DNA of 64,000 nucleotides from Nocardia nova SH22a (GTDB lineage Bacteria > Actinomycetota > Actinomycetes > Mycobacteriales > Mycobacteriaceae): contig NZ_CP006850.1 of assembly GCF_000523235.1 (NCBI RefSeq), forward strand, positions 3,100,001-3,164,000. Direction: 5' to 3'. The position numbers were made by a program, and so were the translations under genes. Position 1 is the stretch's first letter, and the number at the start of each line of letters is the position of its first letter. Of this stretch, positions 1-64,000 are shown piece by piece. Under the pieces are notes generated by a model. It saw only the letters and a list, made by a program, of their open reading frames with translations. It was not told the DNA's origin and did not search any database.

Positions 1-186
1 AATATCGGCCGCTCCTTCGCGCCGAGTCTGCATGTGGTGCAGGCACTTCCGAAGACCAAGAACGGCAAGATCATGCGCCGCGCCATCCGCTCGCGCTATC
101 TGGGCCTCTCGCAGGGGGATCTGTCGTCCCTGGATCCCACCACACCCATCGACGGCATTCCGACTCGATCAGGAGATCAGCAGTGA
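1..186 (+). CDS. C-terminal end of an acyl-CoA synthetase (AMP-forming), partial
   Basis: Frame 1 is open from the window edge and stops with TGA at 184-186. It contains PKTKNGKIMRRAIR, the A10 motif of the adenylate-forming (ANL) superfamily, whose lysine completes the active site for acyl-adenylate formation. The position about 60 residues from the end suits acetyl/propionyl-CoA-synthetase-like enzymes. The stop overlaps the GTG start of the following acyl-CoA dehydrogenase, so the two are translationally coupled: one activates an acid to its CoA ester and the other oxidises it. The substrate cannot be told from this fragment. Confidence 0.85.
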   Translation, partial: NIGRSFAPSLHVVQALPKTKNGKIMRRAIRSRYLGLSQGDLSSLDPTTPIDGIPTRSGDQQ

Positions 187-1346
187 CACTCACCGACGAA
201 GGCGATCTGGAGCTGGTTCGCCAGAACACCCGCGAACTGGCCCGCAAATTCGGTTACGACTACTGGCGCGAGAAGGACAAGAAGGGTGAATACCCTTGGG
301 AATTCGTCAAGGCGTTCGCCGCCGCCGGGTGGCTGGGCGTGATGATCCCGGAGGAGTACGGCGGGCTCGGACTGGGCCTGACCGAGGCCGGGATCATGCT
401 GCAGGAGGTCGCGGCCTCCGGCGCCGGGATGAGCGGCGGTTCGGCCATCCACTTCTACGTCTTCCCGCCGGCGCCGATCCTGCGCTACGGCTCGGAGGAG
501 ATGAAGCGCGAATGGCTGCCGAAGCTGGCCTCCGGTGAGATCCTGATGGCCTTCGCGATCACCGAACCGACTGCGGGCGTGGACACTTCGCGCATCCGCA
601 CCAAGGCAACCAAGACCGACGGCGGCTGGGTGATCAACGGCCAGAAGGTGTTCATCACCAACGCCCAGAACGCGCACAAGATCCTGATCGTGGCGCGCAC
701 CTCGCCGCGCGACGAGAACAAGCCGCTCGACGGCATGACCCTGTTCTTCACCGATCTGGACCGCAGCAAGATCACGGTCCGCGAGATCGAGAAGCTGGGC
801 CGCTCGGCGATCGACTCCAACGAGCTGTTCATCGACAACCTCGAGGTCCGCGACGACGAGGTGGTCGGCGAGGTCGGCAAGGGTTTCAAATACCTGATCG
901 ACGGCCTGAACCCCGAGCGCATCGTGGTGGGCCTGGAAGGTGTCGGCCTGGGCCGCGCCGGACTCGAGCTGGCCACCCAGTACGCCAAGGACCGGGTCGT
1001 GTTCGACCGGCCGATCGGCAAGAACCAGGCCGTGGCGCACCCATTGGCCGACTCCTGGATCCGGCTCGAGGCCGCCGAGCGGGTCTGCATGCACGCCGCC
1101 GAACTCTTCGAGGCCCGCAAGCCCTGCGGCAAGGAGGCGGCCGCGGCGAAATACCTCGGCGCCGAAGCGGGTTTCGAGGCGTGCGATCGGGCGCTGTCCA
1201 CCTTCGGTGGGTACGCCTACTCGAAGGAATACCACGTCGAACGTTTGTGGCGTGAGGTTCGCCTGCTGCGCAATGCGCCCTTCTCCCAGGAAATGGTGCG
1301 CAACTACATCTCCCAGCAGGTGCTAGGTCTCCCGAGGTCCTACTGA
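183..1346 (+). CDS. Acyl-CoA dehydrogenase (first of three)
   Basis: 387 residues, the usual length for an FAD-dependent acyl-CoA dehydrogenase that introduces an alpha-beta double bond into an acyl-CoA and passes electrons to ETF. The flavin/substrate signature AITEPTAGVD lies near residue 125 and the C-terminal helical domain ends in GGYAYSKEYHVERLWREV. The segment where many relatives carry YEGT or GEGT, with the catalytic glutamate, reads RNAPFSQE, so the base is either elsewhere, as in isovaleryl-CoA dehydrogenase-like enzymes, or absent. The GTG start overlaps the stop of the upstream synthetase. A strong hairpin follows the gene. Confidence 0.92.
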   Translation: MTLTDEGDLELVRQNTRELARKFGYDYWREKDKKGEYPWEFVKAFAAAGWLGVMIPEEYGGLGLGLTEAGIMLQEVAASGAGMSGGSAIHFYVFPPAPILRYGSEEMKREWLPKLASGEILMAFAITEPTAGVDTSRIRTKATKTDGGWVINGQKVFITNAQNAHKILIVARTSPRDENKPLDGMTLFFTDLDRSKITVREIEKLGRSAIDSNELFIDNLEVRDDEVVGEVGKGFKYLIDGLNPERIVVGLEGVGLGRAGLELATQYAKDRVVFDRPIGKNQAVAHPLADSWIRLEAAERVCMHAAELFEARKPCGKEAAAAKYLGAEAGFEACDRALSTFGGYAYSKEYHVERLWREVRLLRNAPFSQEMVRNYISQQVLGLPRSY

Positions 1347-1370
1347 GCACCCCTACAGGGGACCTCGGGC

Positions 1371-1415
1371 ACGACGCCTGGCCGCTGTCAGTCACAGGTC
1401 GCGGCCAGGCGTCGT
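1371..1415 (+). terminator. Intrinsic terminator-like hairpin
   Basis: Perfect 15-bp stem (1371-1385 with 1401-1415) and a 15-base loop. A second 9-bp hairpin (1332-1340 with 1360-1368) overlaps the stop of the preceding dehydrogenase. There is no U-tract, as is common in actinobacteria. It separates the synthetase/dehydrogenase unit from the CoA transferase pair. Confidence 0.75.
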
Positions 1416-1440
1416 CTTCCAACGAAACAGGAGTGTGGTG

Positions 1441-2604
1441 ATGAGCGGACCGCTGTCCGGTGTGCGGGTACTGGTCCTGGCCGGGATGGGCCCGGTGCCC
1501 TTCGTCGGAATGTTGCTGGCGGACATGGGCGCTCAGGTGGTCCGGGTGGTCCGCCCGCCGCACAGGTCCGCGCGTGCGCTGAGCCAAACCGACGGGCTGC
1601 GTGCGGAATTCGACGTGGTCAATCGCGGCGGCGATGCGATCGCGGTGGATCTGAAGGATCCCGGCGGTATCGAGGATGTGCTGCGACTGATCTCCGGCGC
1701 GGACGTCTTCATCGAAGGATATCGGCCCGGCGTGGCCGAAAGGCTGGGCCTGGGACCGGATGTCGTGCTCGCGCGGAATCCGGCGATCGTCTACACCCGG
1801 CTCACCGGCTACGGCCAGGACGGCCCGCTCGCCTCCGAGGCCGGCCACGACATCAACTACGTGGCGCAGACCGGCGCGCTGCACGCGATGGCACGGGCGG
1901 GGCAGCCGCCGCGCCCGCCGGTCAATCTGCTCGGCGACTACGCCGGCGGCGGGGCGATCGGCGCGTTCGGCATCGTGTGCGCACTGCTCGAGGCATGGAA
2001 GTCCGGGCGCGGCCAGGTCGTCGACGCCGCCATGATCGACGGGGTGGCGCTGCTGACGGCGAAATTGCAGGGACTGCGCGCCGCCGGGCTCTACTCCGAT
2101 GATCCCGGCACCAACTATCTGGACTCCGGGGCGCCGTTCTACGACACCTACCGCTGCGCAGACGGCAACTACATCGCGGTCGGCGCCCTCGAACCCGACT
2201 TCTACGCCGAATTCCTGTCGCGGCTGGGCGCCGACACCTCGACCTGGCCCGGACAGGACGATCGCGGCGACTGGCCCCGTCTGCGTGAACTGATCGCCGC
2301 GGCGGTCGCCACCCGGACCCGCGCGGAATGGGCCGGAATCTACGAGGGCACCGACGCGTGCGTCACCCCCGTACTGACCTTCGACGAGGCGGCCGACGAT
2401 CCGCACAACGCCGGGCGCGCGATGTTCCATCGGGTGGACGGCGTCCTGCAACCTGCCCCCGCGCCCCGGCTGAGCCGCACTCCGGCCCGGACGCCGTCGA
2501 CACCGCGCACCGAGCACCTGGATGTGGCGGACCTGATCGCCGCCTGGGCCGCAACGGATGGCGAATACGCTGTCGCACAGGCAGTATCGGAGGAGAAGCT
2601 GTGA
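1441..2604 (+). CDS. CaiB/BaiF family III protein, alpha-methylacyl-CoA racemase-like
   Basis: 387 residues from ATG 1441, chosen because an AGGAG-type ribosome site sits about 7 bases upstream (in-frame GTG codons exist at 1435 and 1438). The family includes CoA transferases and alpha-methylacyl-CoA racemases. Here the sequence AGHDINYVAQTGALH (His136) and NLLGDYAGG (Asp166) reproduces the spacing of the His/Asp acid-base pair of mycobacterial MCR/AMACR. I therefore favour racemisation of a 2-methyl-branched acyl-CoA over CoA transfer. It overlaps the next CoA transferase by 4 bases. A racemase beside three acyl-CoA dehydrogenases fits beta-oxidation of a methyl-branched or isoprenoid acid, which is inference. 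Confidence 0.87.
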   Translation: MSGPLSGVRVLVLAGMGPVPFVGMLLADMGAQVVRVVRPPHRSARALSQTDGLRAEFDVVNRGGDAIAVDLKDPGGIEDVLRLISGADVFIEGYRPGVAERLGLGPDVVLARNPAIVYTRLTGYGQDGPLASEAGHDINYVAQTGALHAMARAGQPPRPPVNLLGDYAGGGAIGAFGIVCALLEAWKSGRGQVVDAAMIDGVALLTAKLQGLRAAGLYSDDPGTNYLDSGAPFYDTYRCADGNYIAVGALEPDFYAEFLSRLGADTSTWPGQDDRGDWPRLRELIAAAVATRTRAEWAGIYEGTDACVTPVLTFDEAADDPHNAGRAMFHRVDGVLQPAPAPRLSRTPARTPSTPRTEHLDVADLIAAWAATDGEYAVAQAVSEEKL

Positions 2605-3746
2605 CCGCGCCGCTCTCGGGAATCACCGTCCTCGGCCTCGAACAGGCCATTTCCGCACCGCTGTGCACACGGCATCTCGCGGACCTCGGCGCTCGGGTGA
2701 TCAAGATCGAGCAGCCCGGTTTCGGTGATTCGACCCGGCACTACGATCGGGTCGTGAAGGGGATGGCCGCGCATTTCGTGTGGCTCAACCACGGTAAGGA
2801 ATCCGCCGCGCTCGACCTCACCGACGCCGCGGACCTCGCGGTCTTCACCGGTCTGCTCGAGCAGGCCGATGTGCTGGTGTCCAATCTCGGACCCGGCGCG
2901 CTGGGCCGCCTCGGATTCGAGCCCGGGGACCTGGTCGAACGCTATCCGCGCCTGATCGTGGTCGACATCTCCGGTTACGGCCGGGGCGGGCCGCTGGACC
3001 ACAAGCGCGCCTACGATCTGCTGATCCAGGCCGAGGGCGGCTCGTGCTCGATCACCGGAACACCCGGTGCGCCCGCCAAACCCGGGATTCCGGTCGCCGA
3101 TGTCGGCACCGCGCTGTATGCCTACTCCGCCGTCCTCGCCGCGCTCTACAACCGGGAGCAGACCGGCCGCGGCGCGCTGATTCCCATCGCCATGCTCGAT
3201 GTGGTCGCCGAGATGATGGGGTTCGCGCTGAACCAGGTGATCCACGCGGGCACCGAGCCCGAGCCGGTCGGCATGGGCTCACCGATGATCGCGCCCTACG
3301 GTGCCTATCCGACCGCCGACGGGCAGACCGCCGTGCTCGGCACCACCAGCGATCGCGAATGGCGCCGTCTCACAACGGATCTGCTCGATCGGCCCGATCT
3401 GGCGGCGGACCCGCGTTACCGCCACAACCACGATCGCGTCGCCCATCGCGACGAACTGGACGAGATCGTCGGAGCGTGGTGCGCGCAGCGGGATCTGGCC
3501 GACATCCAGCGCGCGGCCGATGCGGCGGGGATCGGGAATGCACGCCTCAACGGTGTGCGGGATCTGGCCGAACATCCGCAACTGGCCGAACGGGACCGCT
3601 GGCGCGATATCGATTCCTCGGCGGGTCCGCTACCAGCGCTGTTGCCGCCCGCACTGGCGCGGGACTGGGTGGCGAGATCGGGGAGCGTGCCGGACCTCGG
3701 CGCCGACACCGAGGCCATCCGCAAGGAGTTCGGCGGCACCGCCTGA
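2601..3746 (+). CDS. CaiB/BaiF family III CoA transferase
   Basis: 381 residues from GTG 2601, which overlaps the previous stop and is preceded by AGGAG at 2591. The motif RAYDLLIQAEGG supplies the catalytic aspartate (Asp139) that forms the aspartyl-CoA anhydride in class III CoA transferases. The segment KPGIPVADVGTALYAYSAVL resembles enzymes acting on C4-C5 dicarboxylates such as succinyl-CoA:itaconate or mesaconate transferases, but substrate is not proven by sequence. It probably moves CoA between acids in the same pathway as the neighbouring racemase-like protein. Confidence 0.88.
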   Translation: MTAPLSGITVLGLEQAISAPLCTRHLADLGARVIKIEQPGFGDSTRHYDRVVKGMAAHFVWLNHGKESAALDLTDAADLAVFTGLLEQADVLVSNLGPGALGRLGFEPGDLVERYPRLIVVDISGYGRGGPLDHKRAYDLLIQAEGGSCSITGTPGAPAKPGIPVADVGTALYAYSAVLAALYNREQTGRGALIPIAMLDVVAEMMGFALNQVIHAGTEPEPVGMGSPMIAPYGAYPTADGQTAVLGTTSDREWRRLTTDLLDRPDLAADPRYRHNHDRVAHRDELDEIVGAWCAQRDLADIQRAADAAGIGNARLNGVRDLAEHPQLAERDRWRDIDSSAGPLPALLPPALARDWVARSGSVPDLGADTEAIRKEFGGTA

Positions 3747-3775
3747 CCTACCGGACCTGTCACTCCGGAAAGTAT

Positions 3776-3790
3776 GAGGCATAATGCATG
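3776..3790 (+). promoter_or_regulatory. AT-rich promoter/operator-like element upstream of gntR1
   Basis: A short AT-rich patch, GAGGCATAATGCATG, in an otherwise GC-rich intergenic region, preceded at 3761-3770 by CACTCCGGAA. It resembles more weakly the TATAAT-centred elements at 6412, 8999, 13240, 20764, 22137 and 37062. Possibly autoregulatory. Confidence 0.4.
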
Positions 3791-3819
3791 AAAGGTGCCT
3801 ACCGGAAAGGATCGAGTTC

Positions 3820-4533
3820 ATGGAACCGACGTCGCGGAGTCTGCCGCGCAGCTCGAACTCCCAGCGTCAGCAGCTGTCCGAGGACGTCGCCAGCTACGTC
3901 CGTGAGCTGATCATCTCGGGGCGGGTCCGGCCGGGTGATTTCCTGCGTACCGAACCTATCGCGGAAGCGGTCGGCGTCAGCAACACGCCTGTGCGCGAGG
4001 GGTTGCTGCTGCTCAGTGGTGAGGGATTCGTCGAACTCGTCCCGCGGCGCGGCTTCATGGTGTCGGCGTTCAGCCGCCAGGACGTGCGCGACATCTTCTG
4101 GGCGCAGGCGACACTGGCGGGCGAATTGGCCGGGCGCGCCGCGAAACTGATCACCCCCGCCCAGCTCGACCACCTCGCCGACGTCAACGCCCGCCACGCC
4201 GAGGCGTTCGCCAGTGGTGACAATCCCGAGCTGGTCGTCCAACTCGGACACGAATTCCACCGCACCGTGAATCTGGCCGCGGACTCCCGCCGCCTGGCGA
4301 TGCTGCTGCGCTCGATCGTGCGCCAACTGCCCAACCGCTTCTACAACGACATCGAGGGCCACAGCGCCGACACGATGAAACAGCACCCCGCCATCCTCGA
4401 GGCGCTGCAGAAACGCCGCGGCAAGGCCGTCAACACCCTGATGCGCGATCACATCATGGAAGGCGCCGACGAACTGGTCGCCATGCTGGAGGCGCAGGGC
4501 CTGTGGTCCGAGGAAGAGAAGTCCACGGCCTGA
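3820..4533 (+). CDS. GntR family transcriptional regulator, FCD/FadR-like (gntR1)
   Basis: 237 residues. ATG 3820 is preferred over ATG 3784 because GGAAAGG lies 9 bases upstream and because the N-terminus then lines up with the paralogue at 8236-8970. The winged-helix domain (about residues 15-80) contains EPIAEAVGVSNTPVREGLLLL and VPRRGF. The helical FCD domain follows with histidines of its metal-binding effector pocket (for example HEFHRTVN). Such proteins repress acid-catabolism genes until a carboxylate or acyl-CoA binds. Placement between catabolic units suggests local control. The two paralogues are very similar in the DNA-binding region and may recognise the same AT-rich sites. Confidence 0.93.
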   Translation: MEPTSRSLPRSSNSQRQQLSEDVASYVRELIISGRVRPGDFLRTEPIAEAVGVSNTPVREGLLLLSGEGFVELVPRRGFMVSAFSRQDVRDIFWAQATLAGELAGRAAKLITPAQLDHLADVNARHAEAFASGDNPELVVQLGHEFHRTVNLAADSRRLAMLLRSIVRQLPNRFYNDIEGHSADTMKQHPAILEALQKRRGKAVNTLMRDHIMEGADELVAMLEAQGLWSEEEKSTA

Positions 4534-4541
4534 TACCCGGC

Positions 4542-4802
4542 CTACTCGTAGTGGTGGCGACACGTCAGGATGTGGATGACCTCGTCCTCCACCCGGTAGA
4601 CGAGACGGTGCTCCTGGGTGATGCGTCGTGACCACCAGCCGGACAGGCTGTGCAGCAACGGTTCCGGCTTGCCGATTCCGTCGGCCTGACCGTTGGCGAC
4701 GATATCGTCGAAGAGGCGATTGATCTTGCGGGCCGCCGCTCGGTCGTTGGCCACCGTCCACACGTAGTCGTTCCACGCCTCGCTGTAGAACTGCAGCTTC
4801 AC
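4542..4802 (-). CDS. yoeB: Toxin of the YoeB/Txe family
   Basis: 86 residues, typical of YoeB, a ribosome-dependent mRNA interferase of the RelE superfamily. Family features include KLQFYSEAWNDY at the start, LSGWWSRRITQEHRLVYRV in the core, which carries a catalytic arginine, and the C-terminal RHHYE whose histidine and tyrosine are characteristic. The start overlaps the antitoxin stop by 4 bases, the usual arrangement for this module. It converges on gntR1 only 8 bases away. Confidence 0.95.
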   Translation of the reverse strand: MKLQFYSEAWNDYVWTVANDRAAARKINRLFDDIVANGQADGIGKPEPLLHSLSGWWSRRITQEHRLVYRVEDEVIHILTCRHHYE

Positions 4803-5083
4803 GCGACTCCCGCCGAATCGCCGTCATCGGGCACGTCCAGGCGTTCGCCGGGGACGAACCCGCCCGCAGCGTATTCGTCCAGCCCGCGTTGTAGATGGCG
4901 GGCGTTGGCAGGGGTGCCGAGTAAGTGCGCGGTCTCTTTGAGTGCCTCGTATTCACGGAGCGACACCACGACGGCGGGGTCGTGACCGGCGCGGGTGACG
5001 ACGATTTCTTCGAGGTCGTCGGTCGCCTCGTCGAGCACGCTGGCGAGGGTCGCGCGGGCTTCGGTGTAGGAGATCTGCCTCAT
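4799..5083 (-). CDS. yefM: Antitoxin of the Phd/YefM family
   Basis: 94 residues. The N-terminal Phd/YefM DNA-binding fold (ISYTEARATLASVLDEA, then IVVTRAGHDPAVVVSLREYEAL) is followed by a polar C-terminal tail that neutralises the YoeB toxin. First gene of a two-gene operon. Two TGTACA palindromes (5092-5097 and 5105-5110) lie immediately upstream of the start, as in yefM-yoeB promoters of other bacteria, which points to cooperative autorepression by the complex. Confidence 0.95.
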   Translation of the reverse strand: MRQISYTEARATLASVLDEATDDLEEIVVTRAGHDPAVVVSLREYEALKETAHLLGTPANARHLQRGLDEYAAGGFVPGERLDVPDDGDSAGVA

Positions 5084-5091
5084 TCCATTAC

Positions 5092-5110
5092 TGTACAGGA
5101 AACCTGTACA
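5092..5110 (-). promoter_or_regulatory. yefM-yoeB operator: paired TGTACA sites
   Basis: Two copies of TGTACA (5092-5097, 5105-5110) 13 bases apart, just upstream of the yefM start. TGTACA is the core that YefM recognises in the Escherichia coli operon, and the spacing puts both on one helix face only approximately. Confidence 0.65.
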
Positions 5111-5171
5111 TACAATGGGCGGGCGGAGAATCGGTCGTATTCGGTTGCCTGTTCCGGTGTCGCGCCGATGC

Positions 5172-5459
5172 TCATGCCGTGCGGGTGCGCGGCAGGCGAC
5201 GGTCTGCCCAGCGGTAGGCGGCGCGTTCGCTGGGGGTCAGGCCGCCCCAGATGCCGTGGGGCTCATGGGAAGTGATGGCGTGATCGCGGCAGCGGGTCAG
5301 GACCGGGCAGTGGGCGCAGAGGCGTTTGGCGGTGGTGGTTCGGGGTTCGTCCTCGGCGTAGAAGACGTTCACGTCCTGGGTGCGGCAGGCGGCGCGCAAT
5401 TGCCAGTCCCAGGCGTCGGTGTGCGGCGCCGGGAGGTCGAGGGGTTTCTCGCGGGGCAA
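5172..5459 (-). CDS. WhiB family iron-sulfur regulator
   Basis: 95 residues from a TTG start at 5459 with GAAGGGA 6 bases upstream. A first cysteine in RAACRTQD and the group RLCAHCPVLTRC give the C-x(n)-C-x2-C-x5-C ligand set of a [4Fe-4S] cluster. The turn GIWGGLT and the basic tail (WADRRLPRTRTA) follow, as in WhiB proteins, which bind the primary sigma factor and alter promoter choice. It starts 11 bases after the stop of the upstream thioesterase and is probably cotranscribed. Which WhiB class it belongs to is not clear. Confidence 0.9.
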   Translation of the reverse strand: MPREKPLDLPAPHTDAWDWQLRAACRTQDVNVFYAEDEPRTTTAKRLCAHCPVLTRCRDHAITSHEPHGIWGGLTPSERAAYRWADRRLPRTRTA

Positions 5460-5470
5460 CGGGGTTCCCT

Positions 5471-6286
5471 TCAGTGTCGGCGCAGGGAATATCGGCGGAC
5501 GGCGCGATGCGCGTTGGCCAGGCCGGAGGCGGTGACGGTGCCGATGACGCCCCGGCGGTCGAACACGACCGCGGTGCCGACGGCGATGCCCTGTTGCTCC
5601 GTGCGTTCGGTCAGCGCCAGGCCGACCTCCGGTTCCGTCGGTAGCCGTGCGATGGTCAGGGTGACGTCCGGGTTGATGTATTCCAGGCCCGCACTGCCCA
5701 GGTTGGCGATCAGATTCGTCACGTCGCCGACGGCGGCGGCCATCTGGAACGGTGTCAGTTCCTCGTCGTGGACCACGGGAATGGGGAAGTGCCAGATCTG
5801 CTTTCGCTCGCTGTGCTGGAAACCCTCGGTCCATTCACCCCAGCCGTGATCGGGGTCGAAGTACAGTCGCTCCCGGCCGTCGGGGGCTCGACCGGGCGCC
5901 GGTGGGGCAGGGGAGGCGCCGCCGGACCACACCACCCCGTCCGGCGTTTCGCTCGGCCGCAGATACAGCGCGCTCGCGCGGGCGACCGGTTCGCCGTCCT
6001 GGGACAGCACCGCGTCGATCAGGCACAGCCGCGGCCCGTTTCGGACCACGGTCGCCGAGGTCACCGAGGGCTGCATCCGCGCGGCGCGGAACATGTCCAG
6101 CGTCCATCGCACCGGTCGCAGATCGTGGCGGCCCACCGTCTTGATCGTGCGCTCGGTTTCGCGCGCCAGCGCGCCGCTGACCGCCAGCCCGCGCATGTGC
6201 TCGGCTCCCCACCCGCTGGCCGAGACAGGTTCGGGATGTAGTTCCTCGCAGTCTCCGTACTTCACGCGGAAGAACGCCCTGTCCAT
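5471..6286 (-). CDS. Acyl-CoA thioesterase-like protein (TesB-type double hotdog)
   Basis: 271 residues from ATG 6286, with GGGAG 10 bases upstream. The sequence shows two hotdog repeats: an N-terminal half with RPVRWTLDMFRAARMQPS and a C-terminal half with HFPIPVVHDEELTPFQMAAAVGDVTNLIANLG, a pattern seen in actinobacterial TesB-like thioesterases. It would hydrolyse acyl-CoA to free acid and CoA, perhaps relieving CoA sequestration in this acyl-CoA-rich region. No specific substrate can be assigned. Divergent from the enoyl-CoA hydratase at 6471. Confidence 0.75.
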   Translation of the reverse strand: MDRAFFRVKYGDCEELHPEPVSASGWGAEHMRGLAVSGALARETERTIKTVGRHDLRPVRWTLDMFRAARMQPSVTSATVVRNGPRLCLIDAVLSQDGEPVARASALYLRPSETPDGVVWSGGASPAPPAPGRAPDGRERLYFDPDHGWGEWTEGFQHSERKQIWHFPIPVVHDEELTPFQMAAAVGDVTNLIANLGSAGLEYINPDVTLTIARLPTEPEVGLALTERTEQQGIAVGTAVVFDRRGVIGTVTASGLANAHRAVRRYSLRRH

Positions 6287-6411
6287 CTGCGGCTCCCTTC
6301 TCGTCGAAACCCGTTGCGGCGCACCGTTCCCGGTGGACGCGGCGCCCGGTCGGCCGCTGCCGGTGGACATCGGCCGGTCGGCGGTGTGAGACCTTCCGGA
6401 ACTTGCAGTAC

Positions 6412-6425
6412 TTAATATATAATGT
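6412..6425 (+). promoter_or_regulatory. AT-rich palindromic promoter/operator (echA)
   Basis: TTAATATATAATGT with a perfect TATAAT, 46 bases upstream of the hydratase start. It shares sequence and palindromic tendency with the elements at 8999, 13240, 20764, 22137 and 37062 and is preceded by TTCCGGAAC. It could be a strong -10 box, an operator for the GntR paralogues, or both. Confidence 0.6.
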
Positions 6426-6470
6426 TTTTATCGGGTTGGAAACCAATGGGTGGTTTGCGGAAGGACGGAC

Positions 6471-7265
6471 ATGAGTCGCTATGCGCGCTTCGAACACCTG
6501 CGGGTGGACGGACCCGATGACGCCGGAGTCGCCGAATTGGTGTTCGACGCCCCGAACCTGAACGCCGTCAGCGAGGGCGCGCACGCCGATCTGGCCGAGA
6601 TCTGGCGCGAATTCGACGCCGATCCCGAGGTCAAGGCGGTGATCATCCGGGGCGAGGGTAAGGGCCTGTCGGCGGGTGGCTCGTTCTCGATGGTCGAGCG
6701 CATGCGCGACGACTACGAGGTCCGCACCCGGGTCATGCGCGAGGCCCGCGACCTGGTCTACAACGTGCTCGATTGCGGTAAGCCGATCGTGTCCGCGATC
6801 CACGGTCCGGCCGTGGGCGCGGGACTCGTGGCCGCGGCGCTCGCCGATGTGTCGGTGACGACGAAGTCCGCCAAGATCATCGACGGCCACACCCGCCTCG
6901 GCGTCGCCGCCGGCGACCACGCCGCGATCTGCTGGCCGCTGCTGTGCGGTATGGCCAAGGCCAAGTACTACCTGATGACCTGCCGCCCGCTCACCGGCGA
7001 GGAGGCCGAGCGCATCGGCCTCGTCTCGCTGTGCGTCGAGCAGGATGCCGACCTGCTGCCGACCGCCCGCGAGGTGGCCCGGGAGCTGGCCGCCGGTGCG
7101 CCGACCGCGATCCGCTGGACCAAGCAGTCGCTGAACAACTGGTACCGGCAGGTCGCCGGTTCCATTTTCGACGCCTCGCTGGCGCTCGAGTTCTACGGCT
7201 TCGGCGGCCCCGAGGTCCGCGAGGGCCTGGCCGCCCACCTCGAACACCGCAGTCCCCGGTTCTGA
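6471..7265 (+). CDS. Enoyl-CoA hydratase/isomerase family protein
   Basis: 264 residues from ATG 6471 (GGAAGGA upstream). Crotonase fold: oxyanion-hole motif [14 protein letters not shown] near residue 65 and [20 protein letters not shown] near residue 105 are typical. The segment [18 protein letters not shown] occupies the place of the second catalytic region. It would hydrate or isomerise an enoyl-CoA in beta-oxidation. First gene of a unit with the CitE-like lyase 30 bases downstream; an AT-rich promoter element lies upstream. Confidence 0.9.
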
Positions 7266-7295
7266 GTGAACGAATTTCCCAGAAGGAGAAGTACT

Positions 7296-8183
7296 TTGAA
7301 GCCGTATCGTTCGATGCTGTTCGTGCCCGGGCACAAGTCGACCTGGGCGGAGAAGGCGGTTGCCGCCGGAACCGACGCGCTGATCCTCGACCTCGAGGAC
7401 TCGGTGCCTGCCGCCGACAAGGCCGCCGCCCGCGTCACCGTGCGGGAGACCCTGGGACGGCTGCGCGAGCAGAATGTGCGCCCCGACGTGTGGGTGCGGC
7501 CCAACAGCTATGACAGCGGCCATTTCGGCGCCGACGCCGAGGCCGTGATCGTGCCGGGCGTGGCCGGGCTGTTCCTGCCGAAGGTCTACGACGCCGAGGA
7601 GGTCCGGCGCATCGACGCCGTGGTCTCCCACATCGAGGAGCGCGAGGGCCTCGAAGCCGGTTCGGTCGGGCTGATCATCAGTTTCGAGACCGCCGTCTCG
7701 GTCGCGCACTGCGAGGAGATCGCCGCCGCCTGCCCGCGGGTGTCGAGCCTGCTCGGCGCCACCGGGCCGAACGCCGATGTCGGTCGTGAACTGGGCTTCG
7801 AATTCACCCTCGAGGGACTGGAAACGCTGTATCAGCGCAGCCGTATCGTGGTCGCCGCGCGCGCGGCCGGGCAGACCCATCCGGTGACCGGCGTCTGGCA
7901 GGACCTGAAGGATCTGGACGGATTCCGGCGCTTCGCCGAGGACTCCCGGCGGATGGGCTACCGCGGCATGGTGTGCATCCATCCGTCGCACATCGCCGTC
8001 TCCAACGAGGTGTTCACCCCGTCGAAGGAGACGGTCGACCAGGCCCGCCGCATGATCGACGCCTTCCGCGCGGCCGAGGCCGCCGGTAGCGGCGCGGTCG
8101 ACTTCGAGGGCGTGCACATCGACCTGGCGCATGTGAAGACCGCCGAGGCGGTGATCGAACTGGCCGACGCGATCGGCGTCTGA
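7296..8183 (+). CDS. HpcH/HpaI-CitE-like lyase (first copy)
   Basis: 295 residues from TTG 7296 with AAGGAGA 7 bases upstream (an in-frame GTG at 7266 has no comparable site). It begins with the CitE signature SMLFVPGHK, then DALILDLEDSVP (Mg-binding/acid residues), VGLIISFETAVSVAHCEEI and the C-terminal GMVCIHPSHIAVSNEVF. Family members cleave citryl-, malyl- or citramalyl-CoA by a retro-Claisen reaction. With Mct- and Meh-like genes in the same window, (S)- or (R)-citramalyl-CoA lyase giving pyruvate and acetyl-CoA is attractive but unproven. Confidence 0.85.
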   Translation: MKPYRSMLFVPGHKSTWAEKAVAAGTDALILDLEDSVPAADKAAARVTVRETLGRLREQNVRPDVWVRPNSYDSGHFGADAEAVIVPGVAGLFLPKVYDAEEVRRIDAVVSHIEEREGLEAGSVGLIISFETAVSVAHCEEIAAACPRVSSLLGATGPNADVGRELGFEFTLEGLETLYQRSRIVVAARAAGQTHPVTGVWQDLKDLDGFRRFAEDSRRMGYRGMVCIHPSHIAVSNEVFTPSKETVDQARRMIDAFRAAEAAGSGAVDFEGVHIDLAHVKTAEAVIELADAIGV

Positions 8184-8224
8184 TGCGCGGGCTGCCACAG
8201 GCTCGTCGCGTTCGGTGACCGAGA

Positions 8225-8251
8225 CGGCCCCGGGACTAGTTCCCGGGGCCG
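8225..8251. terminator. Bidirectional terminator between convergent citE1 and gntR2
   Basis: Perfect 11-bp GC stem (8225-8235 with 8241-8251), loop CTAGT. It overlaps the gntR2 stop codon and lies 42 bases after the lyase stop, so it can serve both strands. Confidence 0.8.
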
Positions 8252-8970
8252 ATCTCGTTGTGCGGCAATACGTCCGAGGCGGGCGAATCGCTCCACGTCC
8301 CGTCCGGGTCCAGCATCGCCAGAACACCCTGGGCGCCGTCGAGGATGTGCTTTTCCGTCAGTTCCCGCACCCGTCCCGCCTCCCGCTCGCGCAGCGCCTC
8401 GATCAGCTGCGGATGGTCGTTGCCGATCGCGGCGAATCGGCCCTCCAGCGAGGCGTAGAAGCGGTTGGGCAGATGCCGCACCACCGAGCCGAGCAGCAAG
8501 GTCAGCCGGTGGGACTCGGCGACCAGGTTGATGTAGCGATGGAATTCGTGGCCGAGGGTCGCGACGGCGTCGTTGTCGCCGCCGGCGATGGCCTCGTCGA
8601 GCCGTGCGTTGATCGCCTCGAGCTCGCCGAGCTGCGCGGGGGTGATGACGGTCGCGGCCCGGGCGCCCAACTCGCCGGCCAATTGTGCCTGGGCCCAGAA
8701 CAAATCGTGCACGTCCTGGCGGGAGATCGGCGCGACCACGAATCCCCGGCGCGGCACCAGATCCACGAAACCCTCACTGCGCAAGGACAGCAGCCCTTCG
8801 CGCACCGGCGTATTGCTGACCCCCACCGCTTCGGCGATCGGCTCCATCCGCAGGAACTCGCCCGGGCGCACCTTGCCGGACATGATCAGCTCGCGCACAT
8901 AGGACGCCACTTCCTCGGGCAGCTGTGGTCGGCCGCCGTTACCGCGGATCCGGATCAAGTTGTCGGCCAC
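8236..8970 (-). CDS. GntR family transcriptional regulator, FCD/FadR-like (gntR2)
   Basis: 244 residues from GTG 8970 (GGGAGG upstream). Same architecture as gntR1: winged helix with EPIAEAVGVSNTPVREGLLSL and VPRRGF, then an FCD effector domain with HEFHRYIN. The two proteins are near identical through the recognition helix and diverge in the effector domain, suggesting shared DNA sites but different ligands. An AT-rich element with TATAAT-like cores sits 29 bases upstream of its start, so autoregulation is likely. A bidirectional hairpin ends the gene. Confidence 0.93.
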   Translation of the reverse strand: MADNLIRIRGNGGRPQLPEEVASYVRELIMSGKVRPGEFLRMEPIAEAVGVSNTPVREGLLSLRSEGFVDLVPRRGFVVAPISRQDVHDLFWAQAQLAGELGARAATVITPAQLGELEAINARLDEAIAGGDNDAVATLGHEFHRYINLVAESHRLTLLLGSVVRHLPNRFYASLEGRFAAIGNDHPQLIEALREREAGRVRELTEKHILDGAQGVLAMLDPDGTWSDSPASDVLPHNEIGPGN

Positions 8971-8998
8971 GCCTGCCTCCCGGAGTAAGTGGTTATGA

Positions 8999-9014
8999 AT
9001 ACATAATATATAAG
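8999..9014 (-). promoter_or_regulatory. AT-rich palindromic promoter/operator (gntR2)
   Basis: ATACATAATATATAAG, 29 bases upstream of the gntR2 start. Reading on the minus strand it contains TATATT/TATTAT. Same family as the elements at 6412, 13240, 20764, 22137 and 37062, and the best match to the left half of an ACATAAT-ATTATGT palindrome. Confidence 0.6.
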
Positions 9015-9112
9015 ATTTGATCGAGAGTGGAGTGTTCGCGCACCATATGGGTGCCGTCTCACTCCGGAACCTGCACTGTGAGCTGCCGCGCTCCGGTGCC
9101 GTGGACGACGAA

Positions 9113-9143
9113 GTCCCCGCACGAGTTCGGCTCGTGCGGGGAC
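9113..9143 (-). terminator. Terminator downstream of the maoC operon
   Basis: Perfect 13-bp stem (9113-9125 with 9131-9143), 5-base loop, 23 bases after the maoC stop on the minus strand. It ends the five-gene operon acd2-citE2-fabG-htd2-maoC before gntR2. Confidence 0.8.
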
Positions 9144-9165
9144 CGTGAACCCGGGGGCGGATCCG

Positions 9166-9618
9166 TCAGGTGAGCAGCACCAGCGTGTCCGCGACGCAGG
9201 CCGGTTTGGCCGCGTCATCGGCCTGCACCACATAGCGAGTGGTCAAGATGGCGCCCGCGGCGGTATCCCGCAGATCGGTGAACGTGGCGGTGCAGCGCAG
9301 CGCCGAATCCACCGGCACGGGCGCGGGAAACCGGACCTTGTCCACGCCGTAATTGACTCGGGCGCTGCCGAATTCGAGCGCGAACAACTGCTGACCGAAG
9401 TGCGGCAGCAGCGACAGGGTGAGATATCCGTGCGCGATGGTGCGCCCGAACGGGCCCGCCGCGGCGCGCGCCGGATCGACGTGGATCCACTGGTGATCCC
9501 CGGTCGCCTCGGCGAAGGCATCGATGCGGGCCTGATCGACGACCAGCGTCTCACCCGGGCCCAGTTCTTCGCCCAGGGCGGCGCGAATCTGATCCAGGCC
9601 GGTGAAGGTGCGAACCAT
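9166..9618 (-). CDS. MaoC family (R)-specific enoyl-CoA hydratase
   Basis: 150 residues, a single hotdog domain. The hydratase-2 motif is complete: ARIDAFAEATGDHQWIHVDPARAA followed by GPFGRTIAHGYLTLSLLP, giving the Asp/His catalytic pair. It resembles the Nodulation-N/MaoC proteins that hydrate trans-2-enoyl-CoA to (R)-3-hydroxyacyl-CoA. It is the last gene of a minus-strand operon, 8 bases after the two-domain hydratase-like gene. It may hydrate a C5-branched enoyl-CoA such as mesaconyl-C1-CoA or act in general (R)-beta-oxidation with the FabG-like reductase. Confidence 0.9.
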   Translation of the reverse strand: MVRTFTGLDQIRAALGEELGPGETLVVDQARIDAFAEATGDHQWIHVDPARAAAGPFGRTIAHGYLTLSLLPHFGQQLFALEFGSARVNYGVDKVRFPAPVPVDSALRCTATFTDLRDTAAGAILTTRYVVQADDAAKPACVADTLVLLT

Positions 9619-9626
9619 GAACCCTC

Positions 9627-10496
9627 CTATCCGAGAACGAATTCGACGGTCGCGTTCGGGCCGGACGCCTCGCCGCCGGGGCCGAACATCTCGACCAGCA
9701 GCGCCTTGTCGTCGCGTCGCGTCCGGAACTGCGCGGACTGCGCGCAGAACAGGGGAGCGCGGTTGCGGTGACGCAGCCGCGCCGGTCGTCCGGTCCCGCC
9801 CGCCAGACGGCGCACCTCGGCCGCGGCGAGCGTGATCAGCGGTCCGTGGACGACCAGGCCCGGGTAGCCTTCGACGCGGGTGGCGTAGGGCCAGTCGTAG
9901 TGGATGCGATGGGCGTTCGCGGTGGCCGCCGAAAACCGCATGAGCAGCGTCGGATCGGTCGCGAAGTCCCAGACCGAATCCCCGCCGCGGCGCAGGGGGC
10001 TGCCGACCGGCGTCAGCGCGGCGGCGTCGGCCACCGGCGCCTCGGTGGTCGCGGCGGCCCCGGCCTCGCGGTAGATGAGGTCCTGACGTTCCTCGAGTGC
10101 CAGTTCGCCGCCGTCGCGATACAGCCGCGTCGAGACGACCACGACGACGAGCTTGCCGGACCGCCCCGACTTCTCGGTCACCGATTCCACCCGCGACACT
10201 CGCCGGACGGTCTCGCCGACGTGAATCTCACTGTGCCAGCTGACTTCTCCGCCCGCGAACATCCGCCGCGGCAGGTCGACCGGCGGCAGGAAACTGCCGC
10301 GCACGGGATGCCCGTCCGGCCCGATCTGCGAGGAGACCGGCCAGCGCGGCAGTGCCACCCAATGCCACATGGGCGGCAGCTCGTCACCGGGGCCGGGGGT
10401 CGGCAGGCCGTCGTCGAACAGCGATGCCAGCGTGGCGACCGGGCCCGGTTCGACGAGTTCCTCGGTGGTGACGGTGTGTGGTTCCCACTCGGCCAC
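9627..10496 (-). CDS. FAS1/HTD2-type MaoC dehydratase, Meh/Ich-like (mesaconyl-C4-/itaconyl-CoA hydratase family)
   Basis: 289 residues, two hotdog halves. The N-terminal half carries PPMWHWVALPRWP and SFLPPVDLPRRMFAGGEVSW. The C-terminal half carries LLMRFSAATANAHRIHYDWP and EGYPGLVVHGPL, matching the substrate-binding and catalytic segments of HTD2-type dehydratases. This class includes mesaconyl-C4-CoA hydratase of the 3-hydroxypropionate bicycle and itaconyl-CoA hydratase, both of which make citramalyl-CoA. The neighbouring CitE-like lyase could cleave that product. The start overlaps the stop of fabG by one base. Assignment within the class is inference. Confidence 0.82.
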   Translation of the reverse strand: MAEWEPHTVTTEELVEPGPVATLASLFDDGLPTPGPGDELPPMWHWVALPRWPVSSQIGPDGHPVRGSFLPPVDLPRRMFAGGEVSWHSEIHVGETVRRVSRVESVTEKSGRSGKLVVVVVSTRLYRDGGELALEERQDLIYREAGAAATTEAPVADAAALTPVGSPLRRGGDSVWDFATDPTLLMRFSAATANAHRIHYDWPYATRVEGYPGLVVHGPLITLAAAEVRRLAGGTGRPARLRHRNRAPLFCAQSAQFRTRRDDKALLVEMFGPGGEASGPNATVEFVLG

Positions 10497-11242
10497 TACA
10501 TGAACCTTCCGCCGGTGACCTCGAGCACGGTACCGGTCATGTACGACGACAGGTCCGAGGCGAGAAACAGTGCCACCGAGGCGATTTCGCTCACCTCACC
10601 GGCGCGGCGCATCGGGATCTCGGCCATCTTCTGCTCCCACACCTTCTCCGGCATGGCCTCGGTCATGGGCGTGCGGATCAGGCCCGGCTGAATGGCGTTG
10701 ACCCGGATGCCGTGGTGGGCGACCTCTTTCGCGGCGGCCTTGGACAAGCCGACGATTCCGGCCTTGGCGGCGGAGTAGTTGGTCTGGCCGACGAGGCCGA
10801 CCTTGCCCGACAGCGAGGACAGGTTCACGATCGCGCCGCGCTTGCGTTCACGCATGATCGCCGCGGCCTTGCGGGTGCCGTTCCAGGTGCCCTTGAGGTG
10901 CACCGAGATGACCTGGTCGAACTGGTCCTCGGTCATGGTGCGCATGGTGGCGTCGCGCGTGATGCCGGCATTGTTGACCATGACGTCGAGGGTGTCGAAG
11001 GCGTTCAGGGCGGCCTGCAGCAGGGCGTCGACCTCGGCGGAGTCGGTGACGTCGCAGCGCACGCCGATGGCCCTGTCCGGTCCGCCGAGGCGTTCGGCGG
11101 CCGCCTTCACGCTGTCGGCGTCGAGATCGCCGAGCACCACCCGCGCGCCCTCGGAGACGAACTTCTCCGCGATGGCGTAGCCGATGCCCTGGGCGCCGCC
11201 GGTGATGACCGCGGTTCGGTTGTGCAGCAATGGTTGTGACAC
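10496..11242 (-). CDS. SDR family oxidoreductase, FabG-like
   Basis: 248 residues from GTG 11242, CGGAG 5 bases upstream. Classical short-chain dehydrogenase: TGGAQGIG cofactor motif near residue 15, NNAG near residue 89, catalytic Ser in LSSLSGKVG and YSAAKAG (Tyr-x3-Lys), C-terminal [13 protein letters not shown]. The aspartate after the second strand suggests NAD preference, consistent with oxidation of a 3-hydroxyacyl-CoA in catabolism. Third gene of a tightly packed operon with two dehydratases, a lyase and an acyl-CoA dehydrogenase. Confidence 0.93.
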
Positions 11243-11243
11243 T

Positions 11244-12050
11244 TCAACTCCGTTTCGTCTGTGTCAGGATGCGGTGGGCCCGGTCCACGACCGGCTTGTC
11301 GATCATCTGCCCGTTCAGCACGGCGACCCCGTCGGCGGTGGTCGCCTCCACGACCGAGGTGGCCCACCGGATGTCGTCGGGGCTCGGTCGCAGTGCGGCG
11401 GCCGCCGGGGCGACCTGGCGGGGATGGATGCAGAGCTTGCCGGTGAATCCGAGTCGGCGGGCATACCGCACATCGTCTGTCAGCAGCCGCGGATCGTCGA
11501 CACTGCCGGTGACCCCGTCGATCGGTCCGGGCAGACCGGCCGCGGCCGCGGCGAGCGTCAGTGCGCCGCGCGCGGCGGCCAGGGCCTCGCGGTCACTCGG
11601 GTCGATGCCGAGCTGGGCGGCCAGATCGAAGGTTCCGATGGCGAGGCGCCGCACCGCCGGGACCTCCGCGACCGCCGCCGCGTTCAGGACACCGCGTGCG
11701 GTCTCGACCAGCGCGATGATCGCCGCATCGGCGCCCAGCACCTCCGCCGCGTCGCGCAGGGCGGCCGGATCCTCGGCCTTGGGAACCATCGCTACCGCCC
11801 CGTGTCGGGCCAGCATCGCCAGATCCGCTGCATACCAGTCGGTTTCGGCCGCGTTGATACGGACCACGCCGCTGTTCCCGGCGGCCAGCCACTCGCCGAT
11901 GTGCTCGCGGGCCTCGTCCTTGCGGCCTGGGGCGACCGCGTCCTCGAGGTCCAGCACGATCAGGTCCGCACCGGCTGCTTGTGCCTTGGCGAAGCGTTCG
12001 GGCCGATCGCCGGGGACGAACAACAATGTCGCGGCGGTCGTCGCGCTCAT
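11244..12050 (-). CDS. HpcH/HpaI-CitE-like lyase (second copy)
   Basis: 268 residues from ATG 12050, overlapping the acd2 stop by 4 bases. CitE-type signatures: [51 protein letters not shown] and [15 protein letters not shown]. Shorter than the first CitE-like lyase and only distantly related to it, so the two probably act on different hydroxyacyl-CoAs. Its position directly between an acyl-CoA dehydrogenase and a hydratase of the Meh/Ich type makes citramalyl-CoA (or a malyl/methylmalyl-CoA) a sensible substrate. This is inferred from context. Confidence 0.85.
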
Positions 12051-13210
12051 GCGCGCTTGCTCGCTTCGCGGACGAGCCCGCCGCCGATGATCAGGCGCTG
12101 AATTTCGCTGGTGCCCTCGTAGAGTCGCAGCAGGCGCACGTCGCGATAGATCCGCTCGACGGGGACTTCGCGCATGTATCCGGTGCCGCCGTGGATCTGC
12201 ACCGCGAGATCGGCCACCTTGCCGGCCATTTCGGTGCAGTACAGTTTCGCCGCCGAGGGGCCGATGCGCCGGTCCTCGCCGCTGACGTAGCGGGCGGCGG
12301 CCTCGCGGACCAGCGCGCGACCGGCCATGACTCCGGTCTGCTGATCGGCGATCATGGCCTGTACCAGCTGGAATTCGCCGATCGGGCGTCCGCCCTGGGT
12401 CGCGGAGGCCGCGTAGGCGACCGACTCGTCCAGCGCTCGCTGGGCCGAACCGACGGCGAGTGCGGCGATGTGGACGCGACCACGAGCCAGCGAGGTCATC
12501 GCCGCCCGGTAGCCGACATCCTCCGAACCGCCCACGAGAGCGGCGGCGGGGACGCGCACGCCGGAGAACACCACGTCGGCGGTCCAGGCGCCCTCCTGGC
12601 CCATCTTCTTGTCCTTGACCCCGACCTCGAGGCCGGGAGTGTCGGCGGGCACCAGGAAGACCGCGATGCCCGGACCCGAGTCGTCGGCGGGGCGGGTGCG
12701 GGCGAAGACGACGAACAGGTCCGCGATCGGGGCGTTGGTGATGAAGCGCTTCTGGCCGTCGATCACCCAATCATCGCCGTCGTGAACGGCTTTCGTGCGC
12801 AGGCCGGCCGGATTGGAACCCGCGCCCGGTTCGGTCAGCGCGAACGAGGCAACCACCTCGCCGGCGGCGATGCGTTCGAGCCACTGCGACTTCTGTTCGT
12901 CGGTGCCGAAGTTCACCAGCACCTGCCCGGCGATGCCGTTGTTGGTGCCGAACATCGAGCGCAGTGCCAGCGAGGTGTAGCCGAATTCCATGGCCAGTTC
13001 GACGTCCTGGGTCAGATCCAGACCCAGCCCGCCCCACTGCTGGGGGATCGCGTATCCGAACAGGCCCATCGCGGCGGCCTGCTTGCGCAGGTCGTCGGGG
13101 ATGGCGTCGGCCTCCATGATCTCCTGTTCACGCGGTACGACCTTCGTTCGAACGAATTCGCGCACATGTGCCAGGATCGCGCTGAAGTCTTCGGGGCCCA
13201 CCTCGGGCAT
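12047..13210 (-). CDS. Acyl-CoA dehydrogenase (second of three)
   Basis: 387 residues from ATG 13210 (AGAGGA 11 bases upstream; an in-frame GTG lies at 13219). ASFALTEPGAGSNPAG and RFITNAP form the flavin pocket. The C-terminus has IHGGTGYMREVPVERIYRDVRLLRLYEGTSEIQRL, including the canonical YEGT glutamate. First gene of the minus-strand operon running to maoC. An AT-rich divergent promoter element (13240-13260) separates it from the thiolase. If the operon is a C5-dicarboxylate route, this enzyme could act on methylsuccinyl-CoA or a similar branched acyl-CoA. Confidence 0.93.
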   Translation of the reverse strand: MPEVGPEDFSAILAHVREFVRTKVVPREQEIMEADAIPDDLRKQAAAMGLFGYAIPQQWGGLGLDLTQDVELAMEFGYTSLALRSMFGTNNGIAGQVLVNFGTDEQKSQWLERIAAGEVVASFALTEPGAGSNPAGLRTKAVHDGDDWVIDGQKRFITNAPIADLFVVFARTRPADDSGPGIAVFLVPADTPGLEVGVKDKKMGQEGAWTADVVFSGVRVPAAALVGGSEDVGYRAAMTSLARGRVHIAALAVGSAQRALDESVAYAASATQGGRPIGEFQLVQAMIADQQTGVMAGRALVREAAARYVSGEDRRIGPSAAKLYCTEMAGKVADLAVQIHGGTGYMREVPVERIYRDVRLLRLYEGTSEIQRLIIGGGLVREASKRA

Positions 13211-13239
13211 TTCGATCACCGTCCTCTGGTCTCGTGCAA

Positions 13240-13260
13240 GAATATTATATAAAATGTATG
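13240..13260. promoter_or_regulatory. Divergent AT-rich promoter/operator (acd2 / thiolase)
   Basis: GAATATTATATAAAATGTATG lies 30 bases from the acd2 start (minus strand, with TATAAT) and about 76 bases from the thiolase start (plus strand). It is one of the longest AT runs in the catabolic region and shares the ATATTAT...ATGTAT arrangement with the other elements. Confidence 0.6.
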
Positions 13261-13335
13261 TGCGGCAAGTGGCATCGGACGCGCGGCGGACGATGGCGCC
13301 CTGGGGTCGATTCGAACGGAATAGGTGAGGCAACG

Positions 13336-14562
13336 GTGTCGAAACAGCAATATGTGCGGCGAGTCGCGATCGTGGATCCGCTGCGGACTCCCGTCGGGAC
13401 CTTCGGCGGGGCCCTGCGCGATGTCGCGGTGGAGGATCTGGCGGCGACCGTGGTCCGGGAGGTGGTCGCGCGCTCGGGCGTGGACCCCGAGCGCATCGAC
13501 GACGTGGTGTTCGCGCAGTCCTACGCCAACTCGGAGGTGCCGTGCGTGGGCCGCTGGGTGGCGCTGCACGCCGGATTGCCGATCGGGGTCCCCGGCATGC
13601 AGCTGGATCGGCGCTGCGGCGGTGGCCTGCAGGCGCTGGTGACCGCGGCGATGATGGTGCAGACCGGCGCCGCCGATGTGGTGCTCGCGGGCGGCGTGGA
13701 ATCCATGAGCCGCATCGAGTACTACTCGACCGCGACCCGCTGGGGTGCGCGGGCGGGCACGGTCTCGCTCTACGACCGGCTCGACCGGGGACGGGAGCGG
13801 TCGCAGCCGGAGGAACGGTTCGGGAAGATCTCCGGGATGATCGAGACCGCCGAGAACCTGGCGAGCGACTACAAGATCGACCGGGACAGCGCCGACGCCT
13901 ATGCCGCGCGCAGTCATCAGCGTGCCGCGGCGGCGTGGAAGGACGGCCGTTTCGACGACGAGGTGGTGCCGGTCTCGGTGCCGCAGCGGCGGGGCGAGCC
14001 GCGGATCTTCGCCGCCGACGAGGGGGTGCGGCCCGACAGCACGGCCGAAACCCTGGCCAAGCTGCGCTCGATCCAGCCCGGCGGCACGGTGACGGCCGGA
14101 AACGCCAGTCAGCAGAACGACGCCGCCTCGGCGTGCCTGGTGGTGGCCGAGGACCGTCTCGCCGAGCTCGGGCTGACGCCGATCGGATATTTCGACGCCT
14201 GGGCGGCGGCGGGGTGCGATCCGTCGCGGATGGGGATCGGCCCGGTGCCCGCGGTCGCGAAACTCGCTGCGCGCCAAGGTCTCGACACGCTGCAGTTGCT
14301 GGACGGCCTCGATCTGGTCGAGTTGAACGAGGCGTTCGCCGTGCAGGTGCTCGCGGTGCTGGAGGGGTGGGGCTGGCTCGATCACGATCGGCTCAACGTC
14401 AACGGTTCCGGCATCTCGCTCGGACATCCGATCGGGGCGACGGGTCTGCGCATGGTGACCACTCTGCTCCACGAACTGCATCGCCGCGGCGGCGGGAAGG
14501 GGCTCGCCACCATGTGCATCGGCGGTGGTCAGGGTCTTGCCGCCACGGTGGAGGCGGTGTAG
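13336..14562 (+). CDS. Acetyl-CoA acetyltransferase (thiolase)
   Basis: 408 residues from GTG 13336 (GGTGAGG upstream); longer in-frame openings precede it but lack family similarity. Thiolase landmarks in order: RTPVGTFGGAL near residue 18, the nucleophilic cysteine in QLDRRCGGGLQAL near residue 92, GGVESMSRIEYYS, the His of NEAFAVQVL, the NVNGSGISLGHPIGATGLRM block near residue 355, and CIGGGQG with the second catalytic Cys. It cleaves 3-ketoacyl-CoA to acetyl-CoA (or propionyl-CoA) and a shortened acyl-CoA. Confidence 0.95.
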   Translation: MSKQQYVRRVAIVDPLRTPVGTFGGALRDVAVEDLAATVVREVVARSGVDPERIDDVVFAQSYANSEVPCVGRWVALHAGLPIGVPGMQLDRRCGGGLQALVTAAMMVQTGAADVVLAGGVESMSRIEYYSTATRWGARAGTVSLYDRLDRGRERSQPEERFGKISGMIETAENLASDYKIDRDSADAYAARSHQRAAAAWKDGRFDDEVVPVSVPQRRGEPRIFAADEGVRPDSTAETLAKLRSIQPGGTVTAGNASQQNDAASACLVVAEDRLAELGLTPIGYFDAWAAAGCDPSRMGIGPVPAVAKLAARQGLDTLQLLDGLDLVELNEAFAVQVLAVLEGWGWLDHDRLNVNGSGISLGHPIGATGLRMVTTLLHELHRRGGGKGLATMCIGGGQGLAATVEAV

Positions 14563-14583
14563 CGGGCACCTTGTAGGCTTTGG

Positions 14584-14597
14584 AAATAAAATATACG
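14584..14597 (+). promoter_or_regulatory. AT-rich promoter/operator-like element (acd3)
   Basis: AAATAAAATATACG, 53 bases upstream of the third acyl-CoA dehydrogenase and 22 bases after the thiolase stop. A weaker member of the same AT-rich family. Confidence 0.45.
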
Positions 14598-14649
14598 ATT
14601 CTGCCGATGGGGTTCGGAACGACCTCGCACCGGCGCACGAAGGAGAACG

Positions 14650-15813
14650 ATGATCACCCTCACCCCTGACGAACAGGAGATCGTTGCCCTGGTCGGCAAG
14701 TTCGTCGACGAGAAGGTCCGGCCCCGGGTCCGCGAGTTCGAGGCCGACGACATTTATCCGGGCGAGCTGATCGACGAGATGAAGTCGCTCGGCTGCTTCG
14801 GTCTGCTGGTACCCGAGGAATTCGGCGGCATCGCGGTCAGCACGGCCTGTTTCGCGCGGGTCACCGAGGAACTGGCCCGGGGGTGGATGAGCATGGCCGG
14901 TGCGATCGGCGGCCACTCGGTGATCTCGTATCTGGTGCGAACCTTCGGCACCGACGAGCAGAAGGCGCACTTCCTGCCGAAGATGGCGACCGGCGAGATC
15001 CGCGCGACCATGGCGCTCACCGAGCCCAGCGGCGGCAGCGACCTGCAGGGGATGCGCACCACCGCCCGCGCCGAGGGCGACGAGCTGGTGATCAACGGCA
15101 GCAAGACGTGGATCTCCAATGCCGCGCACTCCGGTCTGATCGGCCTGCTGTGCATCACCGATCGCGACGCGAAGCCCGCGCACAAGGGGATGAGTGTGGT
15201 GCTGGTCGAGCCGGGCGACGGGATGATCATCTCGAAGAAGCTGCCCAAACTCGGCTATCGCGGCGTGGAGGCGTGTGAGCTGGTCTTCGACGGTATGCGC
15301 GTCCCGAGTTCTGCGGTGCTGGGCGGCACCCCCGGCGTCGGCTGGAACCACATGATGCGCGGCCTCGAGGTCGGCCGGGTCCAGGTCGCCGCCCGTGCGG
15401 TCGGCGTCGCCCAGGCCGCCCTCGCCGATGCCACCGCCTACGCCCAGCAGCGCGAATCCTTCGGCAAGCCGATCTGGCAGCACCAGGCCGTCGGCACCCA
15501 TCTGGCCAATATGGTCACCAAGGTGCAGGCCGCCCGCCTGCTCACCGCCGACGCCGCCGAGCGCATCGACCAGGGCCTGCGCGCCGACATGGAGGCGGGC
15601 ATGGCCAAGCTCTACGCCTCCGAGGCCGCGATGGAGGTCGCCCTCGACGCCATGCGCGTGCACGGCGGCTACGGCTTCTCCAAGGAATACGAGGTGGAGC
15701 GCTACTTCCGCGATGCCCCGCTGATGATCCTGGGTGAGGGCACCAATGAAATCCAGCGCAATGTGATTGCGGCCCAGCTGATCTCACGCAACAAGGTGAC
15801 AGACCGAGGGTGA
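14650..15813 (+). CDS. Acyl-CoA dehydrogenase (third of three)
   Basis: 387 residues from ATG 14650 (AAGGAGAACG upstream). TMALTEPSGGSDLQGMRT forms the flavin signature and HGGYGFSKEYEVERYFRDAPLMILGEGTNEIQRN the C-terminal catalytic block, with GEGT glutamate as in the isobutyryl/short-branched subfamily. It differs clearly from acd1 and acd2, so the three are not recent duplications. Own AT-rich promoter element upstream, terminator hairpin downstream. Confidence 0.94.
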   Translation: MITLTPDEQEIVALVGKFVDEKVRPRVREFEADDIYPGELIDEMKSLGCFGLLVPEEFGGIAVSTACFARVTEELARGWMSMAGAIGGHSVISYLVRTFGTDEQKAHFLPKMATGEIRATMALTEPSGGSDLQGMRTTARAEGDELVINGSKTWISNAAHSGLIGLLCITDRDAKPAHKGMSVVLVEPGDGMIISKKLPKLGYRGVEACELVFDGMRVPSSAVLGGTPGVGWNHMMRGLEVGRVQVAARAVGVAQAALADATAYAQQRESFGKPIWQHQAVGTHLANMVTKVQAARLLTADAAERIDQGLRADMEAGMAKLYASEAAMEVALDAMRVHGGYGFSKEYEVERYFRDAPLMILGEGTNEIQRNVIAAQLISRNKVTDRG

Positions 15814-15824
15814 GATGAGTCGAG

Positions 15825-15859
15825 GGTCCGGTCGGCAGCCACGAGCAGCCGACCGGACC
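15825..15859 (+). terminator. Terminator downstream of acd3
   Basis: Perfect 12-bp stem (15825-15836 with 15848-15859) and an 11-base loop, 11 bases after the acd3 stop. Confidence 0.8.
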
Positions 15860-15969
15860 TTCGTGTATGCGGGACCCGCCGGAGATATCCGGTGGTCACC
15901 GTGCCGATCGCGTATCCCCACGGGAGACAGTGTCATTCGCTGGTCGGCTGGATAGGCTCGGCGATCGTG

Positions 15970-16584
15970 ATGAGGATTCGGCACCTGGTTCTGGTCGGCG
16001 TCGTGGTGGCGAGTGTGGCCGCGTGCGGCGAGTCGGCATCGGATTCGCCGGAGACGACATCGCTTCCGGCGATCCGCACGGCCTGTGACGCCGAGGCGGC
16101 GAACGGGGCCGTCTTCACCACCGAGGCGCGCCCCGATATGCCCTTCACGCTCCAGCTTCCGCAACTGCGGGCGTGGCAGGTAGTCCCGGCGGACGGCGAC
16201 GATCTGGTGTTGCGTCGCGTCGATCGGCACGCGGGAAAGCTGAGCGGCGCGACCGTCACCCTCGGCGTCTCCGCCCCGCGCAGCGTTGTCGGCAACACAG
16301 TCGTGATCAAGTCGATCGCGGGCAACTGGCGGCAGTGGCGAAACCAGACCGTCGATGTGTGCGGTTGGGACGGCTCGCGAGGCACCGGAATCCTGTCCGC
16401 GTCCGGTAGCGAGGAAGCCGATCGCTACCACGAGTTTCTCGATTTCGAGTACCTCGCAGGCCAAATGCTGTACCCGATCCGAATGTCGGTCGAGACCCCG
16501 GCCGCCGACCGTGACCTGTACAAACCCGATATCGACACCTTCGTCGACGGACTACAGATCGTGCCGACATCTCCGGCCGGGTGA
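15970..16584 (+). CDS. Secreted lipoprotein of unknown function
   Basis: 204 residues from ATG 15970 (GTG 15967 also possible). A type II signal peptide is clear: MRIRHLVLVGVVVASVAACG, with the lipobox VAAC and lipidation at Cys19. The mature part (FTLQLPQLRAWQVVP, GATVTLGVSAP, then a C-terminal MSVETPAADRDLYKPDIDTFVDGL) is similar in length and pattern to LpqN/LpqT-type mycobacterial lipoproteins. That similarity is impressionistic. Likely anchored on the outer face of the membrane. A short AT-poor gap separates it from the acd3 terminator. Confidence 0.75.
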   Translation: MRIRHLVLVGVVVASVAACGESASDSPETTSLPAIRTACDAEAANGAVFTTEARPDMPFTLQLPQLRAWQVVPADGDDLVLRRVDRHAGKLSGATVTLGVSAPRSVVGNTVVIKSIAGNWRQWRNQTVDVCGWDGSRGTGILSASGSEEADRYHEFLDFEYLAGQMLYPIRMSVETPAADRDLYKPDIDTFVDGLQIVPTSPAG

Positions 16585-16654
16585 GTAGGGCGGTTCATCC
16601 GGACCGCGCGAGACAGCCTTCGGTGCCGATCCCGCTTGCGTAGCATGAGGTGTC

Positions 16655-17182
16655 GTGGACGAGGCAATCCTGGCGCTGTTGGCTCCGCTGACGGAAACTC
16701 GGCGGGCGCATTCGATCGCCGTGGGTCGCCGTATGGAGAGTTTCGCCGATTGCCTTCCCCCGGCGCTTCGGGCGGACGCAATCGCGGCGGCGTACCTGCA
16801 CGATGTCGGATACGGACACCCGGATATCGGATTTCATCCGGTCGACGGTGCCCGGTTACTGCGATCGCGAGGGTATTCGCCTGTCGTGTGCCATATCGTC
16901 GCATTTCATACCGCCGCCGAGATCGAAGCGGATGTGCGTGGACTCGACCCGACCATCTTCGAATCATTTGCCTTGCATGACGTTCCCGGCCTGCACATCG
17001 CCGATGACCTGATGTGGTGGGCCGACCTCTCCGTCGGCCCGAACGGGGAGGCGATGACCGTGGATCAACGCCTTTCGGAGATTCTGAGCCGGTACGAAGT
17101 GGGCAGTGTGGTCCACACGGCTATCACGCGAGCGGAGCCGCGCTTACGCGAAGCGGTTCAGCGCGTTTCGGGATCGATGTAG
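16655..17182 (+). CDS. HD-domain metal-dependent phosphohydrolase-like protein
   Basis: 175 residues from GTG 16655. The HD signature is visible: a first His near residue 19 (RRAHSIAVGRRM), the AAAYLHDVGYGH pair near residue 50 and VAFHTAAE with a further His. It is related to proteins that hydrolyse nucleotides or (p)ppGpp-like substrates, but the substrate here is unknown. A TAGCAT -10 box at 16641-16646 lies 8 bases before the start, so the mRNA is probably leaderless. The 3' end overlaps the converging NUDIX gene by 25 bases. Confidence 0.8.
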   Translation: MDEAILALLAPLTETRRAHSIAVGRRMESFADCLPPALRADAIAAAYLHDVGYGHPDIGFHPVDGARLLRSRGYSPVVCHIVAFHTAAEIEADVRGLDPTIFESFALHDVPGLHIADDLMWWADLSVGPNGEAMTVDQRLSEILSRYEVGSVVHTAITRAEPRLREAVQRVSGSM

Positions 17183-17640
17183 GGCTGTGTTTCGGTGAGC
17201 GCCCAATTGATTCGTTTGCGTTGACTGGGATCCATTTGCAGGGCAGGAATTCGGCCGATGGGAATCCATTCGACCTCGGTGCTCTCATCGCTGGTCGTCG
17301 GAGCGCCGCCGACAGGGACCGCTCGATAGATGACAGAGAATTCTTGCCGGACCTCGTCGTTGCTCGTGTAGTGAATGACGTGTGTGGGATCGGTGAAGAT
17401 GCCAACCAGCCCGGTCAGCCGGATCTGGATACCGGTCTCCTCTTCGGTTTCCCGTACAGCTGTGCGACTCAATGACTCGCCAGGGTCGTGCGCACCACCG
17501 GGCATGGACCAATTTCCGTTGTCCGAACGACATATGAGCAAGACCGCATCATCGCGGAGGACGAACGCTCCTGCGCTCGGCCGCACGCTGTTGGCGGCCG
17601 GTGCGCTGGGATCTTGGTGAAAGTCGATGCGACGCCCCAT
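17158..17640 (-). CDS. NUDIX hydrolase
   Basis: 160 residues from ATG 17640. The full Nudix box is present: GGAHDPGESLSRTAVRETEE followed by ETGI, matching G-x5-E-x7-R-E-U-x-E-E-x-G-U, which binds Mg2+ and cleaves nucleoside diphosphates linked to another moiety. The start lies 4 bases after the stop of the XRE-type regulator, so the two form an operon, an association seen often in actinobacteria. The physiological substrate is unknown. Confidence 0.92.
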   Translation of the reverse strand: MGRRIDFHQDPSAPAANSVRPSAGAFVLRDDAVLLICRSDNGNWSMPGGAHDPGESLSRTAVRETEEETGIQIRLTGLVGIFTDPTHVIHYTSNDEVRQEFSVIYRAVPVGGAPTTSDESTEVEWIPIGRIPALQMDPSQRKRINWALTETQPYIDPETR

Positions 17641-17644
17641 TCGC

Positions 17645-18382
17645 TCAGAGTAGCGCTGGACGTCCTGTTGCCCACACTGCTTCGAACGAGTCCAAGTAGT
17701 AGTCGAACAACTGGCCGCCAGGCACACGCTGCAGGTGTTGCACCGGCGACCGCGCGGCGTAGGCGCCGTAGCTGTGGGTGTTGACGAGCATCGAATCATC
17801 GAAGCGGTAGATGCTGTTGTAGAGCGGAGTGCGATGGGTACGAATATCGACCATCGGCGACGACATCGTCTCCCACAGGTATTCGAGTGTCGATCGGCAA
17901 CGCTGGGGCAGTGAGGGCAGTCCCTCCTCCCGGGCGCGAGCCATCACCTCGGGAGATTCGTGCTCTCCCAGCAGAATCCGAATCCAGACGTTCGCAGATG
18001 CCTTGGTGCGAACGATATTCACGAAGTCGAGCGACTCCACCAGGAAACCGCCCGCGTAGACGAGGACGTCGATGCGGCTGCTCGCTTGGCGCATGAGGGC
18101 GTGCCACACCTCGTGTGGAACACGGGGCCGTGTCGGCCAGATCTGAACGATCTCGGACAGGGAGGCCGCCGCGGCTCTGCCGTCGGCCAGGAGCTCGGGC
18201 CACAGGTAGGTCTCGTCCCGACCGAGTTCACGGGCCACCGCGAGACGAAGCCCCGGGTGTGGGCGTCGGCCCTGAGTCAGCCACCGCTCGACGGTCTTCA
18301 CGTTCACTTCCACGCGTTCGGCGAGTGCGCGCTTGGTGACGTCGGCTGCGGCCATCGCGCCCCGCAGGCGCTCGTTCGGCAT
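17645..18382 (-). CDS. XRE family regulator with a C-terminal effector-like domain
   Basis: 245 residues from ATG 18382. Residues 3-55 form a helix-turn-helix (LRGAMAAADVTKRALAERVEVNVKTVERWL). The rest (VWHALMRQASSRIDVLVYAGGFLVES, RILLGEH, PLYNSIYRFDDSMLVNTHSYG) resembles the phospholipase-D-like/DUF5919-type domain found in many Streptomyces and Nocardia regulators linked to NUDIX genes. I infer that the pair senses a nucleotide-like signal. No good ribosome site precedes the start; the mRNA may be leaderless. Confidence 0.82.
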   Translation of the reverse strand: MPNERLRGAMAAADVTKRALAERVEVNVKTVERWLTQGRRPHPGLRLAVARELGRDETYLWPELLADGRAAAASLSEIVQIWPTRPRVPHEVWHALMRQASSRIDVLVYAGGFLVESLDFVNIVRTKASANVWIRILLGEHESPEVMARAREEGLPSLPQRCRSTLEYLWETMSSPMVDIRTHRTPLYNSIYRFDDSMLVNTHSYGAYAARSPVQHLQRVPGGQLFDYYLDSFEAVWATGRPALL

Positions 18383-18565
18383 CAGACCATATTGAACGAA
18401 AAGTGTCCCTGAGTGTCCCATTTTGCGGGTTATTGCGTCCCTGTGTCTCCCCGGATCGTAGGAGCCGCACGGCAATTGGACCGAACCTCGTCTCGTGCCG
18501 CTCCGCAACCTGCCACAGGAGGGACGGAGACCGGGCACCCGACCCGACGCCAACCGAGGACTCAG

Positions 18566-18862
18566 ATGATGCATGTACCCGCCGATCCGCCCGCCACGAC
18601 AGCTTCCGCCGGGGCGAGAAGTGATGCTGGAACGCTTCTTCCGGCACGGAGCCCGATGAGCACACAAGCGACGGCGGAGGCCCTGCGGTTGTGGAAAGAA
18701 GGCGAATGCCGCGACCGCTCCACGCTGGAGAGGGTCGCTGCCGGTCTTCGCACCCTCGAAGCACACAGCCGTTCGACCCGGACTCAGCTTGAAGTCGACG
18801 GCGTCATCGCCCGCTGGCGGGCATCCCATCCGGAGTCGTCGGACCGAGGAGACATCCAGTGA
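18566..18862 (+). CDS. Hypothetical protein
   Basis: 98 residues from ATG 18566, with GAGGA 6 bases upstream; ATG 18656 would give 68 residues. A low-complexity N-terminus precedes a helical part (STQATAEALRLWKEGECRDRSTLERVAAGLRTL) that I do not recognise. The stop overlaps the start of the next gene by 4 bases, supporting expression as a two-gene unit divergent from the XRE/NUDIX operon. Confidence 0.55.
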   Translation: MMHVPADPPATTASAGARSDAGTLLPARSPMSTQATAEALRLWKEGECRDRSTLERVAAGLRTLEAHSRSTRTQLEVDGVIARWRASHPESSDRGDIQ

Positions 18863-19239
18863 CGCATGGCGATCCGGTCCCGGCCATCGCGTACCTCAGA
18901 ACTGATCTGAGCGGATCTTCCGCGCATCTGCACGAGCTTTGGTTGTGCCGGTTGGCAGTCCGGCTCGGCTACCAGTTGGACGAGATCATCCGGGTCGATT
19001 CGGTCACCCGGATGCGAGGGATCGCGTTCATCATCGCCAACATCGAAATACACAGGGCAGAAGCGGTATTCGTGCCAGACGTCAGCCATTTGGACGGGCA
19101 CCTGGACCGGATTGTCGCGCTGGCCGACGTCATCGAGCAGAACGGTGAGACATATGCCCGTTGGATACCGATCACGGAAGCGATCGGTGACGTCTTCAGC
19201 CCGCTGCCTACGCCTCCGCATGGGCAGCGGGGCTACTAG
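18859..19239 (+). CDS. Hypothetical protein with a serine-recombinase-like N-domain fold
   Basis: 126 residues, GTG start in a 4-base overlap with the upstream gene. The order of segments AIAYLRTDLSGSS, LCRLAVRLGYQLDEIIRVDS and EAVFVPDVSHLDGHLDRIVALADVIEQNG parallels a resolvase catalytic domain (YxRVS..., RRGY..., D-x-xR region). The catalytic Arg-Val-Ser is altered to RTD and there is no DNA-binding tail, so it is unlikely to recombine DNA. A broken relative lies at 45136-45527 (APTSGHFDTLTLDRLMHVV aligns with VPDVSHLDGHLDRIVAL). Function unknown. Its stop overlaps the converging mct gene by 4 bases. Confidence 0.6.
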   Translation: MTHGDPVPAIAYLRTDLSGSSAHLHELWLCRLAVRLGYQLDEIIRVDSVTRMRGIAFIIANIEIHRAEAVFVPDVSHLDGHLDRIVALADVIEQNGETYARWIPITEAIGDVFSPLPTPPHGQRGY

Positions 19240-20465
19240 CGTGATTCGATGACGCCTGCGTCGTGTAGCCGCCCCAATTCGGCGTCACTCAAGCCCAGGA
19301 CCTCCGACAGGACCTCGCCGGTGTGCTCGCCGAGGTCCGGCGCCACCGCGTAGTCGCCGTATTCGGAGTCGATGCGCAGGGGGGAGCGGCTGGTGAGGAC
19401 CGGGCCGATTCCGGGCTGGTCCACCTCGCCGAAGATCGCGGGTGTGCCTTCGGCGCGGTAGGCGGTCGCTACGTCGTGGACCGTGCGGAATTTGCTCCAC
19501 AGGACTCCGGATTCGTCCAGGGCGCTGCGGATTTCGGTGAGGGGGCGGGCGGCGAACCAGGGGCGCAGGATGGCGGTGATGATGTCGCGGTGGCGGTAGC
19601 GGTCGTCTTCGGTGCGGAAGTCGGCGTCCAGGGATTTCTCGAGGGCGTCGAAGACCGCCTCGGTGCCGGTCAGTGTGCGCAGGGCGTTCCAGTGGCGGAC
19701 GGTGAGGGCGACGACCATGATGCGGCTGCCGTCGGCGGTCTCGAAATCGGCGCCGTAGCTGCCGTAGACCTGGTTGCCGTGTTTGCCGCGGGCGGTGCCG
19801 AGTTCGTCGGCCTCGGCGAGCCAGCCCAGATTCACCAGGGAGGAGAACGCCACGTCGGCCAGGGCGATGCGGATGAACGCGCCCTCGCCGTCGCGGGTGC
19901 GGCGGTGCAGGGCTGCCAGCAGGCCGGTGGTCGCGGTCATGCCCGCCAGCAGATCCCAGGCGGGCAGCGCGTGGTTCACCGGTGCGGCCGCGTCGATCGG
20001 CCCGGTCATATCTGCCACGCCCGCATCGGGATTCACGGTGTAGTCGACGGCGGCGCGACCGTCGGCGTAGCCGTCGATGTGGACCTGGATCAGGTCGGCG
20101 CGGCGTTCGCTGAGGGTTTCGTAGGACAGCCACGGCCGCCCGACATTGTTGTCGACCACGATGCCCGAATCCGGGCCGGGACTGGTGGCGAGGCCGATGA
20201 TCAGCTCCTGGCCCTCGGGGGAGCGCAGGTTGACCGTGATCGAGCGCTTACCCCGATTCAGCGCGGTCCAGTACAGACTGCGCCCGGTGCGCTGCGACAG
20301 CGGCCAGCGGGTGTAGTCGGCGGCGCCGCCGATCGGATCGACCCGGATGACGTCCGCGCCGAGCTGGCCCAGCGTCATACCGCCGGAGGGCCCGGCCACG
20401 AAGCTGGCGAATTCCACGATGCGCAGGCCCGCCAGGGGGCGCCGGGCCGAGTCGTCGGTGGTCAA
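19236..20465 (-). CDS. mct: Mesaconyl-CoA isomerase-like CaiB/BaiF protein (Mct family)
   Basis: 409 residues from TTG 20465 with GGAGG 5 bases upstream. It closely follows the pattern I know for 2-methylfumaryl-CoA isomerase Mct of the Chloroflexus 3-hydroxypropionate bicycle: FVAGPSGGMTLGQLGADVIR, DPIGGAADYTRWPL, NRGKRSITVNLRSPEGQELI, VDYTVNPDAGVADMTGP, then NHALPAWDLLAG with the catalytic Asp171, and EHTGEVLSEVLGLSDAELGRLHD at the end. Mct shifts CoA from C1 to C4 of mesaconate without an external acceptor. With Meh/Ich-like and CitE-like genes nearby this supports a mesaconyl-CoA to citramalyl-CoA branch. Recognition is from memory, not a search. Confidence 0.85.
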   Translation of the reverse strand: MTTDDSARRPLAGLRIVEFASFVAGPSGGMTLGQLGADVIRVDPIGGAADYTRWPLSQRTGRSLYWTALNRGKRSITVNLRSPEGQELIIGLATSPGPDSGIVVDNNVGRPWLSYETLSERRADLIQVHIDGYADGRAAVDYTVNPDAGVADMTGPIDAAAPVNHALPAWDLLAGMTATTGLLAALHRRTRDGEGAFIRIALADVAFSSLVNLGWLAEADELGTARGKHGNQVYGSYGADFETADGSRIMVVALTVRHWNALRTLTGTEAVFDALEKSLDADFRTEDDRYRHRDIITAILRPWFAARPLTEIRSALDESGVLWSKFRTVHDVATAYRAEGTPAIFGEVDQPGIGPVLTSRSPLRIDSEYGDYAVAPDLGEHTGEVLSEVLGLSDAELGRLHDAGVIESR

Positions 20466-20511
20466 GACTTCCTCCACGATTGTCGTTCCAAATATGTTGT
20501 CCGGCAACAGG

Positions 20512-20700
20512 TCAGGCGGCCGGTGCGTAGCGGCGGATGTCGGCGTCGTCGTGCCCGACCCGGCCCTGGGAGGCCAGGACGTCGAGATGAGCGCTGATCT
20601 CCATGATCGCCGACAGTTGATGTTCGGGCGGCAACTCGCCGACAACCGGATGCGCGCCCGGTTCGGTCCATTCCTCGGGCTGGGTCATGGTCGTCGTCAT
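20512..20700 (-). CDS. Small hypothetical protein in the mct operon
   Basis: 62 residues from ATG 20700 with GGAGGGAG directly upstream, one of the best ribosome sites in the window. It is acidic, with a helical C-terminal half (PPEHQLSAIMEISAHLDVLASQG). It lies 46 bases before mct and behind the AT-rich promoter element at 20764. I recognise no domain; it may be an accessory subunit or pathway-specific regulator peptide. Confidence 0.6.
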   Translation of the reverse strand: MTTTMTQPEEWTEPGAHPVVGELPPEHQLSAIMEISAHLDVLASQGRVGHDDADIRRYAPAA

Positions 20701-20763
20701 AGGGCTCCCTCCGCGCGAAGCGGGAGACGGTCGGCTGAGGCGCGCCGGATCACGCGCTTCAAG

Positions 20764-20780
20764 TACACAATATATTATAT
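20764..20780 (-). promoter_or_regulatory. AT-rich palindromic promoter/operator (mct operon)
   Basis: TACACAATATATTATAT, 64 bases upstream of the 62-residue gene. On the minus strand it contains TATAAT. Nearly palindromic around the central ATAT and close to the elements at 8999 and 37062. The 20781-21010 stretch beyond it contains no recognisable gene. Confidence 0.6.
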
Positions 20781-21010
20781 GCGTACCAGCGCTCCCGCTG
20801 CGTGACGGAACCCTGCACACGCGCCGGATGTCAGCGCCGAGCCGAATTTCCGCGGGCCGATCACCATCGTGGAGCACAGCGTGGGCGGGCAGCGCGGCAT
20901 CGGCAAGGCCCGCCGACAAGCGTCGCCCAGGCAGACCGACTCGGCTCGCGGGGCACTCCGGTCGTGTCGACCGATATGTCCGACAGCCGGATATACCGAC
21001 GGCCGCGGAA

Positions 21011-22114
21011 TCAGTGCGCGCAGCGCGCGGGCGCGTCCCGCAACCAATACGCCACGGCCTCGGCGCGATTAGCGGCGCCGAGCTTGCGCAGTATATGGGT
21101 GACGTGGGTCTTGACCGTGCCCTCGGAGATCGAGAGTTTGCGCGCGATCAGGCGATTGGGTTCGCCCGCGGCCAGCAATTCCACCACCTCGACCTCGCGC
21201 GTCGACAGCAGCGGATGTGCTTGGGAGAGAGCGGGAACGGTGTGCCGGGGCGTGACGACCATGCCGTCGGTGAGCAGATCCATGCCCTGGCGCAACCCGG
21301 CCAGCCCTTCGAGAACTCGAACCCGGGCCAGACTGTGCCCGAGCCCCTCGGCGAACAGGTTCAGTACGGCGCGGTCGGCGCCGCCGACCTCACGATGCGG
21401 GCGATAGCAGTCGCCGTGCACCAACCCGACGACCTGTCCCCGCAGGGTCACCGGGGCCACCGCATAGGAGGTGCACCGCGACATCTTCACGAACCGGCGT
21501 TCGACCCGCGGATTCCGCTGCACGTCCAAGGCGAGCCCCGCGCGGGCGTCCGCGACGATATCGGTCTCGAGCAGCGAACCGTCCAGCCGCGGCGGATTGT
21601 CGCGGCCCGCGGCCACCATGTCCTCGGCCAGTTTCGGATCGCCGACGACGCACATGGTGTGCAACTTCCACATCGACTGCTCCACCGTGGACAGCAGCAC
21701 CCGGTCGAATCCCAGCGTGCAGGCCGCCTCGGGCGCGCGCGTGTACAGGTCGTCCACCGACACCGCGTCCCGCATCCCCGCCAGTGCGCGCCGGACCCGG
21801 CGCAGCAGTTCGACGCCCTCGTCGAGCCGCGCCTCATCAACCGCGTTCTCGGCCTCGCGAATCCGGGTGAGCAGGCCGGTGAGACCGGTCAGCGACTCGG
21901 GCCGGATATCGGTGGCCCGCCGCAGATCCGCGACGGTCGCGTCCCACAGGTAACGCAGGATCTGTTTGGCCGCCAGCGCCCGCGAGCAGTCGCAGGCGGG
22001 GAATTCCCGGCCGAGCGTGCCACCGGCCTCGATGACCAGCTCGCGGATCCGGGCGTCGAGATCGCTGTCGAGCACCACGTCGCGGTGGTGCGAATCCGTT
22101 GTTACGGGTGCCAC
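21011..22114 (-). CDS. LuxR family regulator with GAF-like sensor domain
   Basis: 367 residues from GTG 22114 (GGAG upstream), chosen because the codons further upstream run into the divergent promoter. The middle (about 130-270) is GAF-like: LGFDRVLLSTVEQSMWKLHTM, RCTSYAVAPVTLRGQVVGLVHGD. The C-terminus is a LuxR/GerE helix-turn-helix: LSTREVEVVELLAAGEPNRL, then GTVKTHVTHILRKLGAANR. It is divergent from the MmgE/PrpD-aldehyde dehydrogenase-alcohol dehydrogenase genes and is the obvious candidate to control them. The inducer is unknown; similar proteins occur beside aromatic and terpenoid catabolic genes. Confidence 0.88.
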   Translation of the reverse strand: MAPVTTDSHHRDVVLDSDLDARIRELVIEAGGTLGREFPACDCSRALAAKQILRYLWDATVADLRRATDIRPESLTGLTGLLTRIREAENAVDEARLDEGVELLRRVRRALAGMRDAVSVDDLYTRAPEAACTLGFDRVLLSTVEQSMWKLHTMCVVGDPKLAEDMVAAGRDNPPRLDGSLLETDIVADARAGLALDVQRNPRVERRFVKMSRCTSYAVAPVTLRGQVVGLVHGDCYRPHREVGGADRAVLNLFAEGLGHSLARVRVLEGLAGLRQGMDLLTDGMVVTPRHTVPALSQAHPLLSTREVEVVELLAAGEPNRLIARKLSISEGTVKTHVTHILRKLGAANRAEAVAYWLRDAPARCAH

Positions 22115-22136
22115 TGTCGCTCCAGTACTCGGCAAG

Positions 22137-22151
22137 AACAATATATAATGT
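22137..22151. promoter_or_regulatory. Divergent AT-rich promoter/operator (luxR-type / prpD-like)
   Basis: AACAATATATAATGT, 23 bases from the LuxR-type start and about 170 bases before the MmgE/PrpD start. TATAAT on the plus strand, TATATT on the minus strand. Same family as the other elements. Confidence 0.6.
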
Positions 22152-22210
22152 CCAATTCTAACGGTAGGATGGTCATCGATGTCACAGATTCGCGCAACAC
22201 AGCCGTAGTC

Positions 22211-22250
22211 GGCCGAAGGTCGTATTCGAATCGGACCCGCGGCGGATGTC
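22211..22250 (+). repeat. 40-bp leader repeat, copy 1
   Basis: The segment beginning GGCCGAAGGTCGTATTCGAA matches 23751-23790 in 32 of 40 positions by hand alignment, with no gaps. It lies between the AT-rich promoter and the MmgE/PrpD start. Copy 2 lies upstream of the aldehyde dehydrogenase, so the pair may be binding sites for the LuxR-type regulator or a shared leader. Confidence 0.6.
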
Positions 22251-22321
22251 ACGGCCCGCGATCGACGCCATCGTTGATATCGGCATCGCCGCCGCGCAGT
22301 AGCTGGAAAGGACCTCCGTTC

Positions 22322-23740
22322 GTGTCGAAGACCATCGTCGAACAATTGGCCGATTTCACCACCGAGGTCGACTGTCGCCGCCTGCCGCACGAGGTGATCG
22401 TCGAGTGCAAGCGCATCCTGCTCGATTCGCTGGGCTGCGCGCTCGGCGCCGTCGATCAGCACAAGGGCAAGATCGGCATCGAATACGCGCGGCGGACCGG
22501 CGGCGCCGGCGAGGCCACCGTCATCGGCACCCCCGACCGGGTGTCGGTCCTCGGCGCCGCCTTCGCCAACGGTGAACTGATCAACGCCCTGGACTTCGAC
22601 GCGGTGCTGCCGCCCGGCCACGTGACGCCCTATGTGCTGCCGCAGACGATGGCGGTCGCGGAAACCCGGCAGCGGTCGGGCCGCGATGTGCTCGCCGCGA
22701 TCGCGCTGTCGCACGAGATCTCGTTCCGCTTCTACAAGTCGGTCGACTACTTGCGCGACCGCACCGACACCGAGATGAACCTGTCGCCGGTGCTCGGCTA
22801 CAGCAACACCATCTTCGGCGCCACCGCGGCCATCGGAAAACTGGAAGGGTACTCGCCCGAGGTGCTCGCCAACGCGCTCGCGATCGCCGCCAGCACCTCC
22901 CCGGTGAACTCGATGCGGTCCTGGCTCGCCCACGCGCCGACCGCGACGATCAAGTACTCGCTGGCCGGCGCTCTCACCAACGCCTCGCTGACCGCCGCGT
23001 ATCTGGCCGAATTCGGCCACCGCGGCGATCTGCCGGTGCTCGACGACGCCGAACTCGGTTACCGCCGCTTCATCGGCACCCGGCGCTGGGAGCCGCAGAA
23101 CATCACCGCCGGACTCGGCGGCGACTGGTTGTTCCCCGCCGAGCAGACCTTCAAGCCGTATCCGCACTGCCGGATCCTGCACGCCCCGCTGCACGCGCTG
23201 ACCGAGATCGTGACGGACAACGATCTGAAGCCGGAGGAGATCCAGGCGATCCGCTGCTGGGGCGAGGCCGCGGTCCTGCATCCGCTGTGGTTGAGCAACG
23301 TCATCGAAAGCACCCACGACGCGCAGTTCAGCATCGCGCACGGACTGGCCGTCGGCGCGCACAACATCACCCCGAGCAAGGCGTGGCATGATCCGGAACT
23401 CGTGTTCAGCCGTTCGGTCATGGATCTGATGGAGCGGGTCACCTTCCAGCCGCATCCGGACTATTTCAAGGCCCTGTCGTCGCATCCGTCCGCGCGGCCC
23501 GCCCGGATCGAAGTCGACGCTCGCGGAACGACTTTCGTCGCCGACCGGGTGTATCCGAAGGGCAGCCCCACGCCGGATCCGGAGACCCGGATGACCGATG
23601 CGGAACTGATCGCCAAGTTCCGGGTCAATGCCGAAGGCGTCCTCGCGGATTCGCAGATGGACAGCGTCGTGGAGGCGGTGTTCGACCTCGAGAACGTCGA
23701 GGACTTCGCGACGGTGATGCGCCGGGTCGGCACCCGGTAA
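22322..23740 (+). CDS. MmgE/PrpD family protein
   Basis: 472 residues from GTG 22322 (GGAAAGGA about 10 bases upstream); the open frame extends far upstream but only this start gives the family N-terminus VEQLADFTTEVDCRRLPHEV. The family comprises 2-methylcitrate dehydratase, cis-aconitate decarboxylase and related lyases. Typical segments are LLDSLGCALGA, NGELINALDFDAVLPPGHVTPYVLP with active-site Asp and His, and FKPYPHCRILHAPLHAL. The last is a conserved catalytic loop. It probably works on a branched tricarboxylate or a similar acid. Context with Mct- and Meh-like genes makes C5/C6-branched acids attractive. Confidence 0.88.
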   Translation: MSKTIVEQLADFTTEVDCRRLPHEVIVECKRILLDSLGCALGAVDQHKGKIGIEYARRTGGAGEATVIGTPDRVSVLGAAFANGELINALDFDAVLPPGHVTPYVLPQTMAVAETRQRSGRDVLAAIALSHEISFRFYKSVDYLRDRTDTEMNLSPVLGYSNTIFGATAAIGKLEGYSPEVLANALAIAASTSPVNSMRSWLAHAPTATIKYSLAGALTNASLTAAYLAEFGHRGDLPVLDDAELGYRRFIGTRRWEPQNITAGLGGDWLFPAEQTFKPYPHCRILHAPLHALTEIVTDNDLKPEEIQAIRCWGEAAVLHPLWLSNVIESTHDAQFSIAHGLAVGAHNITPSKAWHDPELVFSRSVMDLMERVTFQPHPDYFKALSSHPSARPARIEVDARGTTFVADRVYPKGSPTPDPETRMTDAELIAKFRVNAEGVLADSQMDSVVEAVFDLENVEDFATVMRRVGTR

Positions 23741-23750
23741 ACCCGCCATC

Positions 23751-23790
23751 GGCTGAAGGTCGCAGTCGAATACGACCGGCGACGGATATC
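23751..23790 (+). repeat. 40-bp leader repeat, copy 2
   Basis: The segment beginning GGCTGAAGGTCGCAGTCGAA is about 80 percent identical to 22211-22250. It starts 10 bases after the MmgE/PrpD stop and sits 136 bases before the aldehyde dehydrogenase start, in a 186-base gap with no other feature seen. Confidence 0.6.
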
Positions 23791-23926
23791 GCCTCGCGTG
23801 TGCGCTGCGACACACTCGGGACAGCGCGCCGCGCAGCGCAACTACCGAGCCGCCCTCGGTTCCGAGACGGCGGCTCTCCGACGGGTCCGGTGTGAGCGAT
23901 GCTTCGGCCGGTGCGAGGAGAAGAAC

Positions 23927-25393
23927 ATGGTTTATCAGGGCAACTACTCGAAGTTGTTCATCGGCGGGCGCTGGGCCGACCCCACCGCGACGGAGCAGAT
24001 CGCGGTGATCTCGCCGTATACCGAACAGACGGTGGCGCACGTGCCGAATTCGGCGGCCAGCGATGTCGATCGTGCCGTCGCGGCGGCCCGGCACGCCTTC
24101 GATCACGGTCCGTGGCCGCGGTTGTCGCTGGCCGAGCGGATCGAGGTGTTGACCCGCGTCAGCGCCGGGCTGGGGGAGCGGCAGGAGGAGATCGCCGAGC
24201 TGATCACGACCGAGATGGGCAGCCCCATCACGCTGTCGCGCAGCACCCAGTCGCTGGGCGCGAAGCTGCTGCTGGACGCCTTCCTCGGACTGGCGCCGAG
24301 CTACGAGTGGAGCAGTATCCGGCGTTCGGCCACGGGCACCGGCTTGGTGACGCGGGAGCCGGTAGGCGTTGTCGCCGCGGTCATTCCGTGGAACATGCCG
24401 TTGCAGATCGCCATGCTCAAGCTCGGTCCGGCGCTGCTCGCCGGGTGCACGGTGGTACTCAAGACCGCGCCCGAGGCGCCGCTGAACGGCTACATCCTCG
24501 CCGAGATCCTGCAGGCCGCGGGTCTGCCGGACGGCGTGGTGAACATCCTGCCCGCCGACCGCGGGGTCAGCGAACACCTGGTCACCCATCCCGATATCGA
24601 CAAGGTGTCGTTCACCGGCTCCACCGCCGCGGGACGCCGGGTCGCGGAGCTCTGCGGGCGGGACCTGCGCCGCGTCACCCTGGAACTGGGCGGCAAGTCG
24701 GCGGCGATCGTGCTCGACGATGCCGATCTCGAATTGGCGATCGGCCAGATCCGCAAGCTCTCGATGCGCAACAACGGCCAGGCGTGCAGTAACAAGACCC
24801 GCATCGTGGTGGCCCGCTCCCGCGAGGCCGAACTGGTCGAGCGGCTGGTCGCGATGGTCGAATCGATGCCGGTCGGCGATCCGGCCGATGCGGCGACCGA
24901 GATCGGTCCGGTGGTCAGCGCCCGCCAGCGCGCGATGATCGAGAGCTACCTCGAGATCGGCCGCGGCGAGGGCGCGAAGGTCGCCGTCGGCGGCGGCAGG
25001 CCCGCCGGACTGGACCGGGGATGGTTCGTGGAGCCGACGATCTTCACCGGCGTCGCACCGGATATGCGTATCGCGCAGGAGGAGATCTTCGGCCCGGTGC
25101 TGTCGGTGCTGAGCTTCGCCGACGAGGACGAGGCCGTCGCGATCGCCAACAACTCGAGGTTCGGTCTCAACGGTTCGGTGTTCGCCGCCGACGATGAGCA
25201 CGCGCTGGCGGTGGCGCGCCGGATCCGCACGGGCACAGTGGAATTGAACGGCAACGTGGTGGGCTTCCACTCGCCCATCGGGGGATTCAAGTGCAGTGGC
25301 ATCGGCCGGGAGGCCGGGCTGGAGGGGTTCGACGGATATGTCGAGTCCAAGTCCTACGGTCTGTCGCCGTCACTGGTGGAATCGCTGTCCTGA
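23927..25393 (+). CDS. Aldehyde dehydrogenase (NAD(P)+)
   Basis: 488 residues from ATG 23927 (GAGGAGAAG upstream). Full ALDH pattern: VAAVIPWNMPLQIAMLKLGPALLAG (Rossmann and catalytic Asn), VSFTGSTAAGRRV, LELGGKSAAIVLDDAD with the general-base Glu, NNGQACSNKTR with the nucleophilic Cys, EEIFGPVLSVLSF and the C-terminal GGFKCSGIGREAGLEG. It oxidises an aldehyde to the acid and probably works in series with the alcohol dehydrogenase 49 bases downstream. Confidence 0.95.
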   Translation: MVYQGNYSKLFIGGRWADPTATEQIAVISPYTEQTVAHVPNSAASDVDRAVAAARHAFDHGPWPRLSLAERIEVLTRVSAGLGERQEEIAELITTEMGSPITLSRSTQSLGAKLLLDAFLGLAPSYEWSSIRRSATGTGLVTREPVGVVAAVIPWNMPLQIAMLKLGPALLAGCTVVLKTAPEAPLNGYILAEILQAAGLPDGVVNILPADRGVSEHLVTHPDIDKVSFTGSTAAGRRVAELCGRDLRRVTLELGGKSAAIVLDDADLELAIGQIRKLSMRNNGQACSNKTRIVVARSREAELVERLVAMVESMPVGDPADAATEIGPVVSARQRAMIESYLEIGRGEGAKVAVGGGRPAGLDRGWFVEPTIFTGVAPDMRIAQEEIFGPVLSVLSFADEDEAVAIANNSRFGLNGSVFAADDEHALAVARRIRTGTVELNGNVVGFHSPIGGFKCSGIGREAGLEGFDGYVESKSYGLSPSLVESLS

Positions 25394-25441
25394 CACCAAT
25401 ATTCGATCGACCCGGCGCTGGCCGGAAACAGAGGAGTGCCG

Positions 25442-26491
25442 ATGCGCGGCGTTGTGTTCAACGGTGACCGCAACCTCGAAATCGTCTCGTTCGACGACCC
25501 CGAACCCGGGCCCGGGGACGCGGTCGTGCAGATCAAGGCGTCCGGGATGTGCGGTAGCGATCTGCGGTTCTATCGCGCCGCACCCGGTGAGGCGCTGGCC
25601 GCGTTCGGACTCCGGGGCGACGATGCGGGCATCATCGCCGGGCACGAGCCGTGCGGTGTGGTGGTGGCACTCGGATCCGAGGTGGATTCGCGTGCCGTCC
25701 GCGTCGGCGACCGCGTGATGGTCCACCACTACGACGGGTGCGGGTTCTGTGATCGGTGCCGCGGCGGGTGGACGCAGATGTGTGAGCGGGGCGCCAAGAT
25801 CTTCGGCGCCACCGCCCACGGCGGCCACGCCGACTACATCAAAGTGCCCGCGCGCACGCTGGTTCCGCTGCCGGACGGGCTGAGCTTCGCCGCCGGTGCC
25901 GCCATCGCGTGCGGGACGGGAACGGCGTTCGGCGGCCTGGTACGCCTGGATCTCAATGCGCGCGACACCATCGCCGTCTTCGGGCAGGGGCCGGTCGGCC
26001 AGTCCGCGGTGCAACTGGCCGCGGCGATGGGAGCCGAGGTCATCGCCGTCGATGTCGCACCCGAAAGAGTCGCCCGGGCAACCGAATTCGGCGCCGCGCA
26101 CGCCGTCGACTCCAGCGCTGCCGACGCGGTGGCGGCGATTCGGGAGCTGACCGGCGGCAAGGGCGTGAGCTGTGCCCTCGACTGCTCGGGCGCGGCGCCC
26201 GCCCGGTCCGCGGCGGTTCAAGCCACCGCGCCGTGGGGCCGGGTGGGATTCGTCGGCGAGGGCGGGCAGGTCACGCTGAACGTCAGCCCGGAAATCATCC
26301 GCAAGCAGCTGACCATCATCGGCTCCTACACGTTCTCGGTTGTCGGACAAGGTGATTGCGCCCGCTTCATCGCCGAACACGGCGTCGACGTCGACAAGAT
26401 CTTCACCGATCACTGGACGCTCGACGACGCCGACCGGGCCTACCGCGAATTCGACAAGCAGACCGGCGGAAAAGCGGTCATCGAGTTCTGA
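25442..26491 (+). CDS. Zinc-dependent alcohol dehydrogenase (MDR family)
   Basis: 349 residues from ATG 25442, GAGGAG 5 bases upstream. Catalytic zinc ligands appear in GMCGSDLRFY and GHEPCGVVV, and the structural zinc loop as GCGFCDRCRGGWTQMC, with four cysteines. The nucleotide fold has AVFGQGPVGQSAVQLAAAMGAEVIAVDVA, whose Asp suggests NAD rather than NADP. With the aldehyde dehydrogenase it would convert an alcohol to an acid for CoA activation. A hairpin follows the stop. Confidence 0.94.
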   Translation: MRGVVFNGDRNLEIVSFDDPEPGPGDAVVQIKASGMCGSDLRFYRAAPGEALAAFGLRGDDAGIIAGHEPCGVVVALGSEVDSRAVRVGDRVMVHHYDGCGFCDRCRGGWTQMCERGAKIFGATAHGGHADYIKVPARTLVPLPDGLSFAAGAAIACGTGTAFGGLVRLDLNARDTIAVFGQGPVGQSAVQLAAAMGAEVIAVDVAPERVARATEFGAAHAVDSSAADAVAAIRELTGGKGVSCALDCSGAAPARSAAVQATAPWGRVGFVGEGGQVTLNVSPEIIRKQLTIIGSYTFSVVGQGDCARFIAEHGVDVDKIFTDHWTLDDADRAYREFDKQTGGKAVIEF

Positions 26492-26501
26492 GGAATCGGG
26501 A

Positions 26502-26533
26502 ATTCCGGGTGGCCGACGCGGGTCACCCGGAAT
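26502..26533. terminator. Terminator between convergent adh and merR
   Basis: 10-bp stem (26502-26511 with 26524-26533), 12-base loop. It lies 11 bases after the adh stop and overlaps the stop of the frameshifted merR. Confidence 0.7.
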
Positions 26534-27424
26534 CCGCCTGCGATCGACTCAGCGCCCGATACAGCCAGTCCTGCGCGGCCCCGGTGGTGGTCGCGCCGGT
26601 GATCTCGGTGGTGAGCGCCCAGTACCGGCGAACTCGGGGATCGGTGTCGTCGTATCCGTGCAGGAGTCGTCGCCGGAACTCCGCGGTGGGGCGGACCCCG
26701 CGGGCGGCGGCGTGGGCGGCGAGGAAACGGTCGAGTCCGGGGCCCGGCCGCGGTTCGATCCGCGTGCGCACCAGCGGGTCCACGAGTTCGCATGCTTCGG
26801 CGATGCCGGTCAGCAGCGCGCGTTTGTCGCGAATACCGGTGGGGTCGCGGCGGCCAGCGCCGGATCGGCGGCAGCGGCGGTGAGTTCGGCGTAGGCGACG
26901 ATTCGGCGGGGCGTGGGATCGGCGGGTGGTTCCGGGATGTTCATGGCGACGAATCCGTCGAACAGTTCCGGTGTGATCGGGGTCAGCACCCGGCGCCAGA
27001 AGGCGACGAGGCCGTCGTGTGTGCCCCGGCGGTCGCCGAGCGCGGACAGGAGTTCCATCCGTGCGGCCCGCTGGGCGGGGGAGGCGTGCTCGACCGCGAT
27101 CAGCGCGGCCCTTCTCCAGGCCAGTTCCCCCAATTCCGTATCCACCGCGGCTCTTTCGGCGGCCAGGGCGTCGAGGATCGACATGCCGCCGTCGAGTACG
27201 GCGATGATCGTGGGCAGGCCGAGGCCGAGAAAGCGCAGCTGCCGCACCAGCCGCAGCCGGTCGATCGAGCTCACCGGATCGAACAGCCGATGACCGCCGG
27301 CGCTGCGCTGTGAATCCACTACGCCTTCGTCGCAATAGAAGCGAATGGTGCGGACCGGGACGCCGGTGCGCCGGGACAGCTCCCCGATCGTCACCAGAGC
27401 ATCTCGATGTGTGTCATGGGTCAC
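26523..27424 (-). pseudogene. MerR family regulator interrupted by a frameshift
   Basis: From GTG 27424 the protein reads as a MerR regulator: HTH LVTIGELSRRTGVPVRTIRFYCDEGVVDSQRS and a dimerisation helix. It then meets TGA at about 26810 after VFATNARC. A second frame opening at about 26850 continues with DKRALLTGIAEACELVDPLVRTRIEP through to TGA at 26523, giving a combined length of about 300 residues, normal for this family. One base missing in the ACCCCACC run near 26845-26852 would restore a single frame. Either a recent null mutation, a sequencing error or a programmed shift. The adjacent maleylpyruvate isomerase-like gene would be its natural target. Confidence 0.72.
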
Positions 27425-27496
27425 AATGACTGGAACCTCCACCCGGCTGGAACTCCTACGGTACGTCAGCACCCATCACACGAGGAGTTGGCGAAC

Positions 27497-28159
27497 ATGG
27501 CTGGAGATGTGCCTGTGGACACCGATCGGATCTGGGCGGCCGTCGCCGCCGAGCGCGCGAGTCTGATCGAATTGCTGCGGCCGCTGCCCGAGAGCGATTG
27601 GGACCGCGCGTCGCTGTGTGCGGGCTGGCGGGTTCGTGATGTCGTCGCACATCTGATCCTGTCCGCCGATTCCGGGCTCGGGTCGATCCTGATCAATCTC
27701 GTCCGGGCCCGAGGCGATTTCGATCGGATGGTCCGCGACACCGCCGTCCGCCACGCGGACCGCCGGAGCACCGCGCACCTGCTCGCCGAGCTGCACGACA
27801 GCGTCGGCGCCCGCACCACGCCGATCGGCACGAGGCCGATCGACCGGCTCATGGACCTGCTGGTACACGGCCAGGACATCGCGATCCCGCTCGGAATCGA
27901 ACGCGAAATGCCCGCTCTCGCAGCATGTTCGGCGCTCGATCGAGTGTGGAGCGGCGGTTTCCCGTTCCACGCGCGCAAGAAATTCGGCGGGTACCGGCTG
28001 GTGGCCTCCGACGGTTCGTGGACCGCCGGTGCGGGCCCCTTGGTCGAAGGTTCGGTGACGGAGTTGCTGATGCTCATCACCGGCCGCCTCCCGCGACCGG
28101 GCCGACTCACCGGTGAGGGTGCGGCCCGGCTTATCGCGGAGCAAGAACGGTGGGAGTGA
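27497..28159 (+). CDS. Mycothiol-dependent maleylpyruvate isomerase family protein (DinB-like)
   Basis: 220 residues from ATG 27497 (GAGGAG upstream). The TIGR03083/MDMPI pattern is clear: DRIWAAVAAERASLIELLRPL, SLCAGWRVRDVVAHLILSAD with metal-ligand His, and LLVHGQDIAIPLG with a second His. Such proteins bind zinc and often use mycothiol as cofactor for isomerisation or detoxification. Divergent from the frameshifted merR, whose operator probably lies in the 27425-27490 gap. Confidence 0.85.
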   Translation: MAGDVPVDTDRIWAAVAAERASLIELLRPLPESDWDRASLCAGWRVRDVVAHLILSADSGLGSILINLVRARGDFDRMVRDTAVRHADRRSTAHLLAELHDSVGARTTPIGTRPIDRLMDLLVHGQDIAIPLGIEREMPALAACSALDRVWSGGFPFHARKKFGGYRLVASDGSWTAGAGPLVEGSVTELLMLITGRLPRPGRLTGEGAARLIAEQERWE

Positions 28160-28170
28160 TACAGCCCAGG

Positions 28171-28371
28171 TCAGCGATCTGGGTAGTGGCCCGGTGCGCC
28201 TGTGGCCGGAGCGACGAAGGCCGCTGCGGGCAGGGGCAGAACCACCATCCCCGGTAGCACGATCGCGGCCATTGCGGCCGCCCACCGCTCGTGCCTGCTC
28301 ATGGTCGCGCGCCGTTCGGGCCGAACGACGGTGGTCGCCGAATCGCTGGTCGTCGTCGAGCCTGATGTCAT
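28171..28371 (-). CDS. Possible small membrane or secreted peptide
   Basis: 66 residues from ATG 28371. A polar N-terminal part is followed by a hydrophobic segment (RWAAAMAAIVLPGMVVLPLP, then AAAFVAPATG). Such a short uncharacterised open frame is weak evidence by itself. It is listed because a perfect-arm TGTCCA-N6-TGGACA palindrome lies 35 bases upstream of its start, while no other gene begins near that site. Confidence 0.3.
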   Translation of the reverse strand: MTSGSTTTSDSATTVVRPERRATMSRHERWAAAMAAIVLPGMVVLPLPAAAFVAPATGAPGHYPDR

Positions 28372-28405
28372 GGATTCCAAGTTAGAGAGAATTGCGCGTG
28401 CCGAC

Positions 28406-28423
28406 TGTCCAGATACTTGGACA
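28406..28423. promoter_or_regulatory. TGTCCA-N6-TGGACA palindrome, copy A
   Basis: TGTCCAGATACTTGGACA. Perfect 6-base arms. Located between the small minus-strand frame at 28171-28371 and the 3' end of the ABC operon. Same motif at 36970, 38768 and 41990. Confidence 0.65.
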
Positions 28424-28532
28424 AGTTCTCGAATGCGTCGGTAGCGGGCCCGCCGATCCGACGCGACTCGCAGCAGAATTCCGGCGACTCGTAGGCGATT
28501 GTCCTGTCCCGCAACGAGTTCGGAATGCGCTC

Positions 28533-28562
28533 CGGCCCCGGCTCGAACGAGCCGGGGCCGGG
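28533..28562 (-). terminator. Terminator of the ABC importer operon
   Basis: Perfect 13-bp stem (28533-28545 with 28550-28562), loop GAAC, 17 bases beyond the ATPase stop on the minus strand. Confidence 0.85.
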
Positions 28563-28579
28563 CAGGGGGAACCGCGCCG

Positions 28580-30091
<1,512 letters not shown>

Positions 30092-30096
30092 CGGGA

Positions 30097-31191
30097 TCAC
30101 CCTCTTTCCTGGTCGTCGGTCAGCTGCAGGAGATTGCCGAAACCCTTGGCCGCGGCCAGTATTCGCCCCTCCGACACGGCGACGCCGGTCACGCCGTGGC
30201 GTGCGCTGTCGACCCGCGCGTGCGCGCTCTCCACCACGCGCCCGGTGCGGTCCACCCGCAGTACCAGCCCGCACGAACGCGCGGGCGCCCACGGTTTGAC
30301 CTCGCCCAGGACACGCAGCTGACCCATCTGCATGGTGTCGGTGTAGGGGTTGGTGCAGCGCAGTCGCGGGACGAACCAGTCCTCGGGGTCGACGGTCGCC
30401 ACCATCTCCTCGATCACCTCGGGCTCGTCGAGCAGCATCTCGGTGACCCGATTGCGGATGTAGGGCGCCGCGACCCACCAGCCGTCCCCGGCCGCCGCGA
30501 GACGTCCCGGATAGACCGGCATATTGCGCGCGATCGGACGCGACGGGCGAGCGAGTGCGGCCAGGGCGCGCAACTCGATGCGGTGATCGAAGCTCAGCGA
30601 CACCAATACCTCGGTGGGGGAGGCCACCTCGATACCGGAGGGCCACGCCAAACCCTGGGCTTCGACCCGCGCCCGCGACCCGTCCAGCCGTACGATCAGG
30701 CCGGACCGATCGCCGCGCACCAATGCGCGAGACCAGCCGCGGGCGTCGTGATTTCGCGAGCCCACCGTGGCGAGCACGGTCCCGTCGGGAAGGACGGCGA
30801 GGTCGGTGACACAGGTCGACACCACCTGATCGGTGCACAGTTCGGTAACCGTTCCCGAGGCGGTCTCGACCGCGACCAGTCCGGTGCCCTCGACCGCCGC
30901 GATCACCGCGCCGCCGCGGCAGACGAGCGATCCCACCGGCCCGGGGCATTCGGCGAGGGTGCGCGGCTGTCCGCCCGACAGTTCGACAATGCGATGTCCG
31001 GTGCTGAACAGCAGCGCGCCGGAGTCGGTGACGACGACGTCATCGGGTTCGCAGGTGCCCGGAGTCAGCAGTTCCGCCGCCTCGTCGAGCCGCCGGTTGG
31101 CCCGCAGTCCGGCATCCATCGGCGGAACGGTGCGGTGCCGGCCCCAGGCCGGATTGATCCATTCGGCGAGGGTGGCGATCGTGCGGTTCAC
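30097..31191 (-). CDS. SMP-30/gluconolactonase/strictosidine-synthase-like beta-propeller
   Basis: 364 residues from GTG 31191, overlapping the stop of the permease fusion by 3 bases. Repeated blades such as GALLFSTGHRIVELSGG, GTVLATVGSRNHD and ASPTEVLVSLSFDHRIEL, with late segments RNMPVYPGRLAAAGDGWWVAAPY and NPYTDTMQMGQLRVLGEV, match soluble members of the strictosidine-synthase-like/SMP-30 family. No signal peptide. Members hydrolyse aldonolactones or related esters, so a cytoplasmic role on the imported sugar derivative is suggested. It is related to the propeller fused to the adjacent permease. Confidence 0.78.
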   Translation of the reverse strand: MNRTIATLAEWINPAWGRHRTVPPMDAGLRANRRLDEAAELLTPGTCEPDDVVVTDSGALLFSTGHRIVELSGGQPRTLAECPGPVGSLVCRGGAVIAAVEGTGLVAVETASGTVTELCTDQVVSTCVTDLAVLPDGTVLATVGSRNHDARGWSRALVRGDRSGLIVRLDGSRARVEAQGLAWPSGIEVASPTEVLVSLSFDHRIELRALAALARPSRPIARNMPVYPGRLAAAGDGWWVAAPYIRNRVTEMLLDEPEVIEEMVATVDPEDWFVPRLRCTNPYTDTMQMGQLRVLGEVKPWAPARSCGLVLRVDRTGRVVESAHARVDSARHGVTGVAVSEGRILAAAKGFGNLLQLTDDQERG

Positions 31192-33419
31192 AGGATCACC
31201 CCGGCGGGTGTGCGCCTCGTATCCGCCAGTCCCGGAACGCGATTCGGGTCGATGGCGCCGATCTCGCCCGGCTCCAGCGGCAGCCTGCCGATGCGGTTGT
31301 TGCTGACCCCGCACAGGTAGAGATGTCCGCCCTGTTCCTTGACCGAGGTCACCATCGGATAGTTCTCCATCGTCTCGTCCCACAGCACGTCCAGGACCCG
31401 GCCGCGATCGTCGAACTTGAGCACGCACGACATGTTCAGCTGTGGAACGACCCAATTATCAAGGGACACTTCGCGAGTCATCCGGCGTCGCACGCCCGGA
31501 TACTTGCGCAGCAGATCCGACATCGGGGTCCGCATCGCGCACAGCGGCAGCCAGTAGTTGCCGTCCGAGGACCGGTTCAGATTGTCCGGGTAGCCGGGCA
31601 GGTTCTCCAGCACCGGCTCGAGCTGTCCCTGTTTCGGCCCGGCGATCCACAACCGATCCACCCGGCACAGCCCGGTGCTGACGATCAGGATCGACTGCCC
31701 GTCGTGTGAGGTGCAGATCCCGTTGGGGAATACGTGATTGGAGACGACCACCTCGGTGCTGCCGTCGGGATCGATGCGCACCACCCGCCCGTTGGAGCGG
31801 AACTCCACCAGTTCGATGAGGAAGTCGGCGGTGTTGTTGCGGGTGGAGAAGTCCGAGGCGTAGATCGATCCGTCGGGTGCCACGTCGAGATCGTCGACGG
31901 CCCGCAGCCCGGAATCGTCGAGCAGTGAGAACGGGCTGCGCTTGACCTTGTTGGCCAGCAGTTCCGACTCCCCGTCCGGCGAGACCCGATAGACGCCCAT
32001 ACCGCCCACCGCGACCACCAGATTCCCGTCGCGGTCGAAGACGTGGCCGCAGGGGAAACCGCCGGTGCGAGAGAAGATCTCGCCCTCGGTGCGGTCGGGA
32101 GCGAACTTCCACACCCAGCCACGCTGATCGCCGCAGAAGACATTGCCGTCACCGTCGACGGCGCAATCCTCCGCGCCCCGGATCTGACCCAGGCCGATGG
32201 GCGGCGCGCTCGTCAGACGACTGTTGAGATTCCAGACGCTGCCCGGAGTGTTGATATCGGTGAGTGGCGGCAGGACCAGTTTCGCCGGGTCGATCTTGAG
32301 CTTCTCGACCGTGCGCTGGCGATACTTGCCCCATTTCAGGTCGAGGACCGTGAACAGCAGCAGCACGGCCGCCAGGATCACCGTGTAGTAGGACCCCTGC
32401 GCGCCCTCGGCGATGGTGGCCTGCTGGATGATCGCCACCACGAGCACACCCACGGTCGCCCGCAGCACCGATCCGCGGCCGCCCTTCAGGCTCACCCCGC
32501 CGAGCACCACCGCGGTCAAAGCGATGATCTCCCAGCCGTTTCCGACATTCGGATCGGTGCGGCCGAGCCGGGCGGCGGTGAGCAGACCCGACAGTCCGGC
32601 CAGCGCCCCCGACAGCACATAGATCCAGAAGGTGGTGGCGACGACGGGAATTCCGTTGCGGCGCGCGGACCGTCGATCCGAGCCGACCGCGGTCACCCAC
32701 CAGCCCCACCGGGACCGGGTCAGCCCGATGTGCACGACGAGCAACACCACCACGAACAGGAACCATTCCGTCGGAATCCCCGCGATCTTGCCGAAACTCA
32801 GGAAATCCCAGACGATATCGGGTTTGGCGACGCCGATCTTCGTGCTGTAGGCGCTCTGCAGCGCGGCCGCGGCGCCGCCGAAGGCGATGAGTGTGACCAG
32901 CGTCGTGATGAACGGCCGCATCTTCAATCCGGCGATGAGGAACCCGTTGATCGCCCCCAGTGCCGCGCCGGCGACGACCGCCGCCGGAACCACGAGCGGC
33001 ATCGGCCAGTTCCACACCCGGTCGGCGACCATCGCGCCGAGCGAGGCGACACCGACGATCGACCCGATCGACAGGTCGATTCCGCCGCCCACCAGCACCA
33101 CCGTCAAACCGATCGCGAGCAGGCCGTATTCGGTGGCCTGATCCAGGATGAGCGGAGTGTTGTCGGCGCCGACCCGGGTGGTGGCCAGCACGATCGCGCA
33201 CAGGATCAGGGCCAGTCCCAGCGGGACCGCGCCCTCCATCCAGCGCTTCTCGAACAGTTCCGACAGCGTGCGGTAGCGGGCGATGCGGTCGGTCCACCGC
33301 CCGCCGGTGAGCGGGAACGAATCCACGCCCCGGGACAGGAATCCGATGCCCAGCCGTCCGCGGGTCAGCGGTCCGGAACGCCTTTCGGGCGGAGAGGTTT
33401 CGGTGAGTGCGGTCGTCAT
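31188..33419 (-). CDS. Fusion: RbsC-type sugar permease plus SMP-30/strictosidine-synthase-like propeller
   Basis: 743 residues from ATG 33419 (GTG 33425, overlapping the preceding stop, is an alternative). Residues about 60-355 form a branched-chain/ribose-type permease with at least eight hydrophobic helices and the conserved GGGIDLSIGSIVGVASLGAM and LGGVSLKGGRGSV. Residues about 380-743 are a beta-propeller with DLDVAPDGSIYASDFSTRNN, VVVSNHVFPNGICTSHDG, ENLPGYPDNLNRSSDGNYWL and a VTSVKEQGGHLYLCGVSNNRIG ending, as in the strictosidine-synthase-like family. No stop or frameshift separates the parts. Such a covalent permease-lactonase fusion is unusual and places the presumed hydrolase at the cytoplasmic face of the channel. 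Confidence 0.9.
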   Translation of the reverse strand: MTTALTETSPPERRSGPLTRGRLGIGFLSRGVDSFPLTGGRWTDRIARYRTLSELFEKRWMEGAVPLGLALILCAIVLATTRVGADNTPLILDQATEYGLLAIGLTVVLVGGGIDLSIGSIVGVASLGAMVADRVWNWPMPLVVPAAVVAGAALGAINGFLIAGLKMRPFITTLVTLIAFGGAAAALQSAYSTKIGVAKPDIVWDFLSFGKIAGIPTEWFLFVVVLLVVHIGLTRSRWGWWVTAVGSDRRSARRNGIPVVATTFWIYVLSGALAGLSGLLTAARLGRTDPNVGNGWEIIALTAVVLGGVSLKGGRGSVLRATVGVLVVAIIQQATIAEGAQGSYYTVILAAVLLLFTVLDLKWGKYRQRTVEKLKIDPAKLVLPPLTDINTPGSVWNLNSRLTSAPPIGLGQIRGAEDCAVDGDGNVFCGDQRGWVWKFAPDRTEGEIFSRTGGFPCGHVFDRDGNLVVAVGGMGVYRVSPDGESELLANKVKRSPFSLLDDSGLRAVDDLDVAPDGSIYASDFSTRNNTADFLIELVEFRSNGRVVRIDPDGSTEVVVSNHVFPNGICTSHDGQSILIVSTGLCRVDRLWIAGPKQGQLEPVLENLPGYPDNLNRSSDGNYWLPLCAMRTPMSDLLRKYPGVRRRMTREVSLDNWVVPQLNMSCVLKFDDRGRVLDVLWDETMENYPMVTSVKEQGGHLYLCGVSNNRIGRLPLEPGEIGAIDPNRVPGLADTRRTPAGVIL

Positions 33420-33421
33420 GC

Positions 33422-34492
33422 TCACTGGCCCTTGTAGCAGGCGATGGACACGTCGTCGACGTTGGTCTTGTCGACCATCGCGTCGGAGACGAAGGACACG
33501 GTATGGGAGCTGCCCGGTTTCACCCCGGACTGGATCAGTTGCTGGGCCTCGACCGCCGCCGCTTCGCCGATGCCCTGCACGTCGTAGGCGACCGAGGCGG
33601 TGACCAGGCCCTGCTTCAGCGCGTCACACCAGCTCTTGTCGGCGTCGAAGGTGTAGACGCCCACCGAATCCGGCGCCACCTGACCGCGCCCGACCGCGTT
33701 GGCGACGGTCTGGCCGACGGTGACGGCGTTGACGTCGTAGGTCACCAGGAAGCCGCACAATTTGCCCTGCGACTGCTGCAGCATCGACTCCGCCGCCTGC
33801 TGGGCGACCGCGTTCTGGAACTGCGAATGCGCGACGGTCACTTTGTATCCCAGCGGATCGAGCACATCGTGGATGCCCTGATTCCACTGGATCGAGGCCG
33901 GGTCGTTGCCGGGGCCGTCGATCACCGCGACCTGTTTGGGCGCGTTGCGGCGGCTGCAGTCGTCGGCCGCGCGCTGGGCGATGGTGCGTGCCGAGTGCGC
34001 GACGTCGACGCCGATGAACGAGTCGCCGAGCCGGGTCGACATCATGTTCAGCACGACGGTGTAGATACCGGCGCGCTCGGCGGACTGGATCGCGCTGTCG
34101 AGCAGGCCCAGATCCTGGTTCTGCAGGATCAGCACATCGGCGGCCTTGCGGGCGATCAGATCGTTGATGGTGCTGATCATCCGGTCGCTGGAGAAGTTGG
34201 AGTCGTAGACCTGGAAGTCGGCGCCGAGATTGCCGAAGGTCCGCTGCATGGTCGAGCCCCAATTCTCGGTCAGCGCATAGCCTTTGTAGAGAATCGGGAC
34301 GAAGGCGATCTTCTTGCCCTTCATCACGTCGTGGGCCTTCTGCACGGCGGGCATCATCTCCACGTTCGCGCCGAACGCCTGGTCACCGGAGGCCGCGCCG
34401 CTGCTGCCCGCGCTGCTGTCGACCGAACATCCCGCGATGGCGAATGCCGCCAGCGCGGCCATCACCAGGGCGAGTACTTTCTTCCTGTTCAT
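33422..34492 (-). CDS. Sugar-binding lipoprotein of the ABC importer
   Basis: 356 residues from ATG 34492. A type II signal peptide ends in AFAIAGC (Cys21). The mature protein is a periplasmic-binding-protein-type-I sugar receptor (KKIAFVPILYKGYALTENWG, ISTINDLIARKAADVLILQNQ, VAVIDGPGNDPASIQWNQGI, GVYTFDADKSWCDAL). Two cysteines in the second lobe could form a disulfide. It captures the solute outside the membrane and hands it to the permeases. The ligand cannot be inferred, though two lactonase-like propellers in the same operon hint at an aldonolactone or a sugar converted to one. Confidence 0.92.
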   Translation of the reverse strand: MNRKKVLALVMAALAAFAIAGCSVDSSAGSSGAASGDQAFGANVEMMPAVQKAHDVMKGKKIAFVPILYKGYALTENWGSTMQRTFGNLGADFQVYDSNFSSDRMISTINDLIARKAADVLILQNQDLGLLDSAIQSAERAGIYTVVLNMMSTRLGDSFIGVDVAHSARTIAQRAADDCSRRNAPKQVAVIDGPGNDPASIQWNQGIHDVLDPLGYKVTVAHSQFQNAVAQQAAESMLQQSQGKLCGFLVTYDVNAVTVGQTVANAVGRGQVAPDSVGVYTFDADKSWCDALKQGLVTASVAYDVQGIGEAAAVEAQQLIQSGVKPGSSHTVSFVSDAMVDKTNVDDVSIACYKGQ

Positions 34493-34550
34493 CGTTGAAC
34501 ACTCCTGCTCGTGAATCGTCGGATTCGGAAAAGTCCTGTGGGGGAGGGCA

Positions 34551-35567
34551 TTACAATTCGCCCGATTTCTCGGTCTCGACATTGCGCGGATGCAGCCAGG
34601 CGTCGAAGGCGATGGCGGCGATCAGCACCGCGCCGCGGATGAGGTCCTGCACGGCGGTGGTGAGCCCGTGCAGAACCAGCAGATTGTTGAGTACGCCGAC
34701 GAACAGCGAACCCGCGAGCACGCCGAGAATCGTGCCCCGCCCGCCCGACAGCGACACACCGCCGATGACGGCAACGGTCAAGGCGGTGAACAGGATCGGG
34801 TCGAACGAGGTCACGGTGGTCTGCACGCTGCCCTGGATCGAGACCGTGACATATCCGGCCAGTACCGCCAGCAGGGCGGCGATCACATAGGTGAGCACCT
34901 GCAGCGGTCGCACCGGTGCACCGGTGGCGCGGGCGGTGTCGAAGTTGTCGCCCATCGCGCGGATCAGGCGGCCCGCGGAGGTGTAGGAGATGAACAGCCA
35001 GGCCAGTACGAATACCGCCGCGGCCACCAGCACCGGGCGCGGAATGCCCAGGACAGAGCCGTTGCTCAGTGCCGCGATCCACGATCCGCCGGGCACGTTG
35101 TAGACGTTCTGGCTCAGGAACAGGATGTCGACTCCGCCGATGGCGAGCATGCCGGTGGCCAGCGTCGCGAACAGCGCCGGAACCTCGAAGTAGGCGATGA
35201 GCACGCCGTTGATCACGCCGATCAGCAGCGCGAGACCGGCCATCAGCAGAATCGCCTCACCCTCGGGCATACCGCGATTCATGAAGGCCAAAGTGGCCTG
35301 TGCGGACCCGAGCCCGATTCCGGCCACCGACAGGTCGATTCCCTTGCCGAGGATGACCACGGCCTCGCCGACCGCGAGGATCCCGAAGGCCGCCGACAGG
35401 CTCGCGATACTGGTGAAATTGTTGAGCGACAGGAAGTTCGACGTCGTCAGCCCGCCCGCGAGGCAGACCAGTACCGTGATGCCGAGTACCAGATAGCCCT
35501 GCTCGACGCGCGCGATCCGGGCTCTCGGGGAGATTCGCCGGTGTGTGTCCACCGTCGCCGTGGTCAT
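34551..35567 (-). CDS. Sugar ABC transporter permease, RbsC-like
   Basis: 338 residues. About ten hydrophobic segments and the conserved VILGKGIDLSVAGIGLGSAQA and GGVSLSGGRGTILGVLAGSL loops identify a carbohydrate importer permease. It is the first gene of the operon and pairs with the permease half of the fusion protein, so the importer may have a heterodimeric membrane domain. A PucR-type regulator lies 120 bases upstream in the same orientation. Confidence 0.93.
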   Translation of the reverse strand: MTTATVDTHRRISPRARIARVEQGYLVLGITVLVCLAGGLTTSNFLSLNNFTSIASLSAAFGILAVGEAVVILGKGIDLSVAGIGLGSAQATLAFMNRGMPEGEAILLMAGLALLIGVINGVLIAYFEVPALFATLATGMLAIGGVDILFLSQNVYNVPGGSWIAALSNGSVLGIPRPVLVAAAVFVLAWLFISYTSAGRLIRAMGDNFDTARATGAPVRPLQVLTYVIAALLAVLAGYVTVSIQGSVQTTVTSFDPILFTALTVAVIGGVSLSGGRGTILGVLAGSLFVGVLNNLLVLHGLTTAVQDLIRGAVLIAAIAFDAWLHPRNVETEKSGEL

Positions 35568-35687
35568 CGGCGACCACGTCCGCTGTTGTGTGATGGCTCC
35601 ATCGCCACTCCTCGTCAGTCATGTGATGTGGCTGACAACTGTGGCTCAGGGCACACCGGCACGGCATCCGGCGCCGGTCGGATTCGA

Positions 35688-36857
35688 CTACGACGTTCGG
35701 ACGATCGGCCGCCGATGACTGCGGGCGATGAGGGCCGAGCGCAGATACCACAGGCCGGTCGCGCGGGCGACATCCAGACCCGTGAGCTGAGCGATGCGTT
35801 TGAGTCGGTAGTCGACCGAATTGGGGTGCAGGTGCAATCGGCTGGCCGTGCGCTTGCGGCTCTGGTCGTTGGCGATGAAACACCGCAGCGTGCTGAGCAA
35901 TTCGGGGTAGTCGTCGAGGGGATCGAGCAGTGCGCTCAACTGGTCGAGTCCGGGACCGGGGCGGGTCAGCTGATACTCCAGGGCGAGATCGTCGAAGCGG
36001 TGCAGTCCGGTCATGCCGAGGCGGGTCGCCAGATCGAGCAGTTCGTGGGCGCGGTCGGCGGCCGCGGGAATGGTCGTGATCTCGCCCCGGGTGACCGCGG
36101 CGGCGATCGGCACGCCCGCGGTCCGGGTGAGGTCGGCGACGAGAACGTCGAGTCCGGGCTCCTCGGCGAGCATCGTGGGCACGAGCACGGTGCCGCCGTC
36201 GGGGGACAGGATTTCCAGTGCGGTGCCGCGGAATCGGCCCGCGAGTTCGGCCTGCACGCGGGCCATGGGTGCCACGGCGGGAACGCCGGATCCGGTGCGG
36301 GGCAACGCATCCGGGCTCGGTAGCACGGTCAGCGCGAGCACCCAGTACTCGTCGGCGACCTCGATGCCCCCGTGCCGGGTCAGCGCCGAGGTGGGACGGC
36401 CCTCCACCAGGGCCTTGGCCAGCGCGCGGACCGACGGCCGGTGCCCGGCCGCGACCTGTTGCTGGCGGGCGTAGGCTCCGGCGACCGTCGAGGTGATGGT
36501 GGCGAGCAGATCGAGGATCACGTCGCTGTCGACGGAGTGGCGACGGCCGCCCCGCACGCCGATCCGCTGCAGGGTGCTGTGCGTGACGAGATCGACGGCC
36601 AGCCGGACGCCGTCGTGGACCAGCCGCAGGATCGTATCGATCGGGACTCCGTCGCGGGCCCAGCCCGCCGCCTCGTGCTGAAGGCGCTGCAGATGCTCGG
36701 GGCGTTCCTGCCCGGCCAATATGCAGATCGAGAGTTCGAGGCACTCCTGTATCGCGCGTGTGAGATTGTGACCGTCGGCCTGCGGCCGGTCGATGTACGG
36801 TGAGCCGGGGCGCGGGTGCGTGGTGCGATCCAGCCGGTCCAGTTGTCTTTGCGGCAC
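35688..36857 (-). CDS. PucR/CdaR family transcriptional regulator
   Basis: 389 residues from GTG 36857 with GGAGGAG upstream. The C-terminus carries the PucR helix-turn-helix: LSTLRCFIANDQSRKRTASRLHLHPNSVDYRLKRIAQLTGLD. The N-terminal 150 residues are an RsbRD-like or GAF-like helical sensor. Actinobacterial members respond to diverse small molecules. Position immediately upstream of the importer suggests local control. Its upstream region carries copy B of the TGTCCA palindrome shared with the GAF/Fis regulator. Confidence 0.88.
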   Translation of the reverse strand: MPQRQLDRLDRTTHPRPGSPYIDRPQADGHNLTRAIQECLELSICILAGQERPEHLQRLQHEAAGWARDGVPIDTILRLVHDGVRLAVDLVTHSTLQRIGVRGGRRHSVDSDVILDLLATITSTVAGAYARQQQVAAGHRPSVRALAKALVEGRPTSALTRHGGIEVADEYWVLALTVLPSPDALPRTGSGVPAVAPMARVQAELAGRFRGTALEILSPDGGTVLVPTMLAEEPGLDVLVADLTRTAGVPIAAAVTRGEITTIPAAADRAHELLDLATRLGMTGLHRFDDLALEYQLTRPGPGLDQLSALLDPLDDYPELLSTLRCFIANDQSRKRTASRLHLHPNSVDYRLKRIAQLTGLDVARATGLWYLRSALIARSHRRPIVRTS

Positions 36858-36969
36858 TGCTCCTCCTATCCGGAGTTGATCCCCGGAATTCGGTGTGGGC
36901 TTGCCGTCAGGCGTAGTGCGCCCAGATCGTTCGAGCCACTCGAGACTACGGGCGCCGCAGGTCGCGATG

Positions 36970-36987
36970 TGTTCAAGTATTTGGACA
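36970..36987. promoter_or_regulatory. TGTCCA-N6-TGGACA palindrome, copy B
   Basis: TGTTCAAGTATTTGGACA, one mismatch in the left arm. Sits in the 294-base divergent region between the PucR-type gene (113 bases away) and the GAF/Fis regulator. Confidence 0.6.
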
Positions 36988-37061
36988 CACCTGCCGGACC
37001 AGGGCGTAGATGCCGGTCAGCGGCCAATTTTTCCGAAGGGGATGTGGCTTGCGTCATTTAG

Positions 37062-37078
37062 TACATAAAATATAATGC
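37062..37078 (+). promoter_or_regulatory. AT-rich promoter/operator upstream of the GAF/Fis regulator
   Basis: TACATAAAATATAATGC contains TATAAT and matches the AT-rich elements of the acyl-CoA region, more than 14 kb away (for example 22137 and 20764). It lies between palindrome copy B and the regulator start. Confidence 0.55.
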
Positions 37079-37151
37079 TCCTCACATGTTCAATGCTCGT
37101 CATGCCGGCGGGGAGCGCGGCAGGCGGGCCGGCGAGACAAGGTGGTGTCGC

Positions 37152-38756
37152 GTGCCTTCTGTATCGGCGCATCCCGGCATTCGACCGGCACGACCCGAAA
37201 TCGCGTCGGCATGGTTACGGTCGCGGCTCAACGGCCTGGACGAAAACGTCAAACCTCGGTACGACCCGGACGCGATCGTCGACTCCGGTCTGACCCGGGC
37301 GGCACGCCCCGTGCTCGAACGAGCCACGGCCGAACTCGAGGGCACCTCGGTCACCCTGCTGCTCGCCGACCGTTCCGCTCGCGTGGTCGATATCCAGTGC
37401 GCGGATCGGACGACATTGCGCGGAGTCGCGGATCTCGGTGTGGTGCCGGGGATCCGGCTCGCCGAGGACGAGGTGGGCGCCAATGCGGTGGGCACCCCGA
37501 TCGAGACCCGGCAGGGGCTGCTCGTGGAAGGGGCCGAACATTTCATGGCGGCCTTCCAGGGGTTCACCTGCTACGGGCATCCGATCGTCAATCCGGTCAC
37601 CCGCAGGCTCGAGGGCGTCCTCGACATCAGTGGCCGCGCCGGTGACGACCACCGGCTGTTCCCGCCCTTCGCCCGGCGGGTGGTGCGCGATATCGAAGAC
37701 CGCCTGCACCTGGACGCCTCACAGTCACAGCGGCAGCTGCTGAACGCCTTCCAGACGGCGGCGACCCGCCGGAAACGGGCGGTCGTCGCGGTCGGTCACG
37801 GCCTGGTCCTGGCCACCCCCGCCGCCTTGGACCTGCTCGAACCCGCCGATCACGCGGCTCTGCGCATGTGCGTGGAGGGCACCCGTTTCGCCGGTGAGGC
37901 GACCCATCGGCTCACGCTGGTCTCCGGGCGCACCGTCCGATTGCGCTGTGTGCCGGTCGACGACGACCGCGGGATGCTGGTCGACATCATCCCGGAGCAG
38001 GACATCCGCCGCGGCACGCGCCCGGCCGCGCGCTCGCTGGGCTGGCCGCTGCTGGTGGTCGGCGAATTGGGCAGCGGCCGCACCACCGCCGCCCGGGAGG
38101 CCGCGGGGGCGGACGCGGCGGAGATCGACGCCACCGAAATCGTGCGGCTGGGGGAGCAGACCTGGGCCGCCGACACCGAACGCGTCCTCGGCAGTGCGGG
38201 ACCGGCGGCCGTCGTGGAGAACGTCCAGCTGCTGTCGGAGCAGATGACGACACTGCTGGCCCGGTATCTGCGCGACGCGCAGCGCCAGGTCGTGCTCACC
38301 TCGACGCCGGGCGATCACCTCGACGGCGTGCACGCGCCGCTGGCGGTGCTGTGCAACGGCAGGCAGGAACTGCTGCCGCTGCGGCGCCGCCGCCACGAGA
38401 TCCCGCAACTGGCACAGCATCTGCTCTCCGACGTGCGTCCGGGCGGGCGCACCCGCTTGACCGCCGAGACGCTGCGCATCTTGGCCGAACAGCCGTGGCC
38501 GGGCAATCTGGCGGAGTTGCAGCGCGTGATCGCGGCCGTCGCCGAGCTGCGGTCGGCGGGCGACATCATTCCCTCGGATCTCCCTGCCTCGCATCGTGAT
38601 CGGCACGCACCGGCGTCGCCGTTCCGGCAGGCCGAGCGGGAGATCATCGTCGCGGCCCTGGAAGCCGCCGGAGGAAATCGGCTGCAGGCGGCGCGGGCGC
38701 TGGGAGTCAGCCGCTCCACTCTCTACAACCGGCTGCGTGCCCTGCACATCGACTGA
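37152..38756 (+). CDS. GAF domain/Fis-type regulator, AcoR-like, with degenerate AAA+ domain
   Basis: 534 residues from GTG 37152; ATG 37086 in the same frame is possible. Order: GAF domain (about residues 45-175), an AAA+ remnant with GELGSGRTT in place of Walker A, no recognisable Walker B and no GAFTGA loop, the PWPGNLAEL block, and a Fis helix-turn-helix NRLQAARALGVSRSTLYNRL at the end. Such proteins resemble sigma54 activators but occur in actinobacteria that lack sigma54, where they act with ordinary sigma factors. The gene is flanked on both sides by TGTCCA-N6-TGGACA palindromes, its probable sites. Confidence 0.9.
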   Translation: MPSVSAHPGIRPARPEIASAWLRSRLNGLDENVKPRYDPDAIVDSGLTRAARPVLERATAELEGTSVTLLLADRSARVVDIQCADRTTLRGVADLGVVPGIRLAEDEVGANAVGTPIETRQGLLVEGAEHFMAAFQGFTCYGHPIVNPVTRRLEGVLDISGRAGDDHRLFPPFARRVVRDIEDRLHLDASQSQRQLLNAFQTAATRRKRAVVAVGHGLVLATPAALDLLEPADHAALRMCVEGTRFAGEATHRLTLVSGRTVRLRCVPVDDDRGMLVDIIPEQDIRRGTRPAARSLGWPLLVVGELGSGRTTAAREAAGADAAEIDATEIVRLGEQTWAADTERVLGSAGPAAVVENVQLLSEQMTTLLARYLRDAQRQVVLTSTPGDHLDGVHAPLAVLCNGRQELLPLRRRRHEIPQLAQHLLSDVRPGGRTRLTAETLRILAEQPWPGNLAELQRVIAAVAELRSAGDIIPSDLPASHRDRHAPASPFRQAEREIIVAALEAAGGNRLQAARALGVSRSTLYNRLRALHID

Positions 38757-38767
38757 ATTGCGGTAAG

Positions 38768-38785
38768 TGTCCAAAACTTTGGACA
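38768..38785. promoter_or_regulatory. TGTCCA-N6-TGGACA palindrome, copy C
   Basis: TGTCCAAAACTTTGGACA. The best copy: the arms extend to nine perfect bases on each side (38765-38788). 12 bases after the regulator stop and 244 bases before the sensor-kinase start. Confidence 0.7.
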
Positions 38786-38951
38786 CTTGCGCCCCGGATC
38801 GCTCTCTACTCTGAATCGGGCCGCCGACCCGGCTGGCTACCGGACAGTTTCCGAGGTGGTGCGAACCGCGGCCCGGGACCGCGCGGCACTCGCCTACGCA
38901 CTGGAACTCCGCCGCAGCACTTCGCCCGGACTGCTGCGGCGGTTGGGGGGT

Positions 38952-38995
38952 CTCCGGACTCCGAGGGTGGCGGCAACACGCCTCGGAGCCCGGAG
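38952..38995 (+). other. Long structured hairpin in the leader of the sensor-kinase operon
   Basis: 15-bp stem with a single A/C mismatch (38952-38966 with 38981-38995) and a 14-base loop, ending 34 bases before the kinase start. There is no U-tract. It could be a terminator/attenuator, an RNA element controlling the cassette, or a processing site. Confidence 0.55.
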
Positions 38996-39029
38996 GCGCT
39001 TCGCCCATATCGACGTTTGGATTCCATTG

Positions 39030-41159
39030 ATGACAGCTTCGCAACTCCCGCGCAACCGGTGGCGCATCGGTATTCGGACGCGGGTGCTGGCGATCGCGCT
39101 GATCCCGAGTATCTTGCTGCTGGCCGTCGGTGGAGTCACGCTCGCCGTGCTGGGTACTCGGGCCCATGCGGTGCGGGAATGGTCGAACTACCAGCAGAAG
39201 ATCATCGATCCGCTGCTGCATTTCGTCACCGCCGTCGAAGGCGAGCGGACCGCGAGCATGGTGATGGTCACCGGCGCTCCCGCGGCGGGTTTGGATCTGC
39301 CGGGCAGTCGCAAGGCGCTGGACGGCGCCATGGCCGAAGCCGCCCAGATCGCGGCGGGGGCGAAGAATGTCGCCTCGACGGCCTCGCAGAATTTCAGTAA
39401 CCAGCTCGGGCAGATCGTCGCGAAGCTGTCCCAGGTCCGCGGCGACGTCGACGCGCACGCCATCACACCCGAGGCCGTCGACGCCTTCTACACCCAGCTC
39501 GTCGGCGCCATCGCGGAGGGCGGCTCCGTGAGCGCGATCGACAATTCGCCCGACAACGACACCCTCGCCGGGGACATGACGGGCAACGCGCTCATCCGCG
39601 CGGTGGACGCGCATGCGCGAGCACTCGACTACGCGGCGGTCGCCCAGTCCCGCGGCTCGCTCGACGCCGCGGGGCGCCGGGCCCTGGCGGAAATGACCGG
39701 CGGCTATCGGCAGCAGTTCGACGCGGTGACACCCCGCCTGGCGTCCGACCCGCAAACCGCACTCCACACGCTGACCGCCGGGGCCGAATGGCGGCTCACC
39801 GAGGCCGACCAGGACCGGCTCGCCGAGCGCGGCATCGTGGATACGCCCGAGGATCAGTGGTGGGCGGCGCAGCGGTCGGTGAGCGGCAAGCTGGTGTCGG
39901 TGGTCGCCGACCAGTACCGCCACACCGTCGCGCTGACCAGCGGCGTCGCCGACCGGACGATGAACTGGACGATCACGGCGGGCACCGGACTCGTGCTCGC
40001 GACCCTGGTCGCCGTCGCCGCCGCGCTGGTCCTGGCCGGACGGCTGGTGCGCCGATTGCGGTCGCTGCGCTCGTCGAGCCTCGAACTGGCCAACGAGCGC
40101 CTGCCCGCGATCATCGACCGCATCCACGGCGGGGAATCGGTGGATGTGCAGGGCGAGACCACGCCGGTGGACACGGGCGCGGACGAGATCGGCGAGGTCG
40201 CCGAGGCGTTCGCCGCCGCCCAGCGCACCGCCATCGACACCGCCGTCGCCGAGGCGCGCACCCGCGACGGGTTCAATCGCGTCTTCCTCGACATCGCCTT
40301 CCGCAGTCAGGCCCTGGTCCGCAGGCAGCTCGACGTGCTGGATGTGGCCGAGGCCAAACAGGATCATCCCGAACATCTCGACCTGCTGTTCCAGCTCGAC
40401 CATCTGGCCACCCGTGCCCGCCGCAATGCCGAGAATCTGCTGATCCTCGGCGACCGGCAACCCGGACGGCAGTGGCGGCGGCCGGTGGGCCTGGAGGAGA
40501 TCGTGCGCAGCGCGGCCTCGGAGACCGAGGGTTTCGCGCGGGTGAGCGCGGTCCGGCTGCCGCCGGTGAACGTGCTCGGCGCCGCGGTCGCCGACCTCAT
40601 CCATCTGCTCGCCGAACTGATCGACAACGCGGCGAACTTCTCGCCGCCGGACGCGCCGATCACCGTGCACGGCAGCATCGTCGGCCGCGGTGTCGTGGTC
40701 GAGATCGTCGATCGCGGCCTCGGGATGGTGTTCGAACAGCTCGAGCAGGTCAACGCCCTGCTGGTCGAACCGCCCGAATTCCACGAGATGGCGCTGGCCG
40801 GGCGGCGGCAGCTGGGACTGTTCGTCGTCGGCCGCCTCGCGCGGCGGCACGGCATCGGCGTGAGCCTGCGCGAATCGCCCTACGGCGGGGTCACCGCGAT
40901 CGTGCTCATCCCGGCCGCGGTGCTGGACCGGCTGAGCCTGGACGCCGATCCGGCCCCGGCCCGCACCCCGCTGCCGCGGCGGCAACGGCCGAGCAATGTG
41001 GTTCCGGCCGCCCGCCGAGTGCTCGCTCCCGCACAACCGGTGTCCGAGGGACCTCGCACCCCGGATGCGGCCCGTGCGGCGATGACCGCGTTCCAGCGCG
41101 GAACGCGGCAGGCCCGAAGCTCCGTCATCGACGGTCCCCAGCAGAATTCCGACGAGTAG
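39030..41159 (+). CDS. Sensor histidine-kinase-like protein with NIT domain (conservon CvnA-like)
   Basis: 709 residues from ATG 39030; longer openings upstream show no family similarity. TM1 is near residues 18-40 (VLAIALIPSILLLAVGGVTL), then an extracellular nitrate/nitrite-sensing-like domain with ERTASMVMVTG, TM2 near 315-335 (TAGTGLVLATLVAVAAALVL), HAMP, and a catalytic ATPase region with ELIDNAANFSPPDAP (N box). The expected phospho-accepting His box is replaced by FLDIAFRSQALVRRQLDVLD, as in actinobacterial conservon kinases. The roadblock gene follows after 14 bases. Confidence 0.9.
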   Translation: MTASQLPRNRWRIGIRTRVLAIALIPSILLLAVGGVTLAVLGTRAHAVREWSNYQQKIIDPLLHFVTAVEGERTASMVMVTGAPAAGLDLPGSRKALDGAMAEAAQIAAGAKNVASTASQNFSNQLGQIVAKLSQVRGDVDAHAITPEAVDAFYTQLVGAIAEGGSVSAIDNSPDNDTLAGDMTGNALIRAVDAHARALDYAAVAQSRGSLDAAGRRALAEMTGGYRQQFDAVTPRLASDPQTALHTLTAGAEWRLTEADQDRLAERGIVDTPEDQWWAAQRSVSGKLVSVVADQYRHTVALTSGVADRTMNWTITAGTGLVLATLVAVAAALVLAGRLVRRLRSLRSSSLELANERLPAIIDRIHGGESVDVQGETTPVDTGADEIGEVAEAFAAAQRTAIDTAVAEARTRDGFNRVFLDIAFRSQALVRRQLDVLDVAEAKQDHPEHLDLLFQLDHLATRARRNAENLLILGDRQPGRQWRRPVGLEEIVRSAASETEGFARVSAVRLPPVNVLGAAVADLIHLLAELIDNAANFSPPDAPITVHGSIVGRGVVVEIVDRGLGMVFEQLEQVNALLVEPPEFHEMALAGRRQLGLFVVGRLARRHGIGVSLRESPYGGVTAIVLIPAAVLDRLSLDADPAPARTPLPRRQRPSNVVPAARRVLAPAQPVSEGPRTPDAARAAMTAFQRGTRQARSSVIDGPQQNSDE

Positions 41160-41173
41160 TGAACGGCCGCAAC

Positions 41174-41611
41174 ATGAATGATCACCCCACCACCTCTTCC
41201 TCCCCGGCCGGTCTGGATTGGATCCTCGACAAATTGGTCTCCCGGGTTTCGGGGGCCGAAGGCGCTGTCGTGCTGTCCGCCGACGGATTGCCGATGGCCG
41301 GATCGCGCGGCCTGGGCCGCGACAATGTCGAACATCTGGCGGCCATCGCCTCGGCGCTGCACAGTCTGGCTCGCGGAGTCGGCACGCATTTCGGGAAAGG
41401 TGAATTGCATCAGACGGTCATCGAATTGGAATCGGGTTTCCTGGTCGTCACCGAGGCCGGAAACGGGGCGTGTCTGGCGCTGCTCGCGGATATCGAATCC
41501 GATCTGGGCCTGATCGCGTACGAGATGAATGTGGTCATCGGTCAGGTGCGCGAGCACTTGTCGGCGATCCCCAGAGTGTCTGAAACAGTTACCTCGCCGT
41601 ACCAGCAGTGA
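41174..41611 (+). CDS. Roadblock/LC7 domain protein (conservon CvnB-like)
   Basis: 145 residues from ATG 41174. Single roadblock/LC7 domain: LDWILDKLVSRVSGAEGAVVLSADGLPMAGSRGL and GTHFGKGELHQTVIELESGFLVVTEAGNGA. In conservons this protein bridges the sensor kinase and the small GTPase. The stop overlaps the start of the DUF742 gene by 4 bases. Confidence 0.93.
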   Translation: MNDHPTTSSSPAGLDWILDKLVSRVSGAEGAVVLSADGLPMAGSRGLGRDNVEHLAAIASALHSLARGVGTHFGKGELHQTVIELESGFLVVTEAGNGACLALLADIESDLGLIAYEMNVVIGQVREHLSAIPRVSETVTSPYQQ

Positions 41612-41982
41612 ACCGGCCGCCCGACGAATCACCGGTGGACGACGATCCGGGTCCGCTGGTCCGGCCCTTCGCCACGACCCGGGGGCGAACCGGTACCGAG
41701 CTACCGGACCTGGACATATTCACGCTCGTCACCACCATCGATTTCGGTAACGACGTCGAGGATTTCGACCGCGAATACCGGCAGATCCTGTCCATGTGCC
41801 GCGGCCGCCCCCAGTCGATCGCGGAAATCGCGGCCCGCTGCGGGCTGCTGGTCACCGCCGCGAAGGTTCTCGTCGGTGATCTGATCAAAGCCGGATATAT
41901 CGATTTCCGGGCGCCGCATCCGGATGTCGCGCACGATCCGGAATTTCTGCGGTCGGTGCTGGCGGGTTTACGAAAGATATGA
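41608..41982 (+). CDS. DUF742 protein (conservon CvnC-like)
   Basis: 124 residues from GTG 41608. DUF742 pattern: LVRPFATTRGRT near the N-terminus and RQILSMCRGRPQSIAEIAARCGLLVTAAKVLVGDLIKAGYI, a winged-helix-like domain. In standard conservons the next gene is an ATP/GTP-binding CvnD. Here the cassette stops at DUF742, followed at once by palindrome copy D and a propeller gene. Confidence 0.93.
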   Translation: MNRPPDESPVDDDPGPLVRPFATTRGRTGTELPDLDIFTLVTTIDFGNDVEDFDREYRQILSMCRGRPQSIAEIAARCGLLVTAAKVLVGDLIKAGYIDFRAPHPDVAHDPEFLRSVLAGLRKI

Positions 41983-41989
41983 TGGCCGG

Positions 41990-42007
41990 TGTCCAGAAAG
42001 TTGGACA
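41990..42007. promoter_or_regulatory. TGTCCA-N6-TGGACA palindrome, copy D
   Basis: TGTCCAGAAAGTTGGACA, perfect 6-base arms, 7 bases after the DUF742 stop and 98 bases before the propeller start. Confidence 0.68.
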
Positions 42008-42105
42008 CTTCCGTCCGATTCGCGGCCATACGTTCGGTGCAGCGGTCCGGTGAACAATGCCGGGCCCCGGCCCGCGCGAGGGTCGCGAAACCAACGGAGG
42101 TTGTC

Positions 42106-43269
42106 GTGCACGTTCGGAATATCCCAGGCGGCGAAAAAGCCCGCGCACACCGGCCGCGCAAGCGAACGTCCGCCTTCGCGGCGGCGATCGGCGTCGCCGT
42201 CGGGATTTCCGTCGGCGGCATCGTGATCCCGGTCGCGGGCGCCGATTCGACCGGCCCCAGCTATCTCCTGGTCGGCGGCACCGGTTCCGGGAATCTCGGC
42301 GTTCTGCCGGAATCCGACGGCCATTTGTCGGGCACCGGCCCGACCGTTCCCATCGAAACCGGCACCCTCACCGTCGCCGTCACTCCGAACAATCACTACG
42401 TGTATGTCGCCCATACGGTTTCGGGAACCCTGCAGGGTTTCCGGGTGAATCCGGACGGCTCGTTCGACAGGCTCGCGGACGCGCGCCTGGACCCGGGCCA
42501 GCCCATCGTGGGCGCGGTGGTGAGCCCCGACGGCCGGTGGCTGTTCGCCACGGTCGGCTCGGTGACCAACGAGGTGCGCACCTACGCCATCGCCCCCTCG
42601 GGCGCCCTGACCCCGGTCGCGTCGGCGACGATCCCGGGCGCCACCAGCGGCCTCTCGATCCCGACGGTCTCACCCGACGGCCGATTCCTGTTCGCGCCCA
42701 GCTTCATCGGCGGCACCATGGACTCCTTCGCGATCGGCGACGACGGCCACCTCACCCCCGCCGGCCCCCAGGTGCGCACGGGCGACCGCCCCGCCCTGCC
42801 CTCGGCGACTCCGAACGGAAAGTTCCTCTACATCACCAACGAGGGCACCAACGACGTTTCGGCATACAGCATTTCACCCACCGGCGCCCTGACCCCGATC
42901 GGCCGTTTCCCCACCGCCGGAACCCCACACGGCATGGCCATCACCCCCGACGGCAAATACCTCTACCTCCCCCAGACCACCGGCATGGGCGTCCAGGGCT
43001 TCGCCATCCTCGACAACGGCGCCCTCGCCCCGATCCCCGGCGCCAACGCCCCCAGCCAGCCCGGACATTTCCCCGGACGAGTAGTGCTGAGCCCGGATGC
43101 CAAGCGTCTCTATGTGATCGACACGTTGACCGCCACCGGGACGGAGAAGGTGTTCACCTATCGGGTGCTGGGGGACGGGTCGCTCGAGCCGTCGGGGGAG
43201 CCGCCGGTGGACACGGGTGTGGTGTTCTCTGACGGGGCGACTGGAGTGTTTGTCACGCCGGGTGCGTGA
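42106..43269 (+). CDS. Secreted lactonase-type seven-bladed beta-propeller (YncE/PGL family)
   Basis: 387 residues from GTG 42106 (GGAGG upstream). A long Sec-type signal peptide (basic RPRKRT, hydrophobic AFAAAIGVAVGISVGG, then PVAGA before DSTG) directs export. The mature part is a repeat of blades such as VAVTPNNHYVYVAHTVSGTL, VSPDGRWLFATVGS and ITPDGKYLYLPQTTGMG, typical of lactonase/6-phosphogluconolactonase-like proteins. An extracellular lactone or sugar-acid role would fit the neighbouring importer. The gene carries palindrome D upstream and a hairpin downstream. Confidence 0.85.
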   Translation: MHVRNIPGGEKARAHRPRKRTSAFAAAIGVAVGISVGGIVIPVAGADSTGPSYLLVGGTGSGNLGVLPESDGHLSGTGPTVPIETGTLTVAVTPNNHYVYVAHTVSGTLQGFRVNPDGSFDRLADARLDPGQPIVGAVVSPDGRWLFATVGSVTNEVRTYAIAPSGALTPVASATIPGATSGLSIPTVSPDGRFLFAPSFIGGTMDSFAIGDDGHLTPAGPQVRTGDRPALPSATPNGKFLYITNEGTNDVSAYSISPTGALTPIGRFPTAGTPHGMAITPDGKYLYLPQTTGMGVQGFAILDNGALAPIPGANAPSQPGHFPGRVVLSPDAKRLYVIDTLTATGTEKVFTYRVLGDGSLEPSGEPPVDTGVVFSDGATGVFVTPGA

Positions 43270-43316
43270 GGGGCGGGACGGGTGACCATCTGTATCCGAA
43301 TGAAGGGAGCCCAAGT

Positions 43317-43341
43317 GGCCAGAGGTTTGGATCCTCTGGCC
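43317..43341 (+). terminator. Terminator downstream of the propeller gene
   Basis: Perfect 9-bp stem GGCCAGAGG/CCTCTGGCC with a 7-base loop, 47 bases beyond the stop. It marks the last feature of ordinary composition before the lower-GC island. Confidence 0.65.
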
Positions 43342-43491
43342 GCTGGCCGGAGCCCGTCAGTCCGGGATTGCTGCGGTGGTCGTCTCTACGCGCACCGATC
43401 GGATTGTGCGAGTTTCTGTTTCTCACAATTTGTCTCGCACGAACCGAGTCGATAATTGTCCACCGACTATGCGAAGCGTGCGATGGTGGTG

Positions 43492-44163
43492 TCAGCCTAC
43501 TACGAGAGCATCCATCAAATCAGTCAGATGGGTGATCACGGCCCCTGGGCCATAGTCGGCAAAGCGATCGACCTTCTCTGGTCGGTTGGCGAAAGCTATC
43601 GATGTAACTTGCGCGGCATGGGCGGCCTGGATATCAGTTGTTGAATCGCCAACGAAAACAGTCTGTTTGACGTTAGTGCCTAACGCTTGCATCGCCAAAT
43701 CCAACAGGTATGGACCGGGCTTAAACTTGTCGAGGTTGGCAGGCGTTCGGGCGAAGATCCCGGCAATATCGTCGCGCAGGTTGTAGCGGTCAAGGTACGC
43801 GGAGATGGACTCCGCGGAATTGTTGCTGACGACGGCAACGGAGTATCCGCGCCTTGACGCGTACCGGATTAGCTCGGCTCCATCCGGAGTTTGAGATGAT
43901 TGGGCCACCGCTTCCAATTCGATCCGCGTGAAGGCGCGTTCGATGCGTGTGGCAGTCGCCGGACCGAGCCCACGCGCGTATTCGAGAACGTCGAACGGAT
44001 CTGTTGTCTCGGAAATGACTGGCGGCAACGGCGTATCCAGCTGGCTCCCAAGGTGTTCGACGGCATCGCGACTGGTGAGTCCAGAGAAGACCGCGCAGAT
44101 CGGGCCGTCGAAATCGAGCAGTAGGCAAGTGCGAGCGGTCAGTAGGTCGGTCAGCGTGCTCAC
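43492..44163 (-). CDS. HAD family hydrolase
   Basis: 223 residues from GTG 44163, overlapping the GntR stop by 3 bases. HAD motifs: nucleophile DFDGP near residue 17, VSNNSAESI near 120, KPGPYLLDLAM and VGDSTTDIQAA near 165-185. It resembles phosphoglycolate-phosphatase-like enzymes; substrate unknown. Pairs with the upstream GntR regulator. GC content is visibly lower than in the flanking catabolic genes. Confidence 0.88.
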   Translation of the reverse strand: MSTLTDLLTARTCLLLDFDGPICAVFSGLTSRDAVEHLGSQLDTPLPPVISETTDPFDVLEYARGLGPATATRIERAFTRIELEAVAQSSQTPDGAELIRYASRRGYSVAVVSNNSAESISAYLDRYNLRDDIAGIFARTPANLDKFKPGPYLLDLAMQALGTNVKQTVFVGDSTTDIQAAHAAQVTSIAFANRPEKVDRFADYGPGAVITHLTDLMDALVVG

Positions 44164-45047
44164 GGTCGGTAGTCCTTGGCGACCGAATTCCAGAGGCTGG
44201 TGAACCACAGTTGGGATTGGCTGACGAACCGACTGGCCTTCGAGTCGGGATCGGCTTCGCTCGCGTGGTGGAACAGGGTTGTGTCTTTGCCCATCAGATC
44301 CCAGATCGCGACGCTGTCACCGTCGAGTTCGAGCTTATGCTCTCGGACCGGGCAATAGCCGAAGAATGCTTGTTCGCCGTTGAGGATGTATAGCTTGAAC
44401 AGTGGTATCGACGGAAAAGTTCGAACCTGAGCCGTTGCGCTCGACACGAGACCGAGGGACGCCAGCTCGTGAACTGTGTCGACTATCGCGAGACTATGCC
44501 GTTCCATGATGCGGTTTGCGCGTTTCCGAAAAGCCGGACTGTCACTGAGGTCGTCCGTGCGGGATGGCAGGTGCCGAGGAATCGAATCGTCGGGGACGAG
44601 GAGTCGGACTGCCAACGAATCAGGACGGAGCCTGCCTTCCCGAATTCGGTCGAGAGGCTCTGAAATCGCGCCGTGCGGTGTCTCACCGGACAACCCGGCG
44701 AAGTCGATGGTCACATTCCGAGCCTCGAAGCTTCGTTCGATGTGTGGTCGGAGCCCAACCGGGCGCTCGGTTCGTTCGCGGACGAAGACGCCAGATCCTT
44801 TGCGCGAGACGACGAGTCCCTGCTCACGGAGGATGCGAATCGCTTGCTCTGCCGTTGCTTTCGCAACGCCGTAGCGCTGAACAATTTGCGGTCCCGATGG
44901 CAGTTTCGCGCCTGGTGTGAGCTTCCGCGTGAGTATCGCCGCCCGAAGGATGCTGGCGATCTGTTGCGACGGTGGGCGGGGATCGTCCGGGTCTAGGGCA
45001 TCCACCTCGCGAGTGTAGGCGATAGGCCAGAAGCCCCCAGCCTTCAC
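44160..45047 (-). CDS. GntR family transcriptional regulator (HutC-like)
   Basis: 295 residues from ATG 45047. N-terminal winged helix: PSQQIASILRAAILTRKLTPGAKLPSGPQIVQRYGVAKATAEQAIR. The C-terminal part (LRPHIERSFEARNVTI, VHELASLGLVSSATAQVRTFPS) is not a clear UTRA domain and may be element-specific. Two copies of the palindromic core CTCCCTAGG(GAG) lie just upstream, so it probably represses itself and the HAD gene. Comparable GntR/HAD pairs occur on actinobacterial mobile elements. Confidence 0.82.
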   Translation of the reverse strand: MKAGGFWPIAYTREVDALDPDDPRPPSQQIASILRAAILTRKLTPGAKLPSGPQIVQRYGVAKATAEQAIRILREQGLVVSRKGSGVFVRERTERPVGLRPHIERSFEARNVTIDFAGLSGETPHGAISEPLDRIREGRLRPDSLAVRLLVPDDSIPRHLPSRTDDLSDSPAFRKRANRIMERHSLAIVDTVHELASLGLVSSATAQVRTFPSIPLFKLYILNGEQAFFGYCPVREHKLELDGDSVAIWDLMGKDTTLFHHASEADPDSKASRFVSQSQLWFTSLWNSVAKDYRP

Positions 45048-45052
45048 TTGGC

Positions 45053-45089
45053 CTCCCTAGGGAGAAGTTGTACGGTAAATCTCCCTAGG
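45053..45089. promoter_or_regulatory. Tandem CTCCCTAGG operators upstream of the GntR/HAD pair
   Basis: A perfect 12-bp palindrome CTCCCTAGGGAG at 45053-45064 and a second core CTCCCTAGG at 45081-45089, separated by 28 bases start to start. It begins 6 bases from the GntR start. Confidence 0.6.
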
Positions 45090-45135
45090 TTTGGTGGGTA
45101 ACTTAACCGCGGCATTGATTCGTGAGGGGGAGCGC

Positions 45136-45527
45136 ATGCGATATCGGCCTACTGCGCTCGGCTAGATCGACCCAGAAGTGAGCACCGCGCCCGGATGGGG
45201 CCGGGCGCAGGTCATGCGGTTAGCGCGGCGGTTGGGTACGTACTGCTGTGGCCACCGGAGGTGAGCGCACTCGCCCTGTTCGACGTCGTTGTCAGCGCCG
45301 ATGTCGATGCGGTCCTCGCGCCCACATCGGGCCACTTCGACACGCTGACGCTAGACCGGCTGATGCATGTCGTTGCAGTCGAAACAGCCTGTCCGCGCCT
45401 GTCTTTCGACCGTTGGTTCCAACAGGGAAGCGGAACAGTACGACTTGTCCAATGGAGGCCTCGTGAAGATCCTCCAGGAAGCGGCGTGCAGATGCGGCAC
45501 CAGGCCGATGGCCGAGGACGAGATTGA
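45136..45527 (+). pseudogene. Decayed recombinase-like gene (amber stop plus frameshift)
   Basis: From ATG 45136 the frame reads MRYRPTALG, hits TAG at 45163 and continues with IDPEVSTAPGWGRAQVMRLARRLG. It then needs one extra base near 45235-45240 to join the second frame YVLLWPPEVSALALFDVVVS and the ADVDAVLAPTSGHF block up to 45527. The joined product aligns with the intact protein at 18859-19239. A GAGGGGG ribosome site (45124) still precedes the ATG. I read this as an inactivated copy of a small recombinase-like or host-factor gene. Confidence 0.6.
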
Positions 45528-45678
45528 CTGGGCGATCGGGCCGCCTACCGCGGAGCGGCTGCTGAATACTGCCGAGCGGAAGCTTGGCATGGCCAGGGGT
45601 GTTTGGAAGACGTTGCGGGAGCGAGGGGTTGAGATGCGGCCAGCGAACCGTACAAATGCAGAGCATCGGGAGGAGTGA
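45463..45678 (+). CDS. Small protein with recombinase-type HTH tail
   Basis: 71 residues from GTG 45463 (GGAGG upstream), overlapping the decayed gene. The C-terminal part, RKLGMARGVWKTLRERGVEM followed by RPANRT, resembles the DNA-binding helix-turn-helix of serine recombinases. A related sequence recurs at 48082-48222. It ends 19 bases before the reverse transcriptase, so it may be the first gene of that operon or a leftover of the degraded neighbour. Function unknown. Confidence 0.45.
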   Translation: MKILQEAACRCGTRPMAEDEIDWAIGPPTAERLLNTAERKLGMARGVWKTLRERGVEMRPANRTNAEHREE

Positions 45679-45697
45679 TGCGGCAGACTAGCCGATC

Positions 45698-47308
45698 GTG
45701 GATGTGATAGGTGAACTGGACCTGGAAGAGTCGTTGCGGCGGGAACTCGCGTCCCACAATCGCTTGCTGCCGCCGCGTTGGGACCACGTGGCATTTGGCC
45801 GCGATGTCGCTGGTGTGCACAAATGGCTTAGTTCGAGCATCCAGCGGTCGGGATGGGGAGGTCGCGCCGACACCGTCTTTGCGGACAAAGGCGCCAAAGG
45901 TTCTCGACCGCTGAGTGTCATGTCTCTGCAAGACCGCGTAGTCTATCGAGCATTGGTAGCGAGGCTGGAGGGGCTACTTCCGGATGAGTTGCGGCAGCGA
46001 GAACCGTTTTCTGACTTTAGTAGCGCACCAACTCGTGTCCAAAGTGCCCGTTACGTTACCTCCATGGATGTGTCTTCGTACTACGTGTATGTCGATCATG
46101 ATCTCCTCGTCGACGAGTTGACGGCACAGACGGGCGATGCTCTCACTGTCGGAGCTCTGACTGAACTGCTCCATAAGGTGATGGGACGCAGGATCGGTTT
46201 GCCGCAGGTAAGTTCGGTATCGGACACTCTCGGCGATACGCATCTTGATCGGGTACGTCGTCGACTCGTCCGTAAAGGTTTTACAGTGTCGAGGTACGCT
46301 GACGACTTCCGGGTCGTATCCGATTCTCTCGGTAGCGCCCGACAGGCGGTGGAGGAATGTGCAACAGAGCTTTACACCCTTGGTTTGGTATTAAATGACG
46401 AAAAGACGCTCACATATGGCATTAACACCTATCGTACCTCGCTGAAGCGGTTCGCTACTGCCGAGCGTGAGCTGTTCGTCGATGACGATCATGGTGACGA
46501 TGAGCTGCGGACTCTGATGAGGGGCGGATACCTAGATGATCACTTTGACCTTGAGGGGGCAGCATCAGAAAACGATGGCGAGATCGATGATGAGACCGAC
46601 GGGAGCCCGCCGACCCTCGGCGATGCTCCTGCGTCTAGTGGAATCGATGACATTGAGGCAATCCAATCAGATACCGTCGATGTTACTCGGGAACTGACGG
46701 AGGCTCAAACTCAAGCAGCGCATCGTGCGTGGGATATATGGACAATGCGAGAGTCGAGAAGTCGCAGAGACTCTGCAGTAATTCGAACGTTGCTGCATCG
46801 AGCGTTGCCGATTCTAGGTGCGGCCGGTGACACTGTTCCACTGTCTTCGCTACTGCGGGTTGTCAGTACTGAGCCGGGGTTGACGCCGCAATTAGCGCAG
46901 TACTTCGGGGCGCTGCCGGAAAAGGAGCAGCGGCAAAAGGCGCGTGCCGCACTTGACGAGTTGTTGTCTGATGACTCCCCTCCGCTGAGCACTTGGCAGA
47001 AGATGTGGATCGCGCACTCTATAGGCGAAATGAAGCGACTTCGGCAACGGCCTGGAAGCTCACAACGTCGTTACATGGAATGGCTCATCGAATGTTTAGC
47101 TTCCGAGCATCCGGGGCTTGTTGCTACTGCTGCTGCAAGCCTTGGGAAGATTCGAGCTGGCGAAACAGAGATGCTTGCCGCGGCATTCGATCGTGTCGGT
47201 CCGCAATGGCGCTCACTGGTTCTTTGGGGTCTGGCAAGGTTGGATATGACCAAGGCTCAATCTTGCGCGGACAGCGCACTTGACAGGATCATGCTGGAGA
47301 ACATGTGA
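45698..47308 (+). CDS. Reverse transcriptase of the Abi/UG (defence-type) class
   Basis: 536 residues from GTG 45698. RT fingers-palm motifs are complete: GSRPLSVMSLQDRVVYRAL (motif 2), YVTSMDVSSYYVYVD (motif A, Asp124), GLPQVSSVSDTLGD (motif B-like, with GLPQ), SRYADDFRVV (YADD at 200-203) and LGLVLNDEKT. An acidic linker (about 255-325) is followed by a roughly 200-residue all-helical domain (LSTWQKMWIAHSIGEMKRLR, then HPGLVATAAASLGKIR), HEAT-like. No maturase, endonuclease or integrase domain is attached, and no retron or group II intron signature was noticed. The downstream HEPN gene overlaps by 4 bases. Together they resemble abortive-infection RTs. Confidence 0.88.
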   Translation: MDVIGELDLEESLRRELASHNRLLPPRWDHVAFGRDVAGVHKWLSSSIQRSGWGGRADTVFADKGAKGSRPLSVMSLQDRVVYRALVARLEGLLPDELRQREPFSDFSSAPTRVQSARYVTSMDVSSYYVYVDHDLLVDELTAQTGDALTVGALTELLHKVMGRRIGLPQVSSVSDTLGDTHLDRVRRRLVRKGFTVSRYADDFRVVSDSLGSARQAVEECATELYTLGLVLNDEKTLTYGINTYRTSLKRFATAERELFVDDDHGDDELRTLMRGGYLDDHFDLEGAASENDGEIDDETDGSPPTLGDAPASSGIDDIEAIQSDTVDVTRELTEAQTQAAHRAWDIWTMRESRSRRDSAVIRTLLHRALPILGAAGDTVPLSSLLRVVSTEPGLTPQLAQYFGALPEKEQRQKARAALDELLSDDSPPLSTWQKMWIAHSIGEMKRLRQRPGSSQRRYMEWLIECLASEHPGLVATAAASLGKIRAGETEMLAAAFDRVGPQWRSLVLWGLARLDMTKAQSCADSALDRIMLENM

Positions 47309-47907
47309 GAAGAGTGGTCAGTCAACGCGCAGAGGACTCTTGCCGACTGCTAAACGAGACGCTAGCCGCACACCAGGCCTCGATTCATGCGTTGCGCCGT
47401 GACGACCATGGGAGTCGCTTGGAAAGCGGTGTGGACAGAGAACGTATGCAACACCACGCTGCCTTGGTGCGGCTGATGTCGATCACAGAAGCATTTGCCG
47501 TGGATCTGCTCGCTGAATCGGTGGAAGCGTGGGCTTCTAGCGCCGAAGTCGAGGTACAAACAGTTTGGCGGACCACAGTAGAGAGCGCCCTTATGAGCTG
47601 GCCGAAGATTAAGGAAGCCTACGCGAAGTGGCTAAAAGCCGGTCCTCCGGTCATAAACTGGGATCCAGTTCTCGGTTTTGTTGAAGCTAGAAATGCGGTG
47701 GCGCATGGCCTCGGGAATTTGACACGCCTGCAACGGAAAAATCGATCAAAGACAATAAGTACACTCGGCCACGGGAAAATAAAACTAGACGCCGCCGACG
47801 CGGTCGAACTCGATGAGGTAGTATTGAAAAGAGCGGCCGATGAATGTCGAATGTTCATCGAGACGTTGGATGCTGTTGTGCAGTTTGCGCCGCTCTCTTC
47901 GGGGTGA
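47305..47907 (+). CDS. HEPN-domain protein coupled to the reverse transcriptase
   Basis: 200 residues from GTG 47305 in a GTGA overlap with the RT stop. An all-helical protein with FVEARNAVAHGLGNLT, the R-N-x3-H catalytic signature of HEPN ribonucleases (Arg129, Asn130, His134). The N-terminal half has a long helical region (MQHHAALVRLMSITEAFAVDLLAE). HEPN proteins act as RNA-cleaving toxins in toxin-antitoxin, CRISPR and Abi systems. AbiA carries a HEPN domain fused to its RT; here the HEPN part is a separate gene. A hairpin follows 25 bases after the stop. Confidence 0.82.
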   Translation: MRRVVSQRAEDSCRLLNETLAAHQASIHALRRDDHGSRLESGVDRERMQHHAALVRLMSITEAFAVDLLAESVEAWASSAEVEVQTVWRTTVESALMSWPKIKEAYAKWLKAGPPVINWDPVLGFVEARNAVAHGLGNLTRLQRKNRSKTISTLGHGKIKLDAADAVELDEVVLKRAADECRMFIETLDAVVQFAPLSSG

Positions 47908-47931
47908 ACCACACGCCGCTATTCTCAGGGT

Positions 47932-47953
47932 AGGACGGTTAAAGTACCGTCCT
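47932..47953 (+). other. Hairpin (possible terminator or structured RNA) after the RT-HEPN genes
   Basis: Perfect 8-bp stem AGGACGGT/ACCGTCCT with loop TAAAGT, flanked by GGGT and CTGCCC which can add pairs. A second small hairpin (GCGGA...TCCGC, 47979-47996) follows. No U-tract. The 47908-48081 stretch holds no gene; it may encode a short RNA. Confidence 0.5.
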
Positions 47954-48081
47954 CTGCCCTGCGAGCCGGTCAGAGGTTTGCGGACAATATTTCCGCAACG
48001 GTGGGGATCGGACTGGTTGGAGACAGTCATCGCCAGGGTGAGGGCTGCTCCGACTCGCAGGATTTCGAACATCGGTGTCGA

Positions 48082-48222
48082 CGTTCGACCTCGGCGATTG
48101 GACTCTATAACGAAGGGCAGTCATTGAATAATATCGCGCAACAAACCGGGAGATTAAAAGGTAGAGTCTGGAGCGCCTTGCATGATCGAGGCGTGTCAAT
48201 ACGCCCAGCAACATGCTGTTGA
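48082..48222 (+). pseudogene. Fragment with recombinase-type HTH, second copy
   Basis: 46 codons without an obvious start: TSAIGLYNEGQSLNNIAQQT followed by GRLKGRVWSALHDRGVSIRP, ending TAG... at the TGA of 48220-48222. The pattern VW-x2-LxxRGVxxRPA matches the small HTH protein at 45463-45678. Together they flank the RT-HEPN pair and look like remains of one gene family. Confidence 0.5.
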
Positions 48223-48261
48223 GTAACTATTCTCACGAAATTTCCGTAAATTTGATGCCTT

Positions 48262-48286
48262 GCTCGCCGCACAAAGTGCGGAGCTA
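48262..48286 (-). terminator. Terminator-like hairpin at the 3' end of the Mrr-like gene
   Basis: CCGCAC-AAA-GTGCGG (48267-48281) extended by GCTC/AGC pairing, overlapping the stop of the endonuclease-like gene on the minus strand. Confidence 0.55.
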
Positions 48287-49918
48287 TCTTAGTTCGAACG
48301 AACGAATTAAATGCGCACGCTCATCCAGCAGAAGCTCTAACCTGGCATCATTCCAAACTTCAATACTCGGTCGCTGACCTTTTGAGTTTTGCCTCTCGAT
48401 CCAGGTGACAGCGTCCGAGGTGAAGCGGCCACTTGTCGCGATCACGAGTACGTCGAAAGGTGGATCCTGCCAATGGTCAAGGCTCACGATCGCTGAGGCT
48501 ACGTCAACGTCACGTACTGCACGAGTTGTCCAATGCTTGCATTGTATCGCGACTCGCTGCGCACTGTGACCGCTGAGCGGATCATGCCGGAGGCGGATAG
48601 CGCTGACATCTCGTCCATGATCAGGCGCATTGGTATGCATTAGCCAATCGACATTCTCATACCCCTCTGTCTCAGCTACCAGTTGGAAGATCAGACGCTC
48701 AAAAGTATCTGCTTCGATACTTTTCCATGCGATTTCCAGGCCTGCACGTCTCGCGGGCAATTCGATTGGAGAGTATGTCATCGGATCATCAATCCGCAGA
48801 GCGCGCGAGAAGAGAATGTGTGACACTGTGGAGACTGGTAGCTTCGGGTCTCTCTGGTATGTGCTTATTTTCCATCCATCGGTATATGCTCGGTTAATTT
48901 CGGCAGAAATCCTTGTTATTGCACTATTGGCTGCCTGTTTAGCTGAAACCCTCTCCCTTAGGTAGTATGCTGCGCTCTCTTTTGCGGCTCGCCAGATAAA
49001 ATAATACATCTGCCCGATTGAGTACCATTTCAGACCACGACGGAATACATCATTTGTCTTGGGGCCCGGCTTGAAGATTAAGTTATGCCTATAGAGCATG
49101 TGCACCAGGTACGCTTTGCATTCTGATACAGCGACATCCAACCAGAATCCGTGGAACTGGTCGACCCACTTCTCGGGCCAGTAGTCGCGATAGACTACGT
49201 CGGAAAAACTCTGGCGAAACTCGCTCACTTGAGATTCGAGTGTGCCCGGACCCGGTATGTAATACGAAGCACGCGTTGGGTAGTAGCTGTCAGAAAGTAT
49301 GCCGGTTGGGTCCCACGTGAAACTGTCGGCTGACGACGAAGGATGGATCCGAATGGCTTTCTTGTGAATGAGCTGTTTCAGTAAGTCGAAGTCAAAGTCG
49401 GCTGTGGGAGTTAGTGGATCGATGCGCTCATCTATCGGTTCACTAACTCCTCTATAAAGCTCCTCTGCATCTTCGAACAGTGCGACCAATGTGAAGGCTA
49501 GATGCATATCCAGCTCTTCTGCGTGCGGTACCTGCGCGGCAGAAATTATTGGGTAGCGCTCAGCTATCGAATCGCGAGCCGCCGCTATTTCCATCTCCTG
49601 TTGCTGCGCTTGACGACGACGCTCAGCATCGGCGCATTCCGGGCATCGGCTAGTTTGAAGTCGCGAGCTAGAGGACCAATCCGATCGCGTTCTGTAGATA
49701 AACCCCTCTCCGCATTCGTTGCAGTACCTGCTCGTGGATCGGGCGGTGGAAAGATCGGAAACAAGCCTGCTGACTTTATGCGCGGGAAGCTCGAAAGCCC
49801 CTGCTATTGACTTTACCGTGTGCGCGAAGGAGCCGTCCTCGTTCGTTTCCCAGTACATTCGACAAAGATCGGCGAGCTGCTCAGCTTCTGAATCTATCTC
49901 GACTTCAAACTCTGACAC
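48284..49918 (-). CDS. Zinc-ribbon/Mrr-like restriction endonuclease
   Basis: 544 residues from GTG 49918 (GGAG 8 bases upstream; an in-frame TTG lies at 49933). Residues 66-95 hold a zinc ribbon (CNEC...CPEC). The middle is unique, rich in aromatic residues (YYFIWRAAKESAAYYLRERV), with no assigned fold. Residues about 406-544 form an Mrr/PD-(D/E)xK endonuclease domain: GRDVSAIR (Asp437), VAIQCKHW (QxK, 459-461) and VLVIATSGRFTSDAVTWIER. Enzymes of this class cut foreign or modified DNA. Encoded next to the RT-HEPN pair on the opposite strand, in low-GC sequence. Probably a stand-alone defence gene. Confidence 0.82.
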   Translation of the reverse strand: MSEFEVEIDSEAEQLADLCRMYWETNEDGSFAHTVKSIAGAFELPAHKVSRLVSDLSTARSTSRYCNECGEGFIYRTRSDWSSSSRLQTSRCPECADAERRRQAQQQEMEIAAARDSIAERYPIISAAQVPHAEELDMHLAFTLVALFEDAEELYRGVSEPIDERIDPLTPTADFDFDLLKQLIHKKAIRIHPSSSADSFTWDPTGILSDSYYPTRASYYIPGPGTLESQVSEFRQSFSDVVYRDYWPEKWVDQFHGFWLDVAVSECKAYLVHMLYRHNLIFKPGPKTNDVFRRGLKWYSIGQMYYFIWRAAKESAAYYLRERVSAKQAANSAITRISAEINRAYTDGWKISTYQRDPKLPVSTVSHILFSRALRIDDPMTYSPIELPARRAGLEIAWKSIEADTFERLIFQLVAETEGYENVDWLMHTNAPDHGRDVSAIRLRHDPLSGHSAQRVAIQCKHWTTRAVRDVDVASAIVSLDHWQDPPFDVLVIATSGRFTSDAVTWIERQNSKGQRPSIEVWNDARLELLLDERAHLIRSFELR

Positions 49919-50590
49919 GAGAGAACTCCGCAATCCGATAGCCCGACGATATGTAAGTAAAGCGCAGCATCAGCTCTGGCGGAACTCTCTGCAAGGAAGA
50001 TGAAATCATGTTAACGCCGAAGGGTTGGATTAGGTATTCGGTGATATGTGGCTGAAGGGCTGTCGGCGATCGTCTTCGTGTGTGCAGGGCATACAATCGG
50101 GTCAACTTGGCGATATATGCGAAAAACATCGGCGACTGCTGAGTGCTTAGCATTTAAAATCTGCAAACCGAACCGCTGCCACGGTCAGCTGCAGAGTGGG
50201 CTGCCGCTGCCACCCGCTCCATGGTTTACACGTCATGCTAAGCTCCGTCCCCGCGGTTGGGCTGCTTCTCGCTACAGCCGTTCGAACCAGGTATAGCAGA
50301 GCGGGACGACATAACTACAGGGCGACACTCATGCAAGAGCACGGGGCAAAAGTCACATGTTCTAAACTCCATGTGCTCAAGTTCGCAACTGGTACGCCAG
50401 AATATAGCTGGCGCAGGCAGATCGGCGGTCGATGGTTCAAGTAACGTCTGCGAAGGCGAGCCTAGTAGACAGTCGAACGACCGAACGCTATCTGTATCCG
50501 GATCGCCGGGAGGTCGCCGGCGCGGGGCGGCAAGCTCTCGAAGCATCTGTGGTCCCGTTCTGGTCCCGCTCTTCGTTGTAGGTTGAAAAG
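49919..50590. other. Lower-GC intergenic stretch without a convincing gene
   Basis: About 670 bases. Several short open frames on both strands lack family similarity, coding bias and ribosome sites. It lies between the endonuclease-like gene and tRNA-Pro and probably holds degraded junction sequence of the island. The only structures noticed are a tandem GGTCCCG repeat (50551-50572) and the tRNA terminator. Confidence 0.55.
50551..50572. repeat. Tandem 11-bp repeat next to tRNA-Pro
   Basis: GGTCCCGTTCT then GGTCCCGCTCT, 60 bases from the tRNA 3' end. Short direct repeats beside tRNA 3' ends can be integrase arm-type sites, but no integrase is visible. Confidence 0.4.
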
Positions 50591-50624
50591 AAGATCCCCT
50601 CCGACCGAGGTCGGAGGGGATCTT
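50591..50624 (-). terminator. Intrinsic terminator of tRNA-Pro
   Basis: Perfect 14-bp stem (50591-50604 with 50611-50624), 6-base loop, followed on the minus strand by CTTTTC, a real T-run. It starts 7 bases after the mature 3' end. Confidence 0.9.
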
Positions 50625-50631
50625 CCATCTG

Positions 50632-50705
<74 letters not shown>

Positions 50706-50991
50706 TTGCTCCCGCTCGGCGGGTGCTCGAAGAGATTACCTCACCACCCCCCGGTTCGACCAAATCGGGTGCCTGAGGTGCCTGGGAACGCGTCGGGAGG
50801 GCTGGTGGATGTGGGCGTTTGGCTGGCCGACGTGGATCGGCTTCGGAGACTTGGGGGCTGCAGTCGAGGCGACGAGGGTGACGAAATTCCGTTGGGGCGC
50901 TGCCTCCTTGGTTCGGTGCGCGGGATCGAGTTGAGTGAACAGGAGGCCGGAGATGGCTGCCCGGCTGGCTCGCCAGGAGTAGAAAGAACGT

Positions 50992-51159
50992 ATGGGAAGA
51001 CAGGCTTTTGTCGTTCTCTACGTGCTCGCGCTGGTGGTGGTCATCGTCGGCGTCGATGTGTTGTTCTTCAGGAATCATCTGTGGGCACGGCTGCTGGTGA
51101 ACGTAGGGATCGTGCTGGTTTTCGCGGCGTTCTGGTTGAGGTTCGGGCAGCGTTCGTAA
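50992..51159 (+). CDS. Small two-helix membrane protein
   Basis: 55 residues from ATG 50992 to TAA 51157-51159. Two hydrophobic helices (FVVLYVLALVVVIVGVDVLF and LLVNVGIVLVFAAFWL) joined by RNHLWAR, ending RFGQRS. Codon use is GC3-rich, AGGAG lies about 11 bases upstream, and length and topology match a conserved actinobacterial hypothetical membrane protein type. Function unknown. Confidence 0.75.
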   Translation: MGRQAFVVLYVLALVVVIVGVDVLFFRNHLWARLLVNVGIVLVFAAFWLRFGQRS

Positions 51160-52081
51160 TGGGGGCGCGCGCGGTGGTGGGGTGCGATGCCGAGTCTGCC
51201 GGGCGGTGTGCGGACTCCTCCCGCCACTTTCGGGTCAGGTGCGCTTGCAGCAACCAAGTCGGTACGGAGGTCGGCCCAACTTCGATACGCGGTCAATCTG
51301 CTCAACGCTCGACGTTCCGAGAAGTACCGTTGTGGACTACAGGGCGCGGTCGGATTCCTCGGCCGCACCGCCGCTTTCACGGCCTTCGACGCTTACGCGC
51401 ACGCCGACGCTCGGAGCGTGTTCCGGCTGGCGTGGACATGTGCCTAAGAAGCAGGCGATTGGCATCGTCGCGGTGAGGTGGCGTCATCCATTGCACGCCA
51501 AGCTATTTGGTGCGGCAAAGTGGACGACGGGCTGAATTACGTTGAACTCGACGATGTCTGATCGGCTGACTGTGACCGAGCGAGCCATGCTGCACTCGGG
51601 ACGAGCGCGGGCGCTGGTCAAGCTGCATCGGGTTGAGGAACTGGTCTGAGTAGTCGGATAGGCGGACGAAGACTTATCTCGTGCCGCACCGCAGAATGAT
51701 CCGCAGTGAATGCGCTACTACGTCGCGACGCAGCACTCTGGCGATACCGGGCACGCGTGTTGGACCAGTGCCTGCTCACCACCGAGGCGCGATCACGATT
51801 GGAAGACGCGGTACACAGACGAGGGTGTAGTGCCGGACGTGGCATGCTGACGCACTTCAAAGTGCCTTTTGTAAGCTCCCTTTTACTCACTCATGATGGG
51901 GTTACGCACTACCAGTGAGGTGACCAAGATGGTTGAGCATCCAACTCGATCTGAGGGGCCGCAGGTCGTCATCGAGCTGCGGGCTGACCGGAGCTCCACC
52001 GTCGAGCGCTCAGACGAACGCCGAGGGGGCCGTCACTTTAGATGCGCCCGACGCCATGGGGCGACCAGGACTATCGACCGC
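51160..52081. other. 920-base stretch with no convincing gene
   Basis: Short open frames occur (for example a 31-codon frame MSDRLTVTERAMLHSGRARA... at about 51555-51650), but none shows family similarity or a good ribosome site. Near 51850-51925 there is promoter-like sequence with the HxlR-type motif described separately, suggesting loss of an HxlR-controlled gene. Confidence 0.5.
51905..51916. promoter_or_regulatory. HxlR-type operator motif, orphan copy
   Basis: CGCACTACCAGT, identical to 52533-52544 in the hxlR-azoR promoter, and preceded by GTTA as in GTTAC-type HxlR sites. No gene recognisable as a target follows. Confidence 0.4.
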
Positions 52082-52504
52082 TCAGCCCGCCGACGCGCGG
52101 GCCGATGTCTTGTCTCGGCCGACTCCGGTCAGTTCGCTGGCGGCCCGGTTGGTGGCGATCTCACCGTGATGGGCGGCGGCCCAACCGGCCATCGCCGTCA
52201 CCGCATCCAGCAGGGATCGGCCCAGGTCCGTCAGCTCGTACTCCACTCGCGGCGGGACCTCGGGGTATGCGGTGCGGGTGGCCAGTCCGTCTCGCTCGAG
52301 GTGTTTGAGGGTCTGGGTCAGCATGCGCTGGGAGATGCCCGGGATGCTCGTTTGCAGGTCGGAGTAGCGCAGCGGGCCTGCGCTCAGGGTGCTGACGATC
52401 AGCACTGTCCATTTGTCGCCGATGCGATCGAGCACTTCGCGGATGAAGGCGCTGTCCTGTGGCCACGCCTGGCACGGACCGCTGATCTGCCGCGCTGACG
52501 CCAT
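52082..52504 (-). CDS. HxlR family transcriptional regulator
   Basis: 140 residues from ATG 52504. Winged helix of the HxlR/MarR-like class: IREVLDRIGDKWTVLIVSTL, LRYSDLQTSIPGISQRMLTQTLKHLERDGL, then VEYELTDLGRSLLDAVTAM. HxlR proteins sense electrophiles or redox state. Its divergence from an azoreductase gene is a recurring arrangement and suggests repression of azoR relieved by quinones or azo compounds. The motif CGCACTACCAGT lies between them. Confidence 0.93.
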   Translation of the reverse strand: MASARQISGPCQAWPQDSAFIREVLDRIGDKWTVLIVSTLSAGPLRYSDLQTSIPGISQRMLTQTLKHLERDGLATRTAYPEVPPRVEYELTDLGRSLLDAVTAMAGWAAAHHGEIATNRAASELTGVGRDKTSARASAG

Positions 52505-52532
52505 CTCGCTCGCCTCTCATCTGGTGTGCAAC

Positions 52533-52544
52533 CGCACTACCAGT
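52533..52544. promoter_or_regulatory. HxlR-type operator in the hxlR-azoR divergent promoter
   Basis: CGCACTACCAGT, 29 bases from the hxlR start and 89 bases from azoR. It is part of a wider imperfect inverted repeat with arms CTGGT/ACCAG (52521-52543). Confidence 0.5.
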
Positions 52545-52632
52545 ATGTAACACCCGCCCGGCGGCCACTCACCACGACAACTCGCTCCGATCGCCGGAGC
52601 GCGCTCTCACGCCATTGATGAAAGGGAACACC

Positions 52633-53268
52633 ATGTCGTACCTGCTTCACATCGACTCCTCCTCGCTCGGCGAAGCCTCGGTCTCGCGTCAGGTCGCCCG
52701 GTCCTTCCTCGAAGGCTGGGGCGGCGAGGTCGTCCACCGCGACCTCGCCGCGGCGCCCGTGCCCCATCTCAGTGCTGCCGGTATCACCGCCCGCGTCACC
52801 GATCCCGCGCGGCACACCGACGAGCAGGCTGCCGCGGCCGCATTGCAGGACGAGCTCGTCGAGGAGTTCCTCGGCGCCGGGGCCTACCTGTTCACGGTGC
52901 CGATGTACAACCTGTCGATGCCGTCGGTGTTCAAGGCCTGGCTCGACCAGATCATGGTCTACGGCCGCACTTTCAAGCCGTCACCGGCGGCCGGACGTCC
53001 GGCGGTGCTGATCTCCGCCCGAGGCGGCAGCTACGGTCCCGGCGCACCCAACCACGGGCTCGACTATGTGGTGCCCACCACCGAGGCGGTGCTCGGACAC
53101 GAGAGTCAGCTGGCACTCGATGTCGCCACCGTGGTCCCCGAGATGACCATGGCCGCCCACACACCGTCCCTGGCGGAATTTCTCCCGATGCACGAGGCGT
53201 CCATGTCCGCCGCTCACCACCGCGCTCGTGACCTGGCCGCGACGATCGCCACTGCGGCCGCCGCCTGA
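52633..53268 (+). CDS. azoR: FMN-dependent NAD(P)H azoreductase
   Basis: 211 residues from ATG 52633 (AAAGGGAA upstream). Flavodoxin-like fold: LLHIDSSSLGEASVSRQVARSFL (phosphate loop), FTVPMYNLSMPSVFKAWLDQIM and VLISARGGSYGPGAPNHGLDYV for flavin contacts. Azo- and quinone reductase activity is typical and gives protection from electrophiles. Divergent from its likely repressor HxlR. Confidence 0.93.
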   Translation: MSYLLHIDSSSLGEASVSRQVARSFLEGWGGEVVHRDLAAAPVPHLSAAGITARVTDPARHTDEQAAAAALQDELVEEFLGAGAYLFTVPMYNLSMPSVFKAWLDQIMVYGRTFKPSPAAGRPAVLISARGGSYGPGAPNHGLDYVVPTTEAVLGHESQLALDVATVVPEMTMAAHTPSLAEFLPMHEASMSAAHHRARDLAATIATAAAA

Positions 53269-53375
53269 ACTTCCCAGCGCACCACACCCGCGCCGGAATC
53301 GAACAGGTTTGTGAGTCGAGGGCGTGGAGCGCGCGGCCGGAATGCCGATATTCGAGCCGCGCGTTCGAGGGCTGC

Positions 53376-53933
53376 TTATCGGACCGCCGACCTGCCGTAG
53401 CGCGCGAACACCGCCGCACCCGCCGGTTCGATTTCCCGGCACTCCAGCTCCATCGGTAAGTCGGGCGGGAAAAGCTGTGTGCCGCTGCCCAGTACGGTCG
53501 GGAAGGTCAGCAGGCGGTACTCGTCGATGAGATCCCGGTCCATCAGCAGGTGCACGATGCTCACGCTGCCGGTGACGATCACATCCCGTTGTTCATTGCT
53601 GACGGACTCGATGAGGTCGCCGTCGAGGACCTGCGAATTTCCCCAGGCCGAGACGTCGGTCAGCGTGGTGGAGGCGACCAGTTTGGTGGCGGCGTTCATC
53701 CGCGCGGAGAACGGATCGTCGCGGCCGGGCCAGATCTGGGCGAACAATTCCCAGGTCTTGCGGCCCAGCAGCATGACTCCTTCGTCCAGCAGCTCGCCGA
53801 GGCGGAACTTGTCTCCCGCGACCGCTTCGGGGCCGTGCCGGAAAGCCCAGCCGCCGTGCGGGGTGGCCGCGTGGCCGTCGGGGTCGCTCACCCGGCCGTC
53901 CAGCGTGATGAACTCGTTGACGACAATGCTCAT
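53376..53933 (-). CDS. DHFR/RibD C-terminal family reductase-like protein
   Basis: 185 residues from ATG 53933. Dihydrofolate-reductase-like fold of the RibD C-terminal type: VVNEFITLDGRVSDPDG, LLGRKTWELFAQIWPGRDDPFSARMNA, DVIVTGSVSIVHLLMDRDLIDEYRLLTFPTVLGSGTQLF. NADPH-binding and a reductase role are probable; folate or flavin substrate is not assigned. It lies 78 bases downstream of the sigma factor on the same strand, and may belong to its regulon. Confidence 0.88.
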   Translation of the reverse strand: MSIVVNEFITLDGRVSDPDGHAATPHGGWAFRHGPEAVAGDKFRLGELLDEGVMLLGRKTWELFAQIWPGRDDPFSARMNAATKLVASTTLTDVSAWGNSQVLDGDLIESVSNEQRDVIVTGSVSIVHLLMDRDLIDEYRLLTFPTVLGSGTQLFPPDLPMELECREIEPAGAAVFARYGRSAVR

Positions 53934-54011
53934 GATGATGTCCTTGGGCTCGATCGGTTTGTCACTGGTACCTACCGGCGAGGTCGGCCCGACTCATCGC
54001 TGCGGCGGAAA

Positions 54012-54938
54012 CTATTCCGGACCGATCTGCTCGGGCAGTTCGAACATGCTCAGCACCGCCGGGTCCGCGAAGACGACATTGCGTGCGATGCGGCCGTCGG
54101 TGACGGTGAAGACCTGCAGCGTGTGCCGGTGGTAGCGGCCGTCGGGGGCGAGGGCGTAGGCGGCCAGCGCCGGTTGGCCGTTGGCGGTGAGATACCGCAT
54201 ACGCCAATCGGTTCCGCGCATCGCGAACACCCGGTGCAGGAATCGGCCGTAGTCGCCGCTCCCGCGGTACCAGAGCGGGACGGGCGGCATCTCCATGACC
54301 GCGTCGGCCGTCACCATGCGCACCAGCGCGGCCACATCCGCCGCCTCGAACGCGCGTGCGTAGCGCTGGATCACCGCGCGTACCTCGGGATCGTCCGGTT
54401 CGGTGATCAGCTCCAGACCGGATACGCCGGCCAGGGCCGCCCGGGCTCGCTGTAGTGCGCTGTTCACGGCCGCGACCGTGGTGTCCAACTGCCCGGCGAC
54501 CTCCACGGCGCTGAACTCCAGCACCTCGCGCAGTACGAGGACGGCCCGCTGGCGCGGCGGCAGCAGTTGCATCGCCGCCACCAGTGCCAATCGCAGATCG
54601 GCTCGTGTCGTGATGTCGAAACGTGAGTCGGGGCAGGGTTGCAGCCACGGAATGTCGAGGGCGGGTGCGAGTTTCGCGCCGGGATCGTCGGAGGCCGGGC
54701 CCAGGCCGGACGGCAGCGCCCGCCGCGACCGGCCCTCCAGCGCGGTGAGGCAGGCATTGGTCGCAATCCGATACAGCCATGTCCGCACCGATGCGCGGGC
54801 GCTGTCGTACCGGTCACGCGCCCGCCACGCGCGCAACATCGTCTCCTGCACGACGTCCTCGGCCTCGTGCACCGAGCCCAGCATCCGATAACAGAAGGCG
54901 AGCAACTCGCCTCGATGGGGCTCGAACTCGACCGGCAC
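54012..54938 (-). CDS. ECF-type sigma factor with SnoaL-like C-terminal domain (TIGR02960/SigG-like)
   Basis: 308 residues from GTG 54938. Region 2 is EPHRGELLAFCYRMLGSVHEAEDVVQETMLRAWR, then TWLYRIATNACLTALEGRSRRALPSG, and region 4 LPPRQRAVLVLREVLEFSAVEVAGQLDTTVAAVNSALQRAR. From about residue 195 a SnoaL-like domain follows (RYARAFEAADVAALVRMVTADAVMEMPPV), which in this class modulates sigma activity without an anti-sigma gene. Target genes are unknown. Confidence 0.9.
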   Translation of the reverse strand: MPVEFEPHRGELLAFCYRMLGSVHEAEDVVQETMLRAWRARDRYDSARASVRTWLYRIATNACLTALEGRSRRALPSGLGPASDDPGAKLAPALDIPWLQPCPDSRFDITTRADLRLALVAAMQLLPPRQRAVLVLREVLEFSAVEVAGQLDTTVAAVNSALQRARAALAGVSGLELITEPDDPEVRAVIQRYARAFEAADVAALVRMVTADAVMEMPPVPLWYRGSGDYGRFLHRVFAMRGTDWRMRYLTANGQPALAAYALAPDGRYHRHTLQVFTVTDGRIARNVVFADPAVLSMFELPEQIGPE

Positions 54939-54997
54939 GTGATCATCGAAGCACTTCCACCCAGGACGCGGTACCAGACCATGCCGGCGGGGCTTGC

Positions 54998-55016
54998 ACC
55001 TCACGCGGCGTGAGGT
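54998..55016. promoter_or_regulatory. 19-bp perfect palindrome between the sigma factor and MerR-glyoxalase genes
   Basis: ACCTCACGC-G-GCGTGAGGT with perfect 9-base arms. Located 60 bases from the sigma start and 16 bases before the MerR ATG. Typical of a MerR operator placed inside the promoter it regulates. Confidence 0.7.
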
Positions 55017-55031
55017 TCTACGGTCGGAGAC

Positions 55032-55853
55032 ATGACCAAGTCGAAGGCCGATATACCTCAGCCCGACGCTGGTGGGGCCGTCAAAGTCGGTGTGCTGGCG
55101 GCCTCGGCCGGGCTCACGGTGCGCACATTGCACTACTACGACGAGATAGGGCTGTTGTCGCCGTCGCAGCGGACCGGCGCCGGGCATCGGTTGTATACGG
55201 CGAGGGACGTGGAACGGCTCTATCGCATCGGGCTGCTGCGGCAGCTCGGATTGCAGCTGGATGAGGTCGCGGCAGCTCTGAACGATCCGGAGTGGGATCT
55301 GATGGGCACGATGAACCGGCATATCGGCCGGCTCGATGAGCGGTTGGGAATCGAACATCGGCTGCGTAATCGGCTTGCCGCGATGGCCGACACTCTCGCT
55401 CAGCACAAAAAGCCCGATACTCACGAACTTCTCGACACATTGGAGGACATGGCCATGCTCGATACCAAGATCCGCCGCCGGATTCCGACACTCGTTTACC
55501 GGGACATCGCCGCGGCTCACGAATTCCTCACCGCTGTATTCGGTTTCGAAGCGGGCCGTGTCGCGCGGGCGCCCGACGGCACCGTCTACCACGCCGAGGT
55601 CACCGCCGGTGACGGCGTGATCTGGCTGCATCAGGTGTCCGAGCGGTTCGGTCTGCAGTCACCGGAGGCGCTGGGTGCGTGCACGGAAGGGATGTCGATC
55701 GTCGTCGATGATGTCGACGGCCACTACCGCGCTGCCGAACAGCACGGCGCCGACATCGTCTACCCGCCTACCGACCAGCCCTACGGATATCGCGAATACA
55801 GTGCCCGCGATCTCGAGCAGCGATTGTGGACATTCATGACACCGCTGACCTGA
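55032..55853 (+). CDS. MerR regulator fused to a glyoxalase/VOC domain
   Basis: 273 residues from ATG 55032. Residues about 15-125 form a MerR helix-turn-helix and dimerisation helix (VGVLAASAGLTVRTLHYYDEIGLLSP, HRLYTARDVERLYRIGLL). Residues about 150-273 form a vicinal-oxygen-chelate domain (RIPTLVYRDIAAAHEFLTAVFGFE, SIVVDDVDGHYRAAEQHGADIVYPPTDQPYGYREYSARD). A single open frame joins them. The VOC part probably binds the inducer, as in bleomycin- or thiocoraline-type resistance regulators. Confidence 0.9.
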   Translation: MTKSKADIPQPDAGGAVKVGVLAASAGLTVRTLHYYDEIGLLSPSQRTGAGHRLYTARDVERLYRIGLLRQLGLQLDEVAAALNDPEWDLMGTMNRHIGRLDERLGIEHRLRNRLAAMADTLAQHKKPDTHELLDTLEDMAMLDTKIRRRIPTLVYRDIAAAHEFLTAVFGFEAGRVARAPDGTVYHAEVTAGDGVIWLHQVSERFGLQSPEALGACTEGMSIVVDDVDGHYRAAEQHGADIVYPPTDQPYGYREYSARDLEQRLWTFMTPLT

Positions 55854-55861
55854 GTAGGTGG

Positions 55862-55892
55862 GCCCGGGTCCGCGGGCGATGCGGACCCGGGC
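55862..55892. terminator. Bidirectional terminator between convergent merR-VOC and methyltransferase genes
   Basis: Perfect 12-bp stem (55862-55873 with 55881-55892) and loop GGGCGAT. Confidence 0.85.
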
Positions 55893-55901
55893 AGGGAATG
55901 A

Positions 55902-56642
<741 letters not shown>

Positions 56643-56725
56643 CTACGGCGTCGCCGGGAAGGCGCCGGAGGGGCGCTGGGTGGCGGCGATCTGCGTCGGC
56701 GCCGCGCGATCGTTAGAGTGTGCTG

Positions 56726-58087
56726 GTGAGTCCCGCGAAGATCGTGATCGTCGGCGGTGGTTTCTCCGGCGTCGAGTGTGCCCGTTATCTGGAACGTCAT
56801 CTCAGCCCGGAGGAAGCGTTCGTCCAGCTCGTCTCGCCGGATGCGGGGCTGCTGTATCTGCCGCTGTTGCCGCAGGTCGCGTCGGGAGTGCTCAATCCGC
56901 GATCGATCTCGGTGTCGCTGCGGCGGGTGCTGCGGCGCACCGAGGTGGTGCCGGGGCGGGCCATCGGGGTGCATCCCGAGACGCGGCAACTGGTGGTGCA
57001 GCGGCGGGCGGGGGTCGAAAGTGCGCTCGAGTACGACCATCTGGTGCTGGTGCCGGGCAGTATCACCCGGGTGCTCGATGTGCCGGGGCTGGAGGAGCAC
57101 GCCTTCGGGGTGAAGACCCTCGCCGAGGCCATGTATCTGCGCGATCACGTGCTGCGGCAGCTGGATGTGGCGGCCATGCGCGGCGGGGAGGACGAGGATC
57201 GGGAGCGGCTGAATTTCGTCACCATCGGTGCGGGGTACGCGGGGACCGAGACCACCGCCGTGCTGAACAAGCTCACCCGGGCGGCCGCGCGGCGCTACTT
57301 CCCGAAGGCCGAATCGGAGATGGTGCGCTGGCATCTGGTGACCCGCGGCGACCGGATCATGCCCGAGCTCGGTGAGCAGCTGGGGGAGCAGACCAAACGG
57401 ATTCTGGCCGAGCGCGGTATCGAACTGATCTGCGGAGCGTCGGCGAAAGAGGTTACCCCGCACGGGGTTCTGCTCACCAACGGCCGGTTCATCCCGTCGC
57501 GCACGGTGCTGTGGACCGCCGGTGTCGTCCCCAGCCCGCTCGCCGGACATCTGGGCGCGGCGACCGAGAAGGGTCGCATCGTCACCGAGGCCGATTTCGC
57601 GGTGCCGGGGCTGCCGGGCGTGTGGGCGTGCGGTGATGCGGCGGCCGTGCCGGATCTGACCGCGGGCGAGGGGGCGGTGTGCGCGCCCACGGCCCAGCAC
57701 GCCATGCGGCAGGGGCGGCATCTGGGGAAGAATCTGGTGGCCGCGCTGCGGGGCGGGCGACCGGCGCCGTACCGGCATCCCGACCTCGGCATGGTGGTCG
57801 ATCTGGGTGGCGCGGATGCGGTGGCGCGGCCGATGAAGATCGGATTGCGCGGTATACCAGCACAATTCGTGACCCGCGGCTATCACCTCATGGCCCTGCG
57901 CACACTCGTCGCGCGGGCCAGGGTGGCCTTCGACTGGACCACGCATGGGCTCGGCGGTGACGACTTCCTGCGAATCGGATACGGGGACTTCGACACTCGC
58001 ACCATCGGCGGATTCGAGCAGACTGATTGCTACCTGCCCGCGGAGGACGTCCCCAAGATTTTGGAGTCGCTGGGCGACAAGGACTGA
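56726..58087 (+). CDS. ndh: Type II NADH dehydrogenase (NDH-2-like)
   Basis: 453 residues from GTG 56726. Two dinucleotide folds: VIVGGGFSGVECARYLERHL for FAD and FVTIGAGYAGTETTAVL for NAD(H), then VWACGDAAAVPDLTAGEGAVCAPTAQHAMRQG. The C-terminal helical part (KIGLRGIPAQFVTRGYHLMALRT) should anchor it to the membrane. It would transfer electrons from NADH to menaquinone without pumping protons. A TAGAGT -10 box at 56714-56719 lies 6 bases before the start, so translation is probably leaderless. Confidence 0.9.
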   Translation: MSPAKIVIVGGGFSGVECARYLERHLSPEEAFVQLVSPDAGLLYLPLLPQVASGVLNPRSISVSLRRVLRRTEVVPGRAIGVHPETRQLVVQRRAGVESALEYDHLVLVPGSITRVLDVPGLEEHAFGVKTLAEAMYLRDHVLRQLDVAAMRGGEDEDRERLNFVTIGAGYAGTETTAVLNKLTRAAARRYFPKAESEMVRWHLVTRGDRIMPELGEQLGEQTKRILAERGIELICGASAKEVTPHGVLLTNGRFIPSRTVLWTAGVVPSPLAGHLGAATEKGRIVTEADFAVPGLPGVWACGDAAAVPDLTAGEGAVCAPTAQHAMRQGRHLGKNLVAALRGGRPAPYRHPDLGMVVDLGGADAVARPMKIGLRGIPAQFVTRGYHLMALRTLVARARVAFDWTTHGLGGDDFLRIGYGDFDTRTIGGFEQTDCYLPAEDVPKILESLGDKD

Positions 58088-58202
58088 CCCCGTTCGAGCG
58101 ATCCGCACGCGCCGCCGAGACGATCGGCCGGATGGAACTCCGGCGGCATCGCGAGTGACCCGCACACGCGCTGCCGCGACGGCGGTGTGGGAACATCGGC
58201 TG

Positions 58203-58898
58203 ATGTCGTCGGTGACCACCGCGGAGTTCCGCCGCCTCGCTCGTTCCTCGCCGTGGCTGTGGCGGACGCTCGAATTCCGTTGGGGCGGTGCGCAGGACGA
58301 GACGCGGCATGCGTGGATCCGGCGGCCGGGGAGTCTGCGGGTGGAGGACGACCGCGGCGGGCTCGTGGAAGCGGTCGCCGAGACGAGACCGTTTCCGGGG
58401 GCTCGTGCCGACTTCGGCTGGGGCTGGGAGCCCAAGCCGGGCCGGTGGCCCTCGGCGGTCGAGCCGGAGTTCGCGAGCGACGGACTGGTCGAGGTGGTGC
58501 CGGACGCGTTCGACATCGACTACGACAGTCCGTTCTTCCGCAACTACCACTGGGTGGCGATGCTCAACCCGGTCGAGTTCGCCCGGGGTGAGTGGGATGA
58601 CGGTCACGCGGTCGAGCTGTCCGAACCGTCGATCGTCGACCACCACGGCCGCGAGGCATGGCAGGTTACGGCGCGGTCGACGCCGGGCTACGAGCCGACC
58701 TGTGAGTGCTGCGCATTGCTCGCCGGTCGGTTCGACTTCGATCTGCAGGTGTGGGTTCCGGGACCGCCGTCGGTGATCCGGCTCGATCGGCAGACCGGTC
58801 TGTGCGTCTGGATCGAAGGTGACGGGCCGGCCGAGCTGGATGTCGAGATCCTGGCCGTGGATCAGCCTCTCGGCGACGATCTGTTCCGGCGACCGTAA
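58203..58898 (+). CDS. Conserved hypothetical protein
   Basis: 231 residues from ATG 58203. Begins SSVTTAEFRRLARSSPWLWRTLEFRWGGA; later AMLNPVEFARGEWDDGHAVEL and a cysteine pair in PTCECCALL. No domain recognised. Length, coding bias and a plausible start near TATCGG-like sequence support it. Possibly linked to NDH-2 by 115 bases. Confidence 0.7.
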   Translation: MSSVTTAEFRRLARSSPWLWRTLEFRWGGAQDETRHAWIRRPGSLRVEDDRGGLVEAVAETRPFPGARADFGWGWEPKPGRWPSAVEPEFASDGLVEVVPDAFDIDYDSPFFRNYHWVAMLNPVEFARGEWDDGHAVELSEPSIVDHHGREAWQVTARSTPGYEPTCECCALLAGRFDFDLQVWVPGPPSVIRLDRQTGLCVWIEGDGPAELDVEILAVDQPLGDDLFRRP

Positions 58899-58937
58899 TG
58901 CGACCGAATCCCTTGCGGCGGTGGAAATCTCGCCCGG

Positions 58938-59126
58938 TTACTCGCGGTCGGTGCGATCCGGCGTTCGTTTCGCGTCCTCGGCCTGCATCTCGCCGAGTTC
59001 GGATCGGAAGATGCGCAGGGAGCGCCCGAGTCCACGGGCGGCGTCGGGCAGTCGCCTGGCGCCGAACAGGAGCAGGACCACCAGCGCGATGATCAGCCAG
59101 TGGGTGGGGCTGAGAGAACCGACCAT
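58938..59126 (-). CDS. tatA: Twin-arginine translocase subunit TatA
   Basis: 62 residues from ATG 59126. N-terminal transmembrane helix THWLIIALVVLLLFGARRLPDAARGLGRSL followed by an amphipathic helix and acidic tail (FRSELGEMQAEDAKRTPDRT), the classical TatA/TatE pattern. The FGARRLP turn is diagnostic. It is an isolated tatA-like gene, without tatC nearby. Confidence 0.93.
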   Translation of the reverse strand: MVGSLSPTHWLIIALVVLLLFGARRLPDAARGLGRSLRIFRSELGEMQAEDAKRTPDRTDRE

Positions 59127-59247
59127 CGTAACCTCCCGGTCGGTCGAAGTTGAGAATCAAAGTTCACTTAATGGGGTAAATATAGCAGGAGAGGCTTTTC
59201 CTCAGCGGTGAACTGAAAATAACTTAAGACGGAAGATTCGGATAGGT

Positions 59248-59691
59248 ATGACGAAGTCTGCTGATCGCGATGCCACCTCGATCCCGGTGGCCATCGTCGG
59301 CGCCGACAACCCGATCGGGAGCGCGATCGATCGGGTGTGCCGGGAGCGGTCGGTGGCGGTGGTGGGACGGGTGACCCGCCGCGGCTGGGTCATCGACGGA
59401 CCGCCCCGCGTCGTGATCGATGTGGGACCGGCCGAGCAGGTATGGGACAGCGCGGAATTCTGTCAGCAGTGGGGTAGTGCGCTGCTGTACTGCGCGCCCG
59501 AGCCGCAGCGCAGCGGGTTGCGCCGTCTGCGGGAGCTGAGCGGGACCGTCGCGGTGGGAATCGTGACGACGCCGGGCGACGGCTGGCCCGCGCGGGTCCT
59601 GGCATCGCGACTACTGGACCTGGCGGGAGAACTCGCGACCGCCGCGTCCGGCTGGTACCGGATCGACGGTGCGGTGCCGCAGCGGTACTAG
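59248..59691 (+). CDS. NAD(P)-binding-like hypothetical protein
   Basis: 147 residues from ATG 59248. The N-terminus VAIVGADNPIGSAIDRVCRERSVAVVGRVT resembles the Rossmann segment of dihydrodipicolinate reductase-like proteins, but the rest (IVTTPGDGWPARVLASRLLDLAGELATAAS) is unfamiliar. It overlaps the end of the acyl-CoA synthetase on the other strand by 4 bases. Confidence 0.7.
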   Translation: MTKSADRDATSIPVAIVGADNPIGSAIDRVCRERSVAVVGRVTRRGWVIDGPPRVVIDVGPAEQVWDSAEFCQQWGSALLYCAPEPQRSGLRRLRELSGTVAVGIVTTPGDGWPARVLASRLLDLAGELATAASGWYRIDGAVPQRY

Positions 59692-61340
59692 GCCCCGGTA
59701 TCGGAGTCGGCGGCCTCGAGCTGGCGGCGCAGCAGCTTGCCGGTGGCATTGCGCGGCAGCTCGTCGACGAAGACGACGTCGCGCGGGACCTTGTGCCGGG
59801 CGAGGTGGGACTTGACGTGGGCGCGGATTTCGCCGGCATCCGTCTCGGCGCCCTGGGCGCGGACGACGAAGGCGCGCAAACGTTTTCCGAAATCGTGATC
59901 GTCCACGCCGACCACCGCCGCCTCGAGGATGTCGGGGCGGTCCATCAGCAGATTCTCGACCTCGAGCGGGTACACGTTCTCTCCGCCGGAGACGATCATG
60001 TCGTCGTCGCGGCCGTCGATGAACAGGCGGCCCTCGGCGTCGAAATGCCCGAGGTCGCCGCTGGAGAGCAGGCCGTCGACGATCTCCTTGTTCCGGCCGT
60101 CGGTGTAGCCGCCGAAACTGAGGCCGCTCGAGACGAAGATCGTGCCGATCGTGTCCGGTGCGGTGATGCGCCTGCGCTCGGCATCGTAGAGCGCGACCCG
60201 GCAGCCCACCGGCGGGCGCCCGACCGTTCCCGGCGCCGCGCGCATGTCCTCGGGCGTCGCGACCGCGGCGACGGCCACCTCGGTGGAGGCGTAGAGGTTG
60301 TAGAGGACATCGCCGAAGACCTGGGCGGTGCGGCGGCTCAGATCCGGCGAGATCGATGATCCGGCCGCGAAGATCACTTCGAGCGACGAGGTGTCGTAGC
60401 GGTGCAGGATCTCCTCGTCGAGATCGACGATGCGCTGCAGCATCGTCGGCACCAGAACCAGTGTGGCGGCACGGTATTCGGATACGGCCGCCAGCGTCGC
60501 GACGGGATCGAACTTGCGCTGCCGGAAGATCACGCGATTGCCCAGGGCCCAGCCGAGCGTGCACTGCGACAGGCCGGTGCCGTGGAAGATCGGCGCGGCC
60601 ATCACCATGGTCGCGTTGCGGGGCAGCGGCACCCGGTCCAGGAACTGCGCCGACTGCAGCGGCGAAACCTTGTCCCGCGGTGCGCCTTTGGGGGTGCCGG
60701 TGGTGCCGCTGGTCAGGATGACCAGACCGCCGGGGCGTCGTGGCGGTGGTACCGCATCGGTGGAATGGGGCGCCGCGAGTTCGCCGATGGTCGGAATCTC
60801 GGCGGGCTTCTCGCCGTCGGTCCAGGTCAGAAACCGGGGGACGTCCGAGGGAATCGCCTGTGCCCGTTCGGCGAATTCGCTGTCGAACAGCAGGGCGCGC
60901 ACCCCTTCGCGGGCCACGACCTCGGCGAGCTGTGGTCCAGCGGAACCGGTGTTCAGCAGGACGACGCGGACGCCGAGTTTGCCCGCCGCCAGCAGGCTGA
61001 GCACCATCCCGCGGTGATCGCGGCACAGGACGCCGACGACCGACCCGGCCGCGAATCCGGCGGCGGCCAGTGCGCGGGCGAGCGCGTTGGATTGCCGGTC
61101 GAGGTCGTGGAAGCTCAGGGTGCCGTGCTCGTCGACCAGTGCCGGGGCCGCACCGTCCTGGCGCGCGGCGTGGGCCAGGACGGTGGCGAAGGGGCCGATG
61201 GTGTTCGCATCGCGCATGGTGCGCACGAGTTCCAGGGGTTGCCGGGGATCGACCATGCCGCGGCGGCGCAGGACGGATCCGGCGGCGAGGGTGTCGCGCA
61301 CCGAGCGCATCCGGTCACGTGCAGAACTCGACACTGTCAC
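59688..61340 (-). CDS. Acyl-CoA synthetase (FadD-type, AMP-forming)
   Basis: 550 residues from GTG 61340. ANL superfamily motifs: VILTSGTTGTPKGAPR (A3), YASTEVAV (A5), GRPPVGCRVALYD, SGDLGHFDAEGRLFIDGRDDDMIVSGGENVYPLEVE (A7-A8) and PRNATGKLLRRQLE (A10 lysine). It activates a fatty or related acid to its CoA ester via an acyl adenylate. Divergent from the MpaB-like gene. Confidence 0.94.
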   Translation of the reverse strand: MTVSSSARDRMRSVRDTLAAGSVLRRRGMVDPRQPLELVRTMRDANTIGPFATVLAHAARQDGAAPALVDEHGTLSFHDLDRQSNALARALAAAGFAAGSVVGVLCRDHRGMVLSLLAAGKLGVRVVLLNTGSAGPQLAEVVAREGVRALLFDSEFAERAQAIPSDVPRFLTWTDGEKPAEIPTIGELAAPHSTDAVPPPRRPGGLVILTSGTTGTPKGAPRDKVSPLQSAQFLDRVPLPRNATMVMAAPIFHGTGLSQCTLGWALGNRVIFRQRKFDPVATLAAVSEYRAATLVLVPTMLQRIVDLDEEILHRYDTSSLEVIFAAGSSISPDLSRRTAQVFGDVLYNLYASTEVAVAAVATPEDMRAAPGTVGRPPVGCRVALYDAERRRITAPDTIGTIFVSSGLSFGGYTDGRNKEIVDGLLSSGDLGHFDAEGRLFIDGRDDDMIVSGGENVYPLEVENLLMDRPDILEAAVVGVDDHDFGKRLRAFVVRAQGAETDAGEIRAHVKSHLARHKVPRDVVFVDELPRNATGKLLRRQLEAADSDTGA

Positions 61341-61517
61341 TGCGAACCTCGTTCTCTCTCGTGCGCCGGGGCGGCGCGTATGCTTTCAACTCGAGAATAC
61401 TTACTAACTTATTCGGTCGGGTGGAAAGTGTGCGATCGAGATCCGGGCATTGCTGTGCGCCGGTTCAGATGAGACGATGAGAAACTGAATCATTCGAACT
61501 CTCACCGGGGAGAGATC

Positions 61518-62378
61518 ATGGAACAGCAGGTGCGGCCCGAGGGTGCGCCGGAGGTCGCGGGGCTCGATCCCGAACAGCGGCGCAGATATATGGCCGGTCC
61601 GGCCGCGCTGCTCGGCGGTCCGGCCAATGTGATCATGCAACTCGGATTGCCACAGGTCGGGCGCGGTGTCATCGAAAGTACGGTGGAGACCGGGCAGTAT
61701 GCGCTGCGGCCGCGCAAGCGGGGGCGCACCACGCTCACCTATCTGGCGGTGGCGATGCTGGGCACCGACGAAGACCGCGTCGCCTACCGCGACGCGGTCA
61801 ATTCGGCCCATCGTCAGGTGCGGTCGCGGCCGGAGAGTCCGGTGCGGTACAACGCCTTCGATCCGACGCTGCAACTGTGGGTCGCCGCGTGTATCTACCG
61901 TGGCGTGGCCGATTCGATGTCTCTCTTCTATGGGAGAATCGAAGATAACTTGCTCGACGAGTTCTATCGCGAGTCGGCGCGCTTCGGGACCACCTTGCAG
62001 GTGCCGGAGCGGCTGTGGCCCAGCGATCGGGCGGCCTTCGCGCAGTACTGGGACTCCATGCTGGACAAGGTGTCCTACGACGACGAGGTGCGCGGGTATC
62101 TGCTCGAGCAGGTCGTCGACCTCGGGCCGTACCGGCGATACGAGCGCGTGCTGTTCCGGCGGGTGAATCGGTTCTTCACCACCGGCTTCCTGCCGCAGCG
62201 CTTCCGCGACGAGTTGGGACTGTCGTGGAGTCCGGCCCGCCAGTGGGTGTTCGAGGCCGTGATGCGGGGGATCGGCGGGGTGCTGCGACTGCTCCCGCAG
62301 CGCTGGCGGGCCTATCCGTTCGACCGGTATCTGGAGGATATGCGCCGTCGCCGGGAGGCGGGCAAGCCGCTGGTTTGA
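61518..62378 (+). CDS. Oxygenase MpaB/DUF2236 family protein
   Basis: 286 residues from ATG 61518 (CGGGGAGAGA upstream). DUF2236 signature: GGPANVIMQLGLPQVGRGVIEST and NAFDPTLQLWVAACIYRGVADSMSLFYG. The heme-binding region includes the histidine of NSAHRQVR and the region around PSDRAAFAQYWDSML. MpaB and Lcp-type proteins cleave polyketide or rubber double bonds; the substrate here is unknown. Confidence 0.88.
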   Translation: MEQQVRPEGAPEVAGLDPEQRRRYMAGPAALLGGPANVIMQLGLPQVGRGVIESTVETGQYALRPRKRGRTTLTYLAVAMLGTDEDRVAYRDAVNSAHRQVRSRPESPVRYNAFDPTLQLWVAACIYRGVADSMSLFYGRIEDNLLDEFYRESARFGTTLQVPERLWPSDRAAFAQYWDSMLDKVSYDDEVRGYLLEQVVDLGPYRRYERVLFRRVNRFFTTGFLPQRFRDELGLSWSPARQWVFEAVMRGIGGVLRLLPQRWRAYPFDRYLEDMRRRREAGKPLV

Positions 62379-62396
62379 GAACGCCCGCAGCCTCTT

Positions 62397-62960
62397 TCAC
62401 TCGGCGCCGGGCCGCTCCCGCATCCTGTCGACCAGGTAGGTGGCGGCGTGGGTCAGGCGTTCGAGCGGCCACCGGCCGGGATCTTCCACGCTGGTGACCA
62501 TCGCGCCGCGGGTGATCAGGTACAGCAGGTCGGCCGCGATGTCCGGGTCGTCGGTGTCGTGGGTGGCGGCGCGCAGCTGGCCGTAGAGGATGTCCAGTTC
62601 GCGGCGGACGGTCGCCAGGCGGTCCGGGTCGCCTCCGGCCAGGACCTCCAGGAGTACCGAGGTGACGATCGGGCCGTCGTCGCTGTACCAGTCCACCGCC
62701 CACGCCGCCAGCTCGGCGAGGCCGCCGCTGGTCGTCACCTGCTCGGCCTCGGTGTCCCACTGACGCAGGGCGCTGTCCATCGTCAAGGCCAGCAGTTCGC
62801 CGCGATTGCGGACGTAATTGGTGACCAGGCTCGTGGAACCGCCCAGTTCCGCCGCGACCGCGCGCACGGTCAGGCCCGCCACACCGTGCGCGCGCACCAC
62901 CCGCAGCCCGGCGTCTCCGATCCGGCGGCGGCGTTGCGAGCCGTCGACTTCGATAGGCAT
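62397..62960 (-). CDS. TetR family transcriptional regulator
   Basis: 187 residues from ATG 62960. N-terminal TetR helix-turn-helix: RRIGDAGLRVVRAHGVAGLTVRAVAAELGGSTSLVTNYVRNRGELL; helical ligand domain after that. Divergent from an alpha/beta hydrolase gene, with nested palindromes between, so probably its repressor. Confidence 0.92.
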   Translation of the reverse strand: MPIEVDGSQRRRRIGDAGLRVVRAHGVAGLTVRAVAAELGGSTSLVTNYVRNRGELLALTMDSALRQWDTEAEQVTTSGGLAELAAWAVDWYSDDGPIVTSVLLEVLAGGDPDRLATVRRELDILYGQLRAATHDTDDPDIAADLLYLITRGAMVTSVEDPGRWPLERLTHAATYLVDRMRERPGAE

Positions 62961-63010
62961 GTCACATCGCTTCGCTCTTGCCCTGAATGCTTCCTTTCGC
63001 AATGCTGTCA

Positions 63011-63036
63011 TACAACACTGTTGTACAACGACGTTG
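63011..63036. promoter_or_regulatory. TetR operator candidates between tetR and the hydrolase
   Basis: TACAACACTGTTGTA (63011-63025, perfect arms) adjoining CAACGACGTTG (63026-63036), 19 bases before the hydrolase start and 50 bases from tetR. Confidence 0.6.
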
Positions 63037-63054
63037 CATAAAAGGGGAATGTTC

Positions 63055-64000
63055 ATGAGCGGGGCAGGTTATTACCGTGACCAGCGGGAGTGGCGCGATC
63101 TTCAGGAGTATCTGCCGCGGCGGCTGCGACTCGACGACGCGAGCGCCCCGGCCGAGGAGTTCTGGGACTGGCGCGGCAACACCGTGCATCTGGACCGGTA
63201 CGCGAATCCGTCGGCACCGGCGAAGGTCGTACTGCATCACGGTGTCGGCACCAACGGGCGTCAGATGAGCCTGATCCTCGGCGCACCGCTGGCCCGGCGC
63301 GGTTTCGAGACGGTGGCCCTGGACAACCTCGGCTACGGATTGACCGGGGTGCGACCGGGTTTCGTTCCGTCCTATGCGGATTGGGTCGATCTCGTCGTCG
63401 ACTACCTGGCCTACGAGCAGTCCCGCGACGACCGGCCGATCGTGCTCTACGGGCTGAGCGCCGGCGGGATGCTGACCTACCACGTCGCCGCGAAGGCGCC
63501 CCGGGGAACGTTGCGCGGCATCGTCGGGATGACCTTCCTCGATCAGCGCGTCCGGCAGGTCCGCGACGAGACCGCGCACGATGTGGTGGCCTCCCGGCTC
63601 GGCTTTCCGCTGATGAACCTGCTGGCCCGGACGCCCGCCGCCCGAATGCGAGTCCCGATGACCCTGGCCTCGAAGATGTCGGCGCTGGTGAACGATCGCG
63701 ATGCGCTGCGGATCATGACGCGCGATCGCACCTCGGGTGGGAACTGGGTCTCGATTCGCTTCCTGGCCGATTACGGCAGCTACGTTCCCGCTGTGGAACC
63801 CGCAGAGTTCGACGCCTGCCCGGTGTTGCTGACCCAGCCCGCACGGGATCGCTGGACGCCGGTGCACCTCAGTGAACCGGTGCTGTCGCGGATCACCCGC
63901 GTGCCGGTGCGGACGGTCGTGCTGGACGACGCCGGTCACTATCCGATCGAGGAGCCCGGGCTCCAGCAGATGGAGGATGTCATCGCCGAATTCGTCACCG
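63055..64000 (+). CDS. Alpha/beta hydrolase, 3' end beyond the window
   Basis: At least 315 residues from ATG 63055, open at the window edge. Alpha/beta hydrolase fold: oxyanion HHGVGTNG near residue 61, nucleophile elbow YGLSAGGM (Ser135), and the catalytic His in GHYPIEEPG near residue 296. An esterase or thioesterase/haloalkane-type role is possible. A TetR operator region precedes it. Confidence 0.88.
   Translation, partial: MSGAGYYRDQREWRDLQEYLPRRLRLDDASAPAEEFWDWRGNTVHLDRYANPSAPAKVVLHHGVGTNGRQMSLILGAPLARRGFETVALDNLGYGLTGVRPGFVPSYADWVDLVVDYLAYEQSRDDRPIVLYGLSAGGMLTYHVAAKAPRGTLRGIVGMTFLDQRVRQVRDETAHDVVASRLGFPLMNLLARTPAARMRVPMTLASKMSALVNDRDALRIMTRDRTSGGNWVSIRFLADYGSYVPAVEPAEFDACPVLLTQPARDRWTPVHLSEPVLSRITRVPVRTVVLDDAGHYPIEEPGLQQMEDVIAEFVT

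Follow-up and report, generated by a model that had tools for sequence, protein, structure and literature searches.

Two overlapping genes of Nocardia nova SH22a encode a reverse transcriptase (RT) of the UG22 type and a separate HEPN-fold protein. The pair is real and conserved, but it is no new category: judged from the two proteins it is a member of a catalogued candidate family, the UG22 DRT, and nothing essential sets it apart. New are the survey of the linkage between both genes, the structural correspondence of the RT to AbiA without its HEPN domain, and an invariant tyrosine in the linker of the RT. We consider it very likely that the UG22 pair has an antiphage role.

The gene pair

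The pair lies in a stretch of 64,000 nucleotides (NZ_CP006850.1, positions 3,100,001 to 3,164,000), hereafter the window, in which all coordinates are given. The RT gene (45698..47308, forward strand) has a GTG start and encodes 536 amino acids; it is the sole RVT_1 match in the 8.35-Mb genome and exceeds the Pfam cut-off. An initial sequence-only reading described an RT with intact YADD and GLPQ motifs, an acidic linker and a helical C-terminal region, and all of these were recovered. The RT domain (residues ~1-260) contains the catalytic residues D124, D202 and D203, with the motif Y200-A-D-D203 at 46295..46306 (+) and GLPQ at residues 167-170. It is followed by a linker (~261-334), much of which is predicted to be poorly ordered and which is strongly acidic (25 D/E against 3 K/R in 79 residues), and by a helical-repeat domain (~335-536) that is borne out by the predicted structure. 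The linker holds a single tyrosine, Y278 (codon 46529..46531, +), which is invariant among the aligned UG22 RTs and is a candidate DNA-priming residue.

The stop codon of the RT gene and the start codon of the HEPN gene share the four nucleotides GTGA (47305..47308, +). This overlap, also seen in the initial reading, is of the kind met in translational coupling. The HEPN gene (47305..47907, +; GTG start) encodes a protein of 200 amino acids that matches the PADLOC profile RTasHEPN and is a probable RNase partner of the RT. The motif R-N-A-V-A-H, which the initial reading gave for a separate HEPN-type protein, is found at residues 129-134 (47689..47706, +) and has the form R-X4-H.

Family assignment

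Using the PADLOC-DB 2.0 profiles, the RT is matched by RT_UG22 (PDLC03760) with an E value of 4e-148 and 492 bits over residues 2-535 of 536. This is the best of all UG models, in agreement with a UG-type RT; the runner-up is UG21 (102.6 bits), and UG17 (DRT10) is among the weaker neighbours. The second ORF is matched by RTasHEPN (PDLC03820; E 8e-37, 124.6 bits), a name that we read as RT-associated HEPN. Both profiles are filed under DRT in PADLOC-DB 2.0 (2023). The sequence-only reading had proposed a new Abi/DRT layout, with a search of defence-system profiles as a check. Although the pair falls outside DRT1-DRT10, the check recognised both proteins, and since models for both exist already, the claim of a new layout does not hold.

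Several other assignments were considered and rejected. A placement among group II intron or retron RTs, named beforehand as contrary evidence, is far from the observed scores: the RT obtains 61.1 bits with the group II intron model TIGR04416 (cut-off 300) and 16.8 bits with the RT model of St85, the sole retron family modelled (cut-off 235). No intron RNA was found at the Rfam gathering score in the region 43-51 kb. For Drt2, Drt3a, Drt3b, Drt4 and Drt5 (NCBIfam) the RT remains far under each curated cut-off. A fusion of RT and HEPN as in AbiA was rejected likewise: the two are separate ORFs, and the longest of 53 RT relatives obtained by protein search (the window's own included) counts 607 amino acids, in a search that admitted proteins up to ~938 amino acids and in which the 7998 candidates with the most words in common were scored. 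In the literature searched we found no experimental study of UG22 or RTasHEPN, and in excerpts of PMC8934634, PMC13174585 and PMC13092281 no comparable RT/HEPN pair is described except AbiA.

Conservation of the RT-HEPN linkage

Conservation was evaluated on 28 distinct UG22 loci (the window, L002-L010, L012-L016, L076-L079, L090 and L092-L099). Left out were L011, where the contig ends inside the RT, and L091, judged to be the same locus as L014 from identical scores and translation; the close copies L007/L076 (genes ~89% identical) and L092/L095 (95-97%) were counted separately. RT_UG22 is the best PADLOC model for all RTs taken from 16 other loci (16/16). The co-occurrence of both genes is largely upheld: 25 of the 28 loci have a HEPN gene, and L015, L079 and L097 lack one. 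Absence of the HEPN gene beside related RTs had been named beforehand as contrary evidence, and is observed in part. Directly downstream of the RT in L015 lies an ORF that by eye resembles a transposase, and the RTs of L079 and L097 are divergent, with HGDD in place of [YF]xDD; these two perhaps form a separate subfamily with another partner. In L092 the RT gene is broken by an insertion of ~1.5 kb with the HEPN gene beyond it, the uninterrupted near-identical copy being L095, in another genome. At all 17 loci measured the two genes overlap by 4-19 nt, with HEPN start codons of our own choice; in the public annotation of L077 the HEPN start lies later, without overlap.

The two proteins also diverge in parallel: RT and HEPN distances correlate with r 0.94 (17 pairs; Mantel p 0.0001) and with 0.90 for 13 core pairs. 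Losses of the catalytic aspartates or of the HEPN arginine and histidine, which would have spoken against the module, were not seen in these loci. The catalytic DD is kept at 28/28 loci, D124, D202 and D203 are invariant in 40/40 aligned UG22 RTs, and RN-x3-H followed by [LF]T-x2-Q is found in 25/25 HEPN genes at UG22 loci. Ten HEPN-type proteins were scored with RTasHEPN: the eight beside an RT reach E 9e-24 or better, and the two others (L100 and L102) 8e-10 and 5e-7. Three weak RTasHEPN relatives (L072, L073 and L074, corresponding to L100-L102; E ~2e-6 to 2.5e-9) carry RNFIVH or RNALVH and show no RT match in the surrounding stretches examined.

UG22 is rare. It was detected in 3 of 396 genomes of a phylum sample (E 1e-30) and in 11 of 397 genomes of an order sample, both counts including the source genome. 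Within the genus, the best RT_UG22 match in 23 further genomes has E 1e-13 and covers part of the model only; such weak, partial matches fit a horizontal gain. In 72,556 plasmid records there are two HEPN matches, both beside UG22 RTs of Rhodococcus. One locus (L016) is situated on a 4.2-kb contig of a Bacillota MAG, so that the pair may extend beyond actinomycetes, a misbinned contig being possible as well. Origin from a phage gene was rejected: the HEPN protein has no match in 50,697 phage records, and a pattern-based scan of viral contigs gave one weak RT match.

Structural comparison and the linker tyrosine

The predicted RT structure matches DRT6, DRT4, AbiA and AbiK over its full length. 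With AbiA, the alignment covers AbiA residues 1-477 and stops where the fused HEPN domain of AbiA begins. Like AbiA of Lactococcus, a Class 1 UG/Abi RT, the UG22 pair combines an RT, a flexible linker with a conserved tyrosine, a helical domain and a HEPN domain. The differences are that the HEPN domain of AbiA is fused in the same chain whereas that of UG22 is a separate gene, that the motif is R-X6-H in AbiA against R-X4-H in UG22, and that, in the excerpts of PMC11077055, the AbiA domain has no detected RNase activity and its motif is dispensable. DRT4 (UG15) and DRT6 are the best structural matches across both RT domains, yet the identity is ~13% and both are described, in the available part of PMC13213688, as single-gene systems without a partner. 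DRT10 (UG17, with an ncRNA and SLATT) resembles UG22 in having an RT with a co-encoded and co-evolving putative effector (PMC12632851, in part); it differs in its use of an ncRNA, none being apparent at UG22, and in its effector, which is SLATT and not HEPN.

The MNT partner in HEPN-MNT toxin-antitoxin pairs is a nucleotidyltransferase. The second protein of the UG22 pair has a predicted HEPN fold, and its model is matched best by proteins of such pairs; in contrast to the SO_3166-SO_3165 type, however, its partner is an RT. Neither Foldseek with the HEPN protein nor a search of PDB sequences with its profile gave anything informative.

A tyrosine occupies the Y278 column in 40/40 aligned UG22 RTs (100%, against a median conservation of 0.35 over residues 261-340), including 17/17 representatives under 60% identity, and 36 of the 40 have no other tyrosine in the linker. 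Among the 28 genomic loci, read from their linker sequences, 25 have this tyrosine; the exceptions are L079 and L097, which have no HEPN gene, and L099, which has one and whose linker is very short. In AbiA the loop between the RT and the helical domain carries Tyr298 and Tyr303, each able to prime DNA; of the two, Tyr298 is conserved, and defence is much weaker in Y298F (excerpts of PMC11077055). Because the equivalent loop of AbiA carries priming tyrosines, Y278 is predicted to be the priming residue of UG22, and on this analogy it is somewhat more probable than otherwise that it primes DNA synthesis.

Search for an ncRNA template

Conserved flanking DNA was looked for in five pairs of loci (L002/L090, L002/L003, L003/L090, L076/L077 and L095/L098) with ~67-75% nucleotide identity over the genes. 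In a comparison run without a positive control, these pairs show no alignable DNA within 600 nt upstream and none downstream except an annotated gene. This exception is seen in L007, L076 and L077, whose shared downstream stretch coincides with a convergent gene that is annotated for L076 and L077. When gene starts are included, only ~15-25 nt ahead of the start codon are alike between L077 and either L007 or L076. The few matches of 18-20 nt between other loci look like chance. The pairs L007/L076 and L092/L095 are uninformative here, because they are near-identical and align throughout.

Space for an ncRNA is also limited at some loci. In L076 the end of the HEPN gene overlaps the convergent gene and the gap between the RT and an upstream kinase gene measures 170 nt, and in L012 an ORF recognised by eye as MutM-like ends 55 nt upstream of the RT. 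At Rfam gathering scores the region 43-51 kb of the window yields only a tRNA. None of these comparisons points to an ncRNA template, and the UG22 RT probably works without a dedicated one.

Proposed mechanism and alternatives

According to published excerpts, Class 1 UG/Abi RTs perform protein-primed untemplated synthesis whereas Class 2 RTs copy ncRNAs (PMC12632851), DRT4 makes random, template-independent ssDNA, which a phage protein stabilises (PMC13213688), and the template-free DNA adduct in DRT1 serves to assemble the effector domain and at the same time keeps it in check (PMC13275509). By analogy with these systems, and with the class of UG22 argued from structure alone, UG22 would most likely attach DNA to Y278, and this adduct would control the HEPN protein. 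An RT of AbiA/DRT4/DRT6-like architecture would begin DNA synthesis on its own linker residue Y278, probably without a dedicated ncRNA template, and the DNA would remain covalently attached to the RT. The co-translated HEPN protein with its conserved R-X4-H site would be the effector, which the RT-DNA complex may either keep inactive or license. Phage infection would then alter the DNA product or the complex, upon which HEPN would cut RNA and phage growth would be stopped. The analysis shows the gene pair, its conservation, the motifs and the predicted folds; we infer protein priming and template independence from relatives, and the phage trigger, the direction of control and the RNA target enter as conjecture only.

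In its general form, an AbiA-like, protein-primed DNA polymerase that controls a separate HEPN RNase, we give this two-gene module about an even chance. The full version is more tentative and falls short of probable: UG22 would be an AbiA divided over two chains, and its covalent RT-DNA adduct, primed on Y278 of the flexible acidic linker, would as sensor or antitoxin gate a separately encoded, active HEPN RNase independently of an ncRNA. The RT would then act as a DNA-synthesising switch for an RNase effector.

The main rival is a structural HEPN protein, which would dimerise or scaffold the polymerase without any need for R-X4-H, while untemplated DNA blocks the phage as in DRT4. AbiA offers a precedent: it dimerises through its HEPN domain, loses polymerase activity when this domain is removed and still defends when R/H are mutated (excerpts of PMC11077055); moreover, ssDNA made by DRT4 builds up to toxic levels under the protection of a phage protein (PMC13213688, in part), and the UG22 RT matches both AbiA and DRT4 over both domains. 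Nonetheless we regard this explanation as unlikely, given that the UG22 HEPN protein is a separate chain and that R, N and H are invariant in all 25 genes, at loci with RTs down to 23% identity, which exceeds our expectation for a purely structural role. Such invariance speaks for catalysis by HEPN, though it is no proof, and in our judgement catalysis is likely to be needed.

It might also be argued that UG22 behaves like Class 2, with an ncRNA near or inside the operon as template for repetitive cDNA and HEPN as effector, as proposed for SLATT in DRT10. UG17 (DRT10) is indeed among the weaker PADLOC neighbours of UG22, and DRT10 couples RT and ncRNA to a co-encoded effector (PMC12632851, in part). 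The unalignable flanks (in the comparison without positive control), the little space left in L076 and L012, and a C-terminal domain that structurally matches the Abi/DRT4/DRT6 type make this distinctly improbable. Still less credible is an addiction or maintenance system in which HEPN is a toxin, countered by the RT or its DNA as antitoxin, and whose main task is to retain plasmids and islands, with defence secondary. The best matches of the HEPN model among HEPN-MNT proteins and the two loci on Rhodococcus plasmids would suit it, whereas some other UG22 loci have defence-type genes in their flanks (counted without a background rate) and the window neighbours scanned contain no match to a nucleotidyltransferase model.

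For UG22 as a whole, the conserved pair with its invariant catalytic sites and linker tyrosine yields three simple point-mutant predictions. If the preferred reading of a catalytic, DNA-gated HEPN is correct, it would suggest the original purpose of HEPN in AbiA-type RTs, and an RNase effector would be added to the DNA-making immune enzymes.

Genomic context

As the sequence-only reading had it, the pair lies in a stretch of lower GC content (~0.50-0.62 per interval between 43 and 50.5 kb, compared with 0.64-0.72 for 36-43 kb and 0.61-0.71 for 51-60 kb) and has an Mrr-like neighbour. The latter is an Mrr_cat gene of 549 amino acids (48284-49933, minus strand; PF04471 E 1.4e-9, with a weak PADLOC match to PDC-M58A, E 8e-10). 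Of the neighbours scanned, it alone is clearly defence-like. The reported tRNA is present as well, a tRNA-Pro (50631-50705, minus strand), but it does not adjoin the pair: it starts 2.7 kb past the HEPN gene, beyond the Mrr gene. Integration targeted to this tRNA is not supported, because most genus genomes, among the matches listed, align with the tRNA plus some bases on both sides, often on the island side.

Left of the pair are a GntR-type gene (44160-45047) and a HAD gene, and further away a 556-aa ORF (37086-38756) that is matched in part by a CARF-type regulator model. The Mrr and HAD genes were rejected as conserved parts of the module, as the 27 other loci contain no match to either at E 0.01. 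Mostly weak GntR matches recur at 5 of these 27 (L003, L007, L015, L076 and L096), and GntR was left out of the module. A kinase gene comes after the GntR gene in L076 and L077. The GntR genes may be functional here or simply widespread plasmid cargo.

Among 83 flanking ORFs from 21 loci at least two match HmaA/DrmD-type helicase models (best 25 of 97 families), and there are single matches to pPIWI_RE and to DUF4194, which we take to be a Wadjet component (best 25 of 70 families). These counts, which have no background rate, lend weak support to a defence role.

The search for repeats around the module gave nothing informative. Two HTH-like tail scraps of the same orientation (45532-45645 and 48094-48210) lie on either side of the module. 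When 48 amino acids of the downstream scrap were searched against the genome, only this scrap itself was returned and not the upstream one, and neither has plasmid matches. Both end in RGV..RPA, are recombinase-like by eye and share 41% identity over 39 amino acids; they are a possible trace of the module's arrival.
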